Assembly (NCBI RefSeq): GCF_002210295.1
Contig: NZ_MWQH01000010.1
Coordinates: 62,001-126,000 of the forward strand
DNA length: 64,000 nt
Direction: 5' to 3'
Origin: Fibrobacter sp. UWB5
GTDB taxonomy: Bacteria; Fibrobacterota; Fibrobacteria; Fibrobacterales; Fibrobacteraceae
Shown: positions 1 to 64,000 of the stretch, piece after piece
Layout of the letters: every line of letters starts with the position of its first letter
Numbering within the stretch: the stretch's first letter is position 1
Notes under the pieces: generated by a model
What the model was told of the DNA's origin: nothing
Databases searched by the model: none
What the model saw: only the letters and a program-made list of their open reading frames with translations
Program-made: the position numbers and the translations under genes

Positions 1-989
1 ATGACGCCGTCGTTGTCGTCGTCGCCCCAGCTCAGGTTGAATACCTTGCTAAGGCTAATGGCGATGGCGACTTCAGGCGAGCCGGATGTCTTGTAATGCA
101 GGTTGTTTTTGCCAGATTTGAGGTTGACTGACAAGGCGTCTTCGGAATCGAGCTCCTTGAAGTAATGGAAACCCACGTCGCCCGAAAGGGTGAGATAGGC
201 TTCGTAAGGCAAGTGCAGTCGCAAGCCCGGAGTGAGTCTGAAGGGGCTATTCAAGAAATGATAGCTCATTCGCGTGGAGCGCATGGGTGTTTCGCCCGAT
301 GCTTCGAAAATCAGCGTAAGGGTCTTTTCGGGGAAGATATTGAAGCCGGCTCCCCACAGGAGGTATTTTGCCTTTTCGCCGAAATCGCTCAGAAGACCGG
401 CGTATCCGTTAAAGGTCAGGTATTGCCTAAGGTCAAACGAAAAATGGACGTTGACGTTGGCGGCCGGATAGTTCGAGGTGAAGGCATAGGCTTCTCCATC
501 CGACTTGACATACCAGCGGTGCCTGGGGCGGAATCCCTTTTCGGTAGAACCTGTCGGGGCAAAAAGTTCACCGCTAAGACCCAGATAAAACCATTCGTTC
601 ACGGGAATGGAACCTTTCGCGGACAAATGCAGGTCGCCGAGACCGAAACCGTCCAAATCCGTGTTGTTGATGTCACCTTCGTAATGGAACGGTATCGATA
701 CGCCTAGTTCAAGGTTGTCCAGGACGGCGAAACTCGCGTAAAAGGTTTCATCGTTCGAGGGCGTATTCTTTTCGAGGGTGACAAAATTGCCTTTGGAATC
801 GGTGTAGCCGCCGTCCAGGCTCAAGGGGTTTCCGTCGCTCACCATTTCGAAGGTGCCGGAAATGTAAAGAAATCCTTGTGGAAGCGTCTTTGCCGAGGGG
901 GCGTGAATGCCGCTCGTTGACCTTACGATTCCTACCTGAGCCAAGGCAGGAATACACATTAGGCTTAATGCGGCAAACAGCTTCTTCAT
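1..989 (-). CDS. OmpA-type outer-membrane protein, 3' end beyond window
   Basis: This gene is open at the left edge; 329 codons are visible. The start ATG at 989 gives MKKLFAALSLMCIPALAQ, a clean signal peptide ending in ALA. The next ~300 residues alternate polar and hydrophobic residues with many aromatics, as in an outer-membrane beta-barrel. The last visible residues are WGDDDNDGV, the start of a thrombospondin-type-3-like Asp/Asn run. In known proteins that run usually links a barrel to a C-terminal peptidoglycan-binding OmpA domain, so I infer such a domain outside the window. It is divergent from the small gene at 1056. Confidence 0.75.
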   Translation of the reverse strand, partial: MKKLFAALSLMCIPALAQVGIVRSTSGIHAPSAKTLPQGFLYISGTFEMVSDGNPLSLDGGYTDSKGNFVTLEKNTPSNDETFYASFAVLDNLELGVSIPFHYEGDINNTDLDGFGLGDLHLSAKGSIPVNEWFYLGLSGELFAPTGSTEKGFRPRHRWYVKSDGEAYAFTSNYPAANVNVHFSFDLRQYLTFNGYAGLLSDFGEKAKYLLWGAGFNIFPEKTLTLIFEASGETPMRSTRMSYHFLNSPFRLTPGLRLHLPYEAYLTLSGDVGFHYFKELDSEDALSVNLKSGKNNLHYKTSGSPEVAIAISLSKVFNLSWGDDDNDGV

Positions 990-1039
990 AATCCGCTGTA
1001 TAACATAGAAATTTAACGGATAGGGAAATTGCGATTTGT

Positions 1040-1046
1040 TATATTT
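1040..1046 (+). promoter_or_regulatory. Probable -10 element (TATATTT)
   Basis: TATATTT ends 9 nt before the ATG at 1056. Variants of this heptamer sit at a similar place before many genes in the window. No clear -35 box is visible. Confidence 0.45.
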
Positions 1047-1055
1047 AACCCCGCA

Positions 1056-1214
1056 ATGAATGAATCGAATGAAAAACAGGAACTGCCGTCTTGGCACCGT
1101 AAGTCGCAAAAGGCCTACCGCGTAAACCGCATTATCATCATTTTGCAAATGGTTGCTGCGTTTGTCTTGGCTGGTGTCATTTGGTTCGGTGTGGAACGCG
1201 TGACTGGCAATTAG
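1056..1214 (+). CDS. Small single-span membrane protein
   Basis: Encodes 52 residues. The first ~25 are polar and charged (MNESNEKQELPSWHRKSQKA), followed by one hydrophobic segment, IIIILQMVAAFVLAGVIWFG, and a short tail. The positively charged N-terminal side suggests the N-terminus stays in the cytoplasm. The ATG at 1056 is preferred over an upstream in-frame ATG at 1029 because the TATATTT promoter-like element lies between them. It ends 33 nt before the lytic transglycosylase gene and may be co-transcribed with it. I do not recognise the family. Confidence 0.55.
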   Translation: MNESNEKQELPSWHRKSQKAYRVNRIIIILQMVAAFVLAGVIWFGVERVTGN

Positions 1215-1247
1215 GTGGCCTGTAATTAGGTGTCTGGAATTTTTTTG

Positions 1248-3491
1248 ATGAGATTTTTCTTTTTTGGCATAGTATCTTTATTCGTGTTGTTGGTGTCCGG
1301 TTGCGCAAGCAAGCCCGATATGACGCCCAAGGTTGACTCAGCAAATTCGTCCGATACGGAATCTTTTTCGGAACGGGCCCTCAAAGAAAAAATCTCGGAT
1401 TCCCTTGCGATTCGTCCCTCTTGGACCTATTACCAGTATGCCTTGCAGGCCATGGACAATCAGGAATGGCTCTTGGCCAGGCATTATCTGGATGAATCCT
1501 TAAGACAGTTGGTTTCCGAACGGTTTGATTCGACCTATAAGAATGTTTCTGCCGCTGAAGATTCGGCCTACCGTGCCAAAATGCCGCTTCGCATTGTGCG
1601 CGCCCTCGATGAAGTTTACCCCAATGTGGCTGAACTTGGCGAAAATGCCGAAAATTTTGTGCGAAACGAAGTCTCGATCGAAGGTGTGGACGCCCTTGAT
1701 GAAAGTGAAGCCGACAGCGCCGCCTTGCTTGTAATCGAAAGCTTCTTGGATACGCTCGATGTGTCGCAGTTTACGCTCCCGGTAAGGTTTAACGAACGCG
1801 TGCTGCAAGAAATCTACTATATGACCAATTCGGCTCGAGCCTTTATGTCGGGCTCGCTGAACCGAAAGACTGCCTATGATTCGCTGATTTATGCACAGCT
1901 CGATGCGGCAAAAATGCCTCGCGACTTGATTTACCTCGCCCTTGTGGAATCGGGCTTCAAGCTCAAGGCCTATAGCCGCGCCAAGGCTTCCGGCATGTGG
2001 CAGTTCATTCCGGAAACAGGCAAGCGTTACGGACTCGAAGTGGATTACTGGGTCGACATGCGCCGCAATCCGGAACTGGCGACGATGGCAGCCCTCAAGT
2101 ACTTGAACCGCCTGCACGATGAATTTGGCGACTGGCTTTTGGCTATGGCTGCCTACAACTGCGGCGAAGGACGTGTGCGCAGGCTCTTGCGTGAAATGCA
2201 GGAAGATTCGACCCGCGACACGTCGGTGGCGGTGACTTATTGGGACTTGGAACTCCCGAAAGAAACCATGCGCTACGTGCCGAGAATTCTTGCGGCCATG
2301 GTCATCGGTCATTATCCGGAACAGTACGAAATGACGGTCGAACAAACGTACCGCCCTGATTTCGATACCGTAACCGTATTTGATTCGTTCCCGCTCGAAG
2401 AAGTGGCAAAGCTTTTGAAGGTTACCGAAGATACGCTGCGCAGCCTGAACATGGAACTGGTGAAGTGGTGTACGCCTCCGAACAAGGAATCTTACCTGTT
2501 ACGCTTGCCGGTCGGAACCCGTACCGCATTTGTCGATGGCTACGACAAGATGGAAAAGAACAGTTTCTCCAGCTGGCACCACCATAAGGTCCGCAAGGGC
2601 GAAAACCTTGGCGTGATTGCACGCCAGTACGGTATCAAGGTGTCTGAATTGCAGCAGGCGAACGACATGAAGAGTTCCCGCATTCGCGCCGGCCAGACCT
2701 TGCTGATTCCCATCAAGGTGACTCCGAAGCCCAAGGCAAACAAGGGCAAGAAACCGCACAAGGTCCGTACCTATGTCGTGCAGTCCGGCGATGATGTGGC
2801 CTCTGTCGCACGCAAGTTTGGCATTTCCCAGGATTCCGTGCGTTCCTGGAATTCTCTGGATGTCGCTGCAATCGTAAAAACGGGTGATACCCTGGTTGTT
2901 TCTAAACCCGAACCGATACCCCAGGTTGAAAGTGAACGCCCGCAAAAGGATCGTCCCAAGATTTCGAAGGGCGCCAAGTATGCGGTGCGCGAAGGCGATA
3001 CCTTTGCCGACATTGCAAAGTCTTACGGAGTGCCGGTCGTGATGCTCATGCAGGCAAACCAGGGATTCAACAAGCGTCTTACGGTAGGCGATTCCCTGGT
3101 GATTCCGGAATACGTGAAGAAAAAGGCCGAAAAGAAGCCCGCCAAGTCCGAATCCAAGCCTGCAGCCAAGAAGACCTCTAACGAAAAGGTATCTGTCTAT
3201 GTTGTGCAGCAGGGCGATAACTTGAGCAGTATTTCCCGCAAGTTCGGCACCACCGTGGCCAAGATCCAGGAACTCAACAACATGGGTAAGTCCACGAGCT
3301 TGAGCGTCGGTCAAAAGCTGAAGGTCGCTTCTGCTCCTGAAGCCGAATACAAGGTCCATACCGTTAAAAAAGGCGAGGGTCTCTGGGACATCGCTCGCCA
3401 ATATAATGTGACCATCGAAGATATCGTCAAGTGGAATGACTTGAAGGATACCAAGATCAAGATGGGCGAAAAACTTAAGATTAAGAAATAA
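1248..3491 (+). CDS. mltD: Membrane-bound lytic murein transglycosylase D with five LysM domains
   Basis: A lipoprotein that cleaves the glycan strand of peptidoglycan, forming 1,6-anhydromuramic ends. The ATG at 1248 gives MRFFFFGIVSLFVLLVSGC, a lipoprotein signal with lipobox LVSGC; an in-frame GTG at 1230 is the alternative. The SLT domain lies at about residues 210-370, with the catalytic Glu in LALVESGF followed by SGMWQFIPETGKRYGL and AMAAYNCGEGRVRR. Five LysM peptidoglycan-binding modules follow (e.g. HKVRKGENLGVIARQYG, YVVQQGDNLSSISRKFG), joined by Lys/Pro/Ala linkers. E. coli MltD is ~450 residues; this 747-residue form is longer because of the extra LysM repeats. A 9-bp direct repeat (AATTAGGTG at 1209 and 1224) lies just upstream. 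Confidence 0.92.
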   Translation: MRFFFFGIVSLFVLLVSGCASKPDMTPKVDSANSSDTESFSERALKEKISDSLAIRPSWTYYQYALQAMDNQEWLLARHYLDESLRQLVSERFDSTYKNVSAAEDSAYRAKMPLRIVRALDEVYPNVAELGENAENFVRNEVSIEGVDALDESEADSAALLVIESFLDTLDVSQFTLPVRFNERVLQEIYYMTNSARAFMSGSLNRKTAYDSLIYAQLDAAKMPRDLIYLALVESGFKLKAYSRAKASGMWQFIPETGKRYGLEVDYWVDMRRNPELATMAALKYLNRLHDEFGDWLLAMAAYNCGEGRVRRLLREMQEDSTRDTSVAVTYWDLELPKETMRYVPRILAAMVIGHYPEQYEMTVEQTYRPDFDTVTVFDSFPLEEVAKLLKVTEDTLRSLNMELVKWCTPPNKESYLLRLPVGTRTAFVDGYDKMEKNSFSSWHHHKVRKGENLGVIARQYGIKVSELQQANDMKSSRIRAGQTLLIPIKVTPKPKANKGKKPHKVRTYVVQSGDDVASVARKFGISQDSVRSWNSLDVAAIVKTGDTLVVSKPEPIPQVESERPQKDRPKISKGAKYAVREGDTFADIAKSYGVPVVMLMQANQGFNKRLTVGDSLVIPEYVKKKAEKKPAKSESKPAAKKTSNEKVSVYVVQQGDNLSSISRKFGTTVAKIQELNNMGKSTSLSVGQKLKVASAPEAEYKVHTVKKGEGLWDIARQYNVTIEDIVKWNDLKDTKIKMGEKLKIKK

Positions 3492-3512
3492 GCTTTCCTA
3501 GAAAAATGACTG

Positions 3513-4283
3513 TTAGAACAGCGTAATTCCGAGGCTTACGTAAGGCTGGAAATACGTGGTGTAATCCAACATGAATTCGTCGTTTTCGCGGTCAGTGCCC
3601 GTTTTACGCTCGAAATAGGTGTGGAAGTATTCGTGGTTGTTTCTAAACCCGGAAGACAGGAAGAATCCGTGCCATGCGGTACGGATGCCTGCGCCGTAGG
3701 CGTAGCCGTAAATAGCGGGCGAGGTGAACTTGGTATCGTCGGCAAAGAATGTCTTGCCGAATACGGCACCGCCAAAGGCGTAAAGCTTGATCATGAATTG
3801 GTGCTTGTAGTTCATCACCAGCGGTAGGGCGAAATCGAAACCCAGCTGGAAAAGGGCGGTGTGGATTTCGTGGCGACCTTCGATGTCGCTGGAATCGAAC
3901 GGGGCTTCAAAGAAATCGTCCCAGTCTTCGAGATCCTTGTAGGCGGCATCCTTGTTGCGCGGCTTGTGGCTTACGCCCAGGTACTGATAGCCGGCCATCA
4001 GGTAAATGTCGAACCATTCCGTGAGGGGGAGGCTACCCGAGGCACCGTAAATGTAGGTGTTGTCGACCGTGATGTCGTGCTTTCTCCCGTTTACCTTGTA
4101 GGAGTATTCCACGTTTTTCATCTTGATGTTGTTGAATTCGACATAGGGGCCAAAGGAACCTCGGTCCTCGAATTCTCGGTCTTCGCTGTTGGTGGAGGCT
4201 GCCATGGTGGTGTCGATGACCACTCGGTCGGCAAAAGTGAGGGTGCTGAAAAGCAAAATCAGGGTGTAAATTCTCTTTCTCAT
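3513..4283 (-). CDS. Predicted outer-membrane barrel protein
   Basis: A 256-residue protein with the signal peptide MRKRIYTLILLFSTLTFA. The remainder shows alternating aromatic/polar stretches (YIYGASGSLPLTEWFDIYLMAGYQYLGVSH) and ends ...YFQPYVSLGITLF. A C-terminal Phe is typical of outer-membrane barrels recognised by BamA. It converges with mltD (21-nt gap). A TATATTT element (4289-4295, minus) ends only 5 nt before its ATG. No enzymatic motif is visible; function unknown. Confidence 0.7.
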   Translation of the reverse strand: MRKRIYTLILLFSTLTFADRVVIDTTMAASTNSEDREFEDRGSFGPYVEFNNIKMKNVEYSYKVNGRKHDITVDNTYIYGASGSLPLTEWFDIYLMAGYQYLGVSHKPRNKDAAYKDLEDWDDFFEAPFDSSDIEGRHEIHTALFQLGFDFALPLVMNYKHQFMIKLYAFGGAVFGKTFFADDTKFTSPAIYGYAYGAGIRTAWHGFFLSSGFRNNHEYFHTYFERKTGTDRENDEFMLDYTTYFQPYVSLGITLF

Positions 4284-4288
4284 GTCCT

Positions 4289-4295
4289 AAATATA
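4289..4295 (-). promoter_or_regulatory. Probable -10 element (TATATTT)
   Basis: On the minus strand TATATTT is followed by AGGAC and then the ATG of the 3513-4283 gene. A 5-nt gap would place the transcription start at or next to the start codon, so the mRNA may be leaderless. Confidence 0.45.
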
Positions 4296-4450
4296 AAAGG
4301 TTTGTCTTAAATTGAGAAAAAGGGCTGTGGAGCCGTAGGGGATATTTTGGTAAAAAAAAGTTGTGATTTGAGTTTTTTTGTGTTAATTGGCCAAAAATTG
4401 TTTATTTTTTAGACCAAAAATAAGAAAAACCTCATTTGGAGCACAATTTT

Positions 4451-5188
4451 ATGAAAAAGCAGTTGTTGGCCCTTTGCGCCGCCACTATGATGATGTCCAT
4501 GACCGCTTGCGACAGCAAAATGGACCCGAATGATCCTCAGTCCGTGCGCAAGTACCTGACCAAGCAGCAGATTGCCTTTACCCCGAACCAGTTCGTTTCT
4601 TATGCCGTGAACGGCGATACTGCCAAGATGACCCTCTTCTTGCAGGCTTCTTTCGAAATTGACGCTCCGGCCGATAACGGCAACAACGCTGTGGCTATCG
4701 CTGCTAACAAGGGCAACATGGTTGTGCTTAACTACTTGTTCGATCATGGTGCTAAGGCCGACGTGAAGAACGGCAACGGCGAAGCCGTGCTCGACAACGC
4801 CGTGATGATGGGCAACAAGGAAGTGGTGAACCGCCTCTTGACTCAGCTCAAGGCTGAAGGCGCTGAATCCCAGACGCTCGGTACTGCAGTGCTTCTCGCT
4901 GCCAAGTCTGGCAAGGTTGATATGCTCGAAATTCTGGCCGATGCCGGTGCTCCGCTCGATTCCCGCAGCGCTGACGGCTACCTCCCGATTCACTGGACCG
5001 TGAAGAACGGCAACTACGACGCCATGATGTTCCTCATCAACAAGGGTGTCGACGTGAACGCCAAGTGCGGTCAGGGTTATTCTGTGCTCGACTGGGCCAC
5101 CAACGAAGGCTATACCCGCCTGATCAAGGCCCTTAAGAAGGCCGGTGCCAAGAATACTCCGCAGTACTTCAAGGATTCCAAGAAGTAA
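4451..5188 (+). CDS. Ankyrin-repeat lipoprotein
   Basis: Encodes 245 residues. The ATG at 4451 is chosen because GGAG lies 8-10 nt upstream and it starts the signal MKKQLLALCAATMMMSMTAC, with lipobox SMTAC. After ~60 residues come four to five ankyrin repeats: NAVAIAANKGNMVVLNYLFDHGAKADVKN, a degenerate copy, LGTAVLLAAKSGKVDMLEILADAGAPLDSRS, GYLPIHWTVKNGNYDAMMFLINKGVDVNAKC, GYSVLDWATNEGYTRLIKALKKAGA. Ankyrin stacks bind proteins; here binding would be periplasmic. No enzymatic domain is seen and the partner is unknown. Confidence 0.85.
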   Translation: MKKQLLALCAATMMMSMTACDSKMDPNDPQSVRKYLTKQQIAFTPNQFVSYAVNGDTAKMTLFLQASFEIDAPADNGNNAVAIAANKGNMVVLNYLFDHGAKADVKNGNGEAVLDNAVMMGNKEVVNRLLTQLKAEGAESQTLGTAVLLAAKSGKVDMLEILADAGAPLDSRSADGYLPIHWTVKNGNYDAMMFLINKGVDVNAKCGQGYSVLDWATNEGYTRLIKALKKAGAKNTPQYFKDSKK

Positions 5189-5226
5189 TTCTTGAAATTT
5201 ACGCAAATTTCGCGATTTTCTCGCTT

Positions 5227-5262
5227 AGAACCGTGGTCTAGTGGCCGCGGTTCTTTGTATTT
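5227..5262 (+). terminator. Rho-independent terminator after the ankyrin lipoprotein
   Basis: AGAACCGTGG (5227-5236) pairs with CCGCGGTTCT (5245-5254) with one G-U pair across an 8-nt loop, followed by a T-rich run. Its T-run overlaps the TATTTTT promoter-like motif of the next gene. Confidence 0.7.
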
Positions 5263-5270
5263 TTTCGCAT

Positions 5271-6065
5271 ATGAAATTTCATTTACTCACCAAGATATTC
5301 CTTTGCCTGAGCCTTGCGGGCGTTGTTTCGCAGGCGCAGGAAACGGTAGAAAGTGTCCGTCGCCAGATTAAGGCGGTCGAAGCCGAAACTGCCCGCGAAA
5401 AATCGCTCCATGACGCTGAAAAGAAACGCCATGCTGAATTTGTCGAGGTTGGCCGTAAAAAAGTGCAGGCTCTTGCTTCTCAGAACAAGACCTTGAAGGC
5501 CGAAATCGATTCCCTGAAGGCGGAACTTCAGAATTTGGCAAGCGTGCGCCAAAAGTCCTTGGGTACGGTCAAGTACTTTGAAAACCGTAAGGCCAAGTAC
5601 GGCGAATCGCTCGCCATGGTCATTGATTCCTTGGTGCCGGTGTTTGAATCGGACTTTCCGTACCGCAACGATGAAACCGTCAAGAGCATTCAGGAAATTG
5701 CAAACCAGCTCCATAAGGGTTTGATTGAAGCGGATGACGGTTTGAACCGTGCGCTCGAAGTCTTTTACGACCGCATTCGCCTAGGTTACACCACCGAAGT
5801 GTATAAGGGTTTCCTGCAGGTGGATGCCCGCAATGTTCCGGGAACTTATTTGCGCTATGGTGCGGTTGCCTCGGTTTTCGTGAGTAACGACGGCAACGAC
5901 GTGTTGTGGCTTACCCGGACGGCCGATGGCGGTTATGTCTGGAAAAACGTGTCCGATGACCTTACCATGCGAACGGTCTTGAAAGACGTGATGAAAGTTG
6001 CCGAAGGAAAAACCGCTCCGAGACTTGTCTTGATTCCGGTAACGATTCCGAAGGAGGGCAAGTAA
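5271..6065 (+). CDS. DUF3450-type periplasmic protein of a TonB2-like system
   Basis: Encodes 264 residues starting MKFHLLTKIFLCLSLAGVVSQAQ, a signal peptide. The ATG at 5271 is chosen because upstream in-frame codons lie inside the preceding terminator, and TATTTTT ends 5 nt before it. Residues ~25-110 form a coiled coil (EAETAREKSLHDAEKKRHAEF...), followed by a domain with GLNRALEVFYDRIRLGYTTEVYKGFL and TYLRYGAVASVFVS. In Vibrio and Shewanella, DUF3450 proteins are encoded beside TtpC-ExbB2-ExbD2-TonB2, exactly the order that follows here. I infer a periplasmic accessory role. It overlaps the next gene by one base (TAATG). Confidence 0.8.
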   Translation: MKFHLLTKIFLCLSLAGVVSQAQETVESVRRQIKAVEAETAREKSLHDAEKKRHAEFVEVGRKKVQALASQNKTLKAEIDSLKAELQNLASVRQKSLGTVKYFENRKAKYGESLAMVIDSLVPVFESDFPYRNDETVKSIQEIANQLHKGLIEADDGLNRALEVFYDRIRLGYTTEVYKGFLQVDARNVPGTYLRYGAVASVFVSNDGNDVLWLTRTADGGYVWKNVSDDLTMRTVLKDVMKVAEGKTAPRLVLIPVTIPKEGK

Positions 6066-7624
6066 TGTTTAGACTAAAGAACGCTCGCAAGCTCGCTACA
6101 GACGAAAGACGAAAGATTGTTTCTAAAAAAACTCTCGTCTCTCGTCTCTCGTCTCTCGTCTTCATAGCCTCTCTCGCTACATTGGCTCCGCTTTCTTATG
6201 CCCAGCAAAATGCTGATATTGACGCTGTCAAGAAACGTGCCGCGTTGAACAGCGCTAAGGCTGATTTGGAAGAAGCCCGCAAGAAACGTGATATGGCGGT
6301 TGCCGCCCGCTGGAAGGATCGTGAAACGGCCAACCAGGAACGCGAACTCTTTAACGAAAAGTATAACGAAAGCAAGGAAAAGGTCGACGCCTTGATGTCG
6401 GAACGTGCACGCCTGTTCGAAGACGTGCGTGTTGCCCGTGAAGACTTGGCGCAGGTCAAGTTGCAGGCAGAAAAGGCTCGCGCCGAATACCTGTCGTTGG
6501 CCGCTGGTCCTGAACGCTTGGAAACGCTAGCGAAGTTCAGCGAACAGGGAATCCCGTTCAAGATTGCAGAACGCGTCGAAGTGCAGAACAAAGTCAAAAA
6601 GGAAATGGGCCTTTATAGGGATGATCCTTTGCGCATAGCCCAGTCTGTTTTGAATGCAGCGAAGAACGAACTTGAATTCACCCGTGAAATTCAGGTGGAA
6701 AAAGCGGAACTCGTTTTCGGCAATGCTGTGGCTCAGGGTGGCCGCATGCGCCTAGGCGGGCTTTACGCGATGCAGATGGCTAATGCTGTCGATATCAACG
6801 GCTTGCATCCGGCGGCTTTGATGCTTCCGGTAGCTGGCGAAAAGAAGCGCGTGTTCAGCTGGCAGGAAAACTTGACGCCCGATACGAAGGGCGATATTAG
6901 CAAGGTCTTTGCATCGGCTAATGATTCCGCCTTTGTGATGGTGCCGGTGGATGTGCTCTTGAGTACCGAACTTTCGTCTGAAATGGCGAACCACCAGGAA
7001 ACCACCTGGAAAGACGACTTGAGGGAATTCTTCAAGAACGGCGGTCTTCTGATGTATCCGCTGTCGGTGCTCTTTGCACTTGGCCTTTTGATTGCTCTGT
7101 GGCGCTTCGTGTGGCTTTCTTACAAGGGCTTTGGCTCCATTGCTGCACACCGCGTGATCAAGGCTCTGAAGGCGGGCGATATCGAAGGTGCCCGCAAGCT
7201 TGCCGTAAAGACCCACGGCGAAGTGGGCCGTGTGCTCAAGACGGTGCTGACCAAGAATTACAAGGACCGCGAAAGTGCAGAACGTGCTCTCGAAGAACTT
7301 TTCTCTGCCGAAGTTCCCAAGCTGGACTTTGGTCTGAACTGGATTTCTGTGTTTGCGGCTGTGGCTCCGTTGCTTGGCCTTTTGGGTACGGTGATGGGTA
7401 TGATCGAACTTTTTGACGTGATTACCATGCACGGTACTTCTGATCCGAAGCTTTTGGCAGGCGGTATTTCGATTGCCCTTGTCACGACGGAAACGGGCTT
7501 GATTGTCGCCATTCCCTTGCAGTTGATCCACACGTTCCTGGTTAACCGTTCCGAGGCCTTGCGCGGTCGCATGGAAAAGGCCGGCCTTGCCGTGTTGAAC
7601 GCCCTTTGGATTAAGGAAAAGTAG
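6065..7624 (+). CDS. TtpC-like MotA/TolQ/ExbB proton channel protein with periplasmic coiled-coil extension
   Basis: Encodes 519 residues. The N-terminal signal region ends LSYAQQ and is followed by a coiled coil (about residues 50-190) and a linker. The C-terminal ExbB/TolQ domain has membrane segments at GGLLMYPLSVLFALGLLIAL, then WISVFAAVAPLLGLLGTVMG and SIALVTTETGLIVAIPLQLI. This long form matches TtpC, a fourth component of the Vibrio TonB2 energy-transduction complex. The signal peptide coding region is unusual: four tandem copies of CTCTCGT at 6132-6159 encode a repeating S/R/L/V string, and loss or gain of one unit would shift the frame. An ATG start overlaps the previous stop by one base. 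Confidence 0.85.
   Translation: MFRLKNARKLATDERRKIVSKKTLVSRLSSLVFIASLATLAPLSYAQQNADIDAVKKRAALNSAKADLEEARKKRDMAVAARWKDRETANQERELFNEKYNESKEKVDALMSERARLFEDVRVAREDLAQVKLQAEKARAEYLSLAAGPERLETLAKFSEQGIPFKIAERVEVQNKVKKEMGLYRDDPLRIAQSVLNAAKNELEFTREIQVEKAELVFGNAVAQGGRMRLGGLYAMQMANAVDINGLHPAALMLPVAGEKKRVFSWQENLTPDTKGDISKVFASANDSAFVMVPVDVLLSTELSSEMANHQETTWKDDLREFFKNGGLLMYPLSVLFALGLLIALWRFVWLSYKGFGSIAAHRVIKALKAGDIEGARKLAVKTHGEVGRVLKTVLTKNYKDRESAERALEELFSAEVPKLDFGLNWISVFAAVAPLLGLLGTVMGMIELFDVITMHGTSDPKLLAGGISIALVTTETGLIVAIPLQLIHTFLVNRSEALRGRMEKAGLAVLNALWIKEK
6132..6159 (+). repeat. Heptanucleotide tandem repeat (CTCTCGT)4 in a signal-peptide coding region
   Basis: Four perfect head-to-tail copies of CTCTCGT lie at codons ~23-32 of the TtpC-like gene. 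Two copies of GACGAAA at 6101-6114 are near-complementary (one mismatch per unit), so a hairpin could form. The unit length is not a multiple of three, so slippage would switch the reading frame. Confidence 0.85.
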
Positions 7625-8286
7625 TGCCAGCGGTAGACCAAAATTCCGTACTTGAAGCAGCAATGTCCATCCTCTTTAGAGGTGGCTGGGTGCTTGCCCC
7701 GATCTTTGTATTGGGGTGGTTCGGCTGGTTTTTGATGCTAGAACGCTACGCCTATTACTTTATGCTGCGTGGCGGAACTGTCAATGGCGTGGTCGGTGGA
7801 TTCTGGAAAAATCTCGAGAAGAAGGGCGAAGATTTTGCCTTCGAAAAACTTTCGCACCATCGTTATGGATATTTCTATGCGCTGGCTCGCGATGTCCGCC
7901 ATTACCGCGATCAGGGGCCTACCGCTGTTCGCAATGCCATGGAAGAAACGCGACACCGCATATCGCTTAATCTGTCCAGGTCGCTCAAGACTATTTCGAC
8001 ATGCGCCGCCCTTTCTCCGATGCTTGGCCTGTTGGGTACGGTTTCGGGCATGGTCCATACGTTTGAAAATATCAAGCTGTTCGGTTTTGGAAATCCGGTG
8101 CTTTTTGCCGATGGCATTTCTGAAGCTCTACTTACGACGCAGGCGGGACTCTTGATGTCGTTCCCGCTGATGCTTGCCTATAACTTCTTGGCAGGCCGTG
8201 TCGAAAAAATCGAGGAACTGGCCTGGAGCGAAGCGCTCAAGTACGAAAGCTACGTTTTTAAAGAAGGAAAGTTTGAGGTCAAATAA
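7624..8286 (+). CDS. exbB: ExbB-like biopolymer transport protein
   Basis: Encodes 220 residues from a GTG that overlaps the previous TAG stop (TAGTG); an ATG at 7663 is the alternative start. Three membrane segments fit ExbB: GGWVLAPIFVLGWFGWFLML, AALSPMLGLLGTVSGMVHTF and ALLTTQAGLLMSFPLMLAYN. ExbB pentamers hold an ExbD dimer and conduct protons to energise TonB. Being second to the TtpC-like gene, it is the short ExbB2-type partner. A 1-bp overlap with exbD suggests translational coupling. Confidence 0.88.
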   Translation: MPAVDQNSVLEAAMSILFRGGWVLAPIFVLGWFGWFLMLERYAYYFMLRGGTVNGVVGGFWKNLEKKGEDFAFEKLSHHRYGYFYALARDVRHYRDQGPTAVRNAMEETRHRISLNLSRSLKTISTCAALSPMLGLLGTVSGMVHTFENIKLFGFGNPVLFADGISEALLTTQAGLLMSFPLMLAYNFLAGRVEKIEELAWSEALKYESYVFKEGKFEVK

Positions 8287-8690
8287 TGAGTTTTATCCGT
8301 AAAAGAGTTCTTGATACAGGAAAGATTGACGTGTCGCCGATGCTCGACTGCGTCTTTATCCTGCTTATCTTCTTTATTGTGACGTCAACTTTCACGCGCG
8401 AAACGGGCGTGGACGTTACCAAGCCCAAGGCCAGTTCTGCAAAGGACTTGGCCAAGGAAAGCATTTTGATTGGCGTGACTCGCCAGGGAACGATTCACAT
8501 TAACGAAACCCAGGTGAATCTCTCGACTTTGAATACGGTGCTCCGTCAGATGATGGCCGAAGCCCCTGACCGCCCGGTGATTATCGTGAGTGACCGCGAT
8601 GCCCCTAACGGTGTTGTCGTCGACATTCTCGATGAATGCAACCTCGCCAAGGTTCGCAAAGTTTCGATTTCGGCGAATAAGGAAGAATAG
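8286..8690 (+). CDS. exbD: ExbD-like biopolymer transport protein
   Basis: Encodes 134 residues with one N-terminal membrane helix, DVSPMLDCVFILLIFFIVTS, carrying Asp21. This corresponds to the essential proton-carrying Asp of ExbD/TolR/MotB (E. coli ExbD Asp25). The periplasmic part has the usual ExbD/TolR fold pattern, including DRPVIIVSDRDAPNGVVVDILDECNLAKVRKVSI. The start ATG overlaps the exbB stop (TAATG). Confidence 0.92.
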   Translation: MSFIRKRVLDTGKIDVSPMLDCVFILLIFFIVTSTFTRETGVDVTKPKASSAKDLAKESILIGVTRQGTIHINETQVNLSTLNTVLRQMMAEAPDRPVIIVSDRDAPNGVVVDILDECNLAKVRKVSISANKEE

Positions 8691-8701
8691 TCCCGTTTTT
8701 T

Positions 8702-9343
8702 ATGCTTGATTTTGTTGGAAAATACCTCCGTTACCCGATTGCACTGGTGCTCTCCTTTGTGTTGAGCGCGGTGTTTTTCCTTGCGATTCCGGTAATCAAT
8801 GTGTTGATTTCGGACAAGGGTGTAAAGGGTCAAAAGGAACTCGAGGCCGTGACCGAGGTCGAAGTCCTGGTGAGCGAAAAGAAGCCCGAGGTCAAGCAGA
8901 AAGTGATTCGCACGATTGTGAACCCGAACCCGTTCAAGATTACCTCGAATATGGGCGTGTCTCGCAGCCAGAATTTCCAGATGGACTTGTCGCTTGCCCG
9001 CGGTGCCGCTGGCGATGGCGTGGCCGTAGGAACGGGCTCCATGGAAAACGTGGTGTATGAGGCTGGCGAAGTGGACGAACAGGCTCAAGTATTGCGTGAA
9101 ATCCAGCCCAAGTTTCCCGAAAAGGCGAAACGCATGGGTATTTCGGGTTACGTGAAAGTCTTGATTGTGATTGATGTGTATGGCGATGTGGCGCAGGCCC
9201 AGGTGCTGACGCAGGAACCTGCCGGCTATGGATTTGATAACGAAGCCTTGAAGGCTGTAAGACAGTGGAAGTTTAGTCCGGCTCAGTTGGGTGGATTCCC
9301 CGTGGCACAGAAGGCCACAAAGGAGTTCCGCTTTGTTAACTAG
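8702..9343 (+). CDS. tonB: TonB-family energy transducer
   Basis: Encodes 213 residues. One N-terminal membrane helix (RYPIALVLSFVLSAVFFLAI) is followed by a short Glu/Lys-rich stretch rather than the long Pro-rich spacer of E. coli TonB. The C-terminal TonB domain contains KAKRMGISGYVKVLIVIDVYGDV and GFDNEALKAVRQWKFSPA. The protein carries membrane energy from ExbB/ExbD to TonB-dependent outer-membrane receptors. The short periplasmic span resembles TonB2-class proteins, which need the extra TtpC component; this fits the operon. It begins 11 nt after exbD. Confidence 0.88.
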   Translation: MLDFVGKYLRYPIALVLSFVLSAVFFLAIPVINVLISDKGVKGQKELEAVTEVEVLVSEKKPEVKQKVIRTIVNPNPFKITSNMGVSRSQNFQMDLSLARGAAGDGVAVGTGSMENVVYEAGEVDEQAQVLREIQPKFPEKAKRMGISGYVKVLIVIDVYGDVAQAQVLTQEPAGYGFDNEALKAVRQWKFSPAQLGGFPVAQKATKEFRFVN

Positions 9344-10304
9344 ACTCTTCGCGCTCGTTTTTTTCTTGACGCTCCCGCTGCTTGCTGCTGAAGATTACTT
9401 CTTCAAGGCTAACGAACTTTATGACCAAGGCAAATTCAAGGAAGCGGTGCCGCTGTATCGTGCGGCGATTGACGAAGGCCGCTACGAACCCTTTGCCTGG
9501 TTTAACTTGGGCAATGCGATGGTGCAACTGGATCGCAAGCAGGTGGCCATGGTTGCTTACAAGCGTACGGTAGAACTTTTGCCGACGTTTGAAAAGGCCT
9601 GGATGCTCCTTGGCGACCTTTACTACTTGGGTGGCGATGTGGGCGAGGCCATTGCGGCCTACCAGCGTGCCGTAGAACTTGGCGTGGAATCGGACCATGT
9701 ACATTTTGCCTTGGCAGAATGCTACTTGAAGGGCCGCGATTGGACCCTTGCCCAGAAGAACTTTGAACGCGCCCTGCAGCTGAACCCGGACCGTATGGAT
9801 GCGTGGTATGGCCTTGCAGAAGTCTACGAAAAATTGGGCGACTACGAATACGCCATCAAGACGCTTCAGAATGCGTTGCAGATGACCGCTACCGCGGGCG
9901 CCGATGTTCACTTTACTATGGCCTATTACTACCGCAGCATGGATTCCACGAGACAATCCTTGAACGAAATGGAAAACGGAATCTTGATGGATCCGGAAAA
10001 TGTTTCTGCCCGCCGCTACTTGGCGCAAATGTATGTGCAGAACAATTCTCCGTGGATGGCTATTTTCACGCTTGAAGAAGGACTTCGACACAATAAGGGC
10101 AAGGCGGATTTGAACCTGGATTTGGGACAAATTTACTTTACCCAGAAACGCTACGACGAAGCGTTCGATTGCTACATGAAGGCTTGGCTTGCGGGAAATT
10201 CGCAAGGGCGCATCGGTGCCGAAAACGTAGGCCACGTATTCTCGAATGCAGGCGATGTTGAAAAAGCCGAAAGCCTGTACAAGCGCATTCGCGAGAAAAA
10301 GTAG
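9333..10304 (+). CDS. TPR-repeat periplasmic protein of the TonB2-like operon
   Basis: Encodes 323 residues. I place the start at TTG 9333 because AAGGAG lies 7 nt upstream and the resulting N-terminus (MLTRLFALVFFLTLPLLAA) is a signal peptide; this overlaps tonB by 11 nt. The rest is a run of about seven tetratricopeptide repeats, e.g. ANELYDQGKFKEAVPLYRAA, AWMLLGDLYYLGGDVGEAIA, AWYGLAEVYEKLGDYEYAIK. Vibrio and Shewanella TonB2 clusters also end with a TPR protein. Its probable role is as a periplasmic scaffold; partner not visible. Confidence 0.82.
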   Translation: MLTRLFALVFFLTLPLLAAEDYFFKANELYDQGKFKEAVPLYRAAIDEGRYEPFAWFNLGNAMVQLDRKQVAMVAYKRTVELLPTFEKAWMLLGDLYYLGGDVGEAIAAYQRAVELGVESDHVHFALAECYLKGRDWTLAQKNFERALQLNPDRMDAWYGLAEVYEKLGDYEYAIKTLQNALQMTATAGADVHFTMAYYYRSMDSTRQSLNEMENGILMDPENVSARRYLAQMYVQNNSPWMAIFTLEEGLRHNKGKADLNLDLGQIYFTQKRYDEAFDCYMKAWLAGNSQGRIGAENVGHVFSNAGDVEKAESLYKRIREKK

Positions 10305-10323
10305 ATCCTTCGTGGTGTAGCGC

Positions 10324-11637
10324 TTGCTTTTACTCGTTGTCATATATGCGGCCTTTATTGGCCTAGGGCTTCCTGATACAGTGCTTGGGGCTGCATGGCC
10401 CGTGATGCAGCTTGACCTGAATGCGCCTCTTTCGGCGGCGGGGCTTTTGTCGATTATTGTAAGTGTCGGAACGATTGTTTCGAGCTTGTGGACTCCCGCG
10501 CTTTTGCGTTTGATGGGGACTGGTAAACTTGTTTTTGTGAGTATTGCGCTTACGGCGGTGGCTTCGTTTGGTTACGGATTTTCGACGACATTTTGGATGA
10601 TGTGCCTGTTTGCGGTTCCTATGGGAATCGGGGCGGGCGCGATTGATGTCGCGATGAATAATTTTGCAGCCATATACTTGGAATCGAAGCATACGAGTTG
10701 GCTGCATGCCAGCTGGGGCGTGGGTGCATGCCTTGGCCCGGCTCTGTTTTCGATTTCGGTGGTGACTGGTGTCGGCTGGCGTGGTGCCTATGACATGGTC
10801 GCCTTGCTGCTTGCGGTGATTGCCGCGATGATGCTTATAACGCTCCCGATTTGGAAGAAGATGGAGAAACGCGACGCCTCGCAACAGGAGTCGGCGGTAA
10901 AAGATATCTCGCTGCGGGCGGCCCTCAAGGTGCCCGGAATGAAGCTTTCTTTTTGGGTGTTCTTCTTTTATTCGTCGCTTGAAATTTCTACGAGCCTTTG
11001 GTGCGGTACTTATTTGGTGGCCCGCGGCTTTGAACCAGAAATCGGAGCAATTGCGGTTTCGCTCATGTTTGCCGCTGTCATGGTTGGGCGCATTCTGAGC
11101 GGATTTTTCGCCATCAAGTTTACGGATATGCGCTTGGTGCATGCGGGTATTGCGATTGTGGTGTTTGGTTGCCTGGTGTTGGTGCTGCCTTTGCCGCTCT
11201 GGTTTACTCCGGTGTGTATTTGCCTGCTTGGGCTTGGCTGCGCTCCTGTTTATCCGTCTCTTATTCATGCGACTCCGGCACGATTTGGCGAAGAACTTTC
11301 GGGCCGCGCCATCAGTATTCAAATGGCGGGGTCTTACGTGGGCTCCATTTTGATGCCGCCCGCATTTGGCCTTGTGGCGAGCAAGACATCGGTGATTGTG
11401 TGGCCTGTGGCGCTTGCGGTGTTTGTGGGCTGCCTTTTGCTATGCGTGTGTTTGCTCGATTATGTGACGCGGAAAAAGTTACATAATGCTTTTGCGACCG
11501 AGCGAATCAAGGACATTTTGCACCAGGTGGAGGTTATGGCAGAACTCCGCCGCAAGCTCCGTAAGGAACGCCGCCGTGAACGCCGTAAAAACAAGCTGAA
11601 ACAAGCGCGAATCAAACGAAAGCTGGACCGGCATTAA
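10324..11637 (+). CDS. Major facilitator superfamily transporter
   Basis: Encodes 437 residues with about 12 hydrophobic segments, arranged as two six-helix halves around a basic loop (LPIWKKMEKRDASQQES). It begins at TTG 10324 with LLLVVIYAAFIGLGLPDTVLGAAWPVM, resembling FucP/GlcP-type sugar or metabolite permeases. The substrate cannot be read from sequence. The C-terminus is an unusual cytoplasmic tail of about 50 residues very rich in Arg and Lys (RRKLRKERRRERRKNKLKQA). The gene starts 19 nt after the TPR gene and could be a read-through member of the TonB operon. Confidence 0.82.
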   Translation: MLLLVVIYAAFIGLGLPDTVLGAAWPVMQLDLNAPLSAAGLLSIIVSVGTIVSSLWTPALLRLMGTGKLVFVSIALTAVASFGYGFSTTFWMMCLFAVPMGIGAGAIDVAMNNFAAIYLESKHTSWLHASWGVGACLGPALFSISVVTGVGWRGAYDMVALLLAVIAAMMLITLPIWKKMEKRDASQQESAVKDISLRAALKVPGMKLSFWVFFFYSSLEISTSLWCGTYLVARGFEPEIGAIAVSLMFAAVMVGRILSGFFAIKFTDMRLVHAGIAIVVFGCLVLVLPLPLWFTPVCICLLGLGCAPVYPSLIHATPARFGEELSGRAISIQMAGSYVGSILMPPAFGLVASKTSVIVWPVALAVFVGCLLLCVCLLDYVTRKKLHNAFATERIKDILHQVEVMAELRRKLRKERRRERRKNKLKQARIKRKLDRH

Positions 11638-11658
11638 ATAGAGGACTGTGTCTTTTTC

Positions 11659-11665
11659 TACATTT
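11659..11665 (+). promoter_or_regulatory. Probable -10 element (TACATTT)
   Basis: TACATTT ends 6 nt before the ATG at 11672, with no Shine-Dalgarno sequence between them. This is consistent with a leaderless or nearly leaderless mRNA. Confidence 0.4.
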
Positions 11666-11671
11666 GGTCTC

Positions 11672-12790
11672 ATGGCAAAGAAGAAAAAGGTATGGAAATC
11701 TCCTGCCATGGCACAGGCCATGCGCAGCAAAGAAGACAAACTCCGTGAAACGCTTACGCAGATTGTGAGCGGACAGAGCAGACTTTTACACCGCCCCGAA
11801 GACTTGTACGAGGCAATTGCAAACGGCATTGACGATATCGAAAACTTCAAGAATCCGAAAGACCAGCTGGAACTTTTGGCCTGGACGTTGCGTGCCGACT
11901 TTATTTCGTTCAAGGCTGACACCGACGAAGAAAAGGAATACTGGGACAACCTCTTTTACGATGCCGGAACGTTCTTTGTGGAACTCGCATCGCAGTATAC
12001 CGACAAGGATTATGTTGCAGACTTGGTTCATGACCTTGCCATGCGCCATGTAGGTGGCGAAGGCCGCTCGGTGGTGTTCTTGAGTGTCGAAGAAATTTTG
12101 CCAAAGGAACGTGCGCAGGCTTTGCTCGAAGAACTGATCAACAAGGTTACCGAAGTCGATCAGGGCAACCGCGAAGATATTCTGGATGCCATTTGCGATA
12201 TGGCTGATTCTATCAAGGATGCCGCGAACTTTGCGAAAGCCGCCCTCCTTAAGGACCCGGACAAGAGCAACGCCACGCTTATTGATATTGCTAATGCCCA
12301 GTTTATGGCAGGGAATATTGAGCTTGCCAAGCAGTGGCTCGGCGATGTCCGCAACCCCGGCTCCGAAGACGAAGAAGCGTACCTGGATTTGCAGGCCGCC
12401 ATTGCCGACAAGGAAGGCCGCAAGTCCGATTGCATCAAGATTGCACGCACACTGTACGAGACATTCCCGAAGGTGATGAACCTCGGACGTTTGGCAGCCT
12501 TCTTGCCTGATGCCGAAGCCGATCGCGTGCTCAAGGAACATGAACAGTTCCGTAACGGCAATACGGCGAATCTTGAATTTATGCAGTTGCTCGCCGGCAT
12601 GAAGCGTTACAACCAGCTTTCGGGCTACGTGGACCGCTTTGAAAAGGACTTGACGACGCTCGATGCCGAAGAACTGACGGACCTTGCCGATGCAATCGAA
12701 AAGGACGGCCAGAAGGCTCTTGCAGACCACATCCGCGACTGGATTGTGGAAGAACCCGAAGAAGCTCAGGCCTTTGATAACAAGGATTAA
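11672..12790 (+). CDS. Hypothetical helical-repeat protein
   Basis: Encodes 372 residues from ATG 11672 (MAKKKKVWKSPAMAQAMRSK); an upstream in-frame GTG at 11648 would overlap the promoter-like TACATTT and is rejected. There is no signal peptide or membrane segment, so it is probably cytoplasmic. The sequence is acidic and almost entirely alpha-helical by pattern, with TPR-like stretches such as ATLIDIANAQFMAGNIELAKQWLGD and a Glu/Asp-rich C-terminus. It ends 6 nt before the cobA-hemD fusion and may share its transcript. Family not recognised. Confidence 0.65.
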   Translation: MAKKKKVWKSPAMAQAMRSKEDKLRETLTQIVSGQSRLLHRPEDLYEAIANGIDDIENFKNPKDQLELLAWTLRADFISFKADTDEEKEYWDNLFYDAGTFFVELASQYTDKDYVADLVHDLAMRHVGGEGRSVVFLSVEEILPKERAQALLEELINKVTEVDQGNREDILDAICDMADSIKDAANFAKAALLKDPDKSNATLIDIANAQFMAGNIELAKQWLGDVRNPGSEDEEAYLDLQAAIADKEGRKSDCIKIARTLYETFPKVMNLGRLAAFLPDAEADRVLKEHEQFRNGNTANLEFMQLLAGMKRYNQLSGYVDRFEKDLTTLDAEELTDLADAIEKDGQKALADHIRDWIVEEPEEAQAFDNKD

Positions 12791-12796
12791 GTTCTG

Positions 12797-14317
12797 ATGG
12801 CGAATTTTGGTCATGTTTACTTGATTGGTGCAGGTCCTGGCGATCCGGGGCTCTTGACGATTCGCGGAAAAGAAATTCTGGAACGCGCCGACGTGGTGGT
12901 GTACGACCGCCTGGTTTCTCCGGCGGTTCTGGGAATGTGCAATTCAAAGGCGAAGATGGTCGACGTGGGCAAAATGCCGACACACCACAAGGTGAAACAG
13001 TCCGAAATCAATAAACTCCTGGTGCAGTATGCGCAGGAGTACCCGCAGGGCATTATTGCTCGCTTGAAGGGTGGCGATCCGTTCGTGTTCGGGCGTGGCG
13101 GCGAAGAAGCGTTGGAACTGGTGGATGCAGGCGTGGAATTCGAAGTCGTGCCGGGCATTACCTCGGCAATTTCCGTGCCGGCTTACGCGGGCATTCCCGT
13201 GAGCCACCGCGGCATCGCGACGAGTTTCCATATCATTACCGGGCACGAAAAAGCCGAATCGAACGGAGAACTTTCGCTCGATTTTGAAAATCTCGCGAAG
13301 TGCCAGGGCACTCTCATCTTCTTGATGGGCATTGCCAATATGGACTTTATCGCCAAGCGCCTTATGGAATGTGGCAAGGCCCCTAAAACTCCGCTTGCTT
13401 TTATCGAAAAGGGAACCACGCCGTACCAGCGTACGGTCATGGCGACGCTTGAAACGGCGGGGGAGACGATTGTTCGCGAAAATGTGACGGCTCCCGCGAT
13501 TACGATTATGGGCGGTGTCGTTGAACTGGGTAAGACTCTTGCCTGGAAAAAGAATTTGCCGCTTTCGGGCAAGCGCCTGGTGGTGACTCGCGCTGCCAAG
13601 CAGGCTAGCGGAATTACCGCCCGCCTTACGGCCCTCGGTGCCGAAGTCATCGAGACTCCGATGATTGAAACGCGAGCGGTTGAGGGCTCGTTCAATTGGG
13701 CGGACCTTGCGAACTTTGACGTACTCGCCTTCACAAGTACGAACGGCGTCGAATCTTTCTTTACGCAGTTGCTCGCTTCGGGCAATGACATTCGCGTTCT
13801 TGCTGGCAAGAAGATTGCAAGCGTGGGCAAAATTACCGAAAAGAAATTGCTTGAATATGGCATCCGCTGCGATTACGTGCCCGAAGACCATACCGGCGAA
13901 GGCCTCGGAAAACTGTTGGTCTCACACGTCATTGCGAGCGAGCAAGGCGAGCGTGGCAATCTTATTGACGAATCCCGCATCCTTCTCTTACAGGGCAATC
14001 TCGCTGATGACACCCTGCTGAAACTTTTACCGCAGGCAACGCGCTGGGTTGTTTACGAAACGCTCCCGGTGGCTGAACTCCCTGAATGGAAACGCGAAGC
14101 CGTTGAATCCGCCGATGCAATCGTCTTCGCCAGCACTAGCGCCGTTGAGAACTACGTTAAGATGACGGATGCGCGACCTCGCACCTCGTTCTGCATTGGT
14201 CGCATGACAGAATCCGCCGCCCGCAAGCATGGTTTTGGAACCGTCACCTCCGACGAAACCACCATGGATTCCCTCGTCAAGAAAATCGCGGAATATTACG
14301 CAGGGGGGCGTGCATAA
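12797..14317 (+). CDS. cobA-hemD: Uroporphyrinogen-III C-methyltransferase / uroporphyrinogen-III synthase fusion
   Basis: A two-domain cytoplasmic enzyme of 506 residues. Residues ~1-245 are the SAM-dependent methylase making precorrin-2, with VYLIGAGPGDPGLLTIRG, LKGGDPFVFGRGGEE and VPGITSAISVPAYAGIP. Residues ~255-506 are HemD, which closes hydroxymethylbilane to uroporphyrinogen III (GKRLVVTRAAKQASG, FTSTNGVESFF, FASTSAVENYV). This fusion occurs in Firmicutes, Fibrobacter and others. Codons ~378-391 of the HemD half (HVIASEQGERGNLI) are encoded by a dispersed-repeat-like sequence at 13928-13969, an in-frame insertion. The stop overlaps the next start (TAATG). Confidence 0.93.
   Translation: MANFGHVYLIGAGPGDPGLLTIRGKEILERADVVVYDRLVSPAVLGMCNSKAKMVDVGKMPTHHKVKQSEINKLLVQYAQEYPQGIIARLKGGDPFVFGRGGEEALELVDAGVEFEVVPGITSAISVPAYAGIPVSHRGIATSFHIITGHEKAESNGELSLDFENLAKCQGTLIFLMGIANMDFIAKRLMECGKAPKTPLAFIEKGTTPYQRTVMATLETAGETIVRENVTAPAITIMGGVVELGKTLAWKKNLPLSGKRLVVTRAAKQASGITARLTALGAEVIETPMIETRAVEGSFNWADLANFDVLAFTSTNGVESFFTQLLASGNDIRVLAGKKIASVGKITEKKLLEYGIRCDYVPEDHTGEGLGKLLVSHVIASEQGERGNLIDESRILLLQGNLADDTLLKLLPQATRWVVYETLPVAELPEWKREAVESADAIVFASTSAVENYVKMTDARPRTSFCIGRMTESAARKHGFGTVTSDETTMDSLVKKIAEYYAGGRA
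13928..13969 (+). repeat. Dispersed-repeat-like element read in frame in hemD
   Basis: The 42-bp stretch begins GTCATTGCGAG and ends GTGGCAATCTTATTGAC; ATTGC and GCAAT form the outer inverted ends. The head and tail match the widespread GTCATTGCGAG...GTGGCAATCT interspersed repeat I recall from several phyla. It is 14 codons long with no stop in the reading frame used. Confidence 0.6.
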
Positions 14318-15249
14318 TGAAGGCAATCCTGATTATCGCGCATCACTGCATTTTGCCGGGGGCCTACAAGGGCTTCGAAGAAATCATGGATAAACTGCAC
14401 CATGATTTGCCCGGTACGCGCGTGGCAAGTACGAGCCTGTTGGATTTGGAAAATGACTTGCGCACGCTCTTACGCGAAGATGTTGAATCGGTGACGCTTT
14501 TACCGTACTTGCTGCTGAATGGTCAGCATACCAAGAATGATGTGCCCAAGGTCGTGGCACACCTGCAGGCGGAATTCCCGCAGATTCCGATTACGCTTTT
14601 GCCTTGTCTTGGCGACTGGAAAGAATTTGCCGACATGGTTGTGGATGGTATTCGTTCTGCCCAGAAGAAAACTGAACCCGTCATTGCGAGCGAAGCGATA
14701 TACAAGACTAGGGACTTTAGTCCCTTAGTCGCGTTAGATTCGCAGGAGCAGCAATCTACGCCATCACAGAATCGATCCCTTTTTTCCATCGAACTGAATC
14801 TCGAAGGCAAGAATGTTCTCGTGGTGGGCGGTGGCCGCATTGCCCTTCGCAAGGTGAAAACACTTTTGCCCACGGGTGCCCGCATTACCGTAGTCGCCCC
14901 GCAGTTCGATCCGGAATTTGCTGCGATACCGTCTCTCGTCTTGAAAAATCGTCCCTACGAGCCGCTTGACCTCCGCGGAATCTTTATGGTCTTCATTTGC
15001 ACCGATCAGCCTGCGGTCAATGCCCAGGTCAGTAACGATGCCCGTGCTCGCCGTATCTTGGTCAATAACGCCTGCGACTACCTTGACGGCGACTTTATCG
15101 TGCCCGCCCGTATGGATTTCGGTGAAAATATCGCCGTAACGGTCTCTACACAGGGCCGCGCCCCCTCGCTCGCCAAAAAACTTAAACAGAAAATTCAAAC
15201 GGATTGGGCCGAAGAACTTTCGCAAATTGAGCGAAATTTCGACAAATAA
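14317..15249 (+). CDS. CbiX/SirB-type chelatase fused to precorrin-2 dehydrogenase (SirC)
   Basis: Encodes 310 residues. Residues 1-~115 resemble the short CbiX/SirB chelatases that insert metal into sirohydrochlorin (MKAILIIAHHCILPGAYKGF; TLLPYLLLNGQHTKNDVP). The His in the LLLNGQH segment is a candidate metal ligand. Residues ~150-310 are the NAD-dependent dehydrogenase that makes sirohydrochlorin (LEGKNVLVVGGGRIALRKVK; ACDYLDGDFIVPARMDFG; VSTQGRAPSLAKKLKQKI). Together with the upstream CobA domain this would give the complete uroporphyrinogen III to siroheme route in two polypeptides. The linker (residues ~122-147) is encoded by a repeat-like element at 14680-14757. Which metal is inserted is inferred, not shown. 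Confidence 0.85.
   Translation: MKAILIIAHHCILPGAYKGFEEIMDKLHHDLPGTRVASTSLLDLENDLRTLLREDVESVTLLPYLLLNGQHTKNDVPKVVAHLQAEFPQIPITLLPCLGDWKEFADMVVDGIRSAQKKTEPVIASEAIYKTRDFSPLVALDSQEQQSTPSQNRSLFSIELNLEGKNVLVVGGGRIALRKVKTLLPTGARITVVAPQFDPEFAAIPSLVLKNRPYEPLDLRGIFMVFICTDQPAVNAQVSNDARARRILVNNACDYLDGDFIVPARMDFGENIAVTVSTQGRAPSLAKKLKQKIQTDWAEELSQIERNFDK
14680..14757 (+). repeat. Composite palindromic repeat read in frame in the chelatase-dehydrogenase linker
   Basis: A head GTCATTGCGAGCGAAGC (14680-14696) and tail GCAATCT (14751-14757) flank a second palindrome: GACTAGGGACT (14706-14716) and AGTCCCTTAGTC (14719-14730) pair with one bulge. The whole 78 bp is exactly 26 codons without a stop. The head shares its first 14 bases (GTCATTGCGAGCGA) with the repeat at 13928. 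Confidence 0.65.
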
Positions 15250-15285
15250 GGCGATTCCTTTCTAAACCATTCGTGATTGATATCA

Positions 15286-15322
15286 CCCCTATTCCGAGTT
15301 GGAATAGGGGTTGGCGTTCTTT
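15286..15322 (+). terminator. Probable terminator hairpin after the siroheme genes
   Basis: CCCCTATTCC (15286-15295) and GGAATAGGGG (15301-15310) form a perfect 10-bp stem with a 5-nt loop. A T-rich stretch follows after a short gap (TTGGCGTTCTTTTT), so the T-run is not ideal. Confidence 0.6.
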
Positions 15323-15374
15323 TTCTCCAACAAAAGTATAGTTTTTTAAACAAAATTATAACAAGGAGCAAAAT

Positions 15375-16877
15375 ATGAAAAAGTCACTGTTCTTAGCCAT
15401 GGCTATCTCCATGGGTTTACTGGTTGGCTGCGGCGACAGCTCTTCCGAAAATTCCAATCCTGTCGGAGGCAATGGTGATAGCTCCATCGTCAAAGATGGT
15501 GACGTTTCCCTTACGGCGTTTTTCCCTGCGGAACTTAATGCGAGCGATGTGGTGGCATGGTATGCAACCGATGTCGAGACCGAAAGTCGAGAAGGAGTGG
15601 CGCTGACTTATGTGTCTGCGGTATACTTGTTTAAGGACGGCTCCTTTATTGTGACAGAAAGTCAATTGAGAGATTCTAAAGGCTACCATAAGGGTGTCGT
15701 TGCTGAAGGTGGATGGTCCGGCTCCGATTACAGCAATGGAATCATTGAAATCACGATGAATGGCAATAAACTTCCGCTCGAAATCAAGAATGGAAAGTTC
15801 TCGATCAATCCTGATGGCGAGGGGGAAATGCACTACACTCTCATGAAATCGGACGTGCCGAAGGCCAGTAATGGCGGAAGCAGTGTAGAAGACAATAGCC
15901 AAGTCGTGGAAGAAAGCCGCAACGGCACTGAAGAACAGCTTGAAAAAGCGAAGTTGCTTATTCAGGGTTCCGGAGCAGAAGCTGCGGAGGGAATTGCCTT
16001 TGAAATTGCTGAACCGGAATGGGAACAAGTTGGCGTAGTGTATAAGGCTGTTTATACAATTACGGTAGCTTGGGATGACGAAAAATTCGCAATTGACGAT
16101 TCTGAAAATGCGATAGGAATCGGCCAGTACCCGGTACACGCCATTGGTGTGCAGGAAGAGTCCTTGCCGCGTGATTGGAATAATAACGAGTGGGATCTTC
16201 TGAATATCTCTCGTGGAGAAAAATCGGTAACGGTAACCATTTCTCAGAAGATTGATAACCTGAAAATTGCTCGCGCTTATGTTGTCGGTCAGTATAAGGG
16301 AAAACTCTTGACGTTGTACAGCAAGGCTTTCTTCATTATTCCTCCGGGAACCGAAGTTGAGGGCTATACCTCTTCTCCTGCATCTTCGGGTGATGATGTC
16401 GGTTCTGATATTGAGGTTCCTGAAAACAAGGATGATCATCTGCCGGAAACTGTAGATGCGCAGGATGCAGAAACTGTTGAAGTGACTCCGTTCTTCCCGA
16501 CAGGCTACAATGCCGAAGATGTGGTTGCATGGTATGCGAGTGGCTTGGATACGCTTGTGGAATCGAGCCAAACCAAAATTATGGTGATTGCGGTTTACCT
16601 GCTTAAAGACGGATCCTATGTGGTGACAGAAAGCAAGGTGAAATATAAAACGGACCGCACCGTCATTGAAAAGGAAGTTTCAACTACAGGAACTTGGAGC
16701 GGCTCTGGTGAAGATTACCGGAATGGAAACTTTGAAATGACTGTCGAAGACATGGTTATGCCGATTGAAATCGTGGACGGCTCCTTTGTAATCGAAGGGG
16801 AGGAATCGCCGATGGCATTCTCGCTGATGACATCGGATGTGCCGGAGCCTAGCGAACCTTCTAAAATTGAAAAATAG
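15375..16877 (+). CDS. Lipoprotein with a duplicated ~110-residue domain
   Basis: Encodes 500 residues. AAGGAG lies just upstream, and MKKSLFLAMAISMGLLVGC ends in lipobox LLVGC. A domain at residues ~45-155 (TAFFPAELNASDVVAWYATD ... LMKSDVPKAS) is repeated at ~370-490 (TPFFPTGYNAEDVVAWYASG ... LMTSDVPEPS). Both copies share AVYL-KDGS--VTES and a G-WSGS--Y-NG motif. Between them is a different, beta-rich region of ~180 residues. Probably surface- or periplasm-exposed; function unknown. It separates the siroheme genes from hemB and has its own terminators on both sides, so it is probably independently transcribed. Confidence 0.75.
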   Translation: MKKSLFLAMAISMGLLVGCGDSSSENSNPVGGNGDSSIVKDGDVSLTAFFPAELNASDVVAWYATDVETESREGVALTYVSAVYLFKDGSFIVTESQLRDSKGYHKGVVAEGGWSGSDYSNGIIEITMNGNKLPLEIKNGKFSINPDGEGEMHYTLMKSDVPKASNGGSSVEDNSQVVEESRNGTEEQLEKAKLLIQGSGAEAAEGIAFEIAEPEWEQVGVVYKAVYTITVAWDDEKFAIDDSENAIGIGQYPVHAIGVQEESLPRDWNNNEWDLLNISRGEKSVTVTISQKIDNLKIARAYVVGQYKGKLLTLYSKAFFIIPPGTEVEGYTSSPASSGDDVGSDIEVPENKDDHLPETVDAQDAETVEVTPFFPTGYNAEDVVAWYASGLDTLVESSQTKIMVIAVYLLKDGSYVVTESKVKYKTDRTVIEKEVSTTGTWSGSGEDYRNGNFEMTVEDMVMPIEIVDGSFVIEGEESPMAFSLMTSDVPEPSEPSKIEK

Positions 16878-16893
16878 ACTCTGATTAAAAATG

Positions 16894-16919
16894 AATCCAG
16901 CCTCCGGGCTGGATTTTTC
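16894..16919 (+). terminator. Rho-independent terminator
   Basis: AATCCAGCC (16894-16902) pairs perfectly with GGCTGGATT (16907-16915) over a 4-nt loop, followed by TTTCT. It closes the lipoprotein gene, 13 nt before hemB. Confidence 0.8.
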
Positions 16920-16931
16920 TATTATTGGGAC

Positions 16932-17903
16932 ATGATTATACGTCCACGTCGCTTACGCAAGAATGCAACAATCCGCAACATGGTGGCAGAAACCGCCGTG
17001 AATCCCGATTCTCTCGTTTACCCGATGTTCGTGGTCGAAGGGGAGAATGTCAAAGAAGAAATTCCTTCGATGCCGAACCAATATCGTTTTAGCATCGATG
17101 AAATCCTGAAGGAACTGGAAAGCTGTGTGGCGTTGGGCGTCAAGTCCATCTTGCTTTTTGGCATTCCCAGCTACAAGGATGAAATGGCATCGTCCGCTTA
17201 CGACGATGATGGAATCGTGCAGCGTGCGGTTCGCTCCATTAAGGCGAAGTTCCCCGAACTGTACGTGATTACCGACGTTTGCCTTTGCGAATACATGAGC
17301 CATGGTCATTGCGGGATTGTCAAGGAAGATGGCGATGTGGATAACGACCCGACGCTTGAACTTTTGGCAAAGACGGCGCTTTCCCATGCCGAAGCCGGTG
17401 CCGACATGGTTGCCCCCTCTGACATGATGGATGGCCGCGTGGCGGCGATTCGCGAAAAGTTGGACGCGAATGGTTTTACGAATTTGCCGATTATGGCCTA
17501 TAGTGCCAAGTTCGCGAGTGCTTACTACGGTCCGTTCCGCGATGCGGCTGACTCTGCACCACATTTTGGTGACCGCAAGAGCTACCAGATGGATGTTCGC
17601 AATGGTCGCGAAGCCTTGCACGAAGTGGAACTTGATTTGGAAGAAGGTGCCGATATCGTGATGGTCAAGCCTGGGCTTGCTTTCCTCGATGTTTTGCGCG
17701 AAACGGCTGAATTGAGCAATGTGCCGGTGGCTGTGTACAATGTGAGTGGCGAGTATTCCATGGTGAAGGCTGCTGCCCAAAACGGTTGGATCAACGAAGA
17801 TGCGATTATCCGTGAAAACTTGATCGCCTTCAAGCGTGCCGGTGCCGATATCATTATCACTTACCATGCTAAAGAAGCTCTTGAAAAAGGGTTGCTGAAA
17901 TGA
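16932..17903 (+). CDS. hemB: Delta-aminolevulinic acid dehydratase (porphobilinogen synthase)
   Basis: Condenses two 5-aminolevulinate molecules to porphobilinogen in the cytoplasm. Its 323 residues match the family length. The zinc-binding cysteines are present in [15 protein letters not shown], so this is a Zn-type enzyme. The two active-site lysines are in MAYSAKFAS and [11 protein letters not shown]. Also typical are [14 protein letters not shown] and [13 protein letters not shown]. It overlaps hemL by 4 nt (ATGA), so the two are translationally coupled; together they cover adjacent steps. Confidence 0.96.
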
Positions 17904-19186
17904 ATCATTCGTTGAGCGAAAAGCTTTTTGCCGAAGCCAAGACTTTGATGCCGGGTGGCGTGAATAGCCCGGTGCGTGCCTATAGCAATGTGGGGGCGAC
18001 GCCTCCGTTTATCAAGCGTGCCAAGGGTAGCCACATTTACGATGTGGACGGTAATGACTATATCGATTACGTGGGCAGTTGGGGCCCGATGCTTTTGGGA
18101 CATGCTCACGATGCCGTCATCAAGGCGGTGGCCGATACGGCCCAGAATGGCCTTAGTTTTGGCGCACCTTGCGGACTGGAATCGGAACTTGCGAAGCTCG
18201 TGATGGAACTTGTTCCGAGTGTCGAGATGATTCGCATGGTGAACAGCGGCACCGAAGCCACCATGAGTGCGATTCGTGCGGCGCGTGGTTTCACGGGCCG
18301 CGACAAGATTGTCAAGTTTGAAGGTTGTTACCACGGCCATAGCGATAGCTTGCTGATTAAGGCGGGCTCGGGGATGCTTACCACCGGTAAGCCGAGCAGC
18401 AAAGGCGTGCCGGCGGACCTCGCTAAATATACGCTGACGCTGCAATACAATGACGTGGCCGGCGTCCACGAATTGTTCGATAAGATTGGCGACGAAATTG
18501 CAGGCGTCATTGTAGAACCCGTGGCCGGCAATATGGGCGTGGTGCCCGCAAAGCCGGAATTCTTGAAGGCTCTCTCCGAAGAAACCAAGAAGCATGGCGC
18601 ACTCTTGATTGTAGACGAAGTCATGACGGGTTTCCGCGTCGGCATTCACTGCGCGCAGGGCTTGTACGGAATCAAACCGGATCTGACCACTTTCGGTAAG
18701 ATTATCGGCGGCGGCATGCCGGTGGGCGCTTATGGTGGTCGCTTGGATGTCATGCAGCAGATTGCGCCGCTCGGCGGAATTTACCAGGCGGGAACCTTGT
18801 CAGGTAACCCGGTGGCGATGGCGGCAGGGCTCGCCACGATGCGCGAATTGAATTCGCACCCCGAATATTATGTCCGAGCCGAAAATAGCACCAAGAAGTT
18901 GATTACAGGCCTGCAGGAAGCGGCAAAGTCGGCTGGAATTCCGCTGGCTACAAATCAGGTGGGCTCCATGGGCTGTATCTTCTTTACCGAAGGTCCCGTC
19001 ACCTGCTTTGCCGATGTGCAAAAGTCCGACTTGGAACTGTTCCGCAGGTATTTCCTCGGCATGCTTGACGAAGGTATTTACCTTGCCCCGAGCCAGTTTG
19101 AGGCGATTTTTGTGAGTGCGGCCCATACCGAATCGGATATCGACCGTACCATTGATGCTGCCCGCAAGGTTTTCAAGTCGCTATAA
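17900..19186 (+). CDS. hemL: Glutamate-1-semialdehyde 2,1-aminomutase
   Basis: PLP-dependent enzyme converting glutamate-1-semialdehyde to 5-aminolevulinate, the step before HemB in the C5 pathway. It has 428 residues, the usual length. Motifs include [17 protein letters not shown] near the N-terminus, [18 protein letters not shown], the substrate region [21 protein letters not shown], and the PLP lysine in [18 protein letters not shown]. hemA and hemC are not in this window. Confidence 0.97.
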
Positions 19187-19222
19187 TTTCTATTTTTGGA
19201 CTTCGAAAAATTGAGGATTTAA

Positions 19223-20212
19223 ATGATTGTATCTTGGATGACTACCAACAAGTGTAACCTGACCTGTAAGCACTGCTATCAGGACGCAGGCGAGAACAAG
19301 GCTGCCGAACTCACGACTGCCGAGGCCATGAAGTTGATTGACGAAATCGCGAAGGCGGGGTTCAAGATTATGATCTTTAGCGGCGGCGAACCGATGACCC
19401 GCCCCGACATTGTGGACCTGGTTGCCCATGCCTCGAGCAAGGGACTGCGCCCGGTGTTCGGTACCAACGGCACGCTCATCACGCATGACTTGGCTTTCAA
19501 GCTGAAGGCCGCCGGTGCCATGGCCATGGGTATCAGCATCGACAGTATCGATCATGACCGACACAATGATTTCCGCGGTCTCCCGAATGCATTCGAGCTC
19601 ACGATGATGGGCATCGAGAACTGCAAGGCGGCTGGCCTCCCGTTCCAGATTCACACGACCATCATGGACTGGAATCAGAACGAAATTTTCGACATTATGG
19701 ACTGGGTCAAGGAAATCGGCGCGGTGAACCACCAGATTTTCTTCCTCATCCCCGTGGGTCGCGGCAAGGAAATTGAAGGGCATGCCCTGCGCGTCGCCGA
19801 ATACGAGGGACTCCTCCGCAAGATTATGGAAAAGAGCCGTACGCTCGGCATCCCGGTGAAGCCTACTTGCGCGCCGCAGTTCCTGCGCATTGCCGACCAA
19901 CTCGATATCAAGACGCGCTACAGCCGCGGCTGCCTCGCCGGTCTCGACTACTGCATTGTAAGCCCGATAGGGAAGGTTCGCCCTTGCGCTTACATGATGG
20001 AAGAGGCGGGTGATGTGCATGATACGCCTTTCGACGAAATCTGGGCGAATGCCGAAGTCTTCAAGAAGCTCCGCACCAAGGCCTACGCCGGTGCCTGTGG
20101 CAAGTGCAAGTTTAACGACCGCTGCGGTGGTTGCCGTGCCCGCGCCGCCTACTACCACGATGGCGACTACATGCAAGAAGATTCCTACTGCGCTTACGGG
20201 AGAGGCCTGTGA
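19223..20212 (+). CDS. AhbC/NirJ2-like radical SAM enzyme
   Basis: Encodes 329 residues. MIVSWMTTNKCNLTCKHCYQ holds the radical-SAM CxxxCxxC cluster (Cys11, 15, 18), followed by the SAM-binding IFSGGEPMTRPD. The C-terminal part has a second, SPASM-like set of cysteines (GCLAGLDYCIVSPIGKVRPC; CGKCKFNDRCGGCRA). The sequence resembles NirJ2/AhbC, which removes acetate side chains from didecarboxysiroheme on the siroheme-to-heme route. Position beside siroheme genes, hemB and hemL supports that role; the next enzyme AhbD/NirJ1 and the decarboxylases AhbAB are not in view. Another SPASM-class heme-pathway enzyme is possible. It overlaps tadA by 4 nt. Confidence 0.8.
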   Translation: MIVSWMTTNKCNLTCKHCYQDAGENKAAELTTAEAMKLIDEIAKAGFKIMIFSGGEPMTRPDIVDLVAHASSKGLRPVFGTNGTLITHDLAFKLKAAGAMAMGISIDSIDHDRHNDFRGLPNAFELTMMGIENCKAAGLPFQIHTTIMDWNQNEIFDIMDWVKEIGAVNHQIFFLIPVGRGKEIEGHALRVAEYEGLLRKIMEKSRTLGIPVKPTCAPQFLRIADQLDIKTRYSRGCLAGLDYCIVSPIGKVRPCAYMMEEAGDVHDTPFDEIWANAEVFKKLRTKAYAGACGKCKFNDRCGGCRARAAYYHDGDYMQEDSYCAYGRGL

Positions 20213-20718
20213 GTTTCACTGCCGACGACGAAAAGTTTATGCGCATGGCCCTCCGCGAAGCGGAGAAAGCTTTTGACGAAAAGGAAATCCCTATCGGTTG
20301 CGTTATCGTGAAAGATGGGGTAGTTATCGGAAAAGGCCACAATCAGATTGAAATGCTCAAAGACGCTACCGCCCACGCCGAGATTTTGTCGATCGGGACG
20401 GCGGCAAGCAGCCTTGAAAATTGGCGTTTGGATGGCTGTACCTTGTACGTGACTCTTGAACCCTGCCCGATGTGTGCAGGAGCCATCCTCAATAGCCGCG
20501 TTTCCCGCGTGGTCTATGGTTCCCCGGACACCCGTTTTGGCGGCTGCGGTACTACCGTTGACGTTATTTCGAACAACGCCCTCAAACGCGAAGTCGAAGT
20601 GGTTGGCGGCCTCCTTGCCGACGAATGTTTAGGCATTTTAAAGGCTTTTTTTCAAAAGATGCGCCTAGAAAAAGGCGATAGCGGCAACAAGGGTGAATTT
20701 CAGGGTTCTCCCAGCTAA
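20209..20718 (+). CDS. tadA: tRNA-adenosine deaminase / cytidine-deaminase-family protein
   Basis: Encodes 169 residues from GTG 20209, which overlaps the previous TGA (GTGA) and has GGGAGAGG just upstream; an earlier in-frame ATG would run ~80 nt into the radical SAM gene. The zinc site is complete: HAE in TAHAEILSIG, with the catalytic Glu, and PCPMCAG. The substrate-binding region DTRFGGCGT follows. TadA converts A34 to inosine in tRNA-Arg(ACG). The family also includes guanine deaminases, but the pattern EKEIPIGCVIVKDG...GHNQIE fits TadA. Confidence 0.88.
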   Translation: MSFTADDEKFMRMALREAEKAFDEKEIPIGCVIVKDGVVIGKGHNQIEMLKDATAHAEILSIGTAASSLENWRLDGCTLYVTLEPCPMCAGAILNSRVSRVVYGSPDTRFGGCGTTVDVISNNALKREVEVVGGLLADECLGILKAFFQKMRLEKGDSGNKGEFQGSPS

Positions 20719-20736
20719 GTTTAGCCGACGATTTAC

Positions 20737-20743
20737 TACATTC
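20737..20743 (+). promoter_or_regulatory. Probable -10 element (TACATTC) of the motor operon
   Basis: TACATTC ends 5 nt before the ATG at 20749. This spacing matches other TAYATTT elements in the window and would give a leaderless first gene. Confidence 0.4.
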
Positions 20744-20748
20744 TAAAT

Positions 20749-21579
20749 ATGAATTTCTTAAAGCTTTTTACGAGCGCTAGCGCTCTTTTTGCCCTTTGTG
20801 CCTGTGACGGAAATGAGTTTGCTCTTTCGTTCAACACTCAGAATGCTCCTCAGCAGACATACTACCTCGAATCTTCCTTGAACGCAATCCTTCCGACAAC
20901 GGATTCCGTGTCCGGAACGCCCGAAGCGATGAATACGCACCTCAATGTTCGTGCGACCAATTCGCTTTTGACCGCGTACGACGATGGTTCTGCAAAGTTC
21001 CAGCTCAAGATCGACTCGGTGGACTACAAGTCCGACAAGCGTACGGTCGAAGAATTTAGCAGCATGGAACGCTACATGTCTACCGAACATTTCCAGTTCA
21101 AGATGGCAAAAGATGGCGATATCCGCGATGCCGTCATCGAAGATTCCGTGATGCTGGGGACCGAGGCTTTGGACCTTATCCGCATTTTCCTCAAGGTGCA
21201 GCCGCTTTTGCCGGGTAAGCCGGTCAAATTGGGTGAAACTTGGGACCGTCAGGTCGAAATTCCGGGTGCTTCTAAAAAGACGGTGGTGTATAAGTCCTTT
21301 ACGCTTGAAGACCATTACGTTCATGATGGTGTCCAGATGGCCAAGATCGGCATGAACATCAAGTACAAGGAAATTGCCGATTCGACCTCTGACTTGCGCA
21401 TGGAAAGCAAGGGCTTTATCGTGGGTACAGGAACAATCCTGTTCGATATGACGCATGGTGCAATTTCGAGTGTGAAAATGGAATTGTCTGGCGACCTGAG
21501 CGTTAACGACATTGTCGCCGACAACGTGATTCCCGATATGCATGTGATTCAGAAAATCAAGCTGAGGAGTGAATTTTGA
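20749..21579 (+). CDS. Lipoprotein, DUF6263-like, first gene of the motor operon
   Basis: Encodes 276 residues starting MNFLKLFTSASALFALCAC, with the lipid-acceptor Cys in ALCAC. The mature part is beta-rich, with alternating hydrophobic/polar strands (AKFQLKIDSVDYKSDKRTVE, KVQPLLPGKPVKLGETWDRQ, GTGTILFDMTHGAISSVKME). The layout resembles DUF6263-type periplasmic lipoproteins, whose function is not known to me. It shares the GA of its stop with the next gene's TTG start and begins a run of six closely spaced genes ending at 26215. Confidence 0.7.
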   Translation: MNFLKLFTSASALFALCACDGNEFALSFNTQNAPQQTYYLESSLNAILPTTDSVSGTPEAMNTHLNVRATNSLLTAYDDGSAKFQLKIDSVDYKSDKRTVEEFSSMERYMSTEHFQFKMAKDGDIRDAVIEDSVMLGTEALDLIRIFLKVQPLLPGKPVKLGETWDRQVEIPGASKKTVVYKSFTLEDHYVHDGVQMAKIGMNIKYKEIADSTSDLRMESKGFIVGTGTILFDMTHGAISSVKMELSGDLSVNDIVADNVIPDMHVIQKIKLRSEF

Positions 21580-22301
21580 TTTTAGGCATTAAAAAATGGT
21601 CGGGGTTAGCCTTAACGTCGCTTTTGTTTGCCTGTGTCGCGGTAGCAGGGGAGATGCCCTTTCCGCCAATTGAAAATGGCAAGGTAAAACTAGTGGTGGC
21701 GGATAGCCCTTACTTGTTGGAACAGGGTGCCGTTTTCTCTGCAAAGGATACCCTGGAAATTGAACCGGGTGTAACGGTCTTGATGGGCGAATATGCAAAG
21801 CTCATGTTCCGTGGCTCGGTAAAGATTATCGGTACCGAAGCGGCTCCCGTGGTCTTCAAGAGCGCTGATTCCGTCAAGAGCTGGAACGGTGTCCACTTTG
21901 TGTCGGCCAACCGCCCGTTTGAAATCAAGAACTTGGTCATTGAAAATGCGTTCCGCAATACGGTGTTCCGTTCCAAGGGCATTTTCGAAAACGTGAAGTT
22001 CGTGAACAACTACTACGGCCTCTGGATTGACGATGTGCCCGAAGTATTCTTGGCCCGTTGCGAGTTCGTGCGCAACCGTTTCGCTCTTTCGATTCGTGCA
22101 GGCCAGGTGGTCTCTGCCGATACCAAGATCAGCGACAACGTTTATGGCCTCTATCTTGAACCCGGTGGAAAGTTCGATGGCGACAAGAGCTTGATCAAGG
22201 ATAACCTTGAAGCCGACGTGCGTAACGAAGCCGAAGAACTTGCCGCACAGGGCAAACGCGTGAACAGGAATATTTGGCATCGTATTGAAACAGCTTTCTA
22301 A
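21576..22301 (+). CDS. Secreted right-handed beta-helix repeat protein
   Basis: Encodes 241 residues from TTG 21576, which overlaps the previous TGA and has GAGGAG about 9 nt upstream. A signal peptide (LTSLLFACVAVAGEM) is followed by short parallel-beta-helix coils: DTLEIEPGVTVLMGEYAKLMF, GSVKIIGTEAAPVVFKSADS, IKNLVIENAFRNTVFRSKGI, FENVKFVNNYYGLWIDDV. These right-handed helices bind polysaccharide or act as scaffolds. No carbohydrate-active catalytic residues can be assigned. Position in the motor operon suggests a periplasmic or outer-membrane partner. Confidence 0.72.
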   Translation: MILGIKKWSGLALTSLLFACVAVAGEMPFPPIENGKVKLVVADSPYLLEQGAVFSAKDTLEIEPGVTVLMGEYAKLMFRGSVKIIGTEAAPVVFKSADSVKSWNGVHFVSANRPFEIKNLVIENAFRNTVFRSKGIFENVKFVNNYYGLWIDDVPEVFLARCEFVRNRFALSIRAGQVVSADTKISDNVYGLYLEPGGKFDGDKSLIKDNLEADVRNEAEELAAQGKRVNRNIWHRIETAF

Positions 22302-22314
22302 GAGGTTGACTTAA

Positions 22315-23223
22315 GTGCAAGAAGCTTTTCGCAGGTCCATACGCAAGATGACGGGCAGTAGCGTCCGTCTATCGGTATGCCCGAACCGCTCGACGATGGT
22401 GGCGACACTTTCGCAGTCGATGATGGTGACCTGGTCGATTGTATTGCATGAACACTTGGATGCCATGCTGAATGATCCGGCGGTGAACGTCGGAACGACA
22501 GAATTGATTTCTTTCAGCGAGACTGCCTGGAAACTGGCCGATTCCAGTTTTCCGCAGATCATTGCGGACGCCAACAAGCTTTACGATGAATTCCGCACCA
22601 AGTGGATGCAGCGCTTTTCGACTGACGAAGTGATGCGCCTGTTGCTTGAAGGCGGAGATTTCTTGCATCATGACGAAGAAAAAGGCTGGGCGCTCACGGT
22701 CAAGAATAACAAGCAGGACATCAATGCTTTTTATTCCGCGACGATTCACTTGCTGGTGAGCGACGCCGAACCGTTGTTCGTCCGCATGCACGGGCGCGTG
22801 ATGCAGTTGCAGGAAAAGTTGTGCAAGTACTGGCATTCCGAAAGCGCCGTGGATGCGGTGTCCAAACTGCTCCCCAGTTTGGAAGCGTCGCTCCGCGATA
22901 AAGAAAATGCCATGGTCGTTTCGCTTCGTAGCTCGCTGAATGCGCTTGCCAAGAAACGCTTTGCAGCCGCCTTCAATACCAAGAGCCCTGCTCATTACTA
23001 TAGTTCTGCGGCTTCTTGTGCGCGCAATGTGGGCCGTTTCTGGAATCCACATTACGCTTATGAAAACGGCTTCCTCGCATTTACCGATGATTTTTGTGAT
23101 TACGCCCGCGGGCTTACCATTCAGATTATTGAATGGTACCAGAGCAAGTGGGCTTTGTTCTTGCGCGGATTCTCGCGCGGTCAATTGAATTTGTTCGAAA
23201 CAACAGGCCCTACAAGGTCTTAA
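22315..23223 (+). CDS. Unrecognised alpha-helical protein upstream of the motor genes
   Basis: Encodes 302 residues from GTG 22315, with AAGAGG upstream at a suitable distance. There is no signal peptide and no membrane helix, so it is probably cytoplasmic. The pattern is almost entirely helical (FRTKWMQRFSTDEVMRLLLE, RMHGRVMQLQEKLCKYWHSE, ENAMVVSLRSSLNALAKKRF). The C-terminal part is rich in aromatic residues (FWNPHYAYENGFLAFTDDFC). I see no nuclease, helicase, ATPase or EH-signature motif. It lies 16 nt before the ZorA-like gene, so a role with the motor is likely. Confidence 0.7.
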   Translation: MQEAFRRSIRKMTGSSVRLSVCPNRSTMVATLSQSMMVTWSIVLHEHLDAMLNDPAVNVGTTELISFSETAWKLADSSFPQIIADANKLYDEFRTKWMQRFSTDEVMRLLLEGGDFLHHDEEKGWALTVKNNKQDINAFYSATIHLLVSDAEPLFVRMHGRVMQLQEKLCKYWHSESAVDAVSKLLPSLEASLRDKENAMVVSLRSSLNALAKKRFAAAFNTKSPAHYYSSAASCARNVGRFWNPHYAYENGFLAFTDDFCDYARGLTIQIIEWYQSKWALFLRGFSRGQLNLFETTGPTRS

Positions 23224-23239
23224 AAGATGCAGGTATGAA

Positions 23240-24913
23240 ATGAAAAATGCATTCCAGATAATTTTAGCGCTTACCATCGTAGGACTCCTTGCCCTTGTGG
23301 TCGCCGCCTTCTATTTTGGCGCTCCGCTCTTTGGCTGGATTATCATGGCGGCCATTTTTGCCGTGTTTATCGGAGAACAACTTGTCGCTCTCAAGATGGT
23401 GAAGCAGATTGCCACCGAAACGGATATTCTTGAAACATGCGAAAAGCGTGGTGGTTATGTGACTGGCGATGGCGTGGTTGCAAAGCGCGTGGCTCTTGCC
23501 CGTAACTTGCTCGCCAAGAACATCCGCCTCGATTCTTCGATGGCCTACGAAGTGCTTTCGAACAGCGTTGAAATTGCAGTTCCGAAGAGTGCCGGCGGTA
23601 CGGTGATTCTGCTTGGCTTGATGGGTACGTTCTTTGGTCTTATGTATTCTGTGGCAACGGCCGGCGGTGCAATCGACAATTCCACGACGCAGGGCACGCT
23701 CGATACCATCCAGCTCTTGTTCCAGAACATGAAGGGTATTTTTGGCACGAGCCTTTGTGGCTTGTTTGCTGCCTTGATTTTGAATGCTAGCCGCAACATG
23801 ATGGTTTCTGCCCGTGATGCCTTTGTGGCACGCCTCGATGCCCTGACGCTTGACTTGCAGGGTGCTGCCGGCGATGGCAGCGAAGAGGCCCAGGCCCAGA
23901 CGGAACTCGAACGCCTGTTTGATTCTGTCGAAAAGAATTTGGCTGTCGTGGCCTCTTCTGTAAAGGATGGCCTCTCTGGCGTTGTCGCCATGGTGGGTGA
24001 TGAACTTTCTGCCATGACGACGAAGTTGAACGAATCTCTTGCCAATGTTTCGCAGAACATGAACAAGGCTGTCGAAAACTTGGGCCCCTCTGTCAAGGAT
24101 TCCTTGGCCGGTGCATTCACTCCGATGGAACAGAACATCAAGACGCTTTCTGCTTCTGTGGAATCGATCCCGGGCAAGCTCGACGAAAAGTTGAACGGTA
24201 TTTCTTCGACGCTCAAGGCTTCTCTCGAAGGCGTTGCTTCTGCAACGGAATCGGCCATGAATGATTCGACGAAGAATGTGGCCGCCGCCGTGGCCGATCA
24301 GGTCAAACAGTCTGGCGAACAGTGGAAATCCTTCATGGAACGCCTTGCCGCTGAAACTTCTGCCAATGTGGACAGCCAGAAAGAAGGTCTCGAAACCCTC
24401 AAGAACGTGGCCTTGCAGGTGGCCGAAAAGGCTCAGGCCGGTTCTGCCGAACTCAGCAATTCTGTTGCCGAAAAACTTTCTGCTCTTTCTTCGGATATTC
24501 TCGGCGCATTCCAGAAACTTTCCGAAACCTCTGCCGTGCTGCTTGAAGCCCAGAAGGCCCTTACCGAAAGCATTGACAACCGCGTGGTCAAGGAAAAGGA
24601 AGCAACCGACGCCTTGGGCGGCAACATCGTGGAAACCGCGGAACTCATGCGCGTGAACCAGTCCGAACTCAGTGCGAACCTCGAAATGCTGCGCGCCGGC
24701 CTCGAAACGATTTTGGAAAAGCTCTCGGGCGATACCGCAGAACGCGACGACGAAGAAAGCTTTGTGGAACACCTCAACCAGTCTCTGGAAGCCTTCCACG
24801 AACGCGCCAGCGAAGTGCTTATGGAAAACGCCGTCAAGACGCAGGAAATATTGCTCGAAGTTTTGGAACAGACTCAACGTTCTGCCGTTCAGCAGCCTAA
24901 GGTCGAGGGCTAA
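23240..24913 (+). CDS. ZorA/MotA/ExbB-like channel protein with long coiled-coil tail
   Basis: Encodes 557 residues. Two N-terminal membrane helices (ILALTIVGLLALVVAAFYFG; GWIIMAAIFAVFIGEQLVAL) precede the MotA/TolQ/ExbB core with GGTVILLGLMGTFFGLMYSV and GIFGTSLCGLFAALILNASR. From about residue 210 to the end is a ~340-residue heptad-rich coiled coil. This architecture, five-helix-like motor core plus long cytoplasmic tail, is that of ZorA in the Zorya antiphage system rather than ExbB or TolQ. The next gene encodes the matching MotB/ZorB-like subunit, 2 nt downstream. Neither ZorC/ZorD nor ZorE is nearby, so I do not call it Zorya. Confidence 0.82.
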   Translation: MKNAFQIILALTIVGLLALVVAAFYFGAPLFGWIIMAAIFAVFIGEQLVALKMVKQIATETDILETCEKRGGYVTGDGVVAKRVALARNLLAKNIRLDSSMAYEVLSNSVEIAVPKSAGGTVILLGLMGTFFGLMYSVATAGGAIDNSTTQGTLDTIQLLFQNMKGIFGTSLCGLFAALILNASRNMMVSARDAFVARLDALTLDLQGAAGDGSEEAQAQTELERLFDSVEKNLAVVASSVKDGLSGVVAMVGDELSAMTTKLNESLANVSQNMNKAVENLGPSVKDSLAGAFTPMEQNIKTLSASVESIPGKLDEKLNGISSTLKASLEGVASATESAMNDSTKNVAAAVADQVKQSGEQWKSFMERLAAETSANVDSQKEGLETLKNVALQVAEKAQAGSAELSNSVAEKLSALSSDILGAFQKLSETSAVLLEAQKALTESIDNRVVKEKEATDALGGNIVETAELMRVNQSELSANLEMLRAGLETILEKLSGDTAERDDEESFVEHLNQSLEAFHERASEVLMENAVKTQEILLEVLEQTQRSAVQQPKVEG

Positions 24914-24915
24914 GC

Positions 24916-25551
24916 ATGCGCTTTAAGAAAGACGAAAACAGCAATCCTTGGATGGCGTACACGGACTTGGGTGTTGCCCTGGTTTCGTTGTTCATCCTTG
25001 CGTTTGTGGCGATGGCGACCCTGAAGGAACAAAAGGCCGAAGACCTGACCCGTACCGAAGAAGAAGTCTTGACTTGCCAGGAACAGATGCGTAAAATTGC
25101 GGCAGAACGCAATGCGCTTTTGTCCAAGAGCTTGCAGACCTCCATCGAGGCGGGGCTCATTGCTCTCGAAGACGGCAAGATTCAGATTCAGGCTTCGTTC
25201 TTATTTCCGATTAACGGTGCAGACCTTACCAAAGAAGGCGAGGGCGTGATTCGCGGCATTAGCAAGGGCCTTCTGGAAGCTCTTGATTCTACGGATGTGA
25301 TTATGGTGAGTGGCTTTACCGACGATACTCCGGTGAAGTCCAAGACTTATACCAACTGGAACCTTTCTACCGAACGTGCCGTGAACGTGGTCAAGACTTT
25401 GATTGCGCAAGGGTTCCCGCCCGACAGGCTTTTTGCTGCAGGCTTTGGCGAACACATGCCCAAGTACCCGAACGACAGCGAAGAACACCGCCGTTTGAAC
25501 CGTCGCGTAGAAATCGGTGTAACTCCGCTCCAGAAGATGACGCAGGAATAG
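24916..25551 (+). CDS. ZorB/MotB-like OmpA-domain motor subunit
   Basis: Encodes 211 residues. Short cytoplasmic start, then one membrane helix WMAYTDLGVALVSLFILAFV with Asp17, placed as the proton-carrying Asp of MotB/ZorB. A short coiled linker follows. The peptidoglycan-binding OmpA/MotB domain occupies residues ~90-205, with FLFPINGADLTKEGEGVI, VSGFTDDTPVKSKTYTNWNLS and HRRLNRRVEIGV. It would anchor the stator to the cell wall while the ZorA-like pentamer rotates or flexes around it. Gap of 2 nt to the upstream gene. Confidence 0.88.
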   Translation: MRFKKDENSNPWMAYTDLGVALVSLFILAFVAMATLKEQKAEDLTRTEEEVLTCQEQMRKIAAERNALLSKSLQTSIEAGLIALEDGKIQIQASFLFPINGADLTKEGEGVIRGISKGLLEALDSTDVIMVSGFTDDTPVKSKTYTNWNLSTERAVNVVKTLIAQGFPPDRLFAAGFGEHMPKYPNDSEEHRRLNRRVEIGVTPLQKMTQE

Positions 25552-25561
25552 TTAGGCTTTT

Positions 25562-26215
25562 ATGCAGGAACGCTTGGAAACATTGCGTACGGGAATCGAT
25601 GCTATCCGCAAGAGCGGAAAGCTGCCCCATTGGCGTATGGTCTATGCCGAAAACCTGCTGAATCGTGCCGGAGAATATCTGGCGGTCGATAGGCTTCCTG
25701 AAGCGAACATGGTGGCCGATAAATTGGATCGCTGGATCAAGACGCATACTCCGCGAGTCGATTCGTCTGAACGGTTTTCCGAAAATCCCATGGTTTTCTG
25801 GAATGCGGAAATGCTTTTGGGCATGTCTGCCAAATTGAAGCAGACGCTGCTTGAAAAACGCCAGCTGGTGCCTTCTACGGAACGTGAATCGACGATCCGC
25901 CGCTTGAACCTGGTGGAAGGCTGGATCCGCGAAGGCCAGCTCTTGCAGGCCCACGACGAGCTTCTGGCTCTCCGTACAGCGCTCATTGCCCGCTTAAGGC
26001 GTAGTTTTCGTGCCCGCTTGGTGGCAACCGATTTGTACCACGGCTCGGTACAGCCCGCAGGAAGCCTGGTCGGCCCGTACAACGCCTTGCATACGCTCGA
26101 AGAGACCTTCCATGTGGTGGGCGAGCGCGACCCGATTTGGATCGAAGACTTCCTCGAAATTTATAACGACTTGTTCCGTGTGGTGGAACGCCTCGTTCCT
26201 CAAGACAAAAAATAA
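25562..26215 (+). CDS. Unrecognised helical protein closing the motor operon
   Basis: Encodes 217 residues with no signal peptide or membrane helix. It is Arg/Leu/Glu-rich and helical throughout: LPHWRMVYAENLLNRAGEYL, MLLGMSAKLKQTLLEKRQLV, REGQLLQAHDELLALRTALI. A less helical stretch holds LVATDLYHGSVQPAGSLVGP. No catalytic motif is recognised. It starts 10 nt after the ZorB-like gene and is followed by a strong terminator, so it is the last gene of the unit. Confidence 0.7.
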   Translation: MQERLETLRTGIDAIRKSGKLPHWRMVYAENLLNRAGEYLAVDRLPEANMVADKLDRWIKTHTPRVDSSERFSENPMVFWNAEMLLGMSAKLKQTLLEKRQLVPSTERESTIRRLNLVEGWIREGQLLQAHDELLALRTALIARLRRSFRARLVATDLYHGSVQPAGSLVGPYNALHTLEETFHVVGERDPIWIEDFLEIYNDLFRVVERLVPQDKK

Positions 26216-26239
26216 GTCACAAAATAAGTTTGACGATAA

Positions 26240-26267
26240 AAAAGAGCTCCCGGAGGAGCTCTTTTAA
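26240..26267. terminator. Bidirectional rho-independent terminator
   Basis: AAAAGAGCTCC (26240-26250) and GGAGCTCTTTT (26255-26265) form a perfect 11-bp stem with loop CGGA. A-run and T-run flanks let it serve both the motor operon (+) and the outer-membrane gene (-) that converge here. Confidence 0.88.
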
Positions 26268-26285
26268 ATTTTGGGGTGTGAGCGA

Positions 26286-27536
26286 TTAGAAACCGATGCT
26301 CAGCTGGCCCATGTAGATTCGTTCTTCGTCCTGGCCGGTGTAGTAGCCGAGTTCTTCTGCCCAGGTAGCGAATTCGACCGTAATGAAGCGCAGGGCTTCG
26401 ATGGCGAAACCGGCAGAGGGGTAGCCGCCCTTGAAACCGCCCGAAAGGCGCAAGGCGAGGGCGCGGATTTCGTTGTTGTAGCCCGGCCATGCAAGCAAGT
26501 TCTGCTCGACTTCAAGACCCATGTTCAGGTGAGAGAATACCTTGTAGTTTTTTTCGTTGCTGAATGCGTCGGCATAGTCGCAAGCGATATTGAACTTACG
26601 GGCGTAACCGGTGTTCTTGTTGAAGAATCGGGGGCTGTAGTTGAAACCGGCGGTAAAGTTCGGCGTGATTTTGTCGCCGGCCAGTTCCTTAAAGTAGACA
26701 TCACGAAGCGATGCGCCGACTCTGAATTCACGGGTGAGCTGGTAGAGCACGCCCAAGTCGATACCGGCAGAAACGGATTTGAAGTCGAAAATGTTGTCGG
26801 TGACATCGTGGTAGCGGTCTTCAAGAGTATCTTGCAGGGCGTCGTAGTTCAAGACGTCCACGGTAATCATTTCGACCTTCTGGCGCTTGGCCATCTTGAC
26901 ACCCAAACCGACAGAGAGGTTGTTGGTGAATCCGTACGAGATACCGGCCTGAGCCACACCGTCGACGTAGAAGGTATCGATGGCGAGGAACGGAAGAATA
27001 AGGCCTCCGTCCAGGTAAGGGGCGACATTACCGTCAACCCAGATTGCACCGCCGAATCCGTGGAATGCCATTTCGGCATCCATCTTGATTTTCATGGTCA
27101 GGTACTTGTGGTCATAATTGTTCAGCTTGTGTACCAGTTCGGGGTGGGCTGCGAGAGTGTCTAGGAGCACGTTTGACTGGCTTAGACCGTTATCATTGGC
27201 GTAGTTTCTTGCGTTCTTGTAAATCTTCTGCAAGTCCTTGGCCACGTTGTAGGTCGAAAAATAGGTTTCGAACGGACCTGCGCCGCCCAAGTTCAAGCGC
27301 ATGTCGCCCAAGAAGTTGCGGGGATAGTAACCTTGTTCCGGGCGCATTTCGTAGTTGCCCAGACGGTTAATCTGGCTTAAGCCTGCGTAGTTGAAGTAGA
27401 TGGCTTCCTTGTCGTCTACAAGGGCCACATGGGCGTTACCCATGGCTTCGGCACGTAGGGAGTGGTGCGTCGGGGCCTTGGCCGCAAAAGAGGCGACTGC
27501 AAGTACAAAAATCAAGAAAAACAGAATCTTTTTCAT
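26286..27536 (-). CDS. PorV-like outer-membrane beta-barrel protein
   Basis: Encodes 416 residues with signal peptide MKKILFFLIFVLAVASFAA. The mature N-terminus, LRAEAMGNAHVALVDDKEAIYFNYAGLSQI, is the usual opening of the FadL/PorV/UPF0164 barrel class (Asn/Ala-rich plug strand, then NPAGL-like motif). Strand-like alternation continues to the C-terminal ERIYMGQLSIGF, ending in Phe. In Bacteroidota, PorV is a shuttle in type IX secretion, but I see no other type IX genes, so a general barrel role is the safer reading. It follows the lipoprotein gene by 3 nt in the same direction. Confidence 0.75.
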   Translation of the reverse strand: MKKILFFLIFVLAVASFAAKAPTHHSLRAEAMGNAHVALVDDKEAIYFNYAGLSQINRLGNYEMRPEQGYYPRNFLGDMRLNLGGAGPFETYFSTYNVAKDLQKIYKNARNYANDNGLSQSNVLLDTLAAHPELVHKLNNYDHKYLTMKIKMDAEMAFHGFGGAIWVDGNVAPYLDGGLILPFLAIDTFYVDGVAQAGISYGFTNNLSVGLGVKMAKRQKVEMITVDVLNYDALQDTLEDRYHDVTDNIFDFKSVSAGIDLGVLYQLTREFRVGASLRDVYFKELAGDKITPNFTAGFNYSPRFFNKNTGYARKFNIACDYADAFSNEKNYKVFSHLNMGLEVEQNLLAWPGYNNEIRALALRLSGGFKGGYPSAGFAIEALRFITVEFATWAEELGYYTGQDEERIYMGQLSIGF

Positions 27537-27539
27537 CGC

Positions 27540-28925
27540 TTAGTTCCTCCCTTCAAACCACTGCATAAAGCGCTGCTCGTTGTAGTTTACCCAGCATCCG
27601 CCGATGTACTTCTTTCGGAAAGCGAGATCGTAGGCAGGGGGATAATGGGTATCCTTGGCAACAGCCCTCTTGTAGGCGTCGTATTCTTCGAAGGGCAGGT
27701 TTTCCGGATTGAAAATGATTCCGGCTGCAAAGACGAAGCGGTGGTCGCCAGCGGCTACGCGGTTCTTGTATTCGGGATAGATAAACTTCCATTCGCGATC
27801 GAGTTCGCTATTGGTTTCGGAAACCGTCTTGCCGTTCATGTCGATATCAACGGTGGTGTACTTCTCGTTCGGTGCAGCCCTCTTGACCACGCGGAGGTCC
27901 TTGATGGCGGTCTTTCCGGCAGCGACATTCTTGAGAATCATGTCGTTGTCGTATTCGATTTCGTTCGTCTTGTCGCTCACGTCTTCGTCGATTTCGCCAT
28001 CGCCGTCGTTGTCTTCGCCGTCGTAGAGTTCTTCGTCGACGCATCCGTCGCCATCGTCATCGAGAATGTCGCTGTAGCCGAACTGGCCGATGATGATGTT
28101 CAAAGTCTTGGTCTGCTGGTCTTCGTTATTCTTGGCTTCTTCGGTTTCTTGGGCCAGAGCGCCACACATGCTGCTCACGGCAGAGCGCTGGGCTTCGTCC
28201 TTCAGGTTGTCAAAGCCTTGCAGGTAGCTGTCGAACATCTTGGTCATGCTTTCGGGGCTTTCTTCGCAAGTCTTGAAGACCGCGTTGAACGATTCCACGG
28301 TTTCGGCCGGGTCATTCTTGAGGTTGTTCAAAACGGAAGCCATGTCGCAAGAGTTTTCTTCGCCTTTTTTCAGGGAACAGCCATCCATACCCTTGGTCGT
28401 CTTTCTTAACACGAGCATGGTCTTCATCATCTGGAGAACCATGTAGCCTTCAGAAATCGTCTTGTAGGTTACGATGCCGTCGGTTTTTCCGCTCTTGTCT
28501 CGTTCGATAAAGGCGTCTGCAATGACGTTTACGGAATCGATGGTTGTCTGGAGTTGTCCGGCAACTTCGTCAGACATGCCCGAGAAAGGAACCTTGGAAT
28601 CGCGGCTTGAATTTACGTAGGCAAGAAGCGAAAATACGTTGGTTTCCTGGGTGCCGTTCAACATGCGGTTCAGAGTCGCCTTCATGAGTCCGAACCAGGC
28701 TTGAGAATGGTTAGAGTCGGCGGCAATGGCCTTATTGAAATAATTCTCGGCTTCGGAGTATTCGTTGCTGCGGATTTTCTTGTAGCCTTCGTAGGTGAGG
28801 GCATCCGCGTCGCCGTCCTTGATGTTAATGCTTTCAGTCGGGTTAAAGATGTTGCATCCGGCAATCCCCAAAGAAATTATAAATGCCGAAGCCCATAAAA
28901 ATTTGGATTTACGTACGTTTTTCAT
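27540..28925 (-). CDS. TPR lipoprotein with an acidic calcium-loop-like segment
   Basis: Encodes 461 residues from ATG 28925 (MKNVRKSKFLWASAFIISLG followed by IAGC lipobox); in-frame ATGs at 28940 and 28958 are alternatives. TPR motifs appear at GYKKIRSNEYSEAENYFNKA and SNHSQAWFGLMKATLNRML. Mid-protein there is DILDDDGDGCVDEELYDG and NDGDGEIDED, two EF-loop or thrombospondin-type calcium-binding-like runs. The last 130 residues contain a YPEYKNRVAAGDHRFVFAAG region. Calcium binding is inferred from the acidic spacing only. It forms a pair with the barrel gene downstream. Confidence 0.72.
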   Translation of the reverse strand: MKNVRKSKFLWASAFIISLGIAGCNIFNPTESINIKDGDADALTYEGYKKIRSNEYSEAENYFNKAIAADSNHSQAWFGLMKATLNRMLNGTQETNVFSLLAYVNSSRDSKVPFSGMSDEVAGQLQTTIDSVNVIADAFIERDKSGKTDGIVTYKTISEGYMVLQMMKTMLVLRKTTKGMDGCSLKKGEENSCDMASVLNNLKNDPAETVESFNAVFKTCEESPESMTKMFDSYLQGFDNLKDEAQRSAVSSMCGALAQETEEAKNNEDQQTKTLNIIIGQFGYSDILDDDGDGCVDEELYDGEDNDGDGEIDEDVSDKTNEIEYDNDMILKNVAAGKTAIKDLRVVKRAAPNEKYTTVDIDMNGKTVSETNSELDREWKFIYPEYKNRVAAGDHRFVFAAGIIFNPENLPFEEYDAYKRAVAKDTHYPPAYDLAFRKKYIGGCWVNYNEQRFMQWFEGRN

Positions 28926-29065
28926 GACACTTTTTCCCATTTTCCTAAAAGATAACATTATTCTTACAAAAAGACATCTATAATCTGTTTTTTGTGAGGT
29001 TTTTTGAAATTCTTTCGATAATCGCGGGTTTTTAGGGCTGTTTTTTCATAATTTGGTAAAATATC

Positions 29066-29072
29066 TATCTTT
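29066..29072 (+). promoter_or_regulatory. Probable -10 element (TATCTTT)
   Basis: TATCTTT ends 5 nt before the ATG at 29078, in the 152-nt region between divergent genes. No Shine-Dalgarno sequence lies between it and the start codon. Confidence 0.4.
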
Positions 29073-29077
29073 GTAGT

Positions 29078-29860
29078 ATGGAATCTTATCGAGAGTATTT
29101 TCCGACAAAGGCGTTTCGTGTAGCGGAAATGCGCCTTGCAACCCTTTTGAGGGCGGAAAGAGATCGCCTAGATGCGATTGCTGCATCTTTGGGGCGAGAA
29201 TCGGCGATAGGTCCGGACAATCTTCTCGAAGAACTCCCTCGAATCAAGGATTTTACGCGGGAATACCACAGGCTTTTTTCGGAGTATTTGGAAGCGGTTT
29301 TGCCGCAGCAACCGCGCCCGATCCAATGCAGGCCCGCTTGCGGAAACTGCTGCCATCATTACCCGATGTCGGTAGAACCTTTTGAGCTGGTGACATTGTA
29401 TTGCGACCTCCGGGGGCGGAATGACCTCTTGGATATCATGGAAGCTTGCCAGGTAAGGTCGTCGCTTTTCAGTAAATTTTTTGAGACGAGAAGGGCCGAA
29501 GGCGGTGTTCCTGATCAGATGGATTTGGACGATTATGCCGAAGACAAGGCCCTGCACGACTATTTTAGCGCCTGGAACCCCTGCCCGTTCTCGGACAAAA
29601 AGGGGGATTGCACGGTGTATCCGTTGCGTCCGGTGTCTTGCCGCATGTATTTTAGCGAAACGGACCCGAAGTTTTGCACCCCGGAGCATTTGCAGACGCC
29701 CGAGAACGATAGCTATATTGTTTATTTGCCGGACAGCATCGAAGATGCCGTGTACGGAATATCGGAACATTACGCCCTATTGGATTTGCCCGAAAGCTAT
29801 TTTGGCGGACTTTTGGCGGTAAACCGTTTCGAAGGCCTGATAGGCGAAAATAGAGAATGA
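29078..29860 (+). CDS. YkgJ-family cysteine cluster protein
   Basis: Encodes 260 residues, no signal peptide. Cysteines are arranged as in the YkgJ (CxxxCxxCC) family: CRPACGNCCHHYP near residue 85, then CPFSDKKGDCTVYPLRPVSC with the typical CxxY-xxRPxxCR end. Members are proposed to bind zinc or iron; biochemical function is unsettled. The stop overlaps the next start by 4 nt (ATGA), so it is translated together with the SprT-like protein. Confidence 0.85.
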   Translation: MESYREYFPTKAFRVAEMRLATLLRAERDRLDAIAASLGRESAIGPDNLLEELPRIKDFTREYHRLFSEYLEAVLPQQPRPIQCRPACGNCCHHYPMSVEPFELVTLYCDLRGRNDLLDIMEACQVRSSLFSKFFETRRAEGGVPDQMDLDDYAEDKALHDYFSAWNPCPFSDKKGDCTVYPLRPVSCRMYFSETDPKFCTPEHLQTPENDSYIVYLPDSIEDAVYGISEHYALLDLPESYFGGLLAVNRFEGLIGENRE

Positions 29861-30654
29861 ATTTGTTTGGAATGCAATTAGACCTGTTCGGGAACAATTC
29901 CGATTCTCCCGAGAAACCGGCAAAGCCGAAAGTGCCGGCTTCGGTTTCGCAGAACGGGCTGGTGCATTTCAAGTACAATTCCCAATTGAAGAAGAGTATC
30001 CGTTGTAAGGGGGGAGTGCTGTTTGGGCACCCCGAGGTGATTTTGCCTGCCTACATGAAGGATGCGGAATTTGCCCCGGCGCGTGAATTGGCGGCCGAGT
30101 GGGCGGAACATGCCATCAAACGCAAGACGGCCAAGAACAAGGCTATTATCAAGGATTTAGTCAGCCGTTTTTGGACGCTGGTGGAACAGATCCTCTCTGA
30201 TCGAGGCGATGAATCCTTGTCGAGCAAGGGCCGCCTTCCGCCCATTAAGCCGCAGGGGAAGTATCACAACTTGAATGATGTGCTTGCCGCAATCAATAGC
30301 ACTTATTTTGAAGACAAATTAACTTGCCGCATCACCTGGAGCAATCGCGTGGGCGGACTCAGTTTCCATTCGGTCCGCCAGGATCCCGTAACCGGCGAAG
30401 AATTCCATTTGATCAGCATCAGCAAGGGCTACGATGCGGCCAACTGCCCGGAATATGCCGTGGCCGGAGTCGTGTACCATGAATGCCTGCATATCGCGAT
30501 TCCGGTCGAAATCAAGAATGGCCGTCGCATTGTGCATGGCTGTAACTTTAGGCGCCGCGAACGCCAGTACATCTATTACGACGAGTGGATTAAGTGGCAT
30601 AATCAAGTTTTACCGCTTAATATCCGTAAAATGCGTCGCCACGGGGAATTGTAG
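29857..30654 (+). CDS. SprT-like zinc metallopeptidase
   Basis: Encodes 265 residues. The HExxH zinc motif is HECLHIAIP near residue 208, followed by HGCNFRRRE with a third candidate His. A SprT-like N-terminal part precedes it (LNDVLAAINSTYFEDKLTCR ITWSNRVGGLSFHS split here). Family members include SprT and the eukaryotic DNA-protein crosslink protease Spartan. No DNA-binding domain is recognisable in the first ~100 residues, which are Lys-rich. Substrate unknown. Confidence 0.75.
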   Translation: MNLFGMQLDLFGNNSDSPEKPAKPKVPASVSQNGLVHFKYNSQLKKSIRCKGGVLFGHPEVILPAYMKDAEFAPARELAAEWAEHAIKRKTAKNKAIIKDLVSRFWTLVEQILSDRGDESLSSKGRLPPIKPQGKYHNLNDVLAAINSTYFEDKLTCRITWSNRVGGLSFHSVRQDPVTGEEFHLISISKGYDAANCPEYAVAGVVYHECLHIAIPVEIKNGRRIVHGCNFRRRERQYIYYDEWIKWHNQVLPLNIRKMRRHGEL

Positions 30655-30660
30655 TTTTTC

Positions 30661-30667
30661 TATCTTT
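30661..30667 (+). promoter_or_regulatory. Probable -10 element (TATCTTT) for lysS
   Basis: TATCTTT lies 46 nt upstream of the lysS ATG (30714), leaving room for a conventional leader. The spacing differs from the leaderless-type genes. Confidence 0.35.
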
Positions 30668-30713
30668 GCATTGTTCAAAATTTCACGTGACTAAGTCACA
30701 GGATTAGATCAAT

Positions 30714-32219
30714 ATGGCAATGCAAGACATGAATGACCAGGTGCAGGCTCGCCTCGCGAAGCTTGACAAGTTCAAGGAAATGGGTGTGGAGGCTTATCCG
30801 CACAAGTTCAACCGTACGCATGATTCCAAGGTTTTGAAAGAAAATAAGGAAGCCCTGATGGCTTCTGGCGAAAGTATTGCTTTCGCTGGCCGTGTGGTTC
30901 GCTTCAACCGTAAGGGCAAAATGTGTTTTATGCACCTCAAGGACCGTTATGGCCGCTTGCAGGTGGTGGTCGCCCGTGACGAAGTGGGCGAAGAAAACTA
31001 TGAAATCGTGAAGATGACCGACCTCGGTGACTTTATTGGCGTGAACGGTACCATGTTCGAAACCCAGACGGGCGAATACTCCGTGCACGTGAAGAAGGTG
31101 ACCATGCTTTCGAAGGCTGTGCGCCCGCTTCCGGTGGCCAAGGAAAAGGTGGACGAGAACGGCAACAAGGTGGTGTTCAACGAATTTGCCGACGTGGATA
31201 CCCGTTACCGCCAGCGCTATATCGACATGGCCTTGAACGACGACGTGAAGGACGTGTTCATCAAGCGTTTCAAGATTCTGCAGGCTATCCGCGAATACCT
31301 CATCGAAAAGGGATTCATCGAAGTCGAAACTCCGACGCTCCAGCCGATTTACGGCGGCGCGAACGCCCGTCCGTTCACCACGCACCACAACGCCTGCGAC
31401 ATGACGCTCTACCTGCGCGTGGCTCCGGAACTTTACCTGAAGCGCTGCATCGTGGGCGGCATGGAAAAGGTGTTCGAGTTCAGCAAGAACTTCCGCAACG
31501 AAGGTATGGACCGCACCCATAGCCCGGAATTCACCGGCCTCGAATTCTACGAAGCCTACGCTGACTACAACGACATGATGGTGCACTTCGAAAATATCTA
31601 CGAACGCGCCTGCATTGCCGCCAACGGCACCACCAAGATTGAATACCAGGGGAAGGAAATCGACTTCAAGGCCCCGTGGCCCCGCTACAGCATGATTGAA
31701 GCCATCGAAAAGTTCGGCGGCCTGAAGGTCAACGAAATGAGCGACGACGAAATCAAGGCCAAGATGGAAGAACTCGGCGGACACCTGGATGGCGAATTCA
31801 GCCGCGGCCGCGGTATCCTCGAACTGTTCGAGCTCACCGTGGAAGACAAGCTCATCCAGCCGACCTTCATCAAGGATATGCCGACCGAAAGTACTCCGCT
31901 CTGCAAGAAGCACCGTACCATCGAAGGCCTTATCGAACAGTTCGAGCCCTACGCTAATGGCTGGGAACTGGGCAACGCCTATACCGAACTTAATGACCCC
32001 ATCCGTCAGCGTGAGCTCCTGGAAGACCAGGTGCGCCGCGGCCGCGGTGGCGAAGGCGAAACCCACCCGATGGACGAAAACTTCATGCACGCCATTGAAT
32101 CTGGCCTGCCGCCTACCGGTGGCGTGGGCTTCGGTATCGACCGCATGGTCATGCTCCTCACGAACCAGCAGACCATCCGCGACGTGCAGCTCTTCCCGCT
32201 CATGAAGCCGGAGACCTAA
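30714..32219 (+). CDS. lysS: Lysyl-tRNA synthetase, class II
   Basis: Charges tRNA-Lys with lysine. Its 501 residues match LysS (~500). An N-terminal OB-fold anticodon-binding domain (AGRVVRFNRKGKMCFMHLKD) is followed by the class II catalytic core: motif 1 around IREYLIEKGFIEVETPTLQP, motif 2 FRNEGMDRTHSPEFTGLEFY, motif 3 GGVGFGIDRMVMLLTNQQTI. It ends 6 nt before the LolC/E-like gene. Confidence 0.97.
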   Translation: MAMQDMNDQVQARLAKLDKFKEMGVEAYPHKFNRTHDSKVLKENKEALMASGESIAFAGRVVRFNRKGKMCFMHLKDRYGRLQVVVARDEVGEENYEIVKMTDLGDFIGVNGTMFETQTGEYSVHVKKVTMLSKAVRPLPVAKEKVDENGNKVVFNEFADVDTRYRQRYIDMALNDDVKDVFIKRFKILQAIREYLIEKGFIEVETPTLQPIYGGANARPFTTHHNACDMTLYLRVAPELYLKRCIVGGMEKVFEFSKNFRNEGMDRTHSPEFTGLEFYEAYADYNDMMVHFENIYERACIAANGTTKIEYQGKEIDFKAPWPRYSMIEAIEKFGGLKVNEMSDDEIKAKMEELGGHLDGEFSRGRGILELFELTVEDKLIQPTFIKDMPTESTPLCKKHRTIEGLIEQFEPYANGWELGNAYTELNDPIRQRELLEDQVRRGRGGEGETHPMDENFMHAIESGLPPTGGVGFGIDRMVMLLTNQQTIRDVQLFPLMKPET

Positions 32220-32225
32220 TTATCG

Positions 32226-33473
32226 ATGAATAAATTGGAATGGCTCATTGCCTGGCGTTACCTGGGGGCTCAACGTAAGAGTCTCTTCGTTTCGCTTATC
32301 GGCATCTTCAGTATGCTTGGTGTCTCCATCGGCGTTTTTGCGCTTGTGGTGGCCCTTGCCGCAGTAAATGGTTTCGAAGAAGAAGTCACTGCGCAGATGA
32401 TTGGTAAAGACGCTCACTTCGAAGTGATGGCTTACAATGGCGATTTCATTGCGCCTTACGACAGCCTCATTAAAGAAGTGCGCGCCCGTGATTCGCGCGT
32501 GGTCGCCTCGTCTCCGTTTATTATTTACAAGGTGGGAGTCAGTTCCAAAAAGGTAAATGACGGCATTGTCATTTACGGTATTGACACCGAAACCGCGAAG
32601 GGCGTGACCGATATCCACAAATACATCAAGTGGGGAAACTATTCGGTCGACAGTCTCGAAGACTTGAGCGGGACCTTGCGCCCGGGCATCATTCTCGGTT
32701 CGGGCCTTGCCAATAGGCTTCGTGTGGTGGTCGGCGATAAGCTGGTGCTGCAGACTTTCCAGAGCCCCGATGCCATGGTTACAAGCGGTGGCCCGAAGAT
32801 GATGATGTGCGTGGTGAGCGGCATCTTCGAAACGGGTACCTACGAATACGATGGCAACCTCGCTTACGTGGGCATTCCGGAACTCCAGAAATTGCTTGGT
32901 CTCGACGACGTGGTTACAGGCATTCAGTTCCGCCTGAATAACCATTGGCTTGCGGGCGAAGCGGTAGATAGCCTGGCCTCTTGGCTCGGTTATCCGTACT
33001 ATGCCATGGACTGGAAGACGAAAAACATCACGCTGCTCAAGTGGATGAACTACGAAAAGTTCATTGTGGCGGCGGTGATTTGCTTGATTATTCTGGTGGC
33101 TGCATTCAATATCATCAGCTCCCTGATCATGGTGGTAATCGACAAGACCAAGGAAATCGGAATCCTCCGCAGCATGGGCTTTAGCAAGGCGGGCATTATG
33201 CGCGTCTTTATGCTCATGGGCAGCTTTATTGGCGTGGGCGGTACGATTGTCGGCGGTACGATCGGCCTTGTACTTTGCAAGTTGCAAGAGGCCTACCACT
33301 TCATCAAGCTCCCGGGCGATGTCTACGTGATTCCGTACTTCCCGATTTCGGTGCATGTTGTTGATGTGATTTTGATTTTTGTAATTGGCATTGCGCTTTG
33401 CGTTCTGGCGACTTTGTTGCCGGCATGGAAGGCTAGCCGCTTGGATCCGGTGGGGGCCATTAGACATGAATAG
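32226..33473 (+). CDS. lolC: LolC/LolE-type lipoprotein-releasing ABC permease
   Basis: Encodes 415 residues with the LolCE/FtsX layout: a first membrane helix (SLIGIFSMLGVSIGVFALVV), a ~220-residue periplasmic domain, then three helices (FIVAAVICLIILVAAFNIIS; GSFIGVGGTIVGGTIGLVLC; HVVDVILIFVIGIALCVLAT). The conserved cytoplasmic loop DKTKEIGILRSMGFSKAGIM is present, and the end LDPVGAIRHE is typical of LolC/E. With LolD it extracts lipoproteins from the inner membrane to LolA. Only one permease gene is here; a homodimer (LolF-like) or a second gene elsewhere is possible. It overlaps lolD by 8 nt. Confidence 0.9.
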   Translation: MNKLEWLIAWRYLGAQRKSLFVSLIGIFSMLGVSIGVFALVVALAAVNGFEEEVTAQMIGKDAHFEVMAYNGDFIAPYDSLIKEVRARDSRVVASSPFIIYKVGVSSKKVNDGIVIYGIDTETAKGVTDIHKYIKWGNYSVDSLEDLSGTLRPGIILGSGLANRLRVVVGDKLVLQTFQSPDAMVTSGGPKMMMCVVSGIFETGTYEYDGNLAYVGIPELQKLLGLDDVVTGIQFRLNNHWLAGEAVDSLASWLGYPYYAMDWKTKNITLLKWMNYEKFIVAAVICLIILVAAFNIISSLIMVVIDKTKEIGILRSMGFSKAGIMRVFMLMGSFIGVGGTIVGGTIGLVLCKLQEAYHFIKLPGDVYVIPYFPISVHVVDVILIFVIGIALCVLATLLPAWKASRLDPVGAIRHE

Positions 33474-34137
33474 TTTGTTGCAGACTGTAGACCTCCGTCG
33501 TGAATTCTCCGAGACGGGTGAAAAGCTCGAAATCTTGAAGGGCGTGAATTTCTCCATGGAAGAAGGCGAACTCGTGGCCCTCACGGGTTCTTCGGGTTCG
33601 GGTAAGTCAACGTTCCTGAATTTGGTGGGTATGCTCGATACGCCGACGTCTGGCGAAATCCTTTTTAAGGGGAAGGCCCTTTCCAAGTTCAACGATGCAG
33701 AACGTGACCGTTACCACCGCGTGCAGGTGGGATTCGTGTTTCAGTTCCATCACCTGTTGAGCGAATTTACGGCGATTGAAAACGTTTGCGTGCCGGGCCG
33801 CATTCTCGGAACGTCTGAAAAGGAATGCAAGGAACGTGCCGCCATGCTTTTGGAAACGGTGGGCCTGAAGGACCGCCTCAAGCATTTGCCGCGTGAACTT
33901 TCCGGTGGTGAACGCCAGCGTGTGGCCATTGCCCGCGCGCTCATGAACCATCCGGACCTGGTGTTGGCCGATGAACCGAGCGGTAACTTGGACGAAGCCA
34001 ATTCCGCAATGCTGAATGAATTGATTGGTGAACTCAACGAAAAGTTTAATCAGGCTTTCCTGATTGTGACGCACGACGAAAAATTGGCTAGCTTTGCCAA
34101 AAGGCGTGTCGTGATGCACGGCGGCGTCATTCAGTAG
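33466..34137 (+). CDS. lolD: LolD-type ABC transporter ATPase
   Basis: Encodes 223 residues from ATG 33466, overlapping lolC. Walker A is GSSGSGKST, Q-loop FQFHHLLSEFTAIEN, signature LSGGERQRVAIARAL, Walker B LVLADEPSG, H-loop IVTHDE. LolD hydrolyses ATP to power lipoprotein release. Several lipoproteins in this window are plausible clients. The assignment to LolD rather than FtsE/MacB rests on the adjacent LolC/E-type permease. Confidence 0.92.
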   Translation: MNSLLQTVDLRREFSETGEKLEILKGVNFSMEEGELVALTGSSGSGKSTFLNLVGMLDTPTSGEILFKGKALSKFNDAERDRYHRVQVGFVFQFHHLLSEFTAIENVCVPGRILGTSEKECKERAAMLLETVGLKDRLKHLPRELSGGERQRVAIARALMNHPDLVLADEPSGNLDEANSAMLNELIGELNEKFNQAFLIVTHDEKLASFAKRRVVMHGGVIQ

Positions 34138-34150
34138 CTTAAGGAGAAAT

Positions 34151-36691
34151 ATGTCAGATATCAACGGTATTTTTTCGAAGAAAGCAAAGGCCGTATTGCA
34201 GGCGGCAAGAATTGCGGCCCGTAACTTGGGCAGCGACAGCGTTACGACCGAGCATTTGCTGCTCGGCCTTGTCCGCGAAGATTCCGGCTTTGCAGCCGAA
34301 ACCTTGCGCGCTCTCAAAATCAATTTGAATGAACTTGGTGAAAATGTACAGCGCTCGTTGACAACGAACGGTGGCATTATGACTGTGGGCGATGCTCACG
34401 GTGCGTTGCTTTCTTTTACGACTCGCTGTAAGGCGGCCCTTTTTAATGCCGCTAAAATTGCAAAAGAAGAAGGCGACCAGTATATTGGCCCGGAACACTT
34501 GATGCTTGCCATTTTGCAGCAGGCCGAATCTCCGGCGGCAGGCACGCTTTCAACCTTCGGCGTGACTTACGAAAATTTTGAAAGTACTCTGCAGCAAATC
34601 AAGCGCGAAGCCATGAATGGCCAGCCTTCTGGCGAAGACGGTGAATATGCCGAAGACGATGACCGCTTTATGGGACAGGGCCGCGGTGGCGACACGCGCC
34701 AGCAGGTGCGTAGCCAGAGCCGTTCCAAGACTCCGATTCTCGATCACTTCGGTCGCGACTTGACGGCGCTTGCCAAGCAGGGCAAACTCGACCCGATTAT
34801 CGGTCGCGGTCGCGAAATTGAACGCTTGATCCAGATTCTTTGCCGCCGCAAAAAGAATAACCCGGCGCTTATCGGTGAACCGGGCGTGGGCAAGACGGCG
34901 ATTATTGAAGGTCTAGCCCAGAAGATTGTCCAGAAGAAGATTCCGGAACTCTTGATGAACAAGCGCGTGGTGACGCTTGACGTGGCCGCCATGGTGGCAG
35001 GCACCAAGTATCGCGGCCAGTTCGAAGAACGCGTGAAGGGCCTGATTATGGAACTCCAGCGCGTGGACAACTCGGTGATTCTCTTTATCGACGAATTGCA
35101 TACGATTGTGGGCGCGGGCGGTTCCGAAGGTAGCCTTGATGCCAGCAATATCTTTAAGCCGGCGCTCGCCCGAGGCGAGCTCCAGTGCATCGGAGCCACG
35201 ACGATCGATGAATACCGCAAGTACATTGAAAAAGATGCTGCGCTTGAACGCCGCTTCCAGACGATTGTCGTGAATCCGCCTAATTCCGAAGATTCTATCC
35301 AGATTCTGGAAGGACTTCGCCCGAAGTACGAGCAGCACCACAAGGTGCATTACACGCCCGAAGCCATTCGTGCGGCGGTGACGCTTGCCGAACGCTACAT
35401 TACCGACCGTTTCCTGCCGGACAAGGCCATTGACGTGCTCGATGAAGCCGGTGCCCGCGTGCGCTTGAATTCAATCCGTACGCCGCAAGACCTCAAGGAA
35501 ATGGAAGACGAACTTGCCGTGACCATGCAAAAGAAGGAAGAGGCCATCGCCGATCAGCAGTACGAAACGGCTGCCACCCTCCGCGACAAGATTGAAGAAT
35601 TGACAAACCGCATCGCCGAACGCCGCGAAGCCTTGAACAAGGAAGATTCGGCGGATTTCCCGATTGTCGACGAAAACGAAATTCGCGATTGCATCAGCAA
35701 GATGACGGGTATTCCGGTGAGCCGCCTCGCTGGTGAAGAAACGCAGAAGCTCCTGAAGCTCGGCGACGAAATCAAGGAACGCGTGATTGGCCAGGACCAG
35801 GCTGTAGATGCTGTAGTGAAGGCCATTCGCCGTACCCGCGCAGGCATTCGCGACACCAAGCGCCCCATGGGCAGTTTCTTGTTCCTCGGCCCCACAGGTG
35901 TGGGTAAGACGGAACTTGCAAAGGTTCTTAGTCAGAGCCTGTTCGGCAGCGAAGATTCCATGATCCGTATCGACATGAGCGAATACATGGAAAAGCATAG
36001 CGTGAGCCGCTTGATCGGTGCGCCTCCGGGATACGTAGGCTTCGAAGATAACGGGGGCCAGCTCAGCGAAAAAGTGCGCAAGCGCCCCTATTGCGTGGTT
36101 CTCCTGGATGAAATCGAAAAGGCCCATCCAGATATCTATAATTTGCTTTTGCAGATTCTGGACGACGGTATCCTTACGGATAGCTATGGCCGTAAAATCA
36201 ATTTCAAGAACACCATCATTATCATGACGAGTAATGCGGGTGCCCGCGAAGTGCGCCACAGTTCGGGCATGGGATTCACCAAGATGGGCGAGACCGACGA
36301 CTACGAACGTATGGAAACTGCCATCCGTGAAGAAGTCAAGCGCGTGTTCTCTCCGGAATTCTTGAACCGAGTCGACGAACAGATCGTGTTCCGTCCGCTG
36401 ACCAAGAAGGACCTTTCCTCTGTCGTAGACATCCAGCTGACCTTCTTGCAGAAGAACTTGTCCGAACGCGGAATCCTTTTGGAAGTTTCCGAAGCCGCCA
36501 AGGAATTCATCGTTTCGCACAACTACGATTCTGCGCTGGGCGCTCGTCCGATTCGCCGTTCCATCCAGAACCTAGTCGAAGACGAAATTGCCGAAGGCTT
36601 GCTGCTTGGAATCTACAAGGACTTTACGACAATTTCGATCGATGTCGAAAACAACAAGCTCAAGTTCACGTCAGAGGCTCTTCCAAGTTAA
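34151..36691 (+). CDS. clpC: ATP-dependent Clp protease ATP-binding subunit ClpC
   Basis: Hsp100 unfoldase feeding substrates to ClpP. An 846-residue protein with AAGGAG upstream. N-domain repeats (KAKAVLQAARIAARNLGSDS; FTTRCKAALFNAAKIAKEEG) occupy ~1-150. The first AAA+ domain has GEPGVGKTAIIEG and the second GPTGVGKTELAKV. A UVR-type insert between them (EEAIADQQYETAATLRDKIE) distinguishes ClpC from ClpA/ClpB. No ctsR/mcsA/mcsB genes are adjacent, unlike in Bacillus. It may be co-transcribed with lysS-lolCD. Confidence 0.95.
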   Translation: MSDINGIFSKKAKAVLQAARIAARNLGSDSVTTEHLLLGLVREDSGFAAETLRALKINLNELGENVQRSLTTNGGIMTVGDAHGALLSFTTRCKAALFNAAKIAKEEGDQYIGPEHLMLAILQQAESPAAGTLSTFGVTYENFESTLQQIKREAMNGQPSGEDGEYAEDDDRFMGQGRGGDTRQQVRSQSRSKTPILDHFGRDLTALAKQGKLDPIIGRGREIERLIQILCRRKKNNPALIGEPGVGKTAIIEGLAQKIVQKKIPELLMNKRVVTLDVAAMVAGTKYRGQFEERVKGLIMELQRVDNSVILFIDELHTIVGAGGSEGSLDASNIFKPALARGELQCIGATTIDEYRKYIEKDAALERRFQTIVVNPPNSEDSIQILEGLRPKYEQHHKVHYTPEAIRAAVTLAERYITDRFLPDKAIDVLDEAGARVRLNSIRTPQDLKEMEDELAVTMQKKEEAIADQQYETAATLRDKIEELTNRIAERREALNKEDSADFPIVDENEIRDCISKMTGIPVSRLAGEETQKLLKLGDEIKERVIGQDQAVDAVVKAIRRTRAGIRDTKRPMGSFLFLGPTGVGKTELAKVLSQSLFGSEDSMIRIDMSEYMEKHSVSRLIGAPPGYVGFEDNGGQLSEKVRKRPYCVVLLDEIEKAHPDIYNLLLQILDDGILTDSYGRKINFKNTIIIMTSNAGAREVRHSSGMGFTKMGETDDYERMETAIREEVKRVFSPEFLNRVDEQIVFRPLTKKDLSSVVDIQLTFLQKNLSERGILLEVSEAAKEFIVSHNYDSALGARPIRRSIQNLVEDEIAEGLLLGIYKDFTTISIDVENNKLKFTSEALPS

Positions 36692-36703
36692 ATTGATTTT
36701 AAC

Positions 36704-36710
36704 TATATTT
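36704..36710 (+). promoter_or_regulatory. Probable -10 element (TATATTT) for adk
   Basis: TATATTT lies 38 nt before the adk ATG. An AAGAGG Shine-Dalgarno sequence lies between them, so this transcript would have a normal leader. Confidence 0.45.
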
Positions 36711-36748
36711 GACCCCGAATTTCAACACTAAACCCAAGAGGTTATACA

Positions 36749-37393
36749 ATGGCTAAAATTCCTGCAGTTCTTATCTTTGGCGCACCGGGTTCCGGCAAGG
36801 GTACCGTCGGCGCAAAGCTCGCTGCTACCACGTCCCTCAAGCACATTTCCACGGGTGACATCTTCCGTGGCATTGCTCCTTCCAGTGAATCCGGCAAGCT
36901 TCTCGCTTCTTATTCCAGCAAGGGCCTCCTGGTTCCGGACGAAGCCACTGTCGAAATTTTCGGCCGCTTCATCGAAGGCCTCATCAATACGAACAAGGTA
37001 AATCCGGATAAGGATACCCTCCTCCTCGACGGTATTCCTCGCACGGTTGCCCAGGTCAAGCTCATCGAATCCGTGGTCGACGTGAAGCACATCTTCGTGC
37101 TCGACATCAAGGACGAAAAGACCATCGTGGCACGCCTCCTGAACCGCGCCAAGATCGAAGGCCGTAAGGATGACGCCGACGAAGCCGTGATCAAGAACCG
37201 CCTCAAGGTGTACAAGGAATCCACCGCCAAGGTGCTTGGCAAGTACAGCAAGTCCATCATCAGCCGCATCAACGGCGACAACACTCCGGACGAAGTGTTC
37301 TGCGACACTCTCGCTGCCTACGTGAAGTTCTGCAAGGCCTCCGCAAAGAAGCCCGCAGCCAAGAAGAAGGCTCCGGCTAAGAAAGCCAAGTAA
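36749..37393 (+). CDS. adk: Adenylate kinase with a Lys/Ala-rich tail
   Basis: Interconverts ATP + AMP and 2 ADP. The P-loop is FGAPGSGKGT, the AMP region is KHISTGDIFRG, and the LID region is the short form with GRKDDADEAVIKNRL. Catalytic Args are placed in LLDGIPRTVAQ and in NRAKIEGRKDD. Core length is about 190 residues. After that is an unusual tail of ~20 residues, KPAAKKKAPAKKAK, similar in composition to the repeats of the zinc-finger protein at 61900. The tail is not part of the adenylate kinase fold. Confidence 0.9.
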   Translation: MAKIPAVLIFGAPGSGKGTVGAKLAATTSLKHISTGDIFRGIAPSSESGKLLASYSSKGLLVPDEATVEIFGRFIEGLINTNKVNPDKDTLLLDGIPRTVAQVKLIESVVDVKHIFVLDIKDEKTIVARLLNRAKIEGRKDDADEAVIKNRLKVYKESTAKVLGKYSKSIISRINGDNTPDEVFCDTLAAYVKFCKASAKKPAAKKKAPAKKAK

Positions 37394-37399
37394 GGCGAG

Positions 37400-37466
37400 C
37401 GTCGCGACGGCAAGCTTGCTTGCCGGCATGACCGAGCCGATTGGCTTGCGCTACGAAGTAGCGCAA
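37400..37466. repeat. Cluster of short palindromes downstream of adk
   Basis: Three consecutive inverted repeats: CGTCGCGACG (37400-37409), GGCAAGC/GCTTGCC (37409-37424) and TTGCGCTAC/GTAGCGCAA (37446-37466, perfect 9-bp stem with loop GAA). The region is GC-rich, non-coding and precedes the true terminator. It looks like an intergenic palindromic repeat. Confidence 0.6.
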
Positions 37467-37511
37467 CGCTTCCAAAAAGAAGTAATTGGACTCAAGCCCC
37501 AAAGCTTAAAG

Positions 37512-37540
37512 AGACCGTGGAAAATCCGCGGTCTTTTTTT
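37512..37540 (+). terminator. Rho-independent terminator after adk
   Basis: AGACCGTGG (37512-37520) pairs with CCGCGGTCT (37526-37534) with one G-U pair, followed by eight T's. Its shape is nearly the same as that of the terminator at 5227. Confidence 0.85.
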
Positions 37541-37612
37541 GTTCTAAATCGGTAAACGCTTTTTCTTGCTCATTGACGATTTTCTATTTTTGTAATTGAA
37601 GAACAAGAAAGG

Positions 37613-39781
37613 ATGAAAATGGAACCGAATAATCAGTATAATTCTACAGGCTCTACTTCTTCTGCAAAGCACAAGGACGAAGACGAAATCGATATCCTCG
37701 AAGTCTTGAGCTTGCTCTTGAAGCATAAGCTGTTTTTGGCTTGTTGTATCGTTCTCGGCTGTGTGGCAGGTTTCCTGGCTTCGAACTGGATGCGCCCGCA
37801 GTATACGAGCGATGCCCTTTTGCAGATTGATGTGAAGGGTAACAAGGCGGGTAAGGCCATGGGCGAAATGGGTGCCCTTTTGGATGTCGCTTCTCCTGCC
37901 GAAGCCGAAATCGAGCTTTTGAAGAGCCGTATGGTTCTGACCTATGTTGTTGAACAGGAACGTCTTTGCTTTAATGCCTACCCGAAGGGCGCCATCGACC
38001 GCTTGCTCCATCAGGAAGGCCGCATGGACCTTGAAGACCTTTATATTCCTGAAATTGCCCGTATCGAAAAGTGGACTGCCGAAGTGGTTGGCGAAAACGA
38101 ATTTGCCGTTTATACCCCCGAAGGCGTAAAGCTTTTGCAGGGCAAGGTGGGCGAGGCTCTTGCCGCTCCCTATGGTGGCGATACTCTTAGAATCAATGTC
38201 AAGCACCTGCTTGCAAGGCCCGGTCAGCTCTTTGTGCTTGCCCAGTCCGAACCGCTGGATGCAGTCCGAGGCCTGGTCAAAAAGCTCGATGTTGGCGAAA
38301 AGGGTAAGCAGACGGGTATCATCGGTGTGTCTTACACGGACCGCTATGCAGACAAGGCTGCTTCTGTCTTGAATACGATTGCAAATATCTACCTGCGCCA
38401 GAATGTGGAAATGCGTAGTGCCGAAGCTGAAAAGACTTTGGAATTCCTAGAAGAACAGCTTCCGGGCGTGAAGGCCAAGCTTGATACGGCCGAAAAGAAA
38501 TTGGCGGATTACCGTTTGAAGATCGGCTCCGTGGATATGACGGGTGAAACCAGGGTCCACTTGGAAAAGGTTTCCGAACTGGAAAAGCAGGTTCTGGAAT
38601 TGGAACAGCAGCGCCAGGAAGCGACTCGTTTGTTCAAGGAAGAACACCCGGCTGTCCAGACGATTATGCAACAGCAAAGCCGTTTGCGTTCGGAACTTTC
38701 CCGTTTGAAGAAGTCTGCCGAAAACATGCCGCGTACCCAGCAGGACGTGATGAGCTTGCAGGAAGAAGTGGCTGTGAACAACGCCCAGTATACGGCTATG
38801 CTTAACAATATCCAGCAGCTTCGCGTGGTGCGTGCCGGTGAAGTCGGTAACGTCCGTATTGTGGACTACGCCCAGATTGAACGCAGACCCTCTAAGCCGA
38901 ACAAGAAGATGATCTTCCTCGCTTGCGTGGGTGGTGCATTCTTGCTGGGTGCCTTGCTGATTTACCTGTTGCAGATGACCAAGCGCGGAGTCCGCAGTTC
39001 TCTTGAAATCGAACGCGAAACGGGCATTAGCGTTTACGCCAAAATTCCGAAGGCTGAAAATGCAATTCTTTCGAAGCGTAACAAGGGTAAGAATACCAAG
39101 CCCCTTGTGGAAGACGATCCTGATTCGCCCTCCAGCGAAGCGCTCCGTTCCCTGTATACGGCTATTGAATTTGCAACGTCTGACATGCGCGTGATGATGG
39201 TGACCGGTATGGTGCCTGGCGTGGGTAAGTCCTTTGTTTCCAAGAACGTTTCTGCACTCTTTGCGGGTTCTGGCAAAAAGACCTTGCTCATCGATGCCGA
39301 CATGCGCCGCGGTGTGGTGTATAGTCATCACAAGCAGGGCCTTGGCGATGTGCTTTCGGGCCATTGCTCCTTGGATAGCGCGGTTGCCGATTCCATTACC
39401 AAGAACCTTTATGTGCTTGGTGCCGGCAAGACCGATGTGTCGCCGAGCGAACTCTTGCGCGGTGATAATTTCAAGAATCTTTTGGATGAAGCAAAGGCCA
39501 AGTTTGACATTGTGATTGTGGATACGCCGCCTCTGGAACTGGTGACGGATTCCGAACTGATTTACCCGATTGTTGATTTCGCCCTGTTCGTGCTCCACTA
39601 CGGCAAGCATACGATGGACCAGATCAAGGAATCCATGATGAAGCTTGACCGCTGCTGCGAAGGCAAGCCGCGCGCATTTGTAATGAACCATTGCGAATCC
39701 GACGGCCATGGCTACGGCTACGGTGGATACGGCTATTACGGCAAGTACAGCTATTACGGCAAAGACAAAAAGAAAAAGTAA
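37613..39781 (+). CDS. Wzc-type polysaccharide chain-length regulator / BY-family tyrosine kinase
   Basis: Encodes 722 residues. A Wzz domain has two membrane helices (LFLACCIVLGCVAGFLASNW; MIFLACVGGAFLLGALLIYL) flanking a ~370-residue periplasmic coiled-coil region. The C-terminal kinase has Walker A GMVPGVGKSFVSKN, Walker A' LLIDADMRRG and Walker B IVIVDTPPLEL. The protein ends in a Tyr/Gly cluster (GYGYGGYGYYGKYSYYGK), the expected autophosphorylation tail. Wzc controls capsule or exopolysaccharide export, normally with Wza and a phosphatase; no such genes are adjacent, so this is an orphan locus here. Confidence 0.92.
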   Translation: MKMEPNNQYNSTGSTSSAKHKDEDEIDILEVLSLLLKHKLFLACCIVLGCVAGFLASNWMRPQYTSDALLQIDVKGNKAGKAMGEMGALLDVASPAEAEIELLKSRMVLTYVVEQERLCFNAYPKGAIDRLLHQEGRMDLEDLYIPEIARIEKWTAEVVGENEFAVYTPEGVKLLQGKVGEALAAPYGGDTLRINVKHLLARPGQLFVLAQSEPLDAVRGLVKKLDVGEKGKQTGIIGVSYTDRYADKAASVLNTIANIYLRQNVEMRSAEAEKTLEFLEEQLPGVKAKLDTAEKKLADYRLKIGSVDMTGETRVHLEKVSELEKQVLELEQQRQEATRLFKEEHPAVQTIMQQQSRLRSELSRLKKSAENMPRTQQDVMSLQEEVAVNNAQYTAMLNNIQQLRVVRAGEVGNVRIVDYAQIERRPSKPNKKMIFLACVGGAFLLGALLIYLLQMTKRGVRSSLEIERETGISVYAKIPKAENAILSKRNKGKNTKPLVEDDPDSPSSEALRSLYTAIEFATSDMRVMMVTGMVPGVGKSFVSKNVSALFAGSGKKTLLIDADMRRGVVYSHHKQGLGDVLSGHCSLDSAVADSITKNLYVLGAGKTDVSPSELLRGDNFKNLLDEAKAKFDIVIVDTPPLELVTDSELIYPIVDFALFVLHYGKHTMDQIKESMMKLDRCCEGKPRAFVMNHCESDGHGYGYGGYGYYGKYSYYGKDKKKK

Positions 39782-39790
39782 TTAGAGCTC

Positions 39791-41491
39791 ATGAAAGTTT
39801 TTCTCTACGACACGACCCTACGCGATGGTAACCAGGATCGCAGAATCAGTTTGTCTTTAGCGGACAAGTTACAGATTGCACGCCTTTTGGACCATTTCGG
39901 TTTTGACTATATCGAAGGTGGTTGGCCCAATCCGAGTAACCCGACCGACGAAGAATTCTTCCAGAAGATTAAGGAAGTCAAGCTGAAGCATGCAAAGATT
40001 GCTGCGTTCGGTTCTACGCGCCGTCCCGGAACGATTCCCGAAAAGGATCCTCTGCTGCAGGCTCTCGTAAAGTCGGGTGCCCCGGTCAAGACCATTTTTG
40101 GCAAGAGCTGGGACCTGCATGTGACAGATGTGATTCGCACGACGCTCGAAGAAAACCTCGACATGATCGAGTCTTCTGTCGCATACCTCAAGGAAAACTC
40201 CGAAGAAGTCATTTACGATGCAGAACACTTCTTCGATGGCTACAAGGCTAACCCCGAGTATGCCATGGAAACCTTGCGCGCCGCAGAAAAGGGCCACGCC
40301 GACTATATCGTGCTTTGCGATACCAATGGCGGAACCATGCCGTGGGAACTCGAAGAAATTGTCAAGGATGTCAAGAAGCGTGTCTCGACTCCGATTGGAA
40401 TCCATGTCCACGACGATTCGGGCCTGGGCGTGTGCAACAGCATTTATGCCGTCAAGAACGGTGCGACCATGGTGCAGGGCGTGGTGAACGGCTTTGGTGA
40501 ACGTTGCGGTAACGCAAACCTTACGACTATCGCTGCCGATCTCCATTTCAAAATGGGCGCCAAGTTCTTTGCCGCGAAAAAGATTGCAAGACTCCGCCAG
40601 CTGAGCGGAAACATTGACCAGATTGTGAACCTGCCGAGTGACCCGCATGCTCCGTATGTGGGCGATGCCGCCTTTGCTCACAAGGGCGGTGCCCATATCG
40701 ATGGCGTGATGAAGGTGTCTCGCAGCTTTGAACACATCGACCCGCATGCTGTCGGTAATGACCGCGTATTTGTCACGAGCGACCAGGCGGGCGGTTCTCT
40801 GGTAGTCGAAAAACTCAAGGCTATCAAGCCGGGTATCGACAAGAAGGATCCTGTGGTGGGCAAGCTCCTGACGCTCATCAAGGAACGCGAAAATGCCGGC
40901 TGGCATTTCGACAGCGCCGAAGCAAGTTTCAAGATGCTCGTTTACCGTCATTTGGGCATGGTCCAGGAACCGTTCAAGGTCTTGGGCTACCGCGTCATCG
41001 AAGACAAGACGACCCAGGGTGTGTCTGTTTCTCAGGCCACCGTGAAACTCCAGATTGGTGACAAGATCAGCCACCAGGTGAGCGAAGGTGACGGCCCGGT
41101 GAACGCTTTGGATGCCGCTCTCCGTAAGGCGCTCTTGCCCTTCTTCCCGAATATGGCGAAGGTCAAGCTGGACGACTATAAGGTGCGCGTGCTGGGATCC
41201 AAGGTGGCCTCCGATGCAACCGTTCGCGTGTGGACGACCTTCGGCGACGAAAAGGGCTACTGGAATGTGGTCGGCGTCTCGAGCAACATTATCGAAGCGT
41301 CCTGGATGGCATTCGTTGACGGCTTGACCTACAAGATTCTTGTCGATGAAAAGGTGATTGAAGGTGCTTACAAGCATCTGGACGTAAAGCCTGTTGCGCC
41401 TGTAGCCAAAGAAGAACCCGCTCCGACGAAAACGAAAAAATTGACTGCCCGCAAGGTTCGCAATCTTGCCGGTGTTTCAAGGAAGAAATAA
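39791..41491 (+). CDS. cimA: (R)-citramalate synthase
   Basis: Condenses pyruvate and acetyl-CoA to citramalate, the first step of the threonine-independent isoleucine route. A 566-residue protein starting with LYDTTLRDGNQDRRISLSLA; the family's usual motif is DGxQ. Metal-binding HVHDDSG and GFGERCGNANL follow. The segment AFAHKGGAHIDGVMKVSRSFEHIDP is typical of CimA rather than 2-isopropylmalate synthase. The LeuA-type regulatory domain occupies ~400-530. After that comes a ~35-residue basic tail. It is followed 3 nt later by hisD. Confidence 0.92.
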   Translation: MKVFLYDTTLRDGNQDRRISLSLADKLQIARLLDHFGFDYIEGGWPNPSNPTDEEFFQKIKEVKLKHAKIAAFGSTRRPGTIPEKDPLLQALVKSGAPVKTIFGKSWDLHVTDVIRTTLEENLDMIESSVAYLKENSEEVIYDAEHFFDGYKANPEYAMETLRAAEKGHADYIVLCDTNGGTMPWELEEIVKDVKKRVSTPIGIHVHDDSGLGVCNSIYAVKNGATMVQGVVNGFGERCGNANLTTIAADLHFKMGAKFFAAKKIARLRQLSGNIDQIVNLPSDPHAPYVGDAAFAHKGGAHIDGVMKVSRSFEHIDPHAVGNDRVFVTSDQAGGSLVVEKLKAIKPGIDKKDPVVGKLLTLIKERENAGWHFDSAEASFKMLVYRHLGMVQEPFKVLGYRVIEDKTTQGVSVSQATVKLQIGDKISHQVSEGDGPVNALDAALRKALLPFFPNMAKVKLDDYKVRVLGSKVASDATVRVWTTFGDEKGYWNVVGVSSNIIEASWMAFVDGLTYKILVDEKVIEGAYKHLDVKPVAPVAKEEPAPTKTKKLTARKVRNLAGVSRKK

Positions 41492-41494
41492 TCC

Positions 41495-42784
41495 ATGCAA
41501 ATCGTAAAAGTTACTCCGAAGTCTGCTGAAATCGAACGCATTTGTGGGCGCGAAGTTGCCCCGTCTAAAGAAATTCATGACAAGGTCATGAACATTCTTG
41601 CCGATATCAAGAAGGGCGGCATTGCCAAGGCGACTGAATACGCCCAGAAGTTTGACGGCCTCAAGGGCAAGAACATCCGCGTGCCGGCTTCCTCTATTGC
41701 CAAGTCTGCAGCCAAGTGCCCGAAGGAACTCCAGAAGGCCCTGAAGCAGGCTATCAAGAACGTGCGCGATTTCCACCAGAACCAGATGGAAGAATCCTGG
41801 CTCATGGAAGGCAAGGACGGCGTGGTTCTCGGTCAGCGCATTCGCCCGATGAAGCGCGTGGGCCTTTACGTGCCGGGTGGTGCAGGCATTTACCCGAGCA
41901 CCGTGATTATGAATGCGGTTCCGGCTCTCGTTGCCGGCGTGCAGGACATTGTGGTGGTGACCCCGATCAAGGGTGAAATCAACCGCGCTGTGGCCTTCGT
42001 GCTTCAGGAACTCGGCATTGACGAAGTCTACCACATCGGTGGCGCCCAGGCTATCGGCCTGCTCGCTTACGGTGCGAAGGATGCCAAGGGCAAGACCATC
42101 GTGGAACGCGTCGACAAGATTGTGGGCCCGGGTAACGTGTTTGCCGCTATCGCCAAGAAAGAAGTCTTCGGTGTCGTGGATATCGACATGGTGGCAGGCC
42201 CTTCCGAAGTGCTCGTGATGGCCGACAACACTTGCGATCCGGACTTTGTGGCTGCTGACCTTTTGAGCCAGGCTGAACATGGTTCCGGCTTTGAAGCTGC
42301 AATCTGCATTACCGACAACATGGAAACCGCCCAGATGATTAGCGCCTGCGTGGATGTCCAGGTCGAAAATTCCCCGAAGCGTGAACTTCTCGAAAAGGTG
42401 CTCGGCAACTTCGGTCGAATCCTTTTGGTGAAGGACTGGTTCGACGGCGTGGAAATCGCGAACCGCATTGCTCCTGAACACTTGGAAGTGATGACTGCCG
42501 AAGCCGAATCCATGGCTGCCCAGATCGAAAATGCGGGTGCCGTGTTTATCGGTCCGTGGTCCAGCGAACCGGTGGGTGACTACTTTGCCGGCCCGAACCA
42601 CGTGCTGCCTACCAATGGCACGGGCCGCTTCTTCAGCCCGCTCGGCGTGTACGATTTCTTGAAGCGTATGAGCATCATCCGCTACAGCGAAAAAGCCATC
42701 AAGAAGAATGCGAAGGCGATTGCCGCCGTCGCTACCGAAGAAGGCTTTATCCATCACGCGGCTGCCGTGCTGAAGCGCCTGTAA
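41495..42784 (+). CDS. hisD: Histidinol dehydrogenase
   Basis: Catalyses the last two oxidations of histidine synthesis (histidinol to histidine, NAD-dependent, Zn). Its 429 residues match the family. Signature motifs are GLYVPGGAGIYPSTVIMNAV, DKIVGPGNVFAAIAKKEVFG, DMVAGPSEVLVMADNTCDPD and DLLSQAEHGSGFEA (zinc Gln/His), with later GPNHVLPTNGTGRFFSPLG. No other his genes are adjacent; it is paired with cimA, probably as one transcript ending at the terminator at 42805. Confidence 0.97.
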   Translation: MQIVKVTPKSAEIERICGREVAPSKEIHDKVMNILADIKKGGIAKATEYAQKFDGLKGKNIRVPASSIAKSAAKCPKELQKALKQAIKNVRDFHQNQMEESWLMEGKDGVVLGQRIRPMKRVGLYVPGGAGIYPSTVIMNAVPALVAGVQDIVVVTPIKGEINRAVAFVLQELGIDEVYHIGGAQAIGLLAYGAKDAKGKTIVERVDKIVGPGNVFAAIAKKEVFGVVDIDMVAGPSEVLVMADNTCDPDFVAADLLSQAEHGSGFEAAICITDNMETAQMISACVDVQVENSPKRELLEKVLGNFGRILLVKDWFDGVEIANRIAPEHLEVMTAEAESMAAQIENAGAVFIGPWSSEPVGDYFAGPNHVLPTNGTGRFFSPLGVYDFLKRMSIIRYSEKAIKKNAKAIAAVATEEGFIHHAAAVLKRL

Positions 42785-42804
42785 TCGCAGTTACATTTAA
42801 TACG

Positions 42805-42835
42805 AAAGACTCCTTGCTTGAGGAGTCTTTTTTTT
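42805..42835. terminator. Rho-independent terminator, likely bidirectional
   Basis: AAAGACTCC (42805-42813) pairs perfectly with GGAGTCTTT (42822-42830) over an 8-nt loop, then TTTTT. It separates hisD (+) from the convergent diguanylate cyclase (-). Confidence 0.88.
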
Positions 42836-42858
42836 GCAAGCTTGTTCGGCGAGCCTTG

Positions 42859-43854
42859 TTAAAACAGAAACATGGAGTCTTCGCCCAAGTTGAGGCATAC
42901 GCGGTTACGCCCCGATTCTTTGGCGTGGTACAAGGCGTCATCGGCGCGCTTGATGATGGTTTCGACGGTGTCCCCTTGCTGCCTTTCGGTAAAGCCTACG
43001 CTGACGGTGACCGAGATGACTTCGCCCGAAGAGAGGGCGATTTGCATTTTCTCAACGCTGGAACGCAGGCGTTCTGCGATGATCTTGGCGTTTTCGCTAG
43101 TGGTATTCGGCAGGAATACGGTGAATTCTTCGCCGCCGTAACGAACGGGCATGTCCGAGGGCCTTAGGCAATTCGTGATGCACTTGGCGACGGCAATGAG
43201 CACCTGGTCGCCGGCGATATGCCCGTAGGAATCGTTGATATTCTTGAAGTGGTCGATGTCGAGCATGAACGCCGAAAGGTGGAAATCGCCTTCGTTACTG
43301 CGCTTGAGTTCACGGGTATACATGTCTTCGAGCCATCGACGGTTGTGGAGTCCGGTCAGGGAATCCGCTTTCGCGTTTTCTTCGATACAGCGAATGTGGT
43401 ATTCTTCTTCGCAGACGACTTTGTTGTTGTTGCGCAGTCTATTGCTGAGCAACTGCAAAAAGTTGAGGCACAAATCGTGGGAGGCGTTAAGCATGGCGAG
43501 CGCCGTGCCTGCATCAATCACGAGAAGCGAACTCTTCTCTTTGGCGAAAACTTGAGCGCTGGGCTTGACATTGTCGAAGATGGACATTTCGCCGGCGCAG
43601 TGGCCGGGGAGAATCGTGTCGGAAAAAGAACCGCCCTTGGATTCCAGGACAACCTGAAGCAAGCCATCCAGCAAAATCAGCAATCTGCGTTTGGGCTGAT
43701 TCGGGTCGATGAGTAATGTTCCCGGTTCTACGGTAATGGTTTCGCACCCGAGAAGATAACCGGCGAGGCTTTCAAAAGCAACATTCTTGAAAATGTCCAA
43801 TTTCTGAAATTGGGCTCTTGAAATAGGGAGTGTCTCCAGTTCGTCCATCTTCAT
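42859..43854 (-). CDS. Diguanylate cyclase with N-terminal cyclic-nucleotide-binding domain
   Basis: Encodes 331 residues. A TATAAT-like element at 43860-43870 (minus) lies within a longer reading frame, so I take the ATG at 43854 (MKMDELETLPIS). Residues ~10-140 form a Crp-type cNMP-binding fold (LLILLDGLLQVVLESKGGSF; PGHCAGEMSIFDN). The GGDEF domain has an active RYGGEEFTVFLP and an inhibitory I-site RPSD five residues upstream, and SLTGLHNRRWLEDMY. It should make cyclic di-GMP with product inhibition. The pocket ligand is not predictable. Confidence 0.9.
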   Translation of the reverse strand: MKMDELETLPISRAQFQKLDIFKNVAFESLAGYLLGCETITVEPGTLLIDPNQPKRRLLILLDGLLQVVLESKGGSFSDTILPGHCAGEMSIFDNVKPSAQVFAKEKSSLLVIDAGTALAMLNASHDLCLNFLQLLSNRLRNNNKVVCEEEYHIRCIEENAKADSLTGLHNRRWLEDMYTRELKRSNEGDFHLSAFMLDIDHFKNINDSYGHIAGDQVLIAVAKCITNCLRPSDMPVRYGGEEFTVFLPNTTSENAKIIAERLRSSVEKMQIALSSGEVISVTVSVGFTERQQGDTVETIIKRADDALYHAKESGRNRVCLNLGEDSMFLF

Positions 43855-43936
43855 ACCATAATTATATACTAAAACCATTAAAAACGCTCCCGAATTATTC
43901 TACTTTTCGTGTAAATCAGTTTCAAGGGTGAAAAAT

Positions 43937-45187
43937 ATGGCAAAAATGATACTTAAATCCGTACTATTTCAAGGTAAAAAACAGGATATCTTGATTTCGG
44001 GGAAGAAATTCTCGAAGGTCGGGCGTACTCTTTCTGCCCGCGATTACGAAAATGCCGAAATTGTCAAGTGCGATGGTTTAGCCATTGTGCCGCCCTTTTA
44101 TAATGGTCATACCCATGCCGCCATGACGCTTTTGCGCGGTTATGCCGACGACATGCCTCTCCAGAAATGGCTTACGGAATACATTTGGCCCTTCGAGGCG
44201 AAGCTCACGGCCAAGGATATCGAAATCGGGTCTCGCCTCGCCGTGCTTGAAATGATCAAGTCCGGAACGGTTTTTTTCTCGGACATGTATTGGCGTCGAG
44301 AAGTCACCATGAAGGTGGTGAAGGAAATGGGAATCCGCGCGGCGATCGGCGTGACGATTGCCGAGAACCTGGATACCCCTGAACATATCGAAGAAAACTT
44401 CAAGTTCCTGCAGGATCACCGTTTTGAATCGGACCGCGTGAAGCTTGCCGTGATGCCGCACTCCATTTATACCGTTGGCGAAAAGATTTTCAAGCGTTGC
44501 GCCAAGGTGGCTCGCGAAGAGAACTATATCTTGCATACCCATTTGTCCGAAACGCTCAAGGAAGTCAAGGACTGCCAAAAACAATATGGCTGTACTCCCG
44601 TAGAATTGCTCGACAAGTGGGGGATCCTCGGCGATAACTTTGTGGGCGCGCACTGCGTTCATTTGAACGAATACGAAATGTCGCTGATGGCCGAATCGGA
44701 ATCTGCGGCGATCCTGAATCCGTGTTCGAACTTGAAACTCGGCAGTGGCATTCCGAAGGTGAACGCGCTTATGGATAGCGGCGTGCTTGTGGGCCTTGGT
44801 ACCGATGGCGCATCGTCGAACAACAACCTCGACATGCACGAAGAAATGAAGTTGGTTTCGCTTCTCGCAAAGGTGGAACCGAAAACTGGCAAGGCGGAAT
44901 CGCTGCCGGCGATAGAGGCGCTAGAAATGGCGACTTGGAATACGGCGCTTGCCTATGGAATCCCGGCGGGCCTGATTGCCGATGATTTCTTGGCGGATGC
45001 CTTGTTGCTAGACTTGAAGAATGAACGCCTTGTGCCCAATTACAACTTGGTGAGTAACTGGGTGTATGCGGGCGATTCTAGTGCCATCCATTCTGTGATT
45101 TGTAACGGCAAGTTTGTGATGCGCAATCATCACGTCGACGGCGAAGACGATATTATTAAAGAAGCGCGCAAGTACGCAACAAAATAA
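43937..45187 (+). CDS. S-adenosylhomocysteine / 5'-methylthioadenosine deaminase-type amidohydrolase
   Basis: Encodes 416 residues from ATG 43937. Amidohydrolase metal motifs: NGHTHAAMTLLRGYADD (HxH), HTHLSETLKEV, GAHCVHLNEYE and GLGTDGASSNNNLDMHEEM (Asp). The W-L---IWP--A motif (KWLTEYIWPFEA) is shared with MtaD enzymes that deaminate SAH/MTA. Substrate could also be another aminopurine or guanine derivative. It converges with the CvpA gene with a 5-nt gap and no obvious terminator between. Confidence 0.85.
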   Translation: MAKMILKSVLFQGKKQDILISGKKFSKVGRTLSARDYENAEIVKCDGLAIVPPFYNGHTHAAMTLLRGYADDMPLQKWLTEYIWPFEAKLTAKDIEIGSRLAVLEMIKSGTVFFSDMYWRREVTMKVVKEMGIRAAIGVTIAENLDTPEHIEENFKFLQDHRFESDRVKLAVMPHSIYTVGEKIFKRCAKVAREENYILHTHLSETLKEVKDCQKQYGCTPVELLDKWGILGDNFVGAHCVHLNEYEMSLMAESESAAILNPCSNLKLGSGIPKVNALMDSGVLVGLGTDGASSNNNLDMHEEMKLVSLLAKVEPKTGKAESLPAIEALEMATWNTALAYGIPAGLIADDFLADALLLDLKNERLVPNYNLVSNWVYAGDSSAIHSVICNGKFVMRNHHVDGEDDIIKEARKYATK

Positions 45188-45192
45188 GACGG

Positions 45193-45903
45193 CTATTTAG
45201 CGGCTTCTTTTGCTTCTTTAGCGGTGCTCTTGAGCGAGTCGACGGCGTCCTTGACCGATTCCTTGGCGACTTCGGCTGCCTTGTCGGCGGCTTCCTTGGC
45301 AGATTCCTTGACCACTTCAGTTGCCTTGTCCGCTGCTTCCTTGGCCGCTTCGGATGCCTTTTCGGCTGCCTTGTCCGTAATGGACTTGGTGATTTCGTTG
45401 GCCTTCTTTTCGGCAACGTCGAGCAAGTTCACCGGCTTCGAAGAGTAACCCATCAGTTCCAGGGTTGCCTTATAGGCGTCGTAAGCGAAAGCGTTATCGC
45501 GGGTTTCCGGAATAATTCCGCCGAAGGGGAACAGGTGCAGAATCGTCAGCAATACAAAGCAAATGAGCAATGCCTTGATGACGCCAAAAATTCCTCCGAG
45601 AATTCGGTCGGCCTTGCCCACGGTCGTGTTCTCGGTAATGTGCTGGAGGAATCGCCCCACAAAAAGGAACAGCAGGAACGGAACCAAGAAACCAATGCAC
45701 ATGCAAACCAGCTTTGTCGAAAAAGCGCTGGCCTGCAAGGTGCTTGAAATAAAGTCAGAAAGCAAGTCGCATGCAAAATAGGCGCCCACAATGCCTGCGG
45801 CCCAGGCGATCAGTCGGAATATCCCGCGGAAAAATCCGTACCATAATCCGAGCAACATTAAAAAGAGAATGATGATGAGACAGACGATGTCTATTGCGTT
45901 CAT
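45193..45903 (-). CDS. CvpA-family membrane protein with repetitive amphipathic tail
   Basis: Encodes 236 residues. Four membrane helices (VCLIIILFLMLLGLWYGFFR; LIAWAAGIVGAYFACDLLSD; LVCMCIGFLVPFLLFLFVGR; IFGVIKALLICFVLLTILHL) form the CvpA core (~1-165). The last ~75 residues are a Lys/Ala/Glu-rich helix with 15-residue repeats (KEAADKATEVVKESA, KEAADKAAEVAKESV), like LEA or apolipoprotein helices. CvpA homologues affect colicin V release and envelope stress; the tail is not a usual part of the family. It is the last gene of the nadB-kinase-cvpA group. Confidence 0.8.
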   Translation of the reverse strand: MNAIDIVCLIIILFLMLLGLWYGFFRGIFRLIAWAAGIVGAYFACDLLSDFISSTLQASAFSTKLVCMCIGFLVPFLLFLFVGRFLQHITENTTVGKADRILGGIFGVIKALLICFVLLTILHLFPFGGIIPETRDNAFAYDAYKATLELMGYSSKPVNLLDVAEKKANEITKSITDKAAEKASEAAKEAADKATEVVKESAKEAADKAAEVAKESVKDAVDSLKSTAKEAKEAAK

Positions 45904-45928
45904 GGAATTTGTTTTCTAAAAAAGTTCA

Positions 45929-47017
45929 CTAAATAAATCGTGTGATGATAAAACAAATTAAAAAGCCAATAATAGCGCCGATGCCTAGTCCCTTGAAAAA
46001 GTGGAACTTGATGTGCGTCGGATAAATCGGGGGTTCGGTGTAAAGCGTTTCGTCGATAGAGTCGGTTTTCTGCTTGATAGAATCCTTGATGGCGTAAATC
46101 CACATGGCCGTATACGGAACCATGTCGCGCGGATAATTGCGCATGACAAGCGAAACCTGCTCGGCGGCATCGAATGCGGTGAGCGGACGCTTGCGCGGAT
46201 CCTTGTTCAGCATCTTGGCAATCAACTTCTTTAAGCGGCGGGGGAGTTCCTTGTCGAAAGCCTTTTCAGTGACGCGGAGCTTCTGGATTCTCTGGAGCGT
46301 GTCGCTGAAGTTCGTGCCGCGGAAAATGTTTTGGCCCATGAGCATTTCGCTGGCGATAATGCCTACGGCAAACAGGTCGGAGGCCGGAGTGGCTTCTTCG
46401 CCGACAGTCTGTTCGGGGCTCATGTAGGTGACTGTGCCGAGAATGGCTCCTGTCTGCGTGAGGCGTTCGGCGTCTTCGCCCTTGTTGAACTTGAGCGGAG
46501 ATTCGGTGTGCGCAATGCCGAAGTCAAGCAAATGGATTCGCCCGTCGTTATCGACCATGATGTTGGCGGGCTTGATGTCGCGATGGACGATTCCCTTGCG
46601 GTGTGCTTCGCCCAAGGCGCATAGGATTTCGTGCAAGATGTTCAGAACCACCCACAGAGGCGGCTGCTTTACTTTGTCAAGAATCTGGCGCAGCGTGAGC
46701 CCGTGTACGAATTCCATGGACAGCGAAAGCTTGCCGTCTTTTTCTTTCCAAAGGGCGTAGGGCTTGGTAATGGCGGGGTGGTTCAAGTGCGCAAGAATGT
46801 TGCCTTCTTGCATAAAGCGGCGGACATTCACATCGTTGTCTTCGATGTCCTGCTGCATTTGCTTGACCACGACCATGCGGTCGAGCGACTTGTCATGGCA
46901 AAGCCACAGCTGGCCCATGGCGCCGGAACCTAATTCCTGCGTCGGTGTGTATCCACCAATCTTCGAAGGCTTTTTTGTTTCGCTTGACACTTCCAACTTC
47001 CTAAATACACCAACCAC
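45929..47017 (-). CDS. Eukaryotic-type Ser/Thr protein kinase with C-terminal membrane anchor
   Basis: Up to 362 residues from GTG 47017; later TTG/GTG starts 20-30 nt downstream are also possible. The kinase domain (~20-290) has the glycine loop ELGSGAMGQLWLCHDKS, VAIK-like MVVVKQMQQD, catalytic VHRDIKPANIMVDN, metal-binding LLDFGIAHTES and TVTYMSPEQ. A single C-terminal helix GLGIGAIIGFLICFIITRFI makes it tail-anchored with the kinase in the cytoplasm. There is no PASTA or other extracellular sensor. It is 7 nt downstream of nadB, so it may be co-expressed; its substrates are unknown. Confidence 0.88.
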   Translation of the reverse strand: MVGVFRKLEVSSETKKPSKIGGYTPTQELGSGAMGQLWLCHDKSLDRMVVVKQMQQDIEDNDVNVRRFMQEGNILAHLNHPAITKPYALWKEKDGKLSLSMEFVHGLTLRQILDKVKQPPLWVVLNILHEILCALGEAHRKGIVHRDIKPANIMVDNDGRIHLLDFGIAHTESPLKFNKGEDAERLTQTGAILGTVTYMSPEQTVGEEATPASDLFAVGIIASEMLMGQNIFRGTNFSDTLQRIQKLRVTEKAFDKELPRRLKKLIAKMLNKDPRKRPLTAFDAAEQVSLVMRNYPRDMVPYTAMWIYAIKDSIKQKTDSIDETLYTEPPIYPTHIKFHFFKGLGIGAIIGFLICFIITRFI

Positions 47018-47024
47018 AATTTAT

Positions 47025-48608
47025 TTATTTTTTGCAGTCCAAGTAAATCGTGTGATGCTTTGTCTTCGGGTCAAGATTCGGATAATCCAGAATGTAATGG
47101 AGTCCGCGAGATTCCTTGCGGTGCAGTGCTGCAATCAGAATCATCTTCGACACCTGCAGTGCATTCAGGAATTCAAGGTAGTACAGGTTTTCGGTTTCCT
47201 TGTTCTTGATGGCGGCATCGACATCCTTTTCAAGTTCTTCGACAACCTTGAGACCCTGATTCAAGCCGGCAATCGTGCGCACGATGCCGCAATGCGTCCA
47301 CATCATGTCTTGCAGAATTTTCTTGCGCTTGCGCCAGTAGGCAGACTTGGTGAACGAAACTTTTTCTTTCTTGTTCGACTTGCTTGTGGTGATCTTTTCT
47401 TTCAGGAGACCGCTTTCGCTAATGTTGTCGACGGCGCGAATCGCGAAGACGACGCTTTCCAGAAGCGAGTTCGAAGCCAGACGGTTTGCGCCGTGGACGC
47501 CGGTAGCGGCGACTTCGCCGCAGGCGTACAGACCCTTAATCTCGGTGCGGGACCATGTGTCGACCAGTACGCCACCGCACATGTAATGTGCGGCCGGCAC
47601 CACCGGAATCCATTGCTTGGTGATGTCGATGCCTGCTTCCATGCACTTGGCGTAGATGTTCGGGAAATGGCTCTTGATGTCTTTGGGCGTGCGGCCCGAA
47701 AGATCGATAAACATGTTGGGCTTGCCCAAGCGCTGCATTTCGCTGTGAATGGCGCGGGCCACGATGTCGCGCGGTGCAAGGGAGTGCAACGGATGCACCT
47801 GGTTCATGAATTCTTCGCCCTTGTCGTTCTTCAAGATTCCGCCAAAGCCGCGCACGGCTTCCGAAATCAGGAACGGCTTCTTGAGGTTCGGGGCGTAAAG
47901 GCTCGTGGGGTGGAACTGCATGAATTCAATATCTTGCAAGGCTGCGCCTGCGCGGGCTGCAATGGCCATGCCGTCGCCGCAGCTATCGGGCGGGCAAACG
48001 GTGTACTGCCAGATTCGACCGGCACCGCCAGTAGAAAGGATAGAAGCCTTTGCGTAAAGGTTTTCAACAAGGCCTGTCTTCTGGTGAATGATCTTGGCGC
48101 CGATGCAACGCTTGTTCTTGCCTTCGCCCTTGCAGATCAAGTCCTTGATGTAGCAGTTTTCGATGTAGTGAATGTTTTCGTGTTTGTGGAGTTCCGCAAG
48201 CAATGCGCGCATGATTTCTTTACCCGTAAGGTCTGCGGCATGCAAAATGCGGTGGTGGCTGTGGCCGCCTTCCAAGTGCAAGTCGAACTGGGTCTTGTCG
48301 GCGGGCGAGGGCGTGAACTGCACGCCCCACTTGACCAGCTGGCGAATGGTGTTCGGGCCGCTCTTGGTCAGGATGTTCACGGGTTCCTTTTTGCAAAGAC
48401 CTGCGCCGGCTTCCAACGTGTCGTCGATATGGAACTTGAATTTGTCTGTTTTTTCGGTAACGGTGGCAATGCCGCCTTGAGCGTAGTTCGATGAGCCGTC
48501 CGGTTTTGCTCCTTTAGTGAGGATAACAACCGAAAAGCCTTTTTCTGCTGCATGGAGTGCTGCACTCAAACCAGAAATTCCTGCTCCCAGAACCAAAATG
48601 TCGTACAT
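47025..48608 (-). CDS. nadB: L-aspartate oxidase
   Basis: FAD enzyme oxidising L-aspartate to iminoaspartate for NAD synthesis. It has 527 residues from ATG 48608 (MYDILVLGAGISGLSAALHA), placing the dinucleotide-binding GxGxxG at the N-terminus as usual. Other motifs: GGHSHHRILHAADLTGKEIM, STGGAGRIWQYTV, and HYMCGGVLVDTWSRTEIKGL...ATGVHGANRLASNSLLE. A longer in-frame start would add an unlikely 28-residue leader. NadA and NadC are not in the window. Confidence 0.94.
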   Translation of the reverse strand: MYDILVLGAGISGLSAALHAAEKGFSVVILTKGAKPDGSSNYAQGGIATVTEKTDKFKFHIDDTLEAGAGLCKKEPVNILTKSGPNTIRQLVKWGVQFTPSPADKTQFDLHLEGGHSHHRILHAADLTGKEIMRALLAELHKHENIHYIENCYIKDLICKGEGKNKRCIGAKIIHQKTGLVENLYAKASILSTGGAGRIWQYTVCPPDSCGDGMAIAARAGAALQDIEFMQFHPTSLYAPNLKKPFLISEAVRGFGGILKNDKGEEFMNQVHPLHSLAPRDIVARAIHSEMQRLGKPNMFIDLSGRTPKDIKSHFPNIYAKCMEAGIDITKQWIPVVPAAHYMCGGVLVDTWSRTEIKGLYACGEVAATGVHGANRLASNSLLESVVFAIRAVDNISESGLLKEKITTSKSNKKEKVSFTKSAYWRKRKKILQDMMWTHCGIVRTIAGLNQGLKVVEELEKDVDAAIKNKETENLYYLEFLNALQVSKMILIAALHRKESRGLHYILDYPNLDPKTKHHTIYLDCKK

Positions 48609-48756
48609 GACCGAACTCCGTTGACTAAACTTTGTTTTTTTCGGTATATATAGATAGAAAAAAACGGCTATTTCGGCATTATTTGAATGCAAAATAAAAG
48701 TAATAGATTTTTTTTGCTACATTTTGCCCGACAAAAATTTCTATGGAGTCTACTCT

Positions 48757-50709
48757 ATGTTAACGTGGATTAATGAAAAAGCCAAGTGGATTATCGTTAT
48801 CTTTGCCGCGGGTATCGTGGTGGGCCTTTTGGCCATGGACCGCGTCCCGAACCAAGGACACAGCTATCCGGTCGGCGTTGTAAACGACAAGAAGATTACT
48901 TATGCCGAGTTCGACTCCCGTATCAAGAACATCGTGCAGAACCAGTACCAGGGTCAGCACCTCGAAGACGAACAGTACAACCAGCTGCGTAGCGAAGTCT
49001 TCCGTAGCTTTGTTCGCCAGATTCTCTTGAACGAACAGTTCGAAAAGGCTGAACTGAGCGCCTCGGTTGCCGAACTCGAATCTGAATTCAGCCGCAATCC
49101 GGATGCCGTGCGTGCCCGCTTGGTGCAAGAAGCCCAGCGCCGCCTGTACATGATCCAGCAGCAGGCTACCAGTCAGGAAGACCTGATGCAGCGTAGCAAT
49201 GCCTACATTGCAAGCCTCCCGAAGTTCCTTACCGATTCTACCTTCAACAAGGATGAATACGACGCTTGGCTCAAGACTCCCGAAGCTTTCCGCTGGGGCG
49301 TGATGCTTCAGCTCGAAGATGACCTGAAGACGAACACCATTCCGGTGCGCCAACTGCAGGCGCTGGTCGGCGCTTCTGTTCACCCGACGTCTCTCGAAGC
49401 TAACTGGAGTGCTAACCGCCGCATGACCGACTACGAACTGCAGGTGGCGGTTGCAACTGGTGCAGACTTCAAGGTTGACGAAAATGCCGTGGATAGCGTG
49501 ATGGTCGCTGGCTACTTCAATGCCCATCGCGACAGCTTCTTCGTGAAGAAGGACATGGCCCAGTTTGAATTTGCATACCTCCCGGTCGAAGCTACTGCCG
49601 GTGATGACGCCCGCATTCGCGAATACGCCATGACCCTTTACTACCAGCTGACCGATTCCTCTTCGACCACCACGTTCGAAGACATGGCCCGTATTTCTTC
49701 TGAAGATGCTTCCACTGCTGAAAAGGGTGGTGTCTTGAGCGACGACTATGTGGGTCGCGGTGTCTACGTGAAGGAATTCGAAGATGTCGCTTTCGGTCTC
49801 GATTCCGGTGCCGTTTCCGAACCGGTTCGTACCCGCTTTGGCTACCACATCATCAAGAGCCTCGGCAAGTCCAAGGACTCTACCGGTGCTGATCTCGTGA
49901 AGGTGGCTCACATCCTCCTCGTCGTGAACGCTTCTTCCGAAACCATCGATAGCCTCGAAGGCATCCTCACCAAGGTCAAGGCTTCTGTCGACGCCGGCAA
50001 GACCTTCGCCGATGCCGCTAAGGAACAGAACCTCGACGTTCATACTTCTAACTGGATTTCTCGTGGCGACAATATCGAAGGTGTCGGCTACCTGAAGGGT
50101 CTCGCCGCTTACGCCTGGCCGAACGAAAACCTCCCGGACGAAGCCAGCAAGGTTTCTCCGATCCTGAAGAACAACAAGTGGGTTGTCGTTGCCGAAAAGG
50201 TCAAGGATCTCAAGGCCGGCGAACGTAGCCTCGATCTGTACTTCAACAACATCAAGAGCACATTGCTCCGCAACAAGGCCGCTGCCGCTGCTGAAGCTTA
50301 CCTCGCTTCTGTTGCCGACAAGGTGAAGGCTTGGGCTCCGGCTGATAGCGCTGCTGATTCTGCCGCTGTTGCAGCCAACAAGATTGAAAAGGTGAATGTG
50401 GAAAAGGCAACCGCCTCTGTCGACGGCTATGTGCCGGGCTTCGGCTATGGCAGCAACCGTATCTCCAAGATTCTCGAAAATACCAAGGAAGGCGAATGGA
50501 GCTCTGCCGTCGCTACCGAAAACGGTGCCGTGATGGTCAAGGTCGTTTCCAAGAAGGTTCCTGAAGAAGCTGCCGTCAAGGAAGCCGTCAAGTCCGATAT
50601 CGCCAATGCTTCCAGCTACGCCGCAATGACCTTGTTCAACGAATTTGTGAACAACCTCGAAAATTCGACCGCTGTAGAAAGCAATCTCGACCTCTACTAC
50701 AGAGACTAG
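48757..50709 (+). CDS. ppiD: PpiD-like membrane-anchored periplasmic chaperone with parvulin domain
   Basis: Encodes 650 residues from ATG 48757 (GGAG 9 nt upstream). A single N-terminal helix (KWIIVIFAAGIVVGLLAMDR) anchors it to the inner membrane. A SurA/PpiD-type N-terminal chaperone region (~40-190) precedes a parvulin PPIase domain (~270-395) with SSEDASTAEKGGVLSDDYVG and FGLDSGAVSEPVRTRFGYHI. A second, degenerate parvulin-like segment follows at ~400-490. Probable role: helping secreted proteins fold after Sec translocation. TACATTT at 48718-48724 is a likely -10 element. Confidence 0.88.
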   Translation: MLTWINEKAKWIIVIFAAGIVVGLLAMDRVPNQGHSYPVGVVNDKKITYAEFDSRIKNIVQNQYQGQHLEDEQYNQLRSEVFRSFVRQILLNEQFEKAELSASVAELESEFSRNPDAVRARLVQEAQRRLYMIQQQATSQEDLMQRSNAYIASLPKFLTDSTFNKDEYDAWLKTPEAFRWGVMLQLEDDLKTNTIPVRQLQALVGASVHPTSLEANWSANRRMTDYELQVAVATGADFKVDENAVDSVMVAGYFNAHRDSFFVKKDMAQFEFAYLPVEATAGDDARIREYAMTLYYQLTDSSSTTTFEDMARISSEDASTAEKGGVLSDDYVGRGVYVKEFEDVAFGLDSGAVSEPVRTRFGYHIIKSLGKSKDSTGADLVKVAHILLVVNASSETIDSLEGILTKVKASVDAGKTFADAAKEQNLDVHTSNWISRGDNIEGVGYLKGLAAYAWPNENLPDEASKVSPILKNNKWVVVAEKVKDLKAGERSLDLYFNNIKSTLLRNKAAAAAEAYLASVADKVKAWAPADSAADSAAVAANKIEKVNVEKATASVDGYVPGFGYGSNRISKILENTKEGEWSSAVATENGAVMVKVVSKKVPEEAAVKEAVKSDIANASSYAAMTLFNEFVNNLENSTAVESNLDLYYRD

Positions 50710-50729
50710 ACAGAAAATTGGTGGTTTGC

Positions 50730-50736
50730 TATATTT
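50730..50736 (+). promoter_or_regulatory. Probable -10 element (TATATTT) for tRNA-Glu
   Basis: TATATTT lies 37 nt before the 5' end of the mature tRNA, fitting a short 5' leader removed by RNase P. It shows that the motif also serves a gene without a start codon, supporting a promoter rather than translation role. Confidence 0.5.
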
Positions 50737-50773
50737 GGCGTCGCCTTAAAAACGCGCTAAATAGGCAAATTTC

Positions 50774-50846
50774 GGTGCCATCGTCTAGTGGTCCAGGACA
50801 CTGGCCTCTCACGCCGGTAACAAGGGTTCGAGTCCCTTTGGCACTA
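50774..50846 (+). tRNA. tRNA-Glu (anticodon CTC)
   Basis: A 73-nt cloverleaf. Acceptor stem GGTGCCA/TGGCACT (G-U first pair), D arm with GTCTAGTGGTCCAGGAC, anticodon stem CTGGC/GCCGG around loop CTCTCAC (anticodon CTC), T arm AAGGG-TTCGAGT-CCCTT, discriminator A. The CCA end is not encoded. It reads GAG codons. Confidence 0.95.
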
Positions 50847-50848
50847 TT

Positions 50849-50876
50849 AAAACGGATCCGTCGGGTCCGTTTTTCT
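50849..50876 (+). terminator. Terminator after tRNA-Glu
   Basis: AAAACGGATCC pairs with GGGTCCGTTTTT (one G-U pair) around loop GTC, ending in a T-run. Confidence 0.8.
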
Positions 50877-50970
50877 GTTTTCGTGTAACTATCCACTATC
50901 AAAAAAAACATAAAATTTTTAGTTACACTGTTAAAATTTATTTATATATTAAGCCCATACGGATGGGTAA

Positions 50971-53016
50971 ATGAGATTATTTGACGAAAAAGTGGTCTTA
51001 AGGTTCTTGCTGGTTATAGCAAGCGTTTTCTTTGCAGCATTCATTCCAGAAATTCTATCGGGTAAGGAGCGTCTCATTTGGGCGATCCCTTACATTCTTG
51101 CAGACTTTTTCTTGGTTGTAGTGGCTGTTTTGTATCGTTTTCCGATTATTGGCAACCGCAAGCGCATGCGCGAAGATGTCAATATCGCCCCTCCGACTGC
51201 CGATCCGACCCCCATCCGTGATTTCAAGAAAGACCTCATGGAACGTGACGAACTGTTCCAGATGATGGTCGATATCTCTGCCAGCGGATTCTGGACTTTT
51301 GACGTCATTACCGGAAAAGTCTACTGGTCTCGCCGTGCCATCAAGCTCTTGCAGGCCGAATCGAGTACCATGCTCGATTCCTTTGACTTGCTCAAGGAAC
51401 GCATTGTCGAAAGTGACTGGCTCCAGTTCAAGAAGGCCTTGCAGGTCGCCCTCGAAAATGGCGAAAAGTTCAGCTTGACGGTCAATTTGCTGAAGGCAAA
51501 GTCCGGCGAAGGCAGCCTGATGCTTTCTGGCCACGTGCAGATGAACGATTCCGGGCATCCCATCCGTATTGTCGGTGCCTTGAACGAATATTCCGACAAG
51601 CAGGCCCAGGCCAAGCAGAATTACTACTACGCCTATCAAGATGCCCTGACCGGCGTTTATAACCGCAAGTTCTTCCTTGAAAAGCTCAAAGTCGATGTCG
51701 ACATGGCTCTCAAGAGACCCGATTACCTGTTTGCGGTGGCCCTTTTGGACATCGACCGTTTTGGCGCAATCAATACATCTTATTCCATTAATGTAGGCGA
51801 CAGCGTTTTGCGCGTGGTCGCCGACCGTATTAAGGCCCAGTGCCGCGTGGGTGACACGATTGCACGAATTGGTCCCGATGTGTTTGCTATTGTTTTGCAC
51901 GATATCAAGTTTAATGACGACGATAACGATATCAAGGCTGTAGTCCGCAGAATCCACAATGCGGTCAAGCAGCCCATCCAACTGGAAGGTCGTGAACTTT
52001 ATATTGGCGTTTCGATGGCGGTGGCCCTCAACCGCGAAGTGGACTGCGTCGAAGACATCATGGCGAACGTCACCTCCAGCCTTCGCGAAATGAAGAAGAG
52101 CGTGGCTCATGGCGGAATCCAGTTCTTTAGCGGTGGCATCCGTGAAAAGGCCATGAAGCTCTACAAGCTTGAATTCGATATCCGCAGGGCTCTCCAGGCT
52201 CGCGAATTCGTGCTGTTCTACCAGCCGATTGTCGATATCGCTAACGGAAACCGCGTGTCCGCCTTCGAGGCGCTTGTCCGTTGGAACCAGTCCGAAAACA
52301 GGTTTATTTCGCCGGCAGAATTTATCCCGATTGCCGAAGAGACTGGCCTCATTATCCCGATGGGTGCCCAGATTCTGAGAATGGCGTGCTTGCAGGCTAA
52401 AGCTTGGGTTGACCAGGGATTTACCGATATCCAGGTGGCCGTGAACTTCTCGGCAAAGCAGTTTGCGCTCGACAACATGATCGACGACATCAAGCAGGTG
52501 TTGCTCGAAACGCATTTGAACCCCAAGAACCTGAAGCTCGAAATTACCGAATACACAGCCGTTTGCGAAGCCGAAAAGACGGTGAAGATCATGAAGGCTC
52601 TTTCGGGAATGGGTATCCAGATTTCGATTGACGACTTCGGTACGGGTTACAGCAGCCTTTCTTACCTCAAACAGTTCCCGATTCATACGCTCAAGATGGA
52701 CAAGTCCTTCATTGACCACGTGACCGACGACGAAGAAGATGCCTCTTTTGCCCGCATGGTGATTGGCATTGCCAAGTCCCTGAATCTGGACCTGATTGCA
52801 GAAGGCGTCGAAAGCGAAGAACAGCTCGACTTCTTGAAGTCCGAAGGCTGCAAGCTGATTCAGGGCTTCTATTTCAGCAAACCGCTATCTGCCGACAAGG
52901 CTTACGAATACCTGCAGCAGCATTATCTGCCAGCATCGTCTGCCACTGCAGAAAAGGCCGCGATGGATATCCCTGTAATCGAAAGAGGTTACGTTGGGGA
53001 AAGCTATATCCCGTAA
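50971..53016 (+). CDS. Membrane GGDEF-EAL protein, probable cyclic-di-GMP phosphodiesterase
   Basis: Encodes 681 residues. Two membrane helices (FLLVIASVFFAAFIPEI; LIWAIPYILADFFLVVVAVL) are followed by a PAS-like region (~85-210) and a GGDEF domain (~215-385) whose signature is degenerate (RIGPDVFAIV), so cyclase activity is not expected. The EAL domain (~395-650) keeps FEALVRW, VAVNFSAKQF, LEITEYTAV, IDDFGTGYSSLSYL, LKMDKSFI and AEGVESEEQL and should hydrolyse c-di-GMP. Counterpart of the cyclase at 42859. Its 3' end overlaps tatD by 13 nt tail to tail. Confidence 0.92.
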   Translation: MRLFDEKVVLRFLLVIASVFFAAFIPEILSGKERLIWAIPYILADFFLVVVAVLYRFPIIGNRKRMREDVNIAPPTADPTPIRDFKKDLMERDELFQMMVDISASGFWTFDVITGKVYWSRRAIKLLQAESSTMLDSFDLLKERIVESDWLQFKKALQVALENGEKFSLTVNLLKAKSGEGSLMLSGHVQMNDSGHPIRIVGALNEYSDKQAQAKQNYYYAYQDALTGVYNRKFFLEKLKVDVDMALKRPDYLFAVALLDIDRFGAINTSYSINVGDSVLRVVADRIKAQCRVGDTIARIGPDVFAIVLHDIKFNDDDNDIKAVVRRIHNAVKQPIQLEGRELYIGVSMAVALNREVDCVEDIMANVTSSLREMKKSVAHGGIQFFSGGIREKAMKLYKLEFDIRRALQAREFVLFYQPIVDIANGNRVSAFEALVRWNQSENRFISPAEFIPIAEETGLIIPMGAQILRMACLQAKAWVDQGFTDIQVAVNFSAKQFALDNMIDDIKQVLLETHLNPKNLKLEITEYTAVCEAEKTVKIMKALSGMGIQISIDDFGTGYSSLSYLKQFPIHTLKMDKSFIDHVTDDEEDASFARMVIGIAKSLNLDLIAEGVESEEQLDFLKSEGCKLIQGFYFSKPLSADKAYEYLQQHYLPASSATAEKAAMDIPVIERGYVGESYIP

Positions 53017-53807
53017 CAGCGACGCGTATTTTCACGACAGTCCCTGTAGAGTTGTTCTACAGGGATTTCTTTTACTTGGGCGAGAGCCTGTGCAATGTAG
53101 GGAATATAGCCCGAATGGCAGGGCTTTCCGCGGTAAGGAATGGGGGCCATGTAAGGGGAGTCCGTTTCTAGGAGCATCTGGTCCATGGGCACGAGCGCCG
53201 CGGCGTCGCGCACGTTTTGTGCATTCTTGAACGTCACGATTCCCGTAAAGCCCACAAAAATGCTTGCTCCACGGTATTTCAAGTCCAGCAACTGGGCGCA
53301 GAATTTGGGCGAACCCGTAAAGCAGTGAACGTGAATCTTGCTTCCGCGTAGGTCGGCATTGCGGAGCACGGCGAGCGCATCGTCGTCGGCTTCTCGCAAG
53401 TGCAAAACCAGCGGCTTGCCCGATTTGAGTCCGAGTTCCAGGTGGCGCTCAAAAAGCTTGACCTGTTCGGCCTTGGTGTCTGAACCGTAGTGGTAATCGA
53501 GCCCGAATTCGCCACACGCCACACACTTGGGGTGCTTCAGGTATTCCAGCAGTTTTGCTTCGTCTTCGGCGGTTTCCGTCAAAACATATTCCGGATGAAT
53601 CCCGTAAGCGGCGTAGACATTTGGATATTTTTCAGAGAGCTCCTGCGCGCGGGCAAAATCCGCCGGATCGCATGCCACATGAATATAGGCCTCGGGAGCT
53701 TGGATGTTTTGGTCCGGGTCGTGGGCGAGGCGTGAAAACAGATTGCCGACGGCTTCGCCGGCATGCTGTTCGTAGGAATCCAAATGACAATGCGTATCGA
53801 TAAACAT
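53004..53807 (-). CDS. tatD: TatD-family metal-dependent hydrolase / DNase
   Basis: Encodes 267 residues from ATG 53807 (MFIDTHCHLDSYEQHAGEAV). TatD motifs: THCHLD, AYGIHPEYVLTE, CGEFGLDYHYGSDTKAEQ, LVLHLREADDDAL, HCFTG and LLETDSPYMAPIPYRGK. Family members are Mg/Zn-dependent 3'-5' exonucleases. The last codons (EIPVEQLYRDCRENTRRCYGI) also contain the terminator hairpin of the convergent phosphodiesterase gene at 53041-53073. Confidence 0.93.
   Translation of the reverse strand: MFIDTHCHLDSYEQHAGEAVGNLFSRLAHDPDQNIQAPEAYIHVACDPADFARAQELSEKYPNVYAAYGIHPEYVLTETAEDEAKLLEYLKHPKCVACGEFGLDYHYGSDTKAEQVKLFERHLELGLKSGKPLVLHLREADDDALAVLRNADLRGSKIHVHCFTGSPKFCAQLLDLKYRGASIFVGFTGIVTFKNAQNVRDAAALVPMDQMLLETDSPYMAPIPYRGKPCHSGYIPYIAQALAQVKEIPVEQLYRDCRENTRRCYGI
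53041..53073 (+). terminator. Terminator of the phosphodiesterase gene, inside tatD coding sequence
   Basis: TCCCTGTAGA (53041-53050) and TCTACAGGGA (53056-53065) form a perfect 10-bp stem with loop GTTGT, then TTTCTTTT. It begins 25 nt after the phosphodiesterase stop and lies 37-69 nt inside the tatD reading frame. Confidence 0.85.
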
Positions 53808-53860
53808 AATTACCAATGTGTGGTGTGGAATGTGTGATGAGTAATGGGAAAAATTTTCAT

Positions 53861-53888
53861 TTCACATTACACAATTCACATTACACAT
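53861..53888. repeat. 14-bp tandem repeat between tatD and the Gre gene
   Basis: TTCACATTACACAA (53861-53874) and TTCACATTACACAT (53875-53888) are direct copies. The region at 53820-53846 (TGTGGAATGTGTGATGAGTAATG) is imperfectly complementary, so a larger inverted repeat spans about 53820-53888, centred on AATGGGAAAAATTTTCATT. Confidence 0.7.
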
Positions 53889-53890
53889 CA

Positions 53891-54358
53891 TCAATATTTA
53901 ACTTCCACGATTTCGTATGTAATCAGGCCTTTGGGAGCTTGGACTTGCACTTGGTCGCCTTGTTTTTTGCCCATCAGGGCTTCGCCTACGGGCGATTTCA
54001 TGCTGATTCGGCCTTGCAGCGGGTCGATTTCCTTTTCGCCCACGATAGAGTAGGTGCGTTCGCGCTTGGTCTTGATGTCTTTCATCTTGACTGTAGCGCC
54101 AAAGCGGATCGTGCCGTCGTCAGATGCCTGCGATTCGACCACCTGCGCGCCGTCCAGGATGCGGTCCAGTTCGCGGAGCCTGCGGTCGATTTCGCGCACG
54201 CGCATGCGGCCATAGGTATAGGCTGCGTTTTCACTGCGGTCACCCTCGGCTGCAGCCGCCTGCACCTGGTTAATCATCGCCGGGCGTTCCACGTATTTCA
54301 AGTGTTCCCATTCCGCCTTGAACTTTTCAAAGCCTTCTTTAGAAATCAAGTGTTTCAT
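53891..54358 (-). CDS. greB: Transcription elongation factor, GreA/GreB family (GreB-like)
   Basis: Encodes 155 residues from ATG 54358; an ATG two codons upstream (54364) is also possible. The N-terminal coiled coil has LKYVERPAMINQVQAAAAEG and the acidic tip GDRSENAAY that stimulates transcript cleavage by RNA polymerase. REIDRRLRELDRILDGAQVV resembles GreB more than GreA. The C-terminal domain has ISMKSPVGEALMGKKQGD. TACATTT directly abuts the upstream ATG and ends 6 nt before the second, so the mRNA may begin at MKHLIS. Confidence 0.88.
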   Translation of the reverse strand: MKHLISKEGFEKFKAEWEHLKYVERPAMINQVQAAAAEGDRSENAAYTYGRMRVREIDRRLRELDRILDGAQVVESQASDDGTIRFGATVKMKDIKTKRERTYSIVGEKEIDPLQGRISMKSPVGEALMGKKQGDQVQVQAPKGLITYEIVEVKY

Positions 54359-54364
54359 CGGCAT

Positions 54365-54371
54365 AAATGTA
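54365..54371 (-). promoter_or_regulatory. Probable -10 element (TACATTT) of the Gre gene
   Basis: On the minus strand TACATTT is immediately followed by ATGCCGATG. A normal 6-7 nt -10 to start spacing would put the RNA 5' end at the second ATG. Confidence 0.45.
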
Positions 54372-54381
54372 AAAAAGTGAT

Positions 54382-55992
54382 CTATTCTCCGATACTAAAG
54401 AAATCGGTTTTCCAGTAAAAGTTTGCAGCAGCATCAAAGCATCCTGCATAAAATATGACCGTTCCGGAATCGCTTTCAGACATCATGTCAAGATATTCGA
54501 ATTGATATGATGTTTGGTCTACCCCTGTCTTGGATTTGGATTCTGTGCCGATACTTTTCCAAGCAGATTTCTCTTGATTGTATTGTTTTCTAATAAAGCA
54601 AGATAGGTCAGACCTGTTTTCCTCAATATCCCCAAGTTGGTTCAAGAATACGGTTGCGCTATCGTGTAGTTCAGAGAACTCAGGAACTTGTACATTCCAT
54701 GTTTCGACCCCCATGATACTAGGTGCCGTTCTGTCGACGCGGACCGTTTTTGACCATGAGTGCGTTAAGACATTCTCTCTTTCGTCCTTCATTACGATAG
54801 AAAGTGAATATATCCCATCACGACGGATTTGTTCGTCTTCAGTTTCCTTGAATTCGAAATGTTCAACAGAATCCTTCATTGCCAATTGATACTCGAAAGT
54901 TCTTTTATAGTCTCGAATGGAATCGTTCAAAATGATTTGGAGGTCGACGATGGTGGATTCCTGGTCGAATAGCTTTTTGGAAATGTCAAAGGAGATGTTC
55001 AAGGTGTCGTTTTTGTTTAAAAGCAGTTCGTCGTCGCCTTGAATCTTCTGAAATTCAGGAATGTCATCGATGGTAGCAGAAATAAGGTCGATTTTTAGAG
55101 CGGAGACTGCCGGAGGTGCGTCGTCAATAAAAATTTCCTTATGTATAGTCGTTCCGTTAATTCCTTCAACAAAGGAATCTCCGTGAATCACGTCGCTCCA
55201 TGGAGATTTGGTGGAATCTTTTTCGATTTTGCTTAAAAGGTTAGACAATTCCCTGTTTGGTGTAGCGTTGTCAAAACCTTGGATGTACAAATCAGCCGCT
55301 CCGCTCCATTCGGATTTGCCGGATTTAAAATTCACAAATTTCTCGGAAAAGACATTCCTTGTGTTGAATAGGACGAGGGTGTCTTTTGTCTCTTTATTTA
55401 CCGCGAAGACCCGTAGGAATCTTGTGATCTTGGATGCCTGTTCGGTTTCTTTGGGCGCAATTTGGATAAAATGCAAACCGTTCTCTTGTGACACGACGGG
55501 CTTGTGGATTGTCAGCTCGTATTCAGGAGATACCCTGTCTAGGACGATGCTGTGGCTCGCAGAAGTGGAATCAAGAGGGGAGTCTTTACTCGGTTTTCCT
55601 TTTATGTACCATTGTATCTGATAATCACCGTCTTCGATTTTGTTCTTTTCGTAAAAGTCCGATGGCGCAGAAAATTTCCACCATCCATTTCCCATATCGG
55701 TAATTTCGCCCTTGACATTTTTCAAATTGAGCTTGTTGGCTTCAGGAGACCAGATGTCGAATGTCACTTCGCTTATTTCGCCTTCAGCAAAGTGATATTC
55801 AGAACAGATGCTGGATAATGTAGTATACAAATCTGGCCAGCGGTCATCAAAGTCTAATGAGAATTCGGATTGTCCTGCTGACGATTCAATCCCGTTGCTT
55901 GAAGAGCTTGCGGGGGATTCGTCTTTAGAGGATACAGAATTGTCGCTTGAACAGGCGACAAGAATAAATGCAGCCAAGAGTATTTTTTTCAT
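54382..55992 (-). CDS. Hypothetical lipoprotein with Ser-rich linker, AT-richer than neighbours
   Basis: Encodes 536 residues. The signal MKKILLAAFILVAC is followed by a Ser-rich linker (SSKDESPASSSSNGIESSAG), usual in Fibrobacter lipoproteins. The remainder looks like repeated beta-sandwich domains, with VDRTAPSIMGVETWNVQV and VLDRVSPEYELTIHKPVV, resembling Ig-like or Ca-bound extracellular modules with an RxxP start. Codon usage is visibly more A/T-rich than in the adjacent genes. Function not recognised. A TATATTT element (56004-56010, minus) precedes it. Confidence 0.7.
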   Translation of the reverse strand: MKKILLAAFILVACSSDNSVSSKDESPASSSSNGIESSAGQSEFSLDFDDRWPDLYTTLSSICSEYHFAEGEISEVTFDIWSPEANKLNLKNVKGEITDMGNGWWKFSAPSDFYEKNKIEDGDYQIQWYIKGKPSKDSPLDSTSASHSIVLDRVSPEYELTIHKPVVSQENGLHFIQIAPKETEQASKITRFLRVFAVNKETKDTLVLFNTRNVFSEKFVNFKSGKSEWSGAADLYIQGFDNATPNRELSNLLSKIEKDSTKSPWSDVIHGDSFVEGINGTTIHKEIFIDDAPPAVSALKIDLISATIDDIPEFQKIQGDDELLLNKNDTLNISFDISKKLFDQESTIVDLQIILNDSIRDYKRTFEYQLAMKDSVEHFEFKETEDEQIRRDGIYSLSIVMKDERENVLTHSWSKTVRVDRTAPSIMGVETWNVQVPEFSELHDSATVFLNQLGDIEENRSDLSCFIRKQYNQEKSAWKSIGTESKSKTGVDQTSYQFEYLDMMSESDSGTVIFYAGCFDAAANFYWKTDFFSIGE

Positions 55993-56003
55993 AAGCTAAT
56001 ATC

Positions 56004-56010
56004 AAATATA
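56004..56010 (-). promoter_or_regulatory. Probable -10 element (TATATTT)
   Basis: TATATTT on the minus strand, 11 nt before the ATG at 55992. It shares the divergent intergenic region with the element at 56095. Confidence 0.45.
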
Positions 56011-56094
56011 GTTATTTGGTCACAAAGAATAGCTTCACGTCATTTTTCGCATAATTCTTTCGTTTTTCCATCTTTAATCTTTCGCCTAAAAAGC

Positions 56095-56101
56095 TATATT
56101 T
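56095..56101 (+). promoter_or_regulatory. Probable -10 element (TATATTT)
   Basis: GCTATATTTGGC, with the heptamer ending 8 nt before ATG 56110. The same 12-nt string GCTATATTTGGC occurs before tRNA-Glu. Confidence 0.5.
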
Positions 56102-56109
56102 GGCTCGCA

Positions 56110-57951
56110 ATGATTCATTTTAAGTATAAGCGTATCGACAAGTCCGAGTCCAAGTACAAGAGACTGAGTCGTATTTATTACAACCGCATGTTTCCCAAGC
56201 GCCAGGATGCGCTCAAGGTGGCTTGGTCGGTTGCCGCGGGCGTTTTTATCGGTATTTGGCCCACGATCGGTGTCGCAATTATTTTGACTGTTGCCTTTTG
56301 TGCCTTGTTCAGGCTTCCGAAGGTGCCTGGGATTGTTTCTTCTTTCGTTGCTAACCCTCTTACCCAGTTCGGTTTCTTTTACCCCACGGGTTACGCTATC
56401 GGATGCAAAATTTTAAACCCCGAAAAGATCAATTTCGACTTCCTTTCGGAATTCGAAGGCCTTTCGTTCAAGAACTGCATTACGGTAATTTCACACCTGT
56501 GGCATGATGCGGCGGGGCATTTGGCGGCCTTTATGATAGGAATCACGATTGTGGCTGCCATTGGCGGTGCAATCTTCTTTTTCCTGGCCTATTTTATTGT
56601 AAATTATCGCAAGAAAAAGTGGCTGGATGCAAAGACAAGCTACATCCAGAGCTTGATTGCCGAAGACGAAGCTTTAATTAAAGCAGCACACAAAGGAAAA
56701 CACCCTATGATGCACATTTACCCGTTCAAGGCGCTGCGCCCGGTGAATCCGGCCGAAGCCGAAACGATTTCTGCCCTCCCGTACGACGTGATGAATCGCG
56801 CCGAAGCCAAGCAAATGGCCGAAGGGCTCCCGCATTCCTACCTGCGCGTGACCCGTGCGGAACTGGAACTCCCTGATTCCGTGGATGCTTACGACCCGAA
56901 AGTCTATGCGCATGCTCGTGAAAACTTGGACAAGATGATTGCCGACGGCGTGATCGCTTACGACAAGAAGCCTTGCCTCTACGTTTACCGCCAGACCATG
57001 AACGGTCGCGAACAGTACGGTCTCGTTTGCTGCGTGCCCGCTGCCGACTACTTCAACGGCATTATCAAGAAGCACGAACTCACTCGCGCCGACAAGGAAG
57101 AAGACCGTTTGCGCCATGTGCTTGCCACCAACGCCAACACCGGTCCGGTGTTCCTGACCTACCGCGATCAGGGCCAGTTTGATGTGTTCGGTGCCGTGAC
57201 CAAGCGTAAGCCCGTGTATGACTTTGTGAGCAAGGGTGACGGCTTTGGCCACACGGTTTGGATTATCGACGATGACGCCGAAATTGAAGCCATCCGCAAG
57301 TCTTTCGAAGCCGTTCCGGTAAGCTACATTGCCGACGGTCACCATCGCAGTGCAGCCGGTGCCCGCGCCGCAAGCTTCCGCGCTGAACAGAACCCGAACA
57401 ACACCGGTGACGAAGAATACAACCGTTACCTCGCCATCCTTTTCCCGAGCACCCAGCTCAAGATCCTCGACTACAACCGCGTGCTCAAGGACCTGAACGG
57501 TCGTACTCCGGAACAGCTCATGGACGAAATGAAGAAGGTGTTCGACATTGCCGAACTTGACAAGATGCAGAGCCCGGCCAAGCAGAACCAGGTGAACTTC
57601 TACATGGGCGGCAAGTGGTACGCTTGCACGTTCAAGGCCGAATACCTCAAGAACCTCGGCCCGGTGGACAGCCTCGATGTGGCTCTCCTCCAGAAGCTCA
57701 TCTTGAAGCCGCTCTTCGATATCGACGACCCGCGTACTTCCAAGCGCATCGACTTCGTCGGTGGCATTCGCGGTCTCGGCGAACTCGTGAAGCGCGTTGA
57801 CAGCGGTGAATGCGCCTGCGCCTTCGCTATGTATCCGACGACTCTCGATCAGCTCATGAATATCGCCGACGCTGGCGAAATCATGCCGCCGAAGAGCACC
57901 TGGTTTGAACCGAAGCTCCGCGACGGTCTCCTGGTTCACTCGCTGGACTAA
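56110..57951 (+). CDS. DUF2062 membrane domain fused to DUF1015 domain
   Basis: Encodes 613 residues as one open frame. Residues ~1-180 are a DUF2062 membrane domain (FPKRQDALKVAWSVAAGVFI, WPTIGVAIILTVAFCALFRL, SSFVANPLTQFGFFYPTGYA, FMIGITIVAAIGGAIFFFLA). Residues ~200-613 are a DUF1015 domain (IYPFKALRPVNPAEAETISA, LPYDVMNRAEA, IADGHHRSAAGAR, GECACAFAMYPTTLDQLMNI). DUF1015 proteins are normally separate, about 410 residues. An AAAGGAAAAC sequence just before the internal ATGATG at 56707 could allow independent translation of the second domain. The role of either domain is unsettled. Confidence 0.85.
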   Translation: MIHFKYKRIDKSESKYKRLSRIYYNRMFPKRQDALKVAWSVAAGVFIGIWPTIGVAIILTVAFCALFRLPKVPGIVSSFVANPLTQFGFFYPTGYAIGCKILNPEKINFDFLSEFEGLSFKNCITVISHLWHDAAGHLAAFMIGITIVAAIGGAIFFFLAYFIVNYRKKKWLDAKTSYIQSLIAEDEALIKAAHKGKHPMMHIYPFKALRPVNPAEAETISALPYDVMNRAEAKQMAEGLPHSYLRVTRAELELPDSVDAYDPKVYAHARENLDKMIADGVIAYDKKPCLYVYRQTMNGREQYGLVCCVPAADYFNGIIKKHELTRADKEEDRLRHVLATNANTGPVFLTYRDQGQFDVFGAVTKRKPVYDFVSKGDGFGHTVWIIDDDAEIEAIRKSFEAVPVSYIADGHHRSAAGARAASFRAEQNPNNTGDEEYNRYLAILFPSTQLKILDYNRVLKDLNGRTPEQLMDEMKKVFDIAELDKMQSPAKQNQVNFYMGGKWYACTFKAEYLKNLGPVDSLDVALLQKLILKPLFDIDDPRTSKRIDFVGGIRGLGELVKRVDSGECACAFAMYPTTLDQLMNIADAGEIMPPKSTWFEPKLRDGLLVHSLD

Positions 57952-57971
57952 TCGATCGGTAATAGAAATTC

Positions 57972-58002
57972 AAAAGGTCGCGATAATATCGCGACCTTTT
58001 TT
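57972..58002. terminator. Strong terminator after the DUF1015 gene
   Basis: GGTCGCGATA and TATCGCGACC form a near-perfect palindrome (57976-57996), flanked by AAAA and TTTTTT. Confidence 0.9.
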
Positions 58003-58049
58003 GCTGTATCAATTGGGCATGAAAGTTTTTTGGAAACCACATGGATTAG

Positions 58050-58070
58050 AAATGCTTAACGGCATTTTTT
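58050..58070 (+). terminator. Second, weaker hairpin with T-run
   Basis: AAATGC (58050-58055) pairs with GCATTT (58062-58067) over a 6-nt loop, followed by TTT. It is short and AT-rich; it may be a backup terminator. Confidence 0.4.
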
Positions 58071-58079
58071 AACAATATA

Positions 58080-58176
58080 ATTGTCACACTGATTGGGAAT
58101 CACTAACGTGATTCCTGTTAAAAACAAATTATTATATATAGATTTTACGTTAGTAAAATCGAATTCGTGTGACAAT
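58080..58176. other. Structured intergenic element with two hairpins and a closing inverted repeat
   Basis: ATTGTCACAC (58080-58089) and GTGTGACAAT (58167-58176) are perfect inverted ends. Inside are hairpin A, GGAATCAC-TAAC-GTGATTCC (58096-58115), and hairpin B, GATTTTAC-GTTA-GTAAAATC (58141-58160). The two loops are complementary, and ACTAACGT (58102-58109) is the exact reverse complement of ACGTTAGT (58147-58154). It lies in the non-coding gap between convergent genes, 10 nt from the lepB stop. Function unknown: RNA element, sRNA, or mobile-element remnant. Confidence 0.7.
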
Positions 58177-58186
58177 CTAAAAGAAT

Positions 58187-59386
58187 TTACTTTGTGGAAT
58201 CGCTCTTGTTTTCGACTTCTTCATTGTCAGAAGTATTCTCTTCTGAATCTTCTTCTGGAGTCAAGAGCGAGAGGACGTATTCGATTGACTTGTCGAGGAA
58301 TTTCTTGGCCGGAACGATGATTCGGTTCTTGAAGCGGTCCGGCCATTCCAAGTAGCGCCCGATAAAGTCCTTGTGCGTAAAGTATCCGAGCTCGCGTGAA
58401 TCGGGGCAGCTGGAGCCCTTGATGCATGTCATGTAATAGCAGTCTTCTTCGATGACAATCATGTTCAAGGGCTCATCCAAGTATTTTTCCGGTTCTTCTT
58501 TTGCAGGGGCAGGCTTTGCAGGTGCCGCGACGGCAGAATCCTTTTTCGTCGAATCTTTCTTTGTCGTGTCGGCCTTTGCAGTTGCGCTGGAATCGGCGTG
58601 TGCGACTTTCACGGAATCGGTCTTGACGGAATCACCCGCAATAGAGTCTGCAGAAGACGTGGGCGGGGGAGTGAGTTCGAGCTTGGCGGGCTTCAGGCGG
58701 AACAGTTCGCGCTTGATTTTAATGGGGGCGTTGCCCGGCTCGGCCTGACGAATCTGGAGCTCGATCAGGTAGCGGTCTTGCCACGGCAAATAGTCGACTT
58801 CCTTAAGGCTTACCTGGCGGTTTGCGATCTTGGTGGCTCCCACGCGGTCAATGTTGATTTCGCGGTCGCCCTGCCAGAGCGTCGACTTGATTGCAATCTT
58901 TTCGCCATGGGTATGCAGGTAGGCTAAAATGTAGTCTTGTTCGACCTCATTTAATTTATCAAAATAAAGCGTATCGCCGGCCTTGGGAACGTAAATCGTT
59001 TGGCTCTGGATAAAGGCGTCTTCGCCCTTCCACTTGTAATTGCGGTGCGGCGTACGCACGCGCCCTTTGTCTGTGATTTCAATGGAGTCGCCCGGCATGG
59101 CGAGCACCCTGCGTACCATGGTTTCGCCGCTTTTGAGCGAAAGCCAGACAATATCCTGTTCCTTGATTTTGGAAAGACATTGCGGTAGTTTGCACATCCA
59201 ATGGATAGACTGTTCCTTGAACTTGGGCGTCATCGACGCATCCATAATCTTGACAGGCGCAATCGCATAAAGGCGTGCGACAAAGGCTGCTCCGCAAATG
59301 AATAACAAGAACAGGAACAAGAGAAAGATATGGCTTTGCGAATTCTTTCGCTGCAGCCTTTTCACCTTTCTCGAAAGCCTGGACAT
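58187..59386 (-). CDS. lepB: Signal peptidase I-like protein, catalytic Lys replaced by Arg
   Basis: Encodes 399 residues. One N-terminal membrane helix (HIFLLFLFLLFICGAAFVAR) is followed by the S26 fold. The nucleophile box is MDASMTPKF (Ser51). The lysine box, normally VKRVxGxPGD, reads MVRRVLAMPGD, with Arg92 at the general-base position. Box E-like DSRELGYFTHKDFIGR keeps DSR. An Ala/Lys/Ser/Pro-rich insert (~265-295) interrupts the periplasmic domain, and the C-terminus is acidic. lepB next to lepA is the classic arrangement (5-nt gap). Either a divergent active enzyme or an inactive paralogue. Confidence 0.82.
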   Translation of the reverse strand: MSRLSRKVKRLQRKNSQSHIFLLFLFLLFICGAAFVARLYAIAPVKIMDASMTPKFKEQSIHWMCKLPQCLSKIKEQDIVWLSLKSGETMVRRVLAMPGDSIEITDKGRVRTPHRNYKWKGEDAFIQSQTIYVPKAGDTLYFDKLNEVEQDYILAYLHTHGEKIAIKSTLWQGDREINIDRVGATKIANRQVSLKEVDYLPWQDRYLIELQIRQAEPGNAPIKIKRELFRLKPAKLELTPPPTSSADSIAGDSVKTDSVKVAHADSSATAKADTTKKDSTKKDSAVAAPAKPAPAKEEPEKYLDEPLNMIVIEEDCYYMTCIKGSSCPDSRELGYFTHKDFIGRYLEWPDRFKNRIIVPAKKFLDKSIEYVLSLLTPEEDSEENTSDNEEVENKSDSTK

Positions 59387-59391
59387 TGGAA

Positions 59392-61212
59392 TTAGTCCCC
59401 GTTGTTGGTGGAGTTGTCGCTCAACGAAAGTACGGCGAGGAATGCCTTCTGCGGCACTTCCACAGAACCGATGCTCTTCATGCGCTTCTTACCTTCTTTC
59501 TGCTTTTCAAGGAGTTTGCGCTTACGGGTGATGTCACCGCCGTAGCACTTGGCAAGCACGTCCTTGCGCACGGCCTTCACGGTGGAACGACTAATGATCT
59601 TGCCGCCAATGGCACCCTGAATGGCCACGTCGAACTGCTGGCGCGGAATAAGGTCCTTAAGCTTCACGCAGATGGCGTTGGCGTAAGTGTGGGCCTTGTC
59701 CTTGTGGATAATCACCGAGAATGCATCCACCGGGTCGCCGTTCAAGAGGATATCCAGCTTCACGAGGTTGTTTCTGCGGTATTCGCTCGGGGCGTAGTCG
59801 AGGCCAGCGTAGCCGCGGCTCACAGACTTTAAACGGTCGTAGAAATCGAACATGATTTCGGCGAGGGGCAGGTTGTACTTGAGAATCACCTTTTCTTCGT
59901 CAAGGTATTCCATGGTCTCGAATTCGCCACGTTTTTCTTCGCAGAGCGTCATGAGTGCACCCACGAATTCCTTGGGCGTAAAGATCTGCGCCTTCACGTA
60001 GGGTTCTTCGATGTGGTCGTAACGGCTGGCATCGGGGAGCTTGGAGGGGCTTTCGATTTTCACCATCGTGCCGTCGCTCATGTACACGTGGTATTCCACG
60101 TTCGGCACCGTCGTGATGATGTCCACGTTGAATTCGCGGTCCAGACGTTCCTGCACGATTTCCATGTGCAAGAGTCCGAGGAACCCTGTGCGGAAACCGA
60201 AACCGAGCGCTTCGGAAGTTTCCGGTTCCCAGCTGATGGCCGAATCGTTCAGACGGAGCTTTTCCAAAGCTTCGCGCAAGTCCTTGTAGTCTTCCGGGTT
60301 GATGGGGTAGATACCGGAATAGATCATCGGCAGAATGTCTTTGTAACCCGGGAGCGGCTCAGTTGCCGGATTGGCGGAATCGGTCAAGGTGTCGCCGATT
60401 TTCACGTCGCTAATCGTCTTCACGTTGGCAAGCACGTAACCCACCATGCCTTCAGTCAGTTCTTCGCGCGGGTCGCGGCGCATGCTAAAGGTTCCGACTT
60501 CTGTCACCATGTATTCGGCGCCGGTCTTCATCATCTTGATCTTCATGCCGGCCTTGATGGTGCCTTCGACAATTCGGATGTAGTTGATCACGCCGCGGTA
60601 AGAATCGTACACGGAGTCAAAAATCAAAGCCTTGAGCGGATTGCCCGTATCGCCCTTGGGGGCCGGGATTTCGTCGACGATCTTGTCGAGAACCTGGTCC
60701 ACGTTCAGGCCGGTCTTTGCAGAAATGCGCGGAATGCTGTCGGGGTCGTAACCGAGCAAGTCGCCTACGAGCTGTGCCACATGGTCGGGCTGTGCACCCG
60801 GAAGGTCCACCTTGTTGAGCACCGGAATGATTTCCAGGTCGTTTTCGAGAGCGAGGTAGAGGTTACTGAGCGTCTGGGCTTCGATACCCTGGCTTGCGTC
60901 CACCACCAGAATGGCGCCTTCGCAAGCGGCCAGGGAACGGCTGACTTCGTAGGTAAAGTCCACGTGCCCTGGAGTGTCGATCATGTTCAGAATGTATTCC
61001 TTGCCGTCCTTCTCGTACACCATGCGAATGGCGTGGGCCTTGATGGTAATGCCGCGTTCGCGTTCAAGGTCCATGTCGTCCAAGAGCTGGTTCGTCATTT
61101 CGTTCTTCGAAACGGTCTTGGTCAGTTCAATCATTCGGTCGGCAAGAGTCGATTTACCGTGGTCGATATGGGCGATAATGCTGAAATTTCTAATGTTGTC
61201 GTTTTGCGGCAT
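59392..61212 (-). CDS. lepA: Elongation factor 4 (LepA)
   Basis: Ribosome-associated GTPase, 606 residues from ATG 61212 ([20 protein letters not shown]). G motifs: [47 protein letters not shown]. The C-terminal LepA-specific domain has [20 protein letters not shown] and [27 protein letters not shown] at 61270-61276 (minus) is a likely -10 element, leaving a ~57-nt leader. It is upstream of lepB in the same operon. Confidence 0.97.
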
Positions 61213-61269
61213 AATTACGATAAGATTATCTGGTGAAATTACCGGGTGAATCCTGCTATTTTTCGGGCT

Positions 61270-61276
61270 AAATATA
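61270..61276 (-). promoter_or_regulatory. Probable -10 element (TATATTT) for lepA-lepB
   Basis: TCTATATTTAGCCC on the minus strand, 57 nt before the lepA ATG, in the region shared with the divergent cyclophilin gene. Confidence 0.4.
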
Positions 61277-61347
61277 GAAAATGCGCAATGGACTTTGACA
61301 AAAAAAGCTATATTAACAATATAAATCAAAGATGTGCACCATCAGTC

Positions 61348-61896
61348 ATGGTTGATATGAAAAGACCTCTCGTTTTTGTTGCCCTTGTGACAGCCCTCGT
61401 ACTTGGCTTTTTCAGTTTTGGATTCGCTCAGGGAAAGGTGTTCAACAAGGACTATTCCGCTATTAAGGCAATCGATGCAATTATTGAGACTCACGAAGGC
61501 AAAATCGTGGTTTCGCTCGATTTCAAGTCCGCACCCAACACGGTTGCCAATTTTGTCGATCTCGCAAACAAGGGCTTTTACAACGGCCTCACGTTCCATC
61601 GCGTGATTCCCGGATTCATGATCCAGGGCGGCGATCCCGAAGGTAACGGCAAGGGCGGCCCCGGTTATACGATCGATGACGAAATCAGTTCTTTGAAGCA
61701 CGAAGCCGGCGTTATCTCGATGGCCAACCGTGGCCCGAATACGAACGGTTCGCAGTTCTTTATCACGCAGACGCCGCAGCACCACCTCGATGGCAAGCAC
61801 ACGGTGTTCGGTAAGGTTCTCGAAGGCGAAGATGTCGTTTGCCGTATTGAACCCAATGATAAAATTATTAACATCACTATCGTGGAAAAGAAGTAA
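61348..61896 (+). CDS. Cyclophilin-type peptidyl-prolyl isomerase, exported
   Basis: Encodes 182 residues from ATG 61348, or 179 from ATG 61357. The hydrophobic signal [20 protein letters not shown] ends near GFAQG, so it is periplasmic. Cyclophilin core: [40 protein letters not shown] (catalytic Arg in FHRVI), [20 protein letters not shown] and [18 protein letters not shown]. The active-site Trp is His here, as in many bacterial forms. TTGACA (61295-61300) and TATAAA (61320-61325) are spaced 19 nt and could be its promoter. It is followed after 3 nt by the zinc-finger gene. Confidence 0.92.
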
Positions 61897-61899
61897 TCT

Positions 61900-63009
61900 A
61901 TGAGTTCTAAGAAAGTATCGTCCAAGGCTCCGGCAAAGAAACCCGCAGCAAAGCCTGCCAAGAAGGCCGCTCCGGCAAAGCCCGCCAAGGCCCCTGCTAA
62001 AGCTGTGAAGAAGGCTGCTCCGGCAAAGCCAGCAAAGGCCCCTGCCAAGAAGGCTGCTCCGGCAAAACCGGCTCCGAAGGCTCCGGCCAAGAAGGCCGCT
62101 CCGGCAAAACCGGCTCCGAAGGCTCCTGCCAAGAAGGCCGCTCCGGCAAAACCGGCTCCGAAGGCTCCGGCCAAGAAGGCTGCTCCGGCAAAGCCCGCTC
62201 CGAAGGCGAAGGACTCTAAGAAGACTGCTCCGGCAAAACCGGCTCCGAAGGCTCCGGCCAAGAAGGCCGCTCCGGTTAAGCCCGCTCCGAAGGCCGCTCC
62301 GGCTAAGGCTGCAAAGCCCGCTGCTCCGGCAAAGCCTGCCAAGGTTCAGCCCAAGCAGGTCGAAAAGCTCGAAGTAAAGCCTGAAGTCAAGGCCGACAAG
62401 GCTCCGAAGGCTGGCAAGGCGAAGAACACCAAGCCGGTCGAAACGGCCGAACCCGTTGATCAGCCGGCTGAAACTCCGGTTGTCGAAAAGAAGTCCAAGA
62501 ACGCTCCGGACTACGCCTACGCCGTGCTCCTGCAGGGTGTGAAGCGTCTTTCGAAGACTATCATGTTCGTGAAGGTCGACGAATCCGAAGACCGCTCCAA
62601 CAAGAAGAAGATGTCCAGCGATGTCAAGAACCTTGACATGAAGCCGACCTCTGCAATCCGCCACAAGTCGTCCCTCGCCGAAGAAACGCAGGAAGAACTG
62701 ACGGAACGCATTCTCAAGGAACTCGAAGAACAGAACAAGATGTTCGAACGCGAAGCCGCCACGCAGATGTGCACGCGCTGCAACCGCAACCTCGTGTCTC
62801 CGGAATTCTGGGTCGACAAGCATCTCGGCTTCTGCGAAGAATGCGCCGCCATCCTCAAGCTCGGTCAGTCCAAGGAAGCCCGCAAGGTGGAATACCAGCT
62901 CGGTGCCATGGACGGAGACTCTCTGGATGAAGAAGATGATGATATTATCGGACCGGACGCAGACGACCTGAAGGAAGCTGAAGAAGATCTCGCCGAAATG
63001 GAAGATTAA
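61900..63009 (+). CDS. Histone-H1-like Lys/Ala/Pro repeat protein with C4 zinc finger
   Basis: Encodes 369 residues. Residues 1-~160 consist of H1-like repeats (APAKPAPKAPAKKA), very basic and disordered. An acidic/neutral stretch to ~205 is followed by a conserved-looking domain (DYAYAVLLQGVKRLSKTIMF...). A C4 zinc finger at ~292-320, CTRCNRNLV...GFCEECAAIL, resembles the DksA/TraR finger. The C-terminus is strongly acidic (DEEDDDIIGPDADDLKEAEE). Likely DNA- or RNA-polymerase-associated; exact role unknown. A 42-bp tandem repeat underlies the N-terminus. Confidence 0.8.
   Translation: MSSKKVSSKAPAKKPAAKPAKKAAPAKPAKAPAKAVKKAAPAKPAKAPAKKAAPAKPAPKAPAKKAAPAKPAPKAPAKKAAPAKPAPKAPAKKAAPAKPAPKAKDSKKTAPAKPAPKAPAKKAAPVKPAPKAAPAKAAKPAAPAKPAKVQPKQVEKLEVKPEVKADKAPKAGKAKNTKPVETAEPVDQPAETPVVEKKSKNAPDYAYAVLLQGVKRLSKTIMFVKVDESEDRSNKKKMSSDVKNLDMKPTSAIRHKSSLAEETQEELTERILKELEEQNKMFEREAATQMCTRCNRNLVSPEFWVDKHLGFCEECAAILKLGQSKEARKVEYQLGAMDGDSLDEEDDDIIGPDADDLKEAEEDLAEMED
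62047..62214 (+). repeat. 42-bp coding tandem repeat (about four units)
   Basis: Units start at 62047, 62089, 62131 and 62173, each encoding a variant of KKAAPAKPAPKAPA; the fourth is degenerate at its end. The period is a multiple of three, so copy-number change would alter tail length without breaking the frame. Confidence 0.85.
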
Positions 63010-63036
63010 TCCTTTTCGGACAAAGTCAGAAATTAA

Positions 63037-63072
63037 AAATCCGCTCCCGGTTCAACCGAGGGCGGATTTCTT
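63037..63072. terminator. Bidirectional terminator between the zinc-finger gene and lexA
   Basis: AAATCCGC (63037-63044) pairs with GCGGATTT (63062-63069), with an inner CCCGG/CCGAG partly paired stem, flanked by A- and T-runs. Confidence 0.8.
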
Positions 63073-63122
63073 TTATAAGCGAGTTTGTGAAGACGATGCG
63101 TCGCGGGCGGCGCAGTCTATAA

Positions 63123-63773
63123 TTAGTTCACCTTGCGCATCACGCCGATGAGCTTGCCAGCGATGGAGAAGTGCTTGTCCTTCTTGACGATGATCGGGCG
63201 GTAGCGCGGGTTGGCCGGGCGCAGTTCGATATGGTCTGCGGCGGGGTGGTAATACTTGACGGTGGCTTCGTTGTCGACCTGGGCCACGATGATTTCGCCG
63301 CGGTCAGCCGTCTTCTGCTGGCGAGCGAAAATCAAGTCGCCGTCGAGAATGCCGGCGTTGATCATGGAGTCGCCCTTGACGCGGAGCGCAAAGACGTCAG
63401 AACGGCAAGCGAGGAAGTCGCGGTCGATGGTGACGGTGCCTTCGAGGTTCTGCACGGCGAGAATCGGCGTACCGGCAGCGACGCGGCCCACGATAGGAAT
63501 TTCAATGGTGTTTGCCGGAGCTTCCGAAGCTTCAGAATTGCCGCTGTCGACTACTTCGATGCCGCGGCTGAGTCTGGGGGAGCGGTTGATATAGCCCTTC
63601 TTGATGAGGGCGGCGAGAATGGAACGGACGCCGTTCGTCGAAGAAATCTCGAAATGGTTGCCGATTTCGCGGACCGTAGGCGGCATGCGATTTTCCTTGG
63701 AATACTTCTTGATGTATTCCAGGATTTCTTCTTGACGGGTGGTTAGCTCCTTGCGTTTGCTGTTGTTTTCCAT
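63123..63773 (-). CDS. lexA: SOS-response repressor LexA
   Basis: Encodes 216 residues from ATG 63773 ([20 protein letters not shown]). A winged-helix DNA-binding domain (~1-70, [20 protein letters not shown]) is followed by the autopeptidase domain: cleavage site Ala-Gly in [10 protein letters not shown], catalytic Ser in [11 protein letters not shown] and Lys in [10 protein letters not shown]. RecA filaments trigger self-cleavage, releasing SOS genes. An in-frame start 26 codons upstream would overlap the operator and is rejected. A LexA box at 63813 implies autoregulation. Confidence 0.96.
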
Positions 63774-63812
63774 GTATAAACCTCGCTTTAATAAATTACA
63801 TATACAAATATA

Positions 63813-63827
63813 ATGCACAATTGGGCA
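63813..63827 (-). promoter_or_regulatory. LexA operator (SOS box) of lexA
   Basis: On the minus strand the sequence TGCCCAATTGTGCAT fits TGC-N-C-N4-GTGCAT exactly, the pattern I recall for Fibrobacter succinogenes LexA. It lies ~40 nt upstream of the lexA start, next to a TATATTTG promoter-like stretch on the minus strand, so bound LexA would block its own transcription. Confidence 0.8.
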
Positions 63828-63851
63828 ATTGTCAATAGGTTCACTGCACAA

Positions 63852-64000
63852 AATTTCATTATTTTACAAGGCTCCGTCAAGCCAATCCGTATAAAAAGTA
63901 GGCGCTAGCAAACTGTTCTCGATTTGTCAGCCCCTAGAAAACTGCATTTTTACTTCAAAATCGCCATATTTAGGTAGTTTTTAGGTTTCGGCGCCGCAGC
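63852..64000. other. Unassigned right-edge region
   Basis: No gene can be assigned. A minus-strand frame from the edge ends at TAA 63950 (AAAPKPKNYLNMAILK) and could be the C-terminus of a gene beyond the window. A CATATTTAG near 63971 resembles the promoter motif on the plus strand. Neither is strong. Confidence 0.2.

What the first reader, a model, noticed from the sequence alone, without database searches (positions are those of the whole stretch)
58080..58176. Structured intergenic element with complementary hairpin loops
Perfect 10-bp terminal inverted repeats enclose two perfect 8-bp hairpins. Loop TAAC of one is complementary to loop GTTA of the other, and with flanking bases an 8-nt perfect alternative pairing arises (58102-58109 with 58147-58154). 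It could be a three-way junction with a kissing loop, a switch between two structures, or the remnant of a small mobile element. It lies between convergent genes after strong terminators, so it is not simply a terminator.
Basis: seen in the sequence. Interest (0 to 1): 0.62.

Follow-up and report, generated by a model that had tools for sequence, protein, structure and literature searches.

The report
Miniature hairpin-ended mobile DNA element
The structured spot between two Fibrobacter genes is one copy of a short mobile DNA element, found in rumen bacteria of three phyla, whose hairpins keep their shape while their sequence changes; its longer relatives carry a gene for a Cas4-like DNA-cutting enzyme, which may be what moves it.

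Summary
The element (58080-58176) is one copy of a dispersed family. The repeat unit is a conserved foot (TGYCACACNGATT) followed by an 8-bp hairpin with constant loop C[TAAC]G. It occurs solo, in clusters (a third unit at 58035-58069 was missed), or as a convergent pair, as here. A covariance model finds 32 units in this genome, 63 in its nearest relative, 28-58 in several Treponema genomes and 96 in a Neisseriaceae MAG. Hairpin stems covary massively, while the feet are conserved as sequence. Loop complementarity is a by-product of one constant loop in opposite orientations: 12 of 72 pairs have an uncompensated loop change, so kissing loops and a switch are not supported.

Copies sit mostly between genes, but some are open in frame inside CarB, GltB, AsnB and MmeI, as Rickettsia palindromic elements are. 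Longer members (453-481 bp) enclose a GxxExxY gene. That protein has an intact PD-(D/E)XK site, and its fold is closest to Cas4. Inverted repeats flank 44 of 57 GxxExxY genes, against 0/29 and 3/357 in controls.

Best reading: a gene-less miniature of a GxxExxY mobile element, a new RPE/MITE-like family. That GxxExxY moves it is inference; this genome and several copy-rich ones lack the gene.

The parts
58080..58176 (.). Complete convergent-pair element (gene-less miniature form), 97 bp with the 10-bp terminal inverted repeats
   Evidence: Ortholog in the nearest relative at L083:1907-2004; absent from G009, whose adjacent gene is 95.7% identical.
58082..58115 (+). Left unit (A-type): foot TGTCACACTGATT (58082-58094) + hairpin GGAATCAC[TAAC]GTGATTCC (58096-58115)
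   Evidence: foot-only pattern search in the own genome 35 hits against 2 for the reversed control pattern.
58141..58174 (-). Right unit (T-type): foot TGTCACACGAATT (58174-58162) + hairpin GATTTTAC[TAAC]GTAAAATC (58160-58141)
   Evidence: CM R1 match G000:C10:120141-120174, E 2.2e-14.
58116..58140 (.). A+T-rich spacer between the two hairpins; the place where GxxExxY sits in longer family members
   Evidence: spacers mostly 6-31 nt, mean G+C 14%; for gene-bearing members.
58080..58089 (+). Left terminal inverted repeat ATTGTCACAC
58167..58176 (-). Right terminal inverted repeat (GTGTGACAAT on the + strand)
58035..58069 (+). Third, degenerate unit: foot AACCACATGGATT + hairpin AGAAATGCT[TAAC]GGCATTTTT, 47 bp upstream of the left unit
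   Evidence: in the orthologous locus of G004 (L083:1862) the same unit has an intact foot TGCCACACGGATT and stem AGAAATGCC/GGCATTTTT.
57972..58004 (+). Intrinsic terminator of the upstream gene (neighbour, not part of the element)
   Evidence: Perfect 14-bp inverted repeat followed by T run.
56110..57951 (+). Neighbour gene: DUF2062 + DUF1015 protein
   Evidence: Pfam.
58187..59386 (-). Neighbour gene: Peptidase_S26 (signal peptidase) protein; its stop codon lies 10 bp from the element
   Evidence: Pfam, ORF.

Best explanation
This is the gene-less, miniature form of a mobile palindromic element. Each end is a unit made of a foot (TGYCACACNGATT), conserved as sequence, and an 8-bp hairpin with the constant loop C[TAAC]G, conserved as shape. 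Full-length relatives have the order T-type unit, ribosome-binding site, GxxExxY gene, A-type unit. The short form keeps the two ends and an A+T-rich spacer. SHOWN: family membership, structural covariation, dispersal, presence/absence between close relatives, cross-phylum patchiness, in-frame residence in housekeeping genes, and long forms enclosing a GxxExxY gene with an intact PD-(D/E)XK/QxxxY active site. INFERRED: the element moves when an end becomes single-stranded or extrudes its hairpin; a GxxExxY (Cas4/RecB-like) nuclease, supplied by a full-length copy present now or in the past, recognises foot plus hairpin and cuts; copying or repair then finishes the insertion without a target duplication. 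In the window it is probably an inert resident in the 3' region of the signal peptidase gene, with a possible side role in shaping the 3' ends of transcripts.
For: Dispersed copies: 35 foot hits against 2 reversed-pattern controls in the own genome; CM R1 finds 32 units in G000, 63 in G004, 19 in G005, 36 in T. bryantii NK4A124, 28 in T. saccharophilum DSM 2985, 96 in a Neisseriaceae MAG. Covariation: inner stem pairs formed 0.99 and 0.96 against 0.56 and 0.55 with shuffled arms, where the foot alone or foot plus loop, not pairing, selected the units; 86 double-changed cells against 22 shuffled, 0/500; unit alignment 69 against 22. Feet nearly invariant, so sequence-recognised. Mobility: the window locus element is shared only by G000 and G004, not by G009 with a 95.7% identical neighbour gene; solo units absent at orthologous sites in G009 or G004; patchy in the genus; Fibrobacter, Treponema and Neisseriaceae carry it, including cultured Treponema strains. 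Long forms: unit-GxxExxY-unit at 453-481 bp in Fibrobacter and Treponema, about ten distinct loci; in all of those read with a T-type unit the gene starts 10-20 nt after it. Family-wide link: inverted flanking repeats at 44/57 GxxExxY loci against 0/29 and 3/357 controls, a motif-free test. Invariant E22, D62, E72, K74, Q86, Y90; AlphaFold model pLDDT 93.7 with best PDB match SSO0001 (a Cas4 nuclease; E 5e-4, TMq 0.63), then MGME1 and other nucleases at weaker scores.
Against: G000, G004, T. bryantii NK4A124 and XBD1002, G044 and G045 have no PF13366 gene although most are rich in units, so no driver is present in cis today. No target-site duplication was found and the empty sites are not base-precise, so the insertion chemistry is unknown. 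GxxExxY could be a passenger. The strict CACRGAT motif found with Treponema GxxExxY does not hold in other Fibrobacterota (5/28), where other short repeats take its place. Direct repeats at GxxExxY loci also exceed controls (22/57) because the flanks are often tandem arrays. Cross-phylum spread rests partly on MAGs.
Confidence: 0.7

Rival explanations
1. REP/REPIN-type element moved by a Y1 (HUH) tyrosine transposase (RAYT) that recognises foot plus hairpin on single-stranded DNA; GxxExxY is only a passenger.
For: Anatomy is very REP-like: short conserved tag beside a hairpin with freely varying stem, solo copies and inverted pairs. G004, G043 and G044 each hold one Y1_Tnp gene.
Against: No Y1_Tnp in G000, G005, T. 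bryantii (two strains), T. saccharophilum, G045 or G047, several of them copy-rich; the three Y1 genes found have no foot in their 3.3-kb loci. The tag is neither GTAG nor CGTC (PMC3733652).
Confidence: 0.12
2. MITE of an ordinary DDE insertion sequence whose ends are TGYCACACNGATT; the hairpins are incidental or serve host-level regulation.
For: Terminal inverted repeats, short non-coding interior, dispersed, patchy.
Against: No target-site duplication; hairpin covariation needs a structural role; solo units lack a second end; no transposase-length ORF between units in about 390 loci, only GxxExxY or, in Fibrobacter, lipoprotein genes.
Confidence: 0.1
3. Cis-regulatory or non-coding RNA (three-way junction, kissing loops, structural switch, or terminator/attenuator) kept for a host function.
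For: RNA fold z -7.0; structure kept by covariation; some solo units run into T tracts and resemble intrinsic terminators (L095); element ends 10 bp from a stop codon.
Against: Same units occur in unrelated places, in frame inside proteins, and are lost or gained between close relatives; loop changes are not compensated; no Rfam match in the window except a tRNA, none relevant in related loci; structure equally good on both strands.
Confidence: 0.06
4. Recombination site or cassette boundary (integron attC-like), with units bracketing genes such as Fib_succ_major lipoproteins.
For: In Fibrobacter several lipoprotein genes lie between convergent units about 1.0-1.5 kb apart; halves of elements appear swapped at one orthologous site (L009 against L080).
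Against: The attC R-box consensus (own knowledge: RYYYAAC/GTTRRRY) is not kept, e.g. CACTAAC and TACTAAC; units are inverted pairs about 85 bp long, not cassette arrays; association counted only by eye against 67-85 lipoprotein matches per genome.
Confidence: 0.02

Closest known systems
Rickettsia palindromic elements (RPEs) and Wolbachia palindromic elements
   Same: Short palindromic repeats between genes and in frame inside unrelated housekeeping genes, translated as an inserted peptide (here e.g. LSHGFETSNDVS...DFALAKSNPCDN). Background from PMC10969869 and PMC2996958.
   Different: Different sequence; different hosts (Fibrobacter, Treponema, Neisseriaceae of the gut); constant C[TAAC]G loop and long conserved foot; long forms carry a nuclease gene, which is not described for RPEs in the passages read.
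REP / REPIN elements with RAYT (IS200/IS605-type Y1) transposases
   Same: Tag plus hairpin, solo or in inverted pairs; works like a REP in anatomy (PMC3733652).
   Different: Tag is 13 nt (TGYCACACNGATT), not GTAG or CGTC; Y1 gene absent from many copy-rich genomes.
GxxExxY proteins (TIGR04256 / PF13366 PDDEXK_3)
   Same: The coding part of the long forms is a full member (149.6-150.1 bits against cut-off 35; 139.7-141.2 bits against 22).
   Different: No paper in the held library links the family to element ends. Here the gene is bounded by inverted repeats at 44/57 loci.
Cas4 / RecB / MGME1-type single-strand nucleases
   Same: Predicted fold (best PDB match SSO0001, 4ic1; MGME1 with ssDNA at rank 6) and invariant E...D...ExK...Q...Y residues.
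   Different: Only 113-129 residues; Cas4 Fe-S cysteines were not looked for; no CRISPR context was examined.
Bacterial MITEs (ERIC, Correia/NEMIS, RUP and others)
   Same: About 100-bp non-coding dispersed elements with terminal inverted repeats (PMC10969869).
   Different: No TA or other target duplication; two covarying internal hairpins; solo half-elements common.

Membership tests
Rickettsia palindromic element (as a kind) | Dispersed palindromic repeat | tested here: met
Rickettsia palindromic element (as a kind) | Open in-frame copies inside unrelated protein-coding genes | tested here: met
   34 of 196 elements inside ORFs of 200 codons or more (random places 63%); Pfam confirms CarB, GltB, AsnB, MmeI, ABC transporter hosts. 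Translation not tested.
Rickettsia palindromic element (as a kind) | Sequence homology to RPE-1 to RPE-10 | not tested
   No RPE sequences were fetched for comparison; hence like an RPE, not filed as an RPE.
REP/RAYT | Tag GTAG (or CGTC) next to the hairpin | tested here: not met
   foot TGYCACACNGATT; tag definitions from PMC3733652.
REP/RAYT | Y1 transposase gene in the genome, flanked by the repeats | tested here: not met
   Absent in 7 of 10 genomes; where present, no feet in the loci.
MITE of a DDE transposon | Terminal inverted repeats | tested here: met
MITE of a DDE transposon | Target-site duplication | tested here: not met
   Flank identity at expectation for 2-9 nt and offsets -4 to +4, 72 pairs.
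MITE of a DDE transposon | Full-length relative with transposase | tested here: inconclusive
   Full-length relatives exist but carry a PD-(D/E)XK nuclease; its role in movement is untested.
Structured RNA family (Rfam) | Match to a curated covariance model | tested here: not met
   Window: only a tRNA at 50774-50846; related loci: no relevant match.
GxxExxY-bearing element (proposed here) | Foot + C[TAAC]G hairpin ends, convergent | tested here: met
   Window element and gene-bearing members share both.
GxxExxY-bearing element (proposed here) | GxxExxY gene between the ends | tested here: not met
   The window copy has a 25-nt spacer and no gene, and G000 has no PF13366 match; it is therefore described as the gene-less form.
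Integron attC site | Conserved R boxes GTTRRRY/RYYYAAC | tested here: not met
   Base before the loop varies freely, e.g. ACTAAC; consensus from own knowledge.

The most novel reading that the evidence does not exclude
GxxExxY proteins are the mobilising enzymes of a large, undescribed class of transposon: a minimal Cas4-like nuclease and nothing else, bounded by inverted arrays of short motifs or, in this subfamily, by foot-plus-hairpin ends that are recognised by shape. The widespread RPE-like and short-repeat elements of many bacteria would be their gene-less offspring.
Probability: 0.3. Interest if true: 0.9.

Novelty: new variant of a known kind. Interest (0 to 1): 0.68.

Why it matters
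How in-frame palindromic elements such as RPEs move has no described enzyme in the papers read here. This family offers a testable candidate: copies with and without a gene, the same ends, cultured hosts (Treponema bryantii, T. saccharophilum), and a small nuclease with an intact active site. It also shows structure-conserving evolution so strong that an RNA or ssDNA shape, rather than sequence, must be recognised, and a mobile element shared by three phyla in one habitat, the ruminant gut. If the GxxExxY link holds, it would give a function to a widely annotated family of unknown role and explain many short inverted repeat arrays in genomes.

Tried and rejected
Kissing loop and two-state switch: rejected. 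RAYT as driver: Y1_Tnp search in own and ten genomes. Rfam at gathering score for the window and at E<=1 for six loci. Target-site duplication scan. Phage carriage: one viral contig out of 2.9 million. Clean empty sites by joined flanks: presence/absence seen, but no base-precise boundary. First idea that matches about 2 kb and 1.5 kb apart were ends of one insertion sequence: wrong, they are separate elements with ordinary genes between. Sequence search of the nuclease profile in the PDB gave only chance hits (S100 proteins, E 0.21 or worse); fold search was needed. Strict CACRGAT motif as a general GxxExxY signature: holds in Treponema and Fibrobacteraceae only (29/35, with a pattern partly chosen on those loci; 5/28), replaced by a motif-free test. 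Terminal-stem covariation: only one of 13 pairs shows it, and the Y3 match may reflect genome habits, so it is not used as evidence. The heterotypic rule (0 of 72 pairs with equal stems, 8.5 expected) is real, but common descent from one heterotypic ancestor explains it as well as selection against perfect palindromes. A search for a Fibrobacter, Treponema or rumen description of the repeats found none.

Full report
Observation. The element lies between a DUF2062/DUF1015 gene and a signal peptidase gene. One strong terminator (57972-58004) precedes it. A third hairpin of the same kind at 58035-58069 was missed.

Host. The genome is a Fibrobacter: congener handles G005 and G018 have contigs of the same lengths as named Fibrobacter records (117,891 bases, L151; 80,023 bases, L201). 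This is inference from contig lengths.

Copies. A BLAST-type search of the own genome gives more than a dozen further partial copies. A foot pattern gives 35 hits against 2 for its reversed control. The family is patchy in the genus: many in G004 and G005, few or none in most congeners. Cultured T. bryantii and T. saccharophilum are among them, so mis-binned MAGs cannot explain all of it. The unit covariance model R1 finds 32 units in G000, 63 in G004, 96 in a Neisseriaceae MAG, and 3 to 58 in five Treponema genomes (named strains).

Anatomy. The unit is TGYCACACNGATT, one base, then an 8-bp stem closed by C-G around TAAC. Dozens of different stems exist. Inner stem pairs form in 99% and 96% of cells against 56% and 55% after shuffling the arms among units (that script's two groups are mislabelled for loci L191-L230, which fell in the first group, but neither was selected on pairing of those positions). 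On 30 pairs, 86 cells are changed on both sides against 22 in shuffles. The foot hardly varies: it is conserved as sequence, and only one of its 13 pairs shows a double change. Foot recognised by sequence and hairpin by shape is the natural reading. Pairs are heterotypic: none of 72 has equal stems (8.5 expected), usually one GATTTTNC-type and one purine-rich stem.

Loops. In 12 of 72 pairs one loop has changed without the other, and complementarity of at least 8 nt is not enriched. The window copy happens to be one of the few with 8 nt.

Mobility. The window locus carries the element only in G000 and G004; G009, 95.7% identical in the adjacent gene, and all other congeners examined lack it. 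Solo units are missing at orthologous sites. No target duplication was found.

Inside genes. Of 196 distinct elements or solo units, 34 lie well inside ORFs of at least 200 codons, where 63% of random places do: insertion into genes is depleted but tolerated in frame. Hosts include CarB, glutamate synthase, asparagine synthase, MmeI and an ABC transporter, with element peptides between or within Pfam domains. The same sites in GltB are occupied in two species by elements in opposite orientation. This is the behaviour of Rickettsia palindromic elements (PMC10969869, PMC2996958).

Long forms. In Fibrobacter and Treponema, two convergent units enclose a GxxExxY gene in 453-481 bp. Where the upstream unit is the T-type, the start codon follows it closely. 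Some short copies keep what looks like the ribosome-binding site and start of the gene (L190), which suggests that they derive from long forms.

GxxExxY in general. In Treponema, 29 of 35 loci have inward CACRGAT-like motifs on both sides against 1 outward, 0/30 and 2/595 in controls, but the pattern was chosen partly on these loci. On an independent Fibrobacterota set it held in only 5 of 28; the others have inverted arrays of other short repeats, such as CACAGAG or CACGAAA. A motif-free score finds inverted flanks in 44 of 57 loci against 0/29 and 3/357. Direct similarity is also raised (22/57), because the flanks are tandem arrays.

Enzyme. Twenty proteins share invariant E22, D62, E72, K74, Q86 and Y90, as expected of an active PD-(D/E)XK nuclease with a QxxxY motif. 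The AlphaFold model (pLDDT 93.7) matches SSO0001 best (E 5e-4), with MGME1, AdnAB and RecE below at weak scores. That SSO0001 is a Cas4 and that QxxxY marks single-strand nucleases is own knowledge.

Mechanism. Shown: structure, dispersal, gene-bearing relatives. Inferred: single-strand or cruciform hairpin, recognised together with the foot and cut by a GxxExxY nuclease. The chief weakness is that G000, G004, T. bryantii, G044 and G045 lack the gene; a lost or transient driver must be assumed, as for many MITEs.

Novelty. The kind (RPE/MITE/REP-like) is known; the family, its cross-phylum range and the link to GxxExxY were not found in the held literature, which lacks most subscription papers.

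Noticed in passing
L010, L188, L266, L267, L278, L086 (Fibrobacter): Fib_succ_major (TIGR02145) lipoprotein genes lie between convergent units about 1.0-1.5 kb apart at several loci; the genomes hold 67 and 85 such matches. Excess not counted.
   Followed up: partly
L094:1376-1538, L018:1067-1275, L099:1446-1530 and 4831-4930: A second, larger module follows the same foot: GTAC...GTAC then AAATGCTAGGCTC...GCCTTACGCATTT, a conserved imperfect hairpin of about 60 bp; nature unknown.
   Followed up: no
L139:6040-6120, L103:1345-1424, L105:1440-1525, L387: Related hairpins with another foot (AACAARCGGATTTGTTC) or with an internal TC/TC mismatch but the same TAAC loop: sister subfamilies, one of them flanking a GxxExxY gene.
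   Followed up: partly
L009:521-597 and L080:1375-1462: Orthologous elements in two Fibrobacter species have the same left unit but entirely different right halves: half-element replacement.
   Followed up: no
L099:3839-3875: abiF RNA (RF03085, 41.4 bits, above its gathering score) about 1-2 kb from GxxExxY elements in Fibrobacter sp. RGIG5926.
   Followed up: no
L368, L369, L376 (Treponema): Units with a 3-nt loop TAC instead of TAAC at GxxExxY elements.
   Followed up: no
window 61900-63009 (+): ORF with a long N-terminal run of lysine/alanine/proline repeats (AKKAAPAKPAP) before a C-terminal part with CxxC pairs, DksA/TraR-like by eye.
   Followed up: no
L389, L394, L395, L388, L411, L412 (other Fibrobacterota): Inverted arrays of short repeats (CACAGAG, CACGAAA, GCAAAGG, CAGGATT) bound GxxExxY genes; the motif differs by lineage.
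   Followed up: partly
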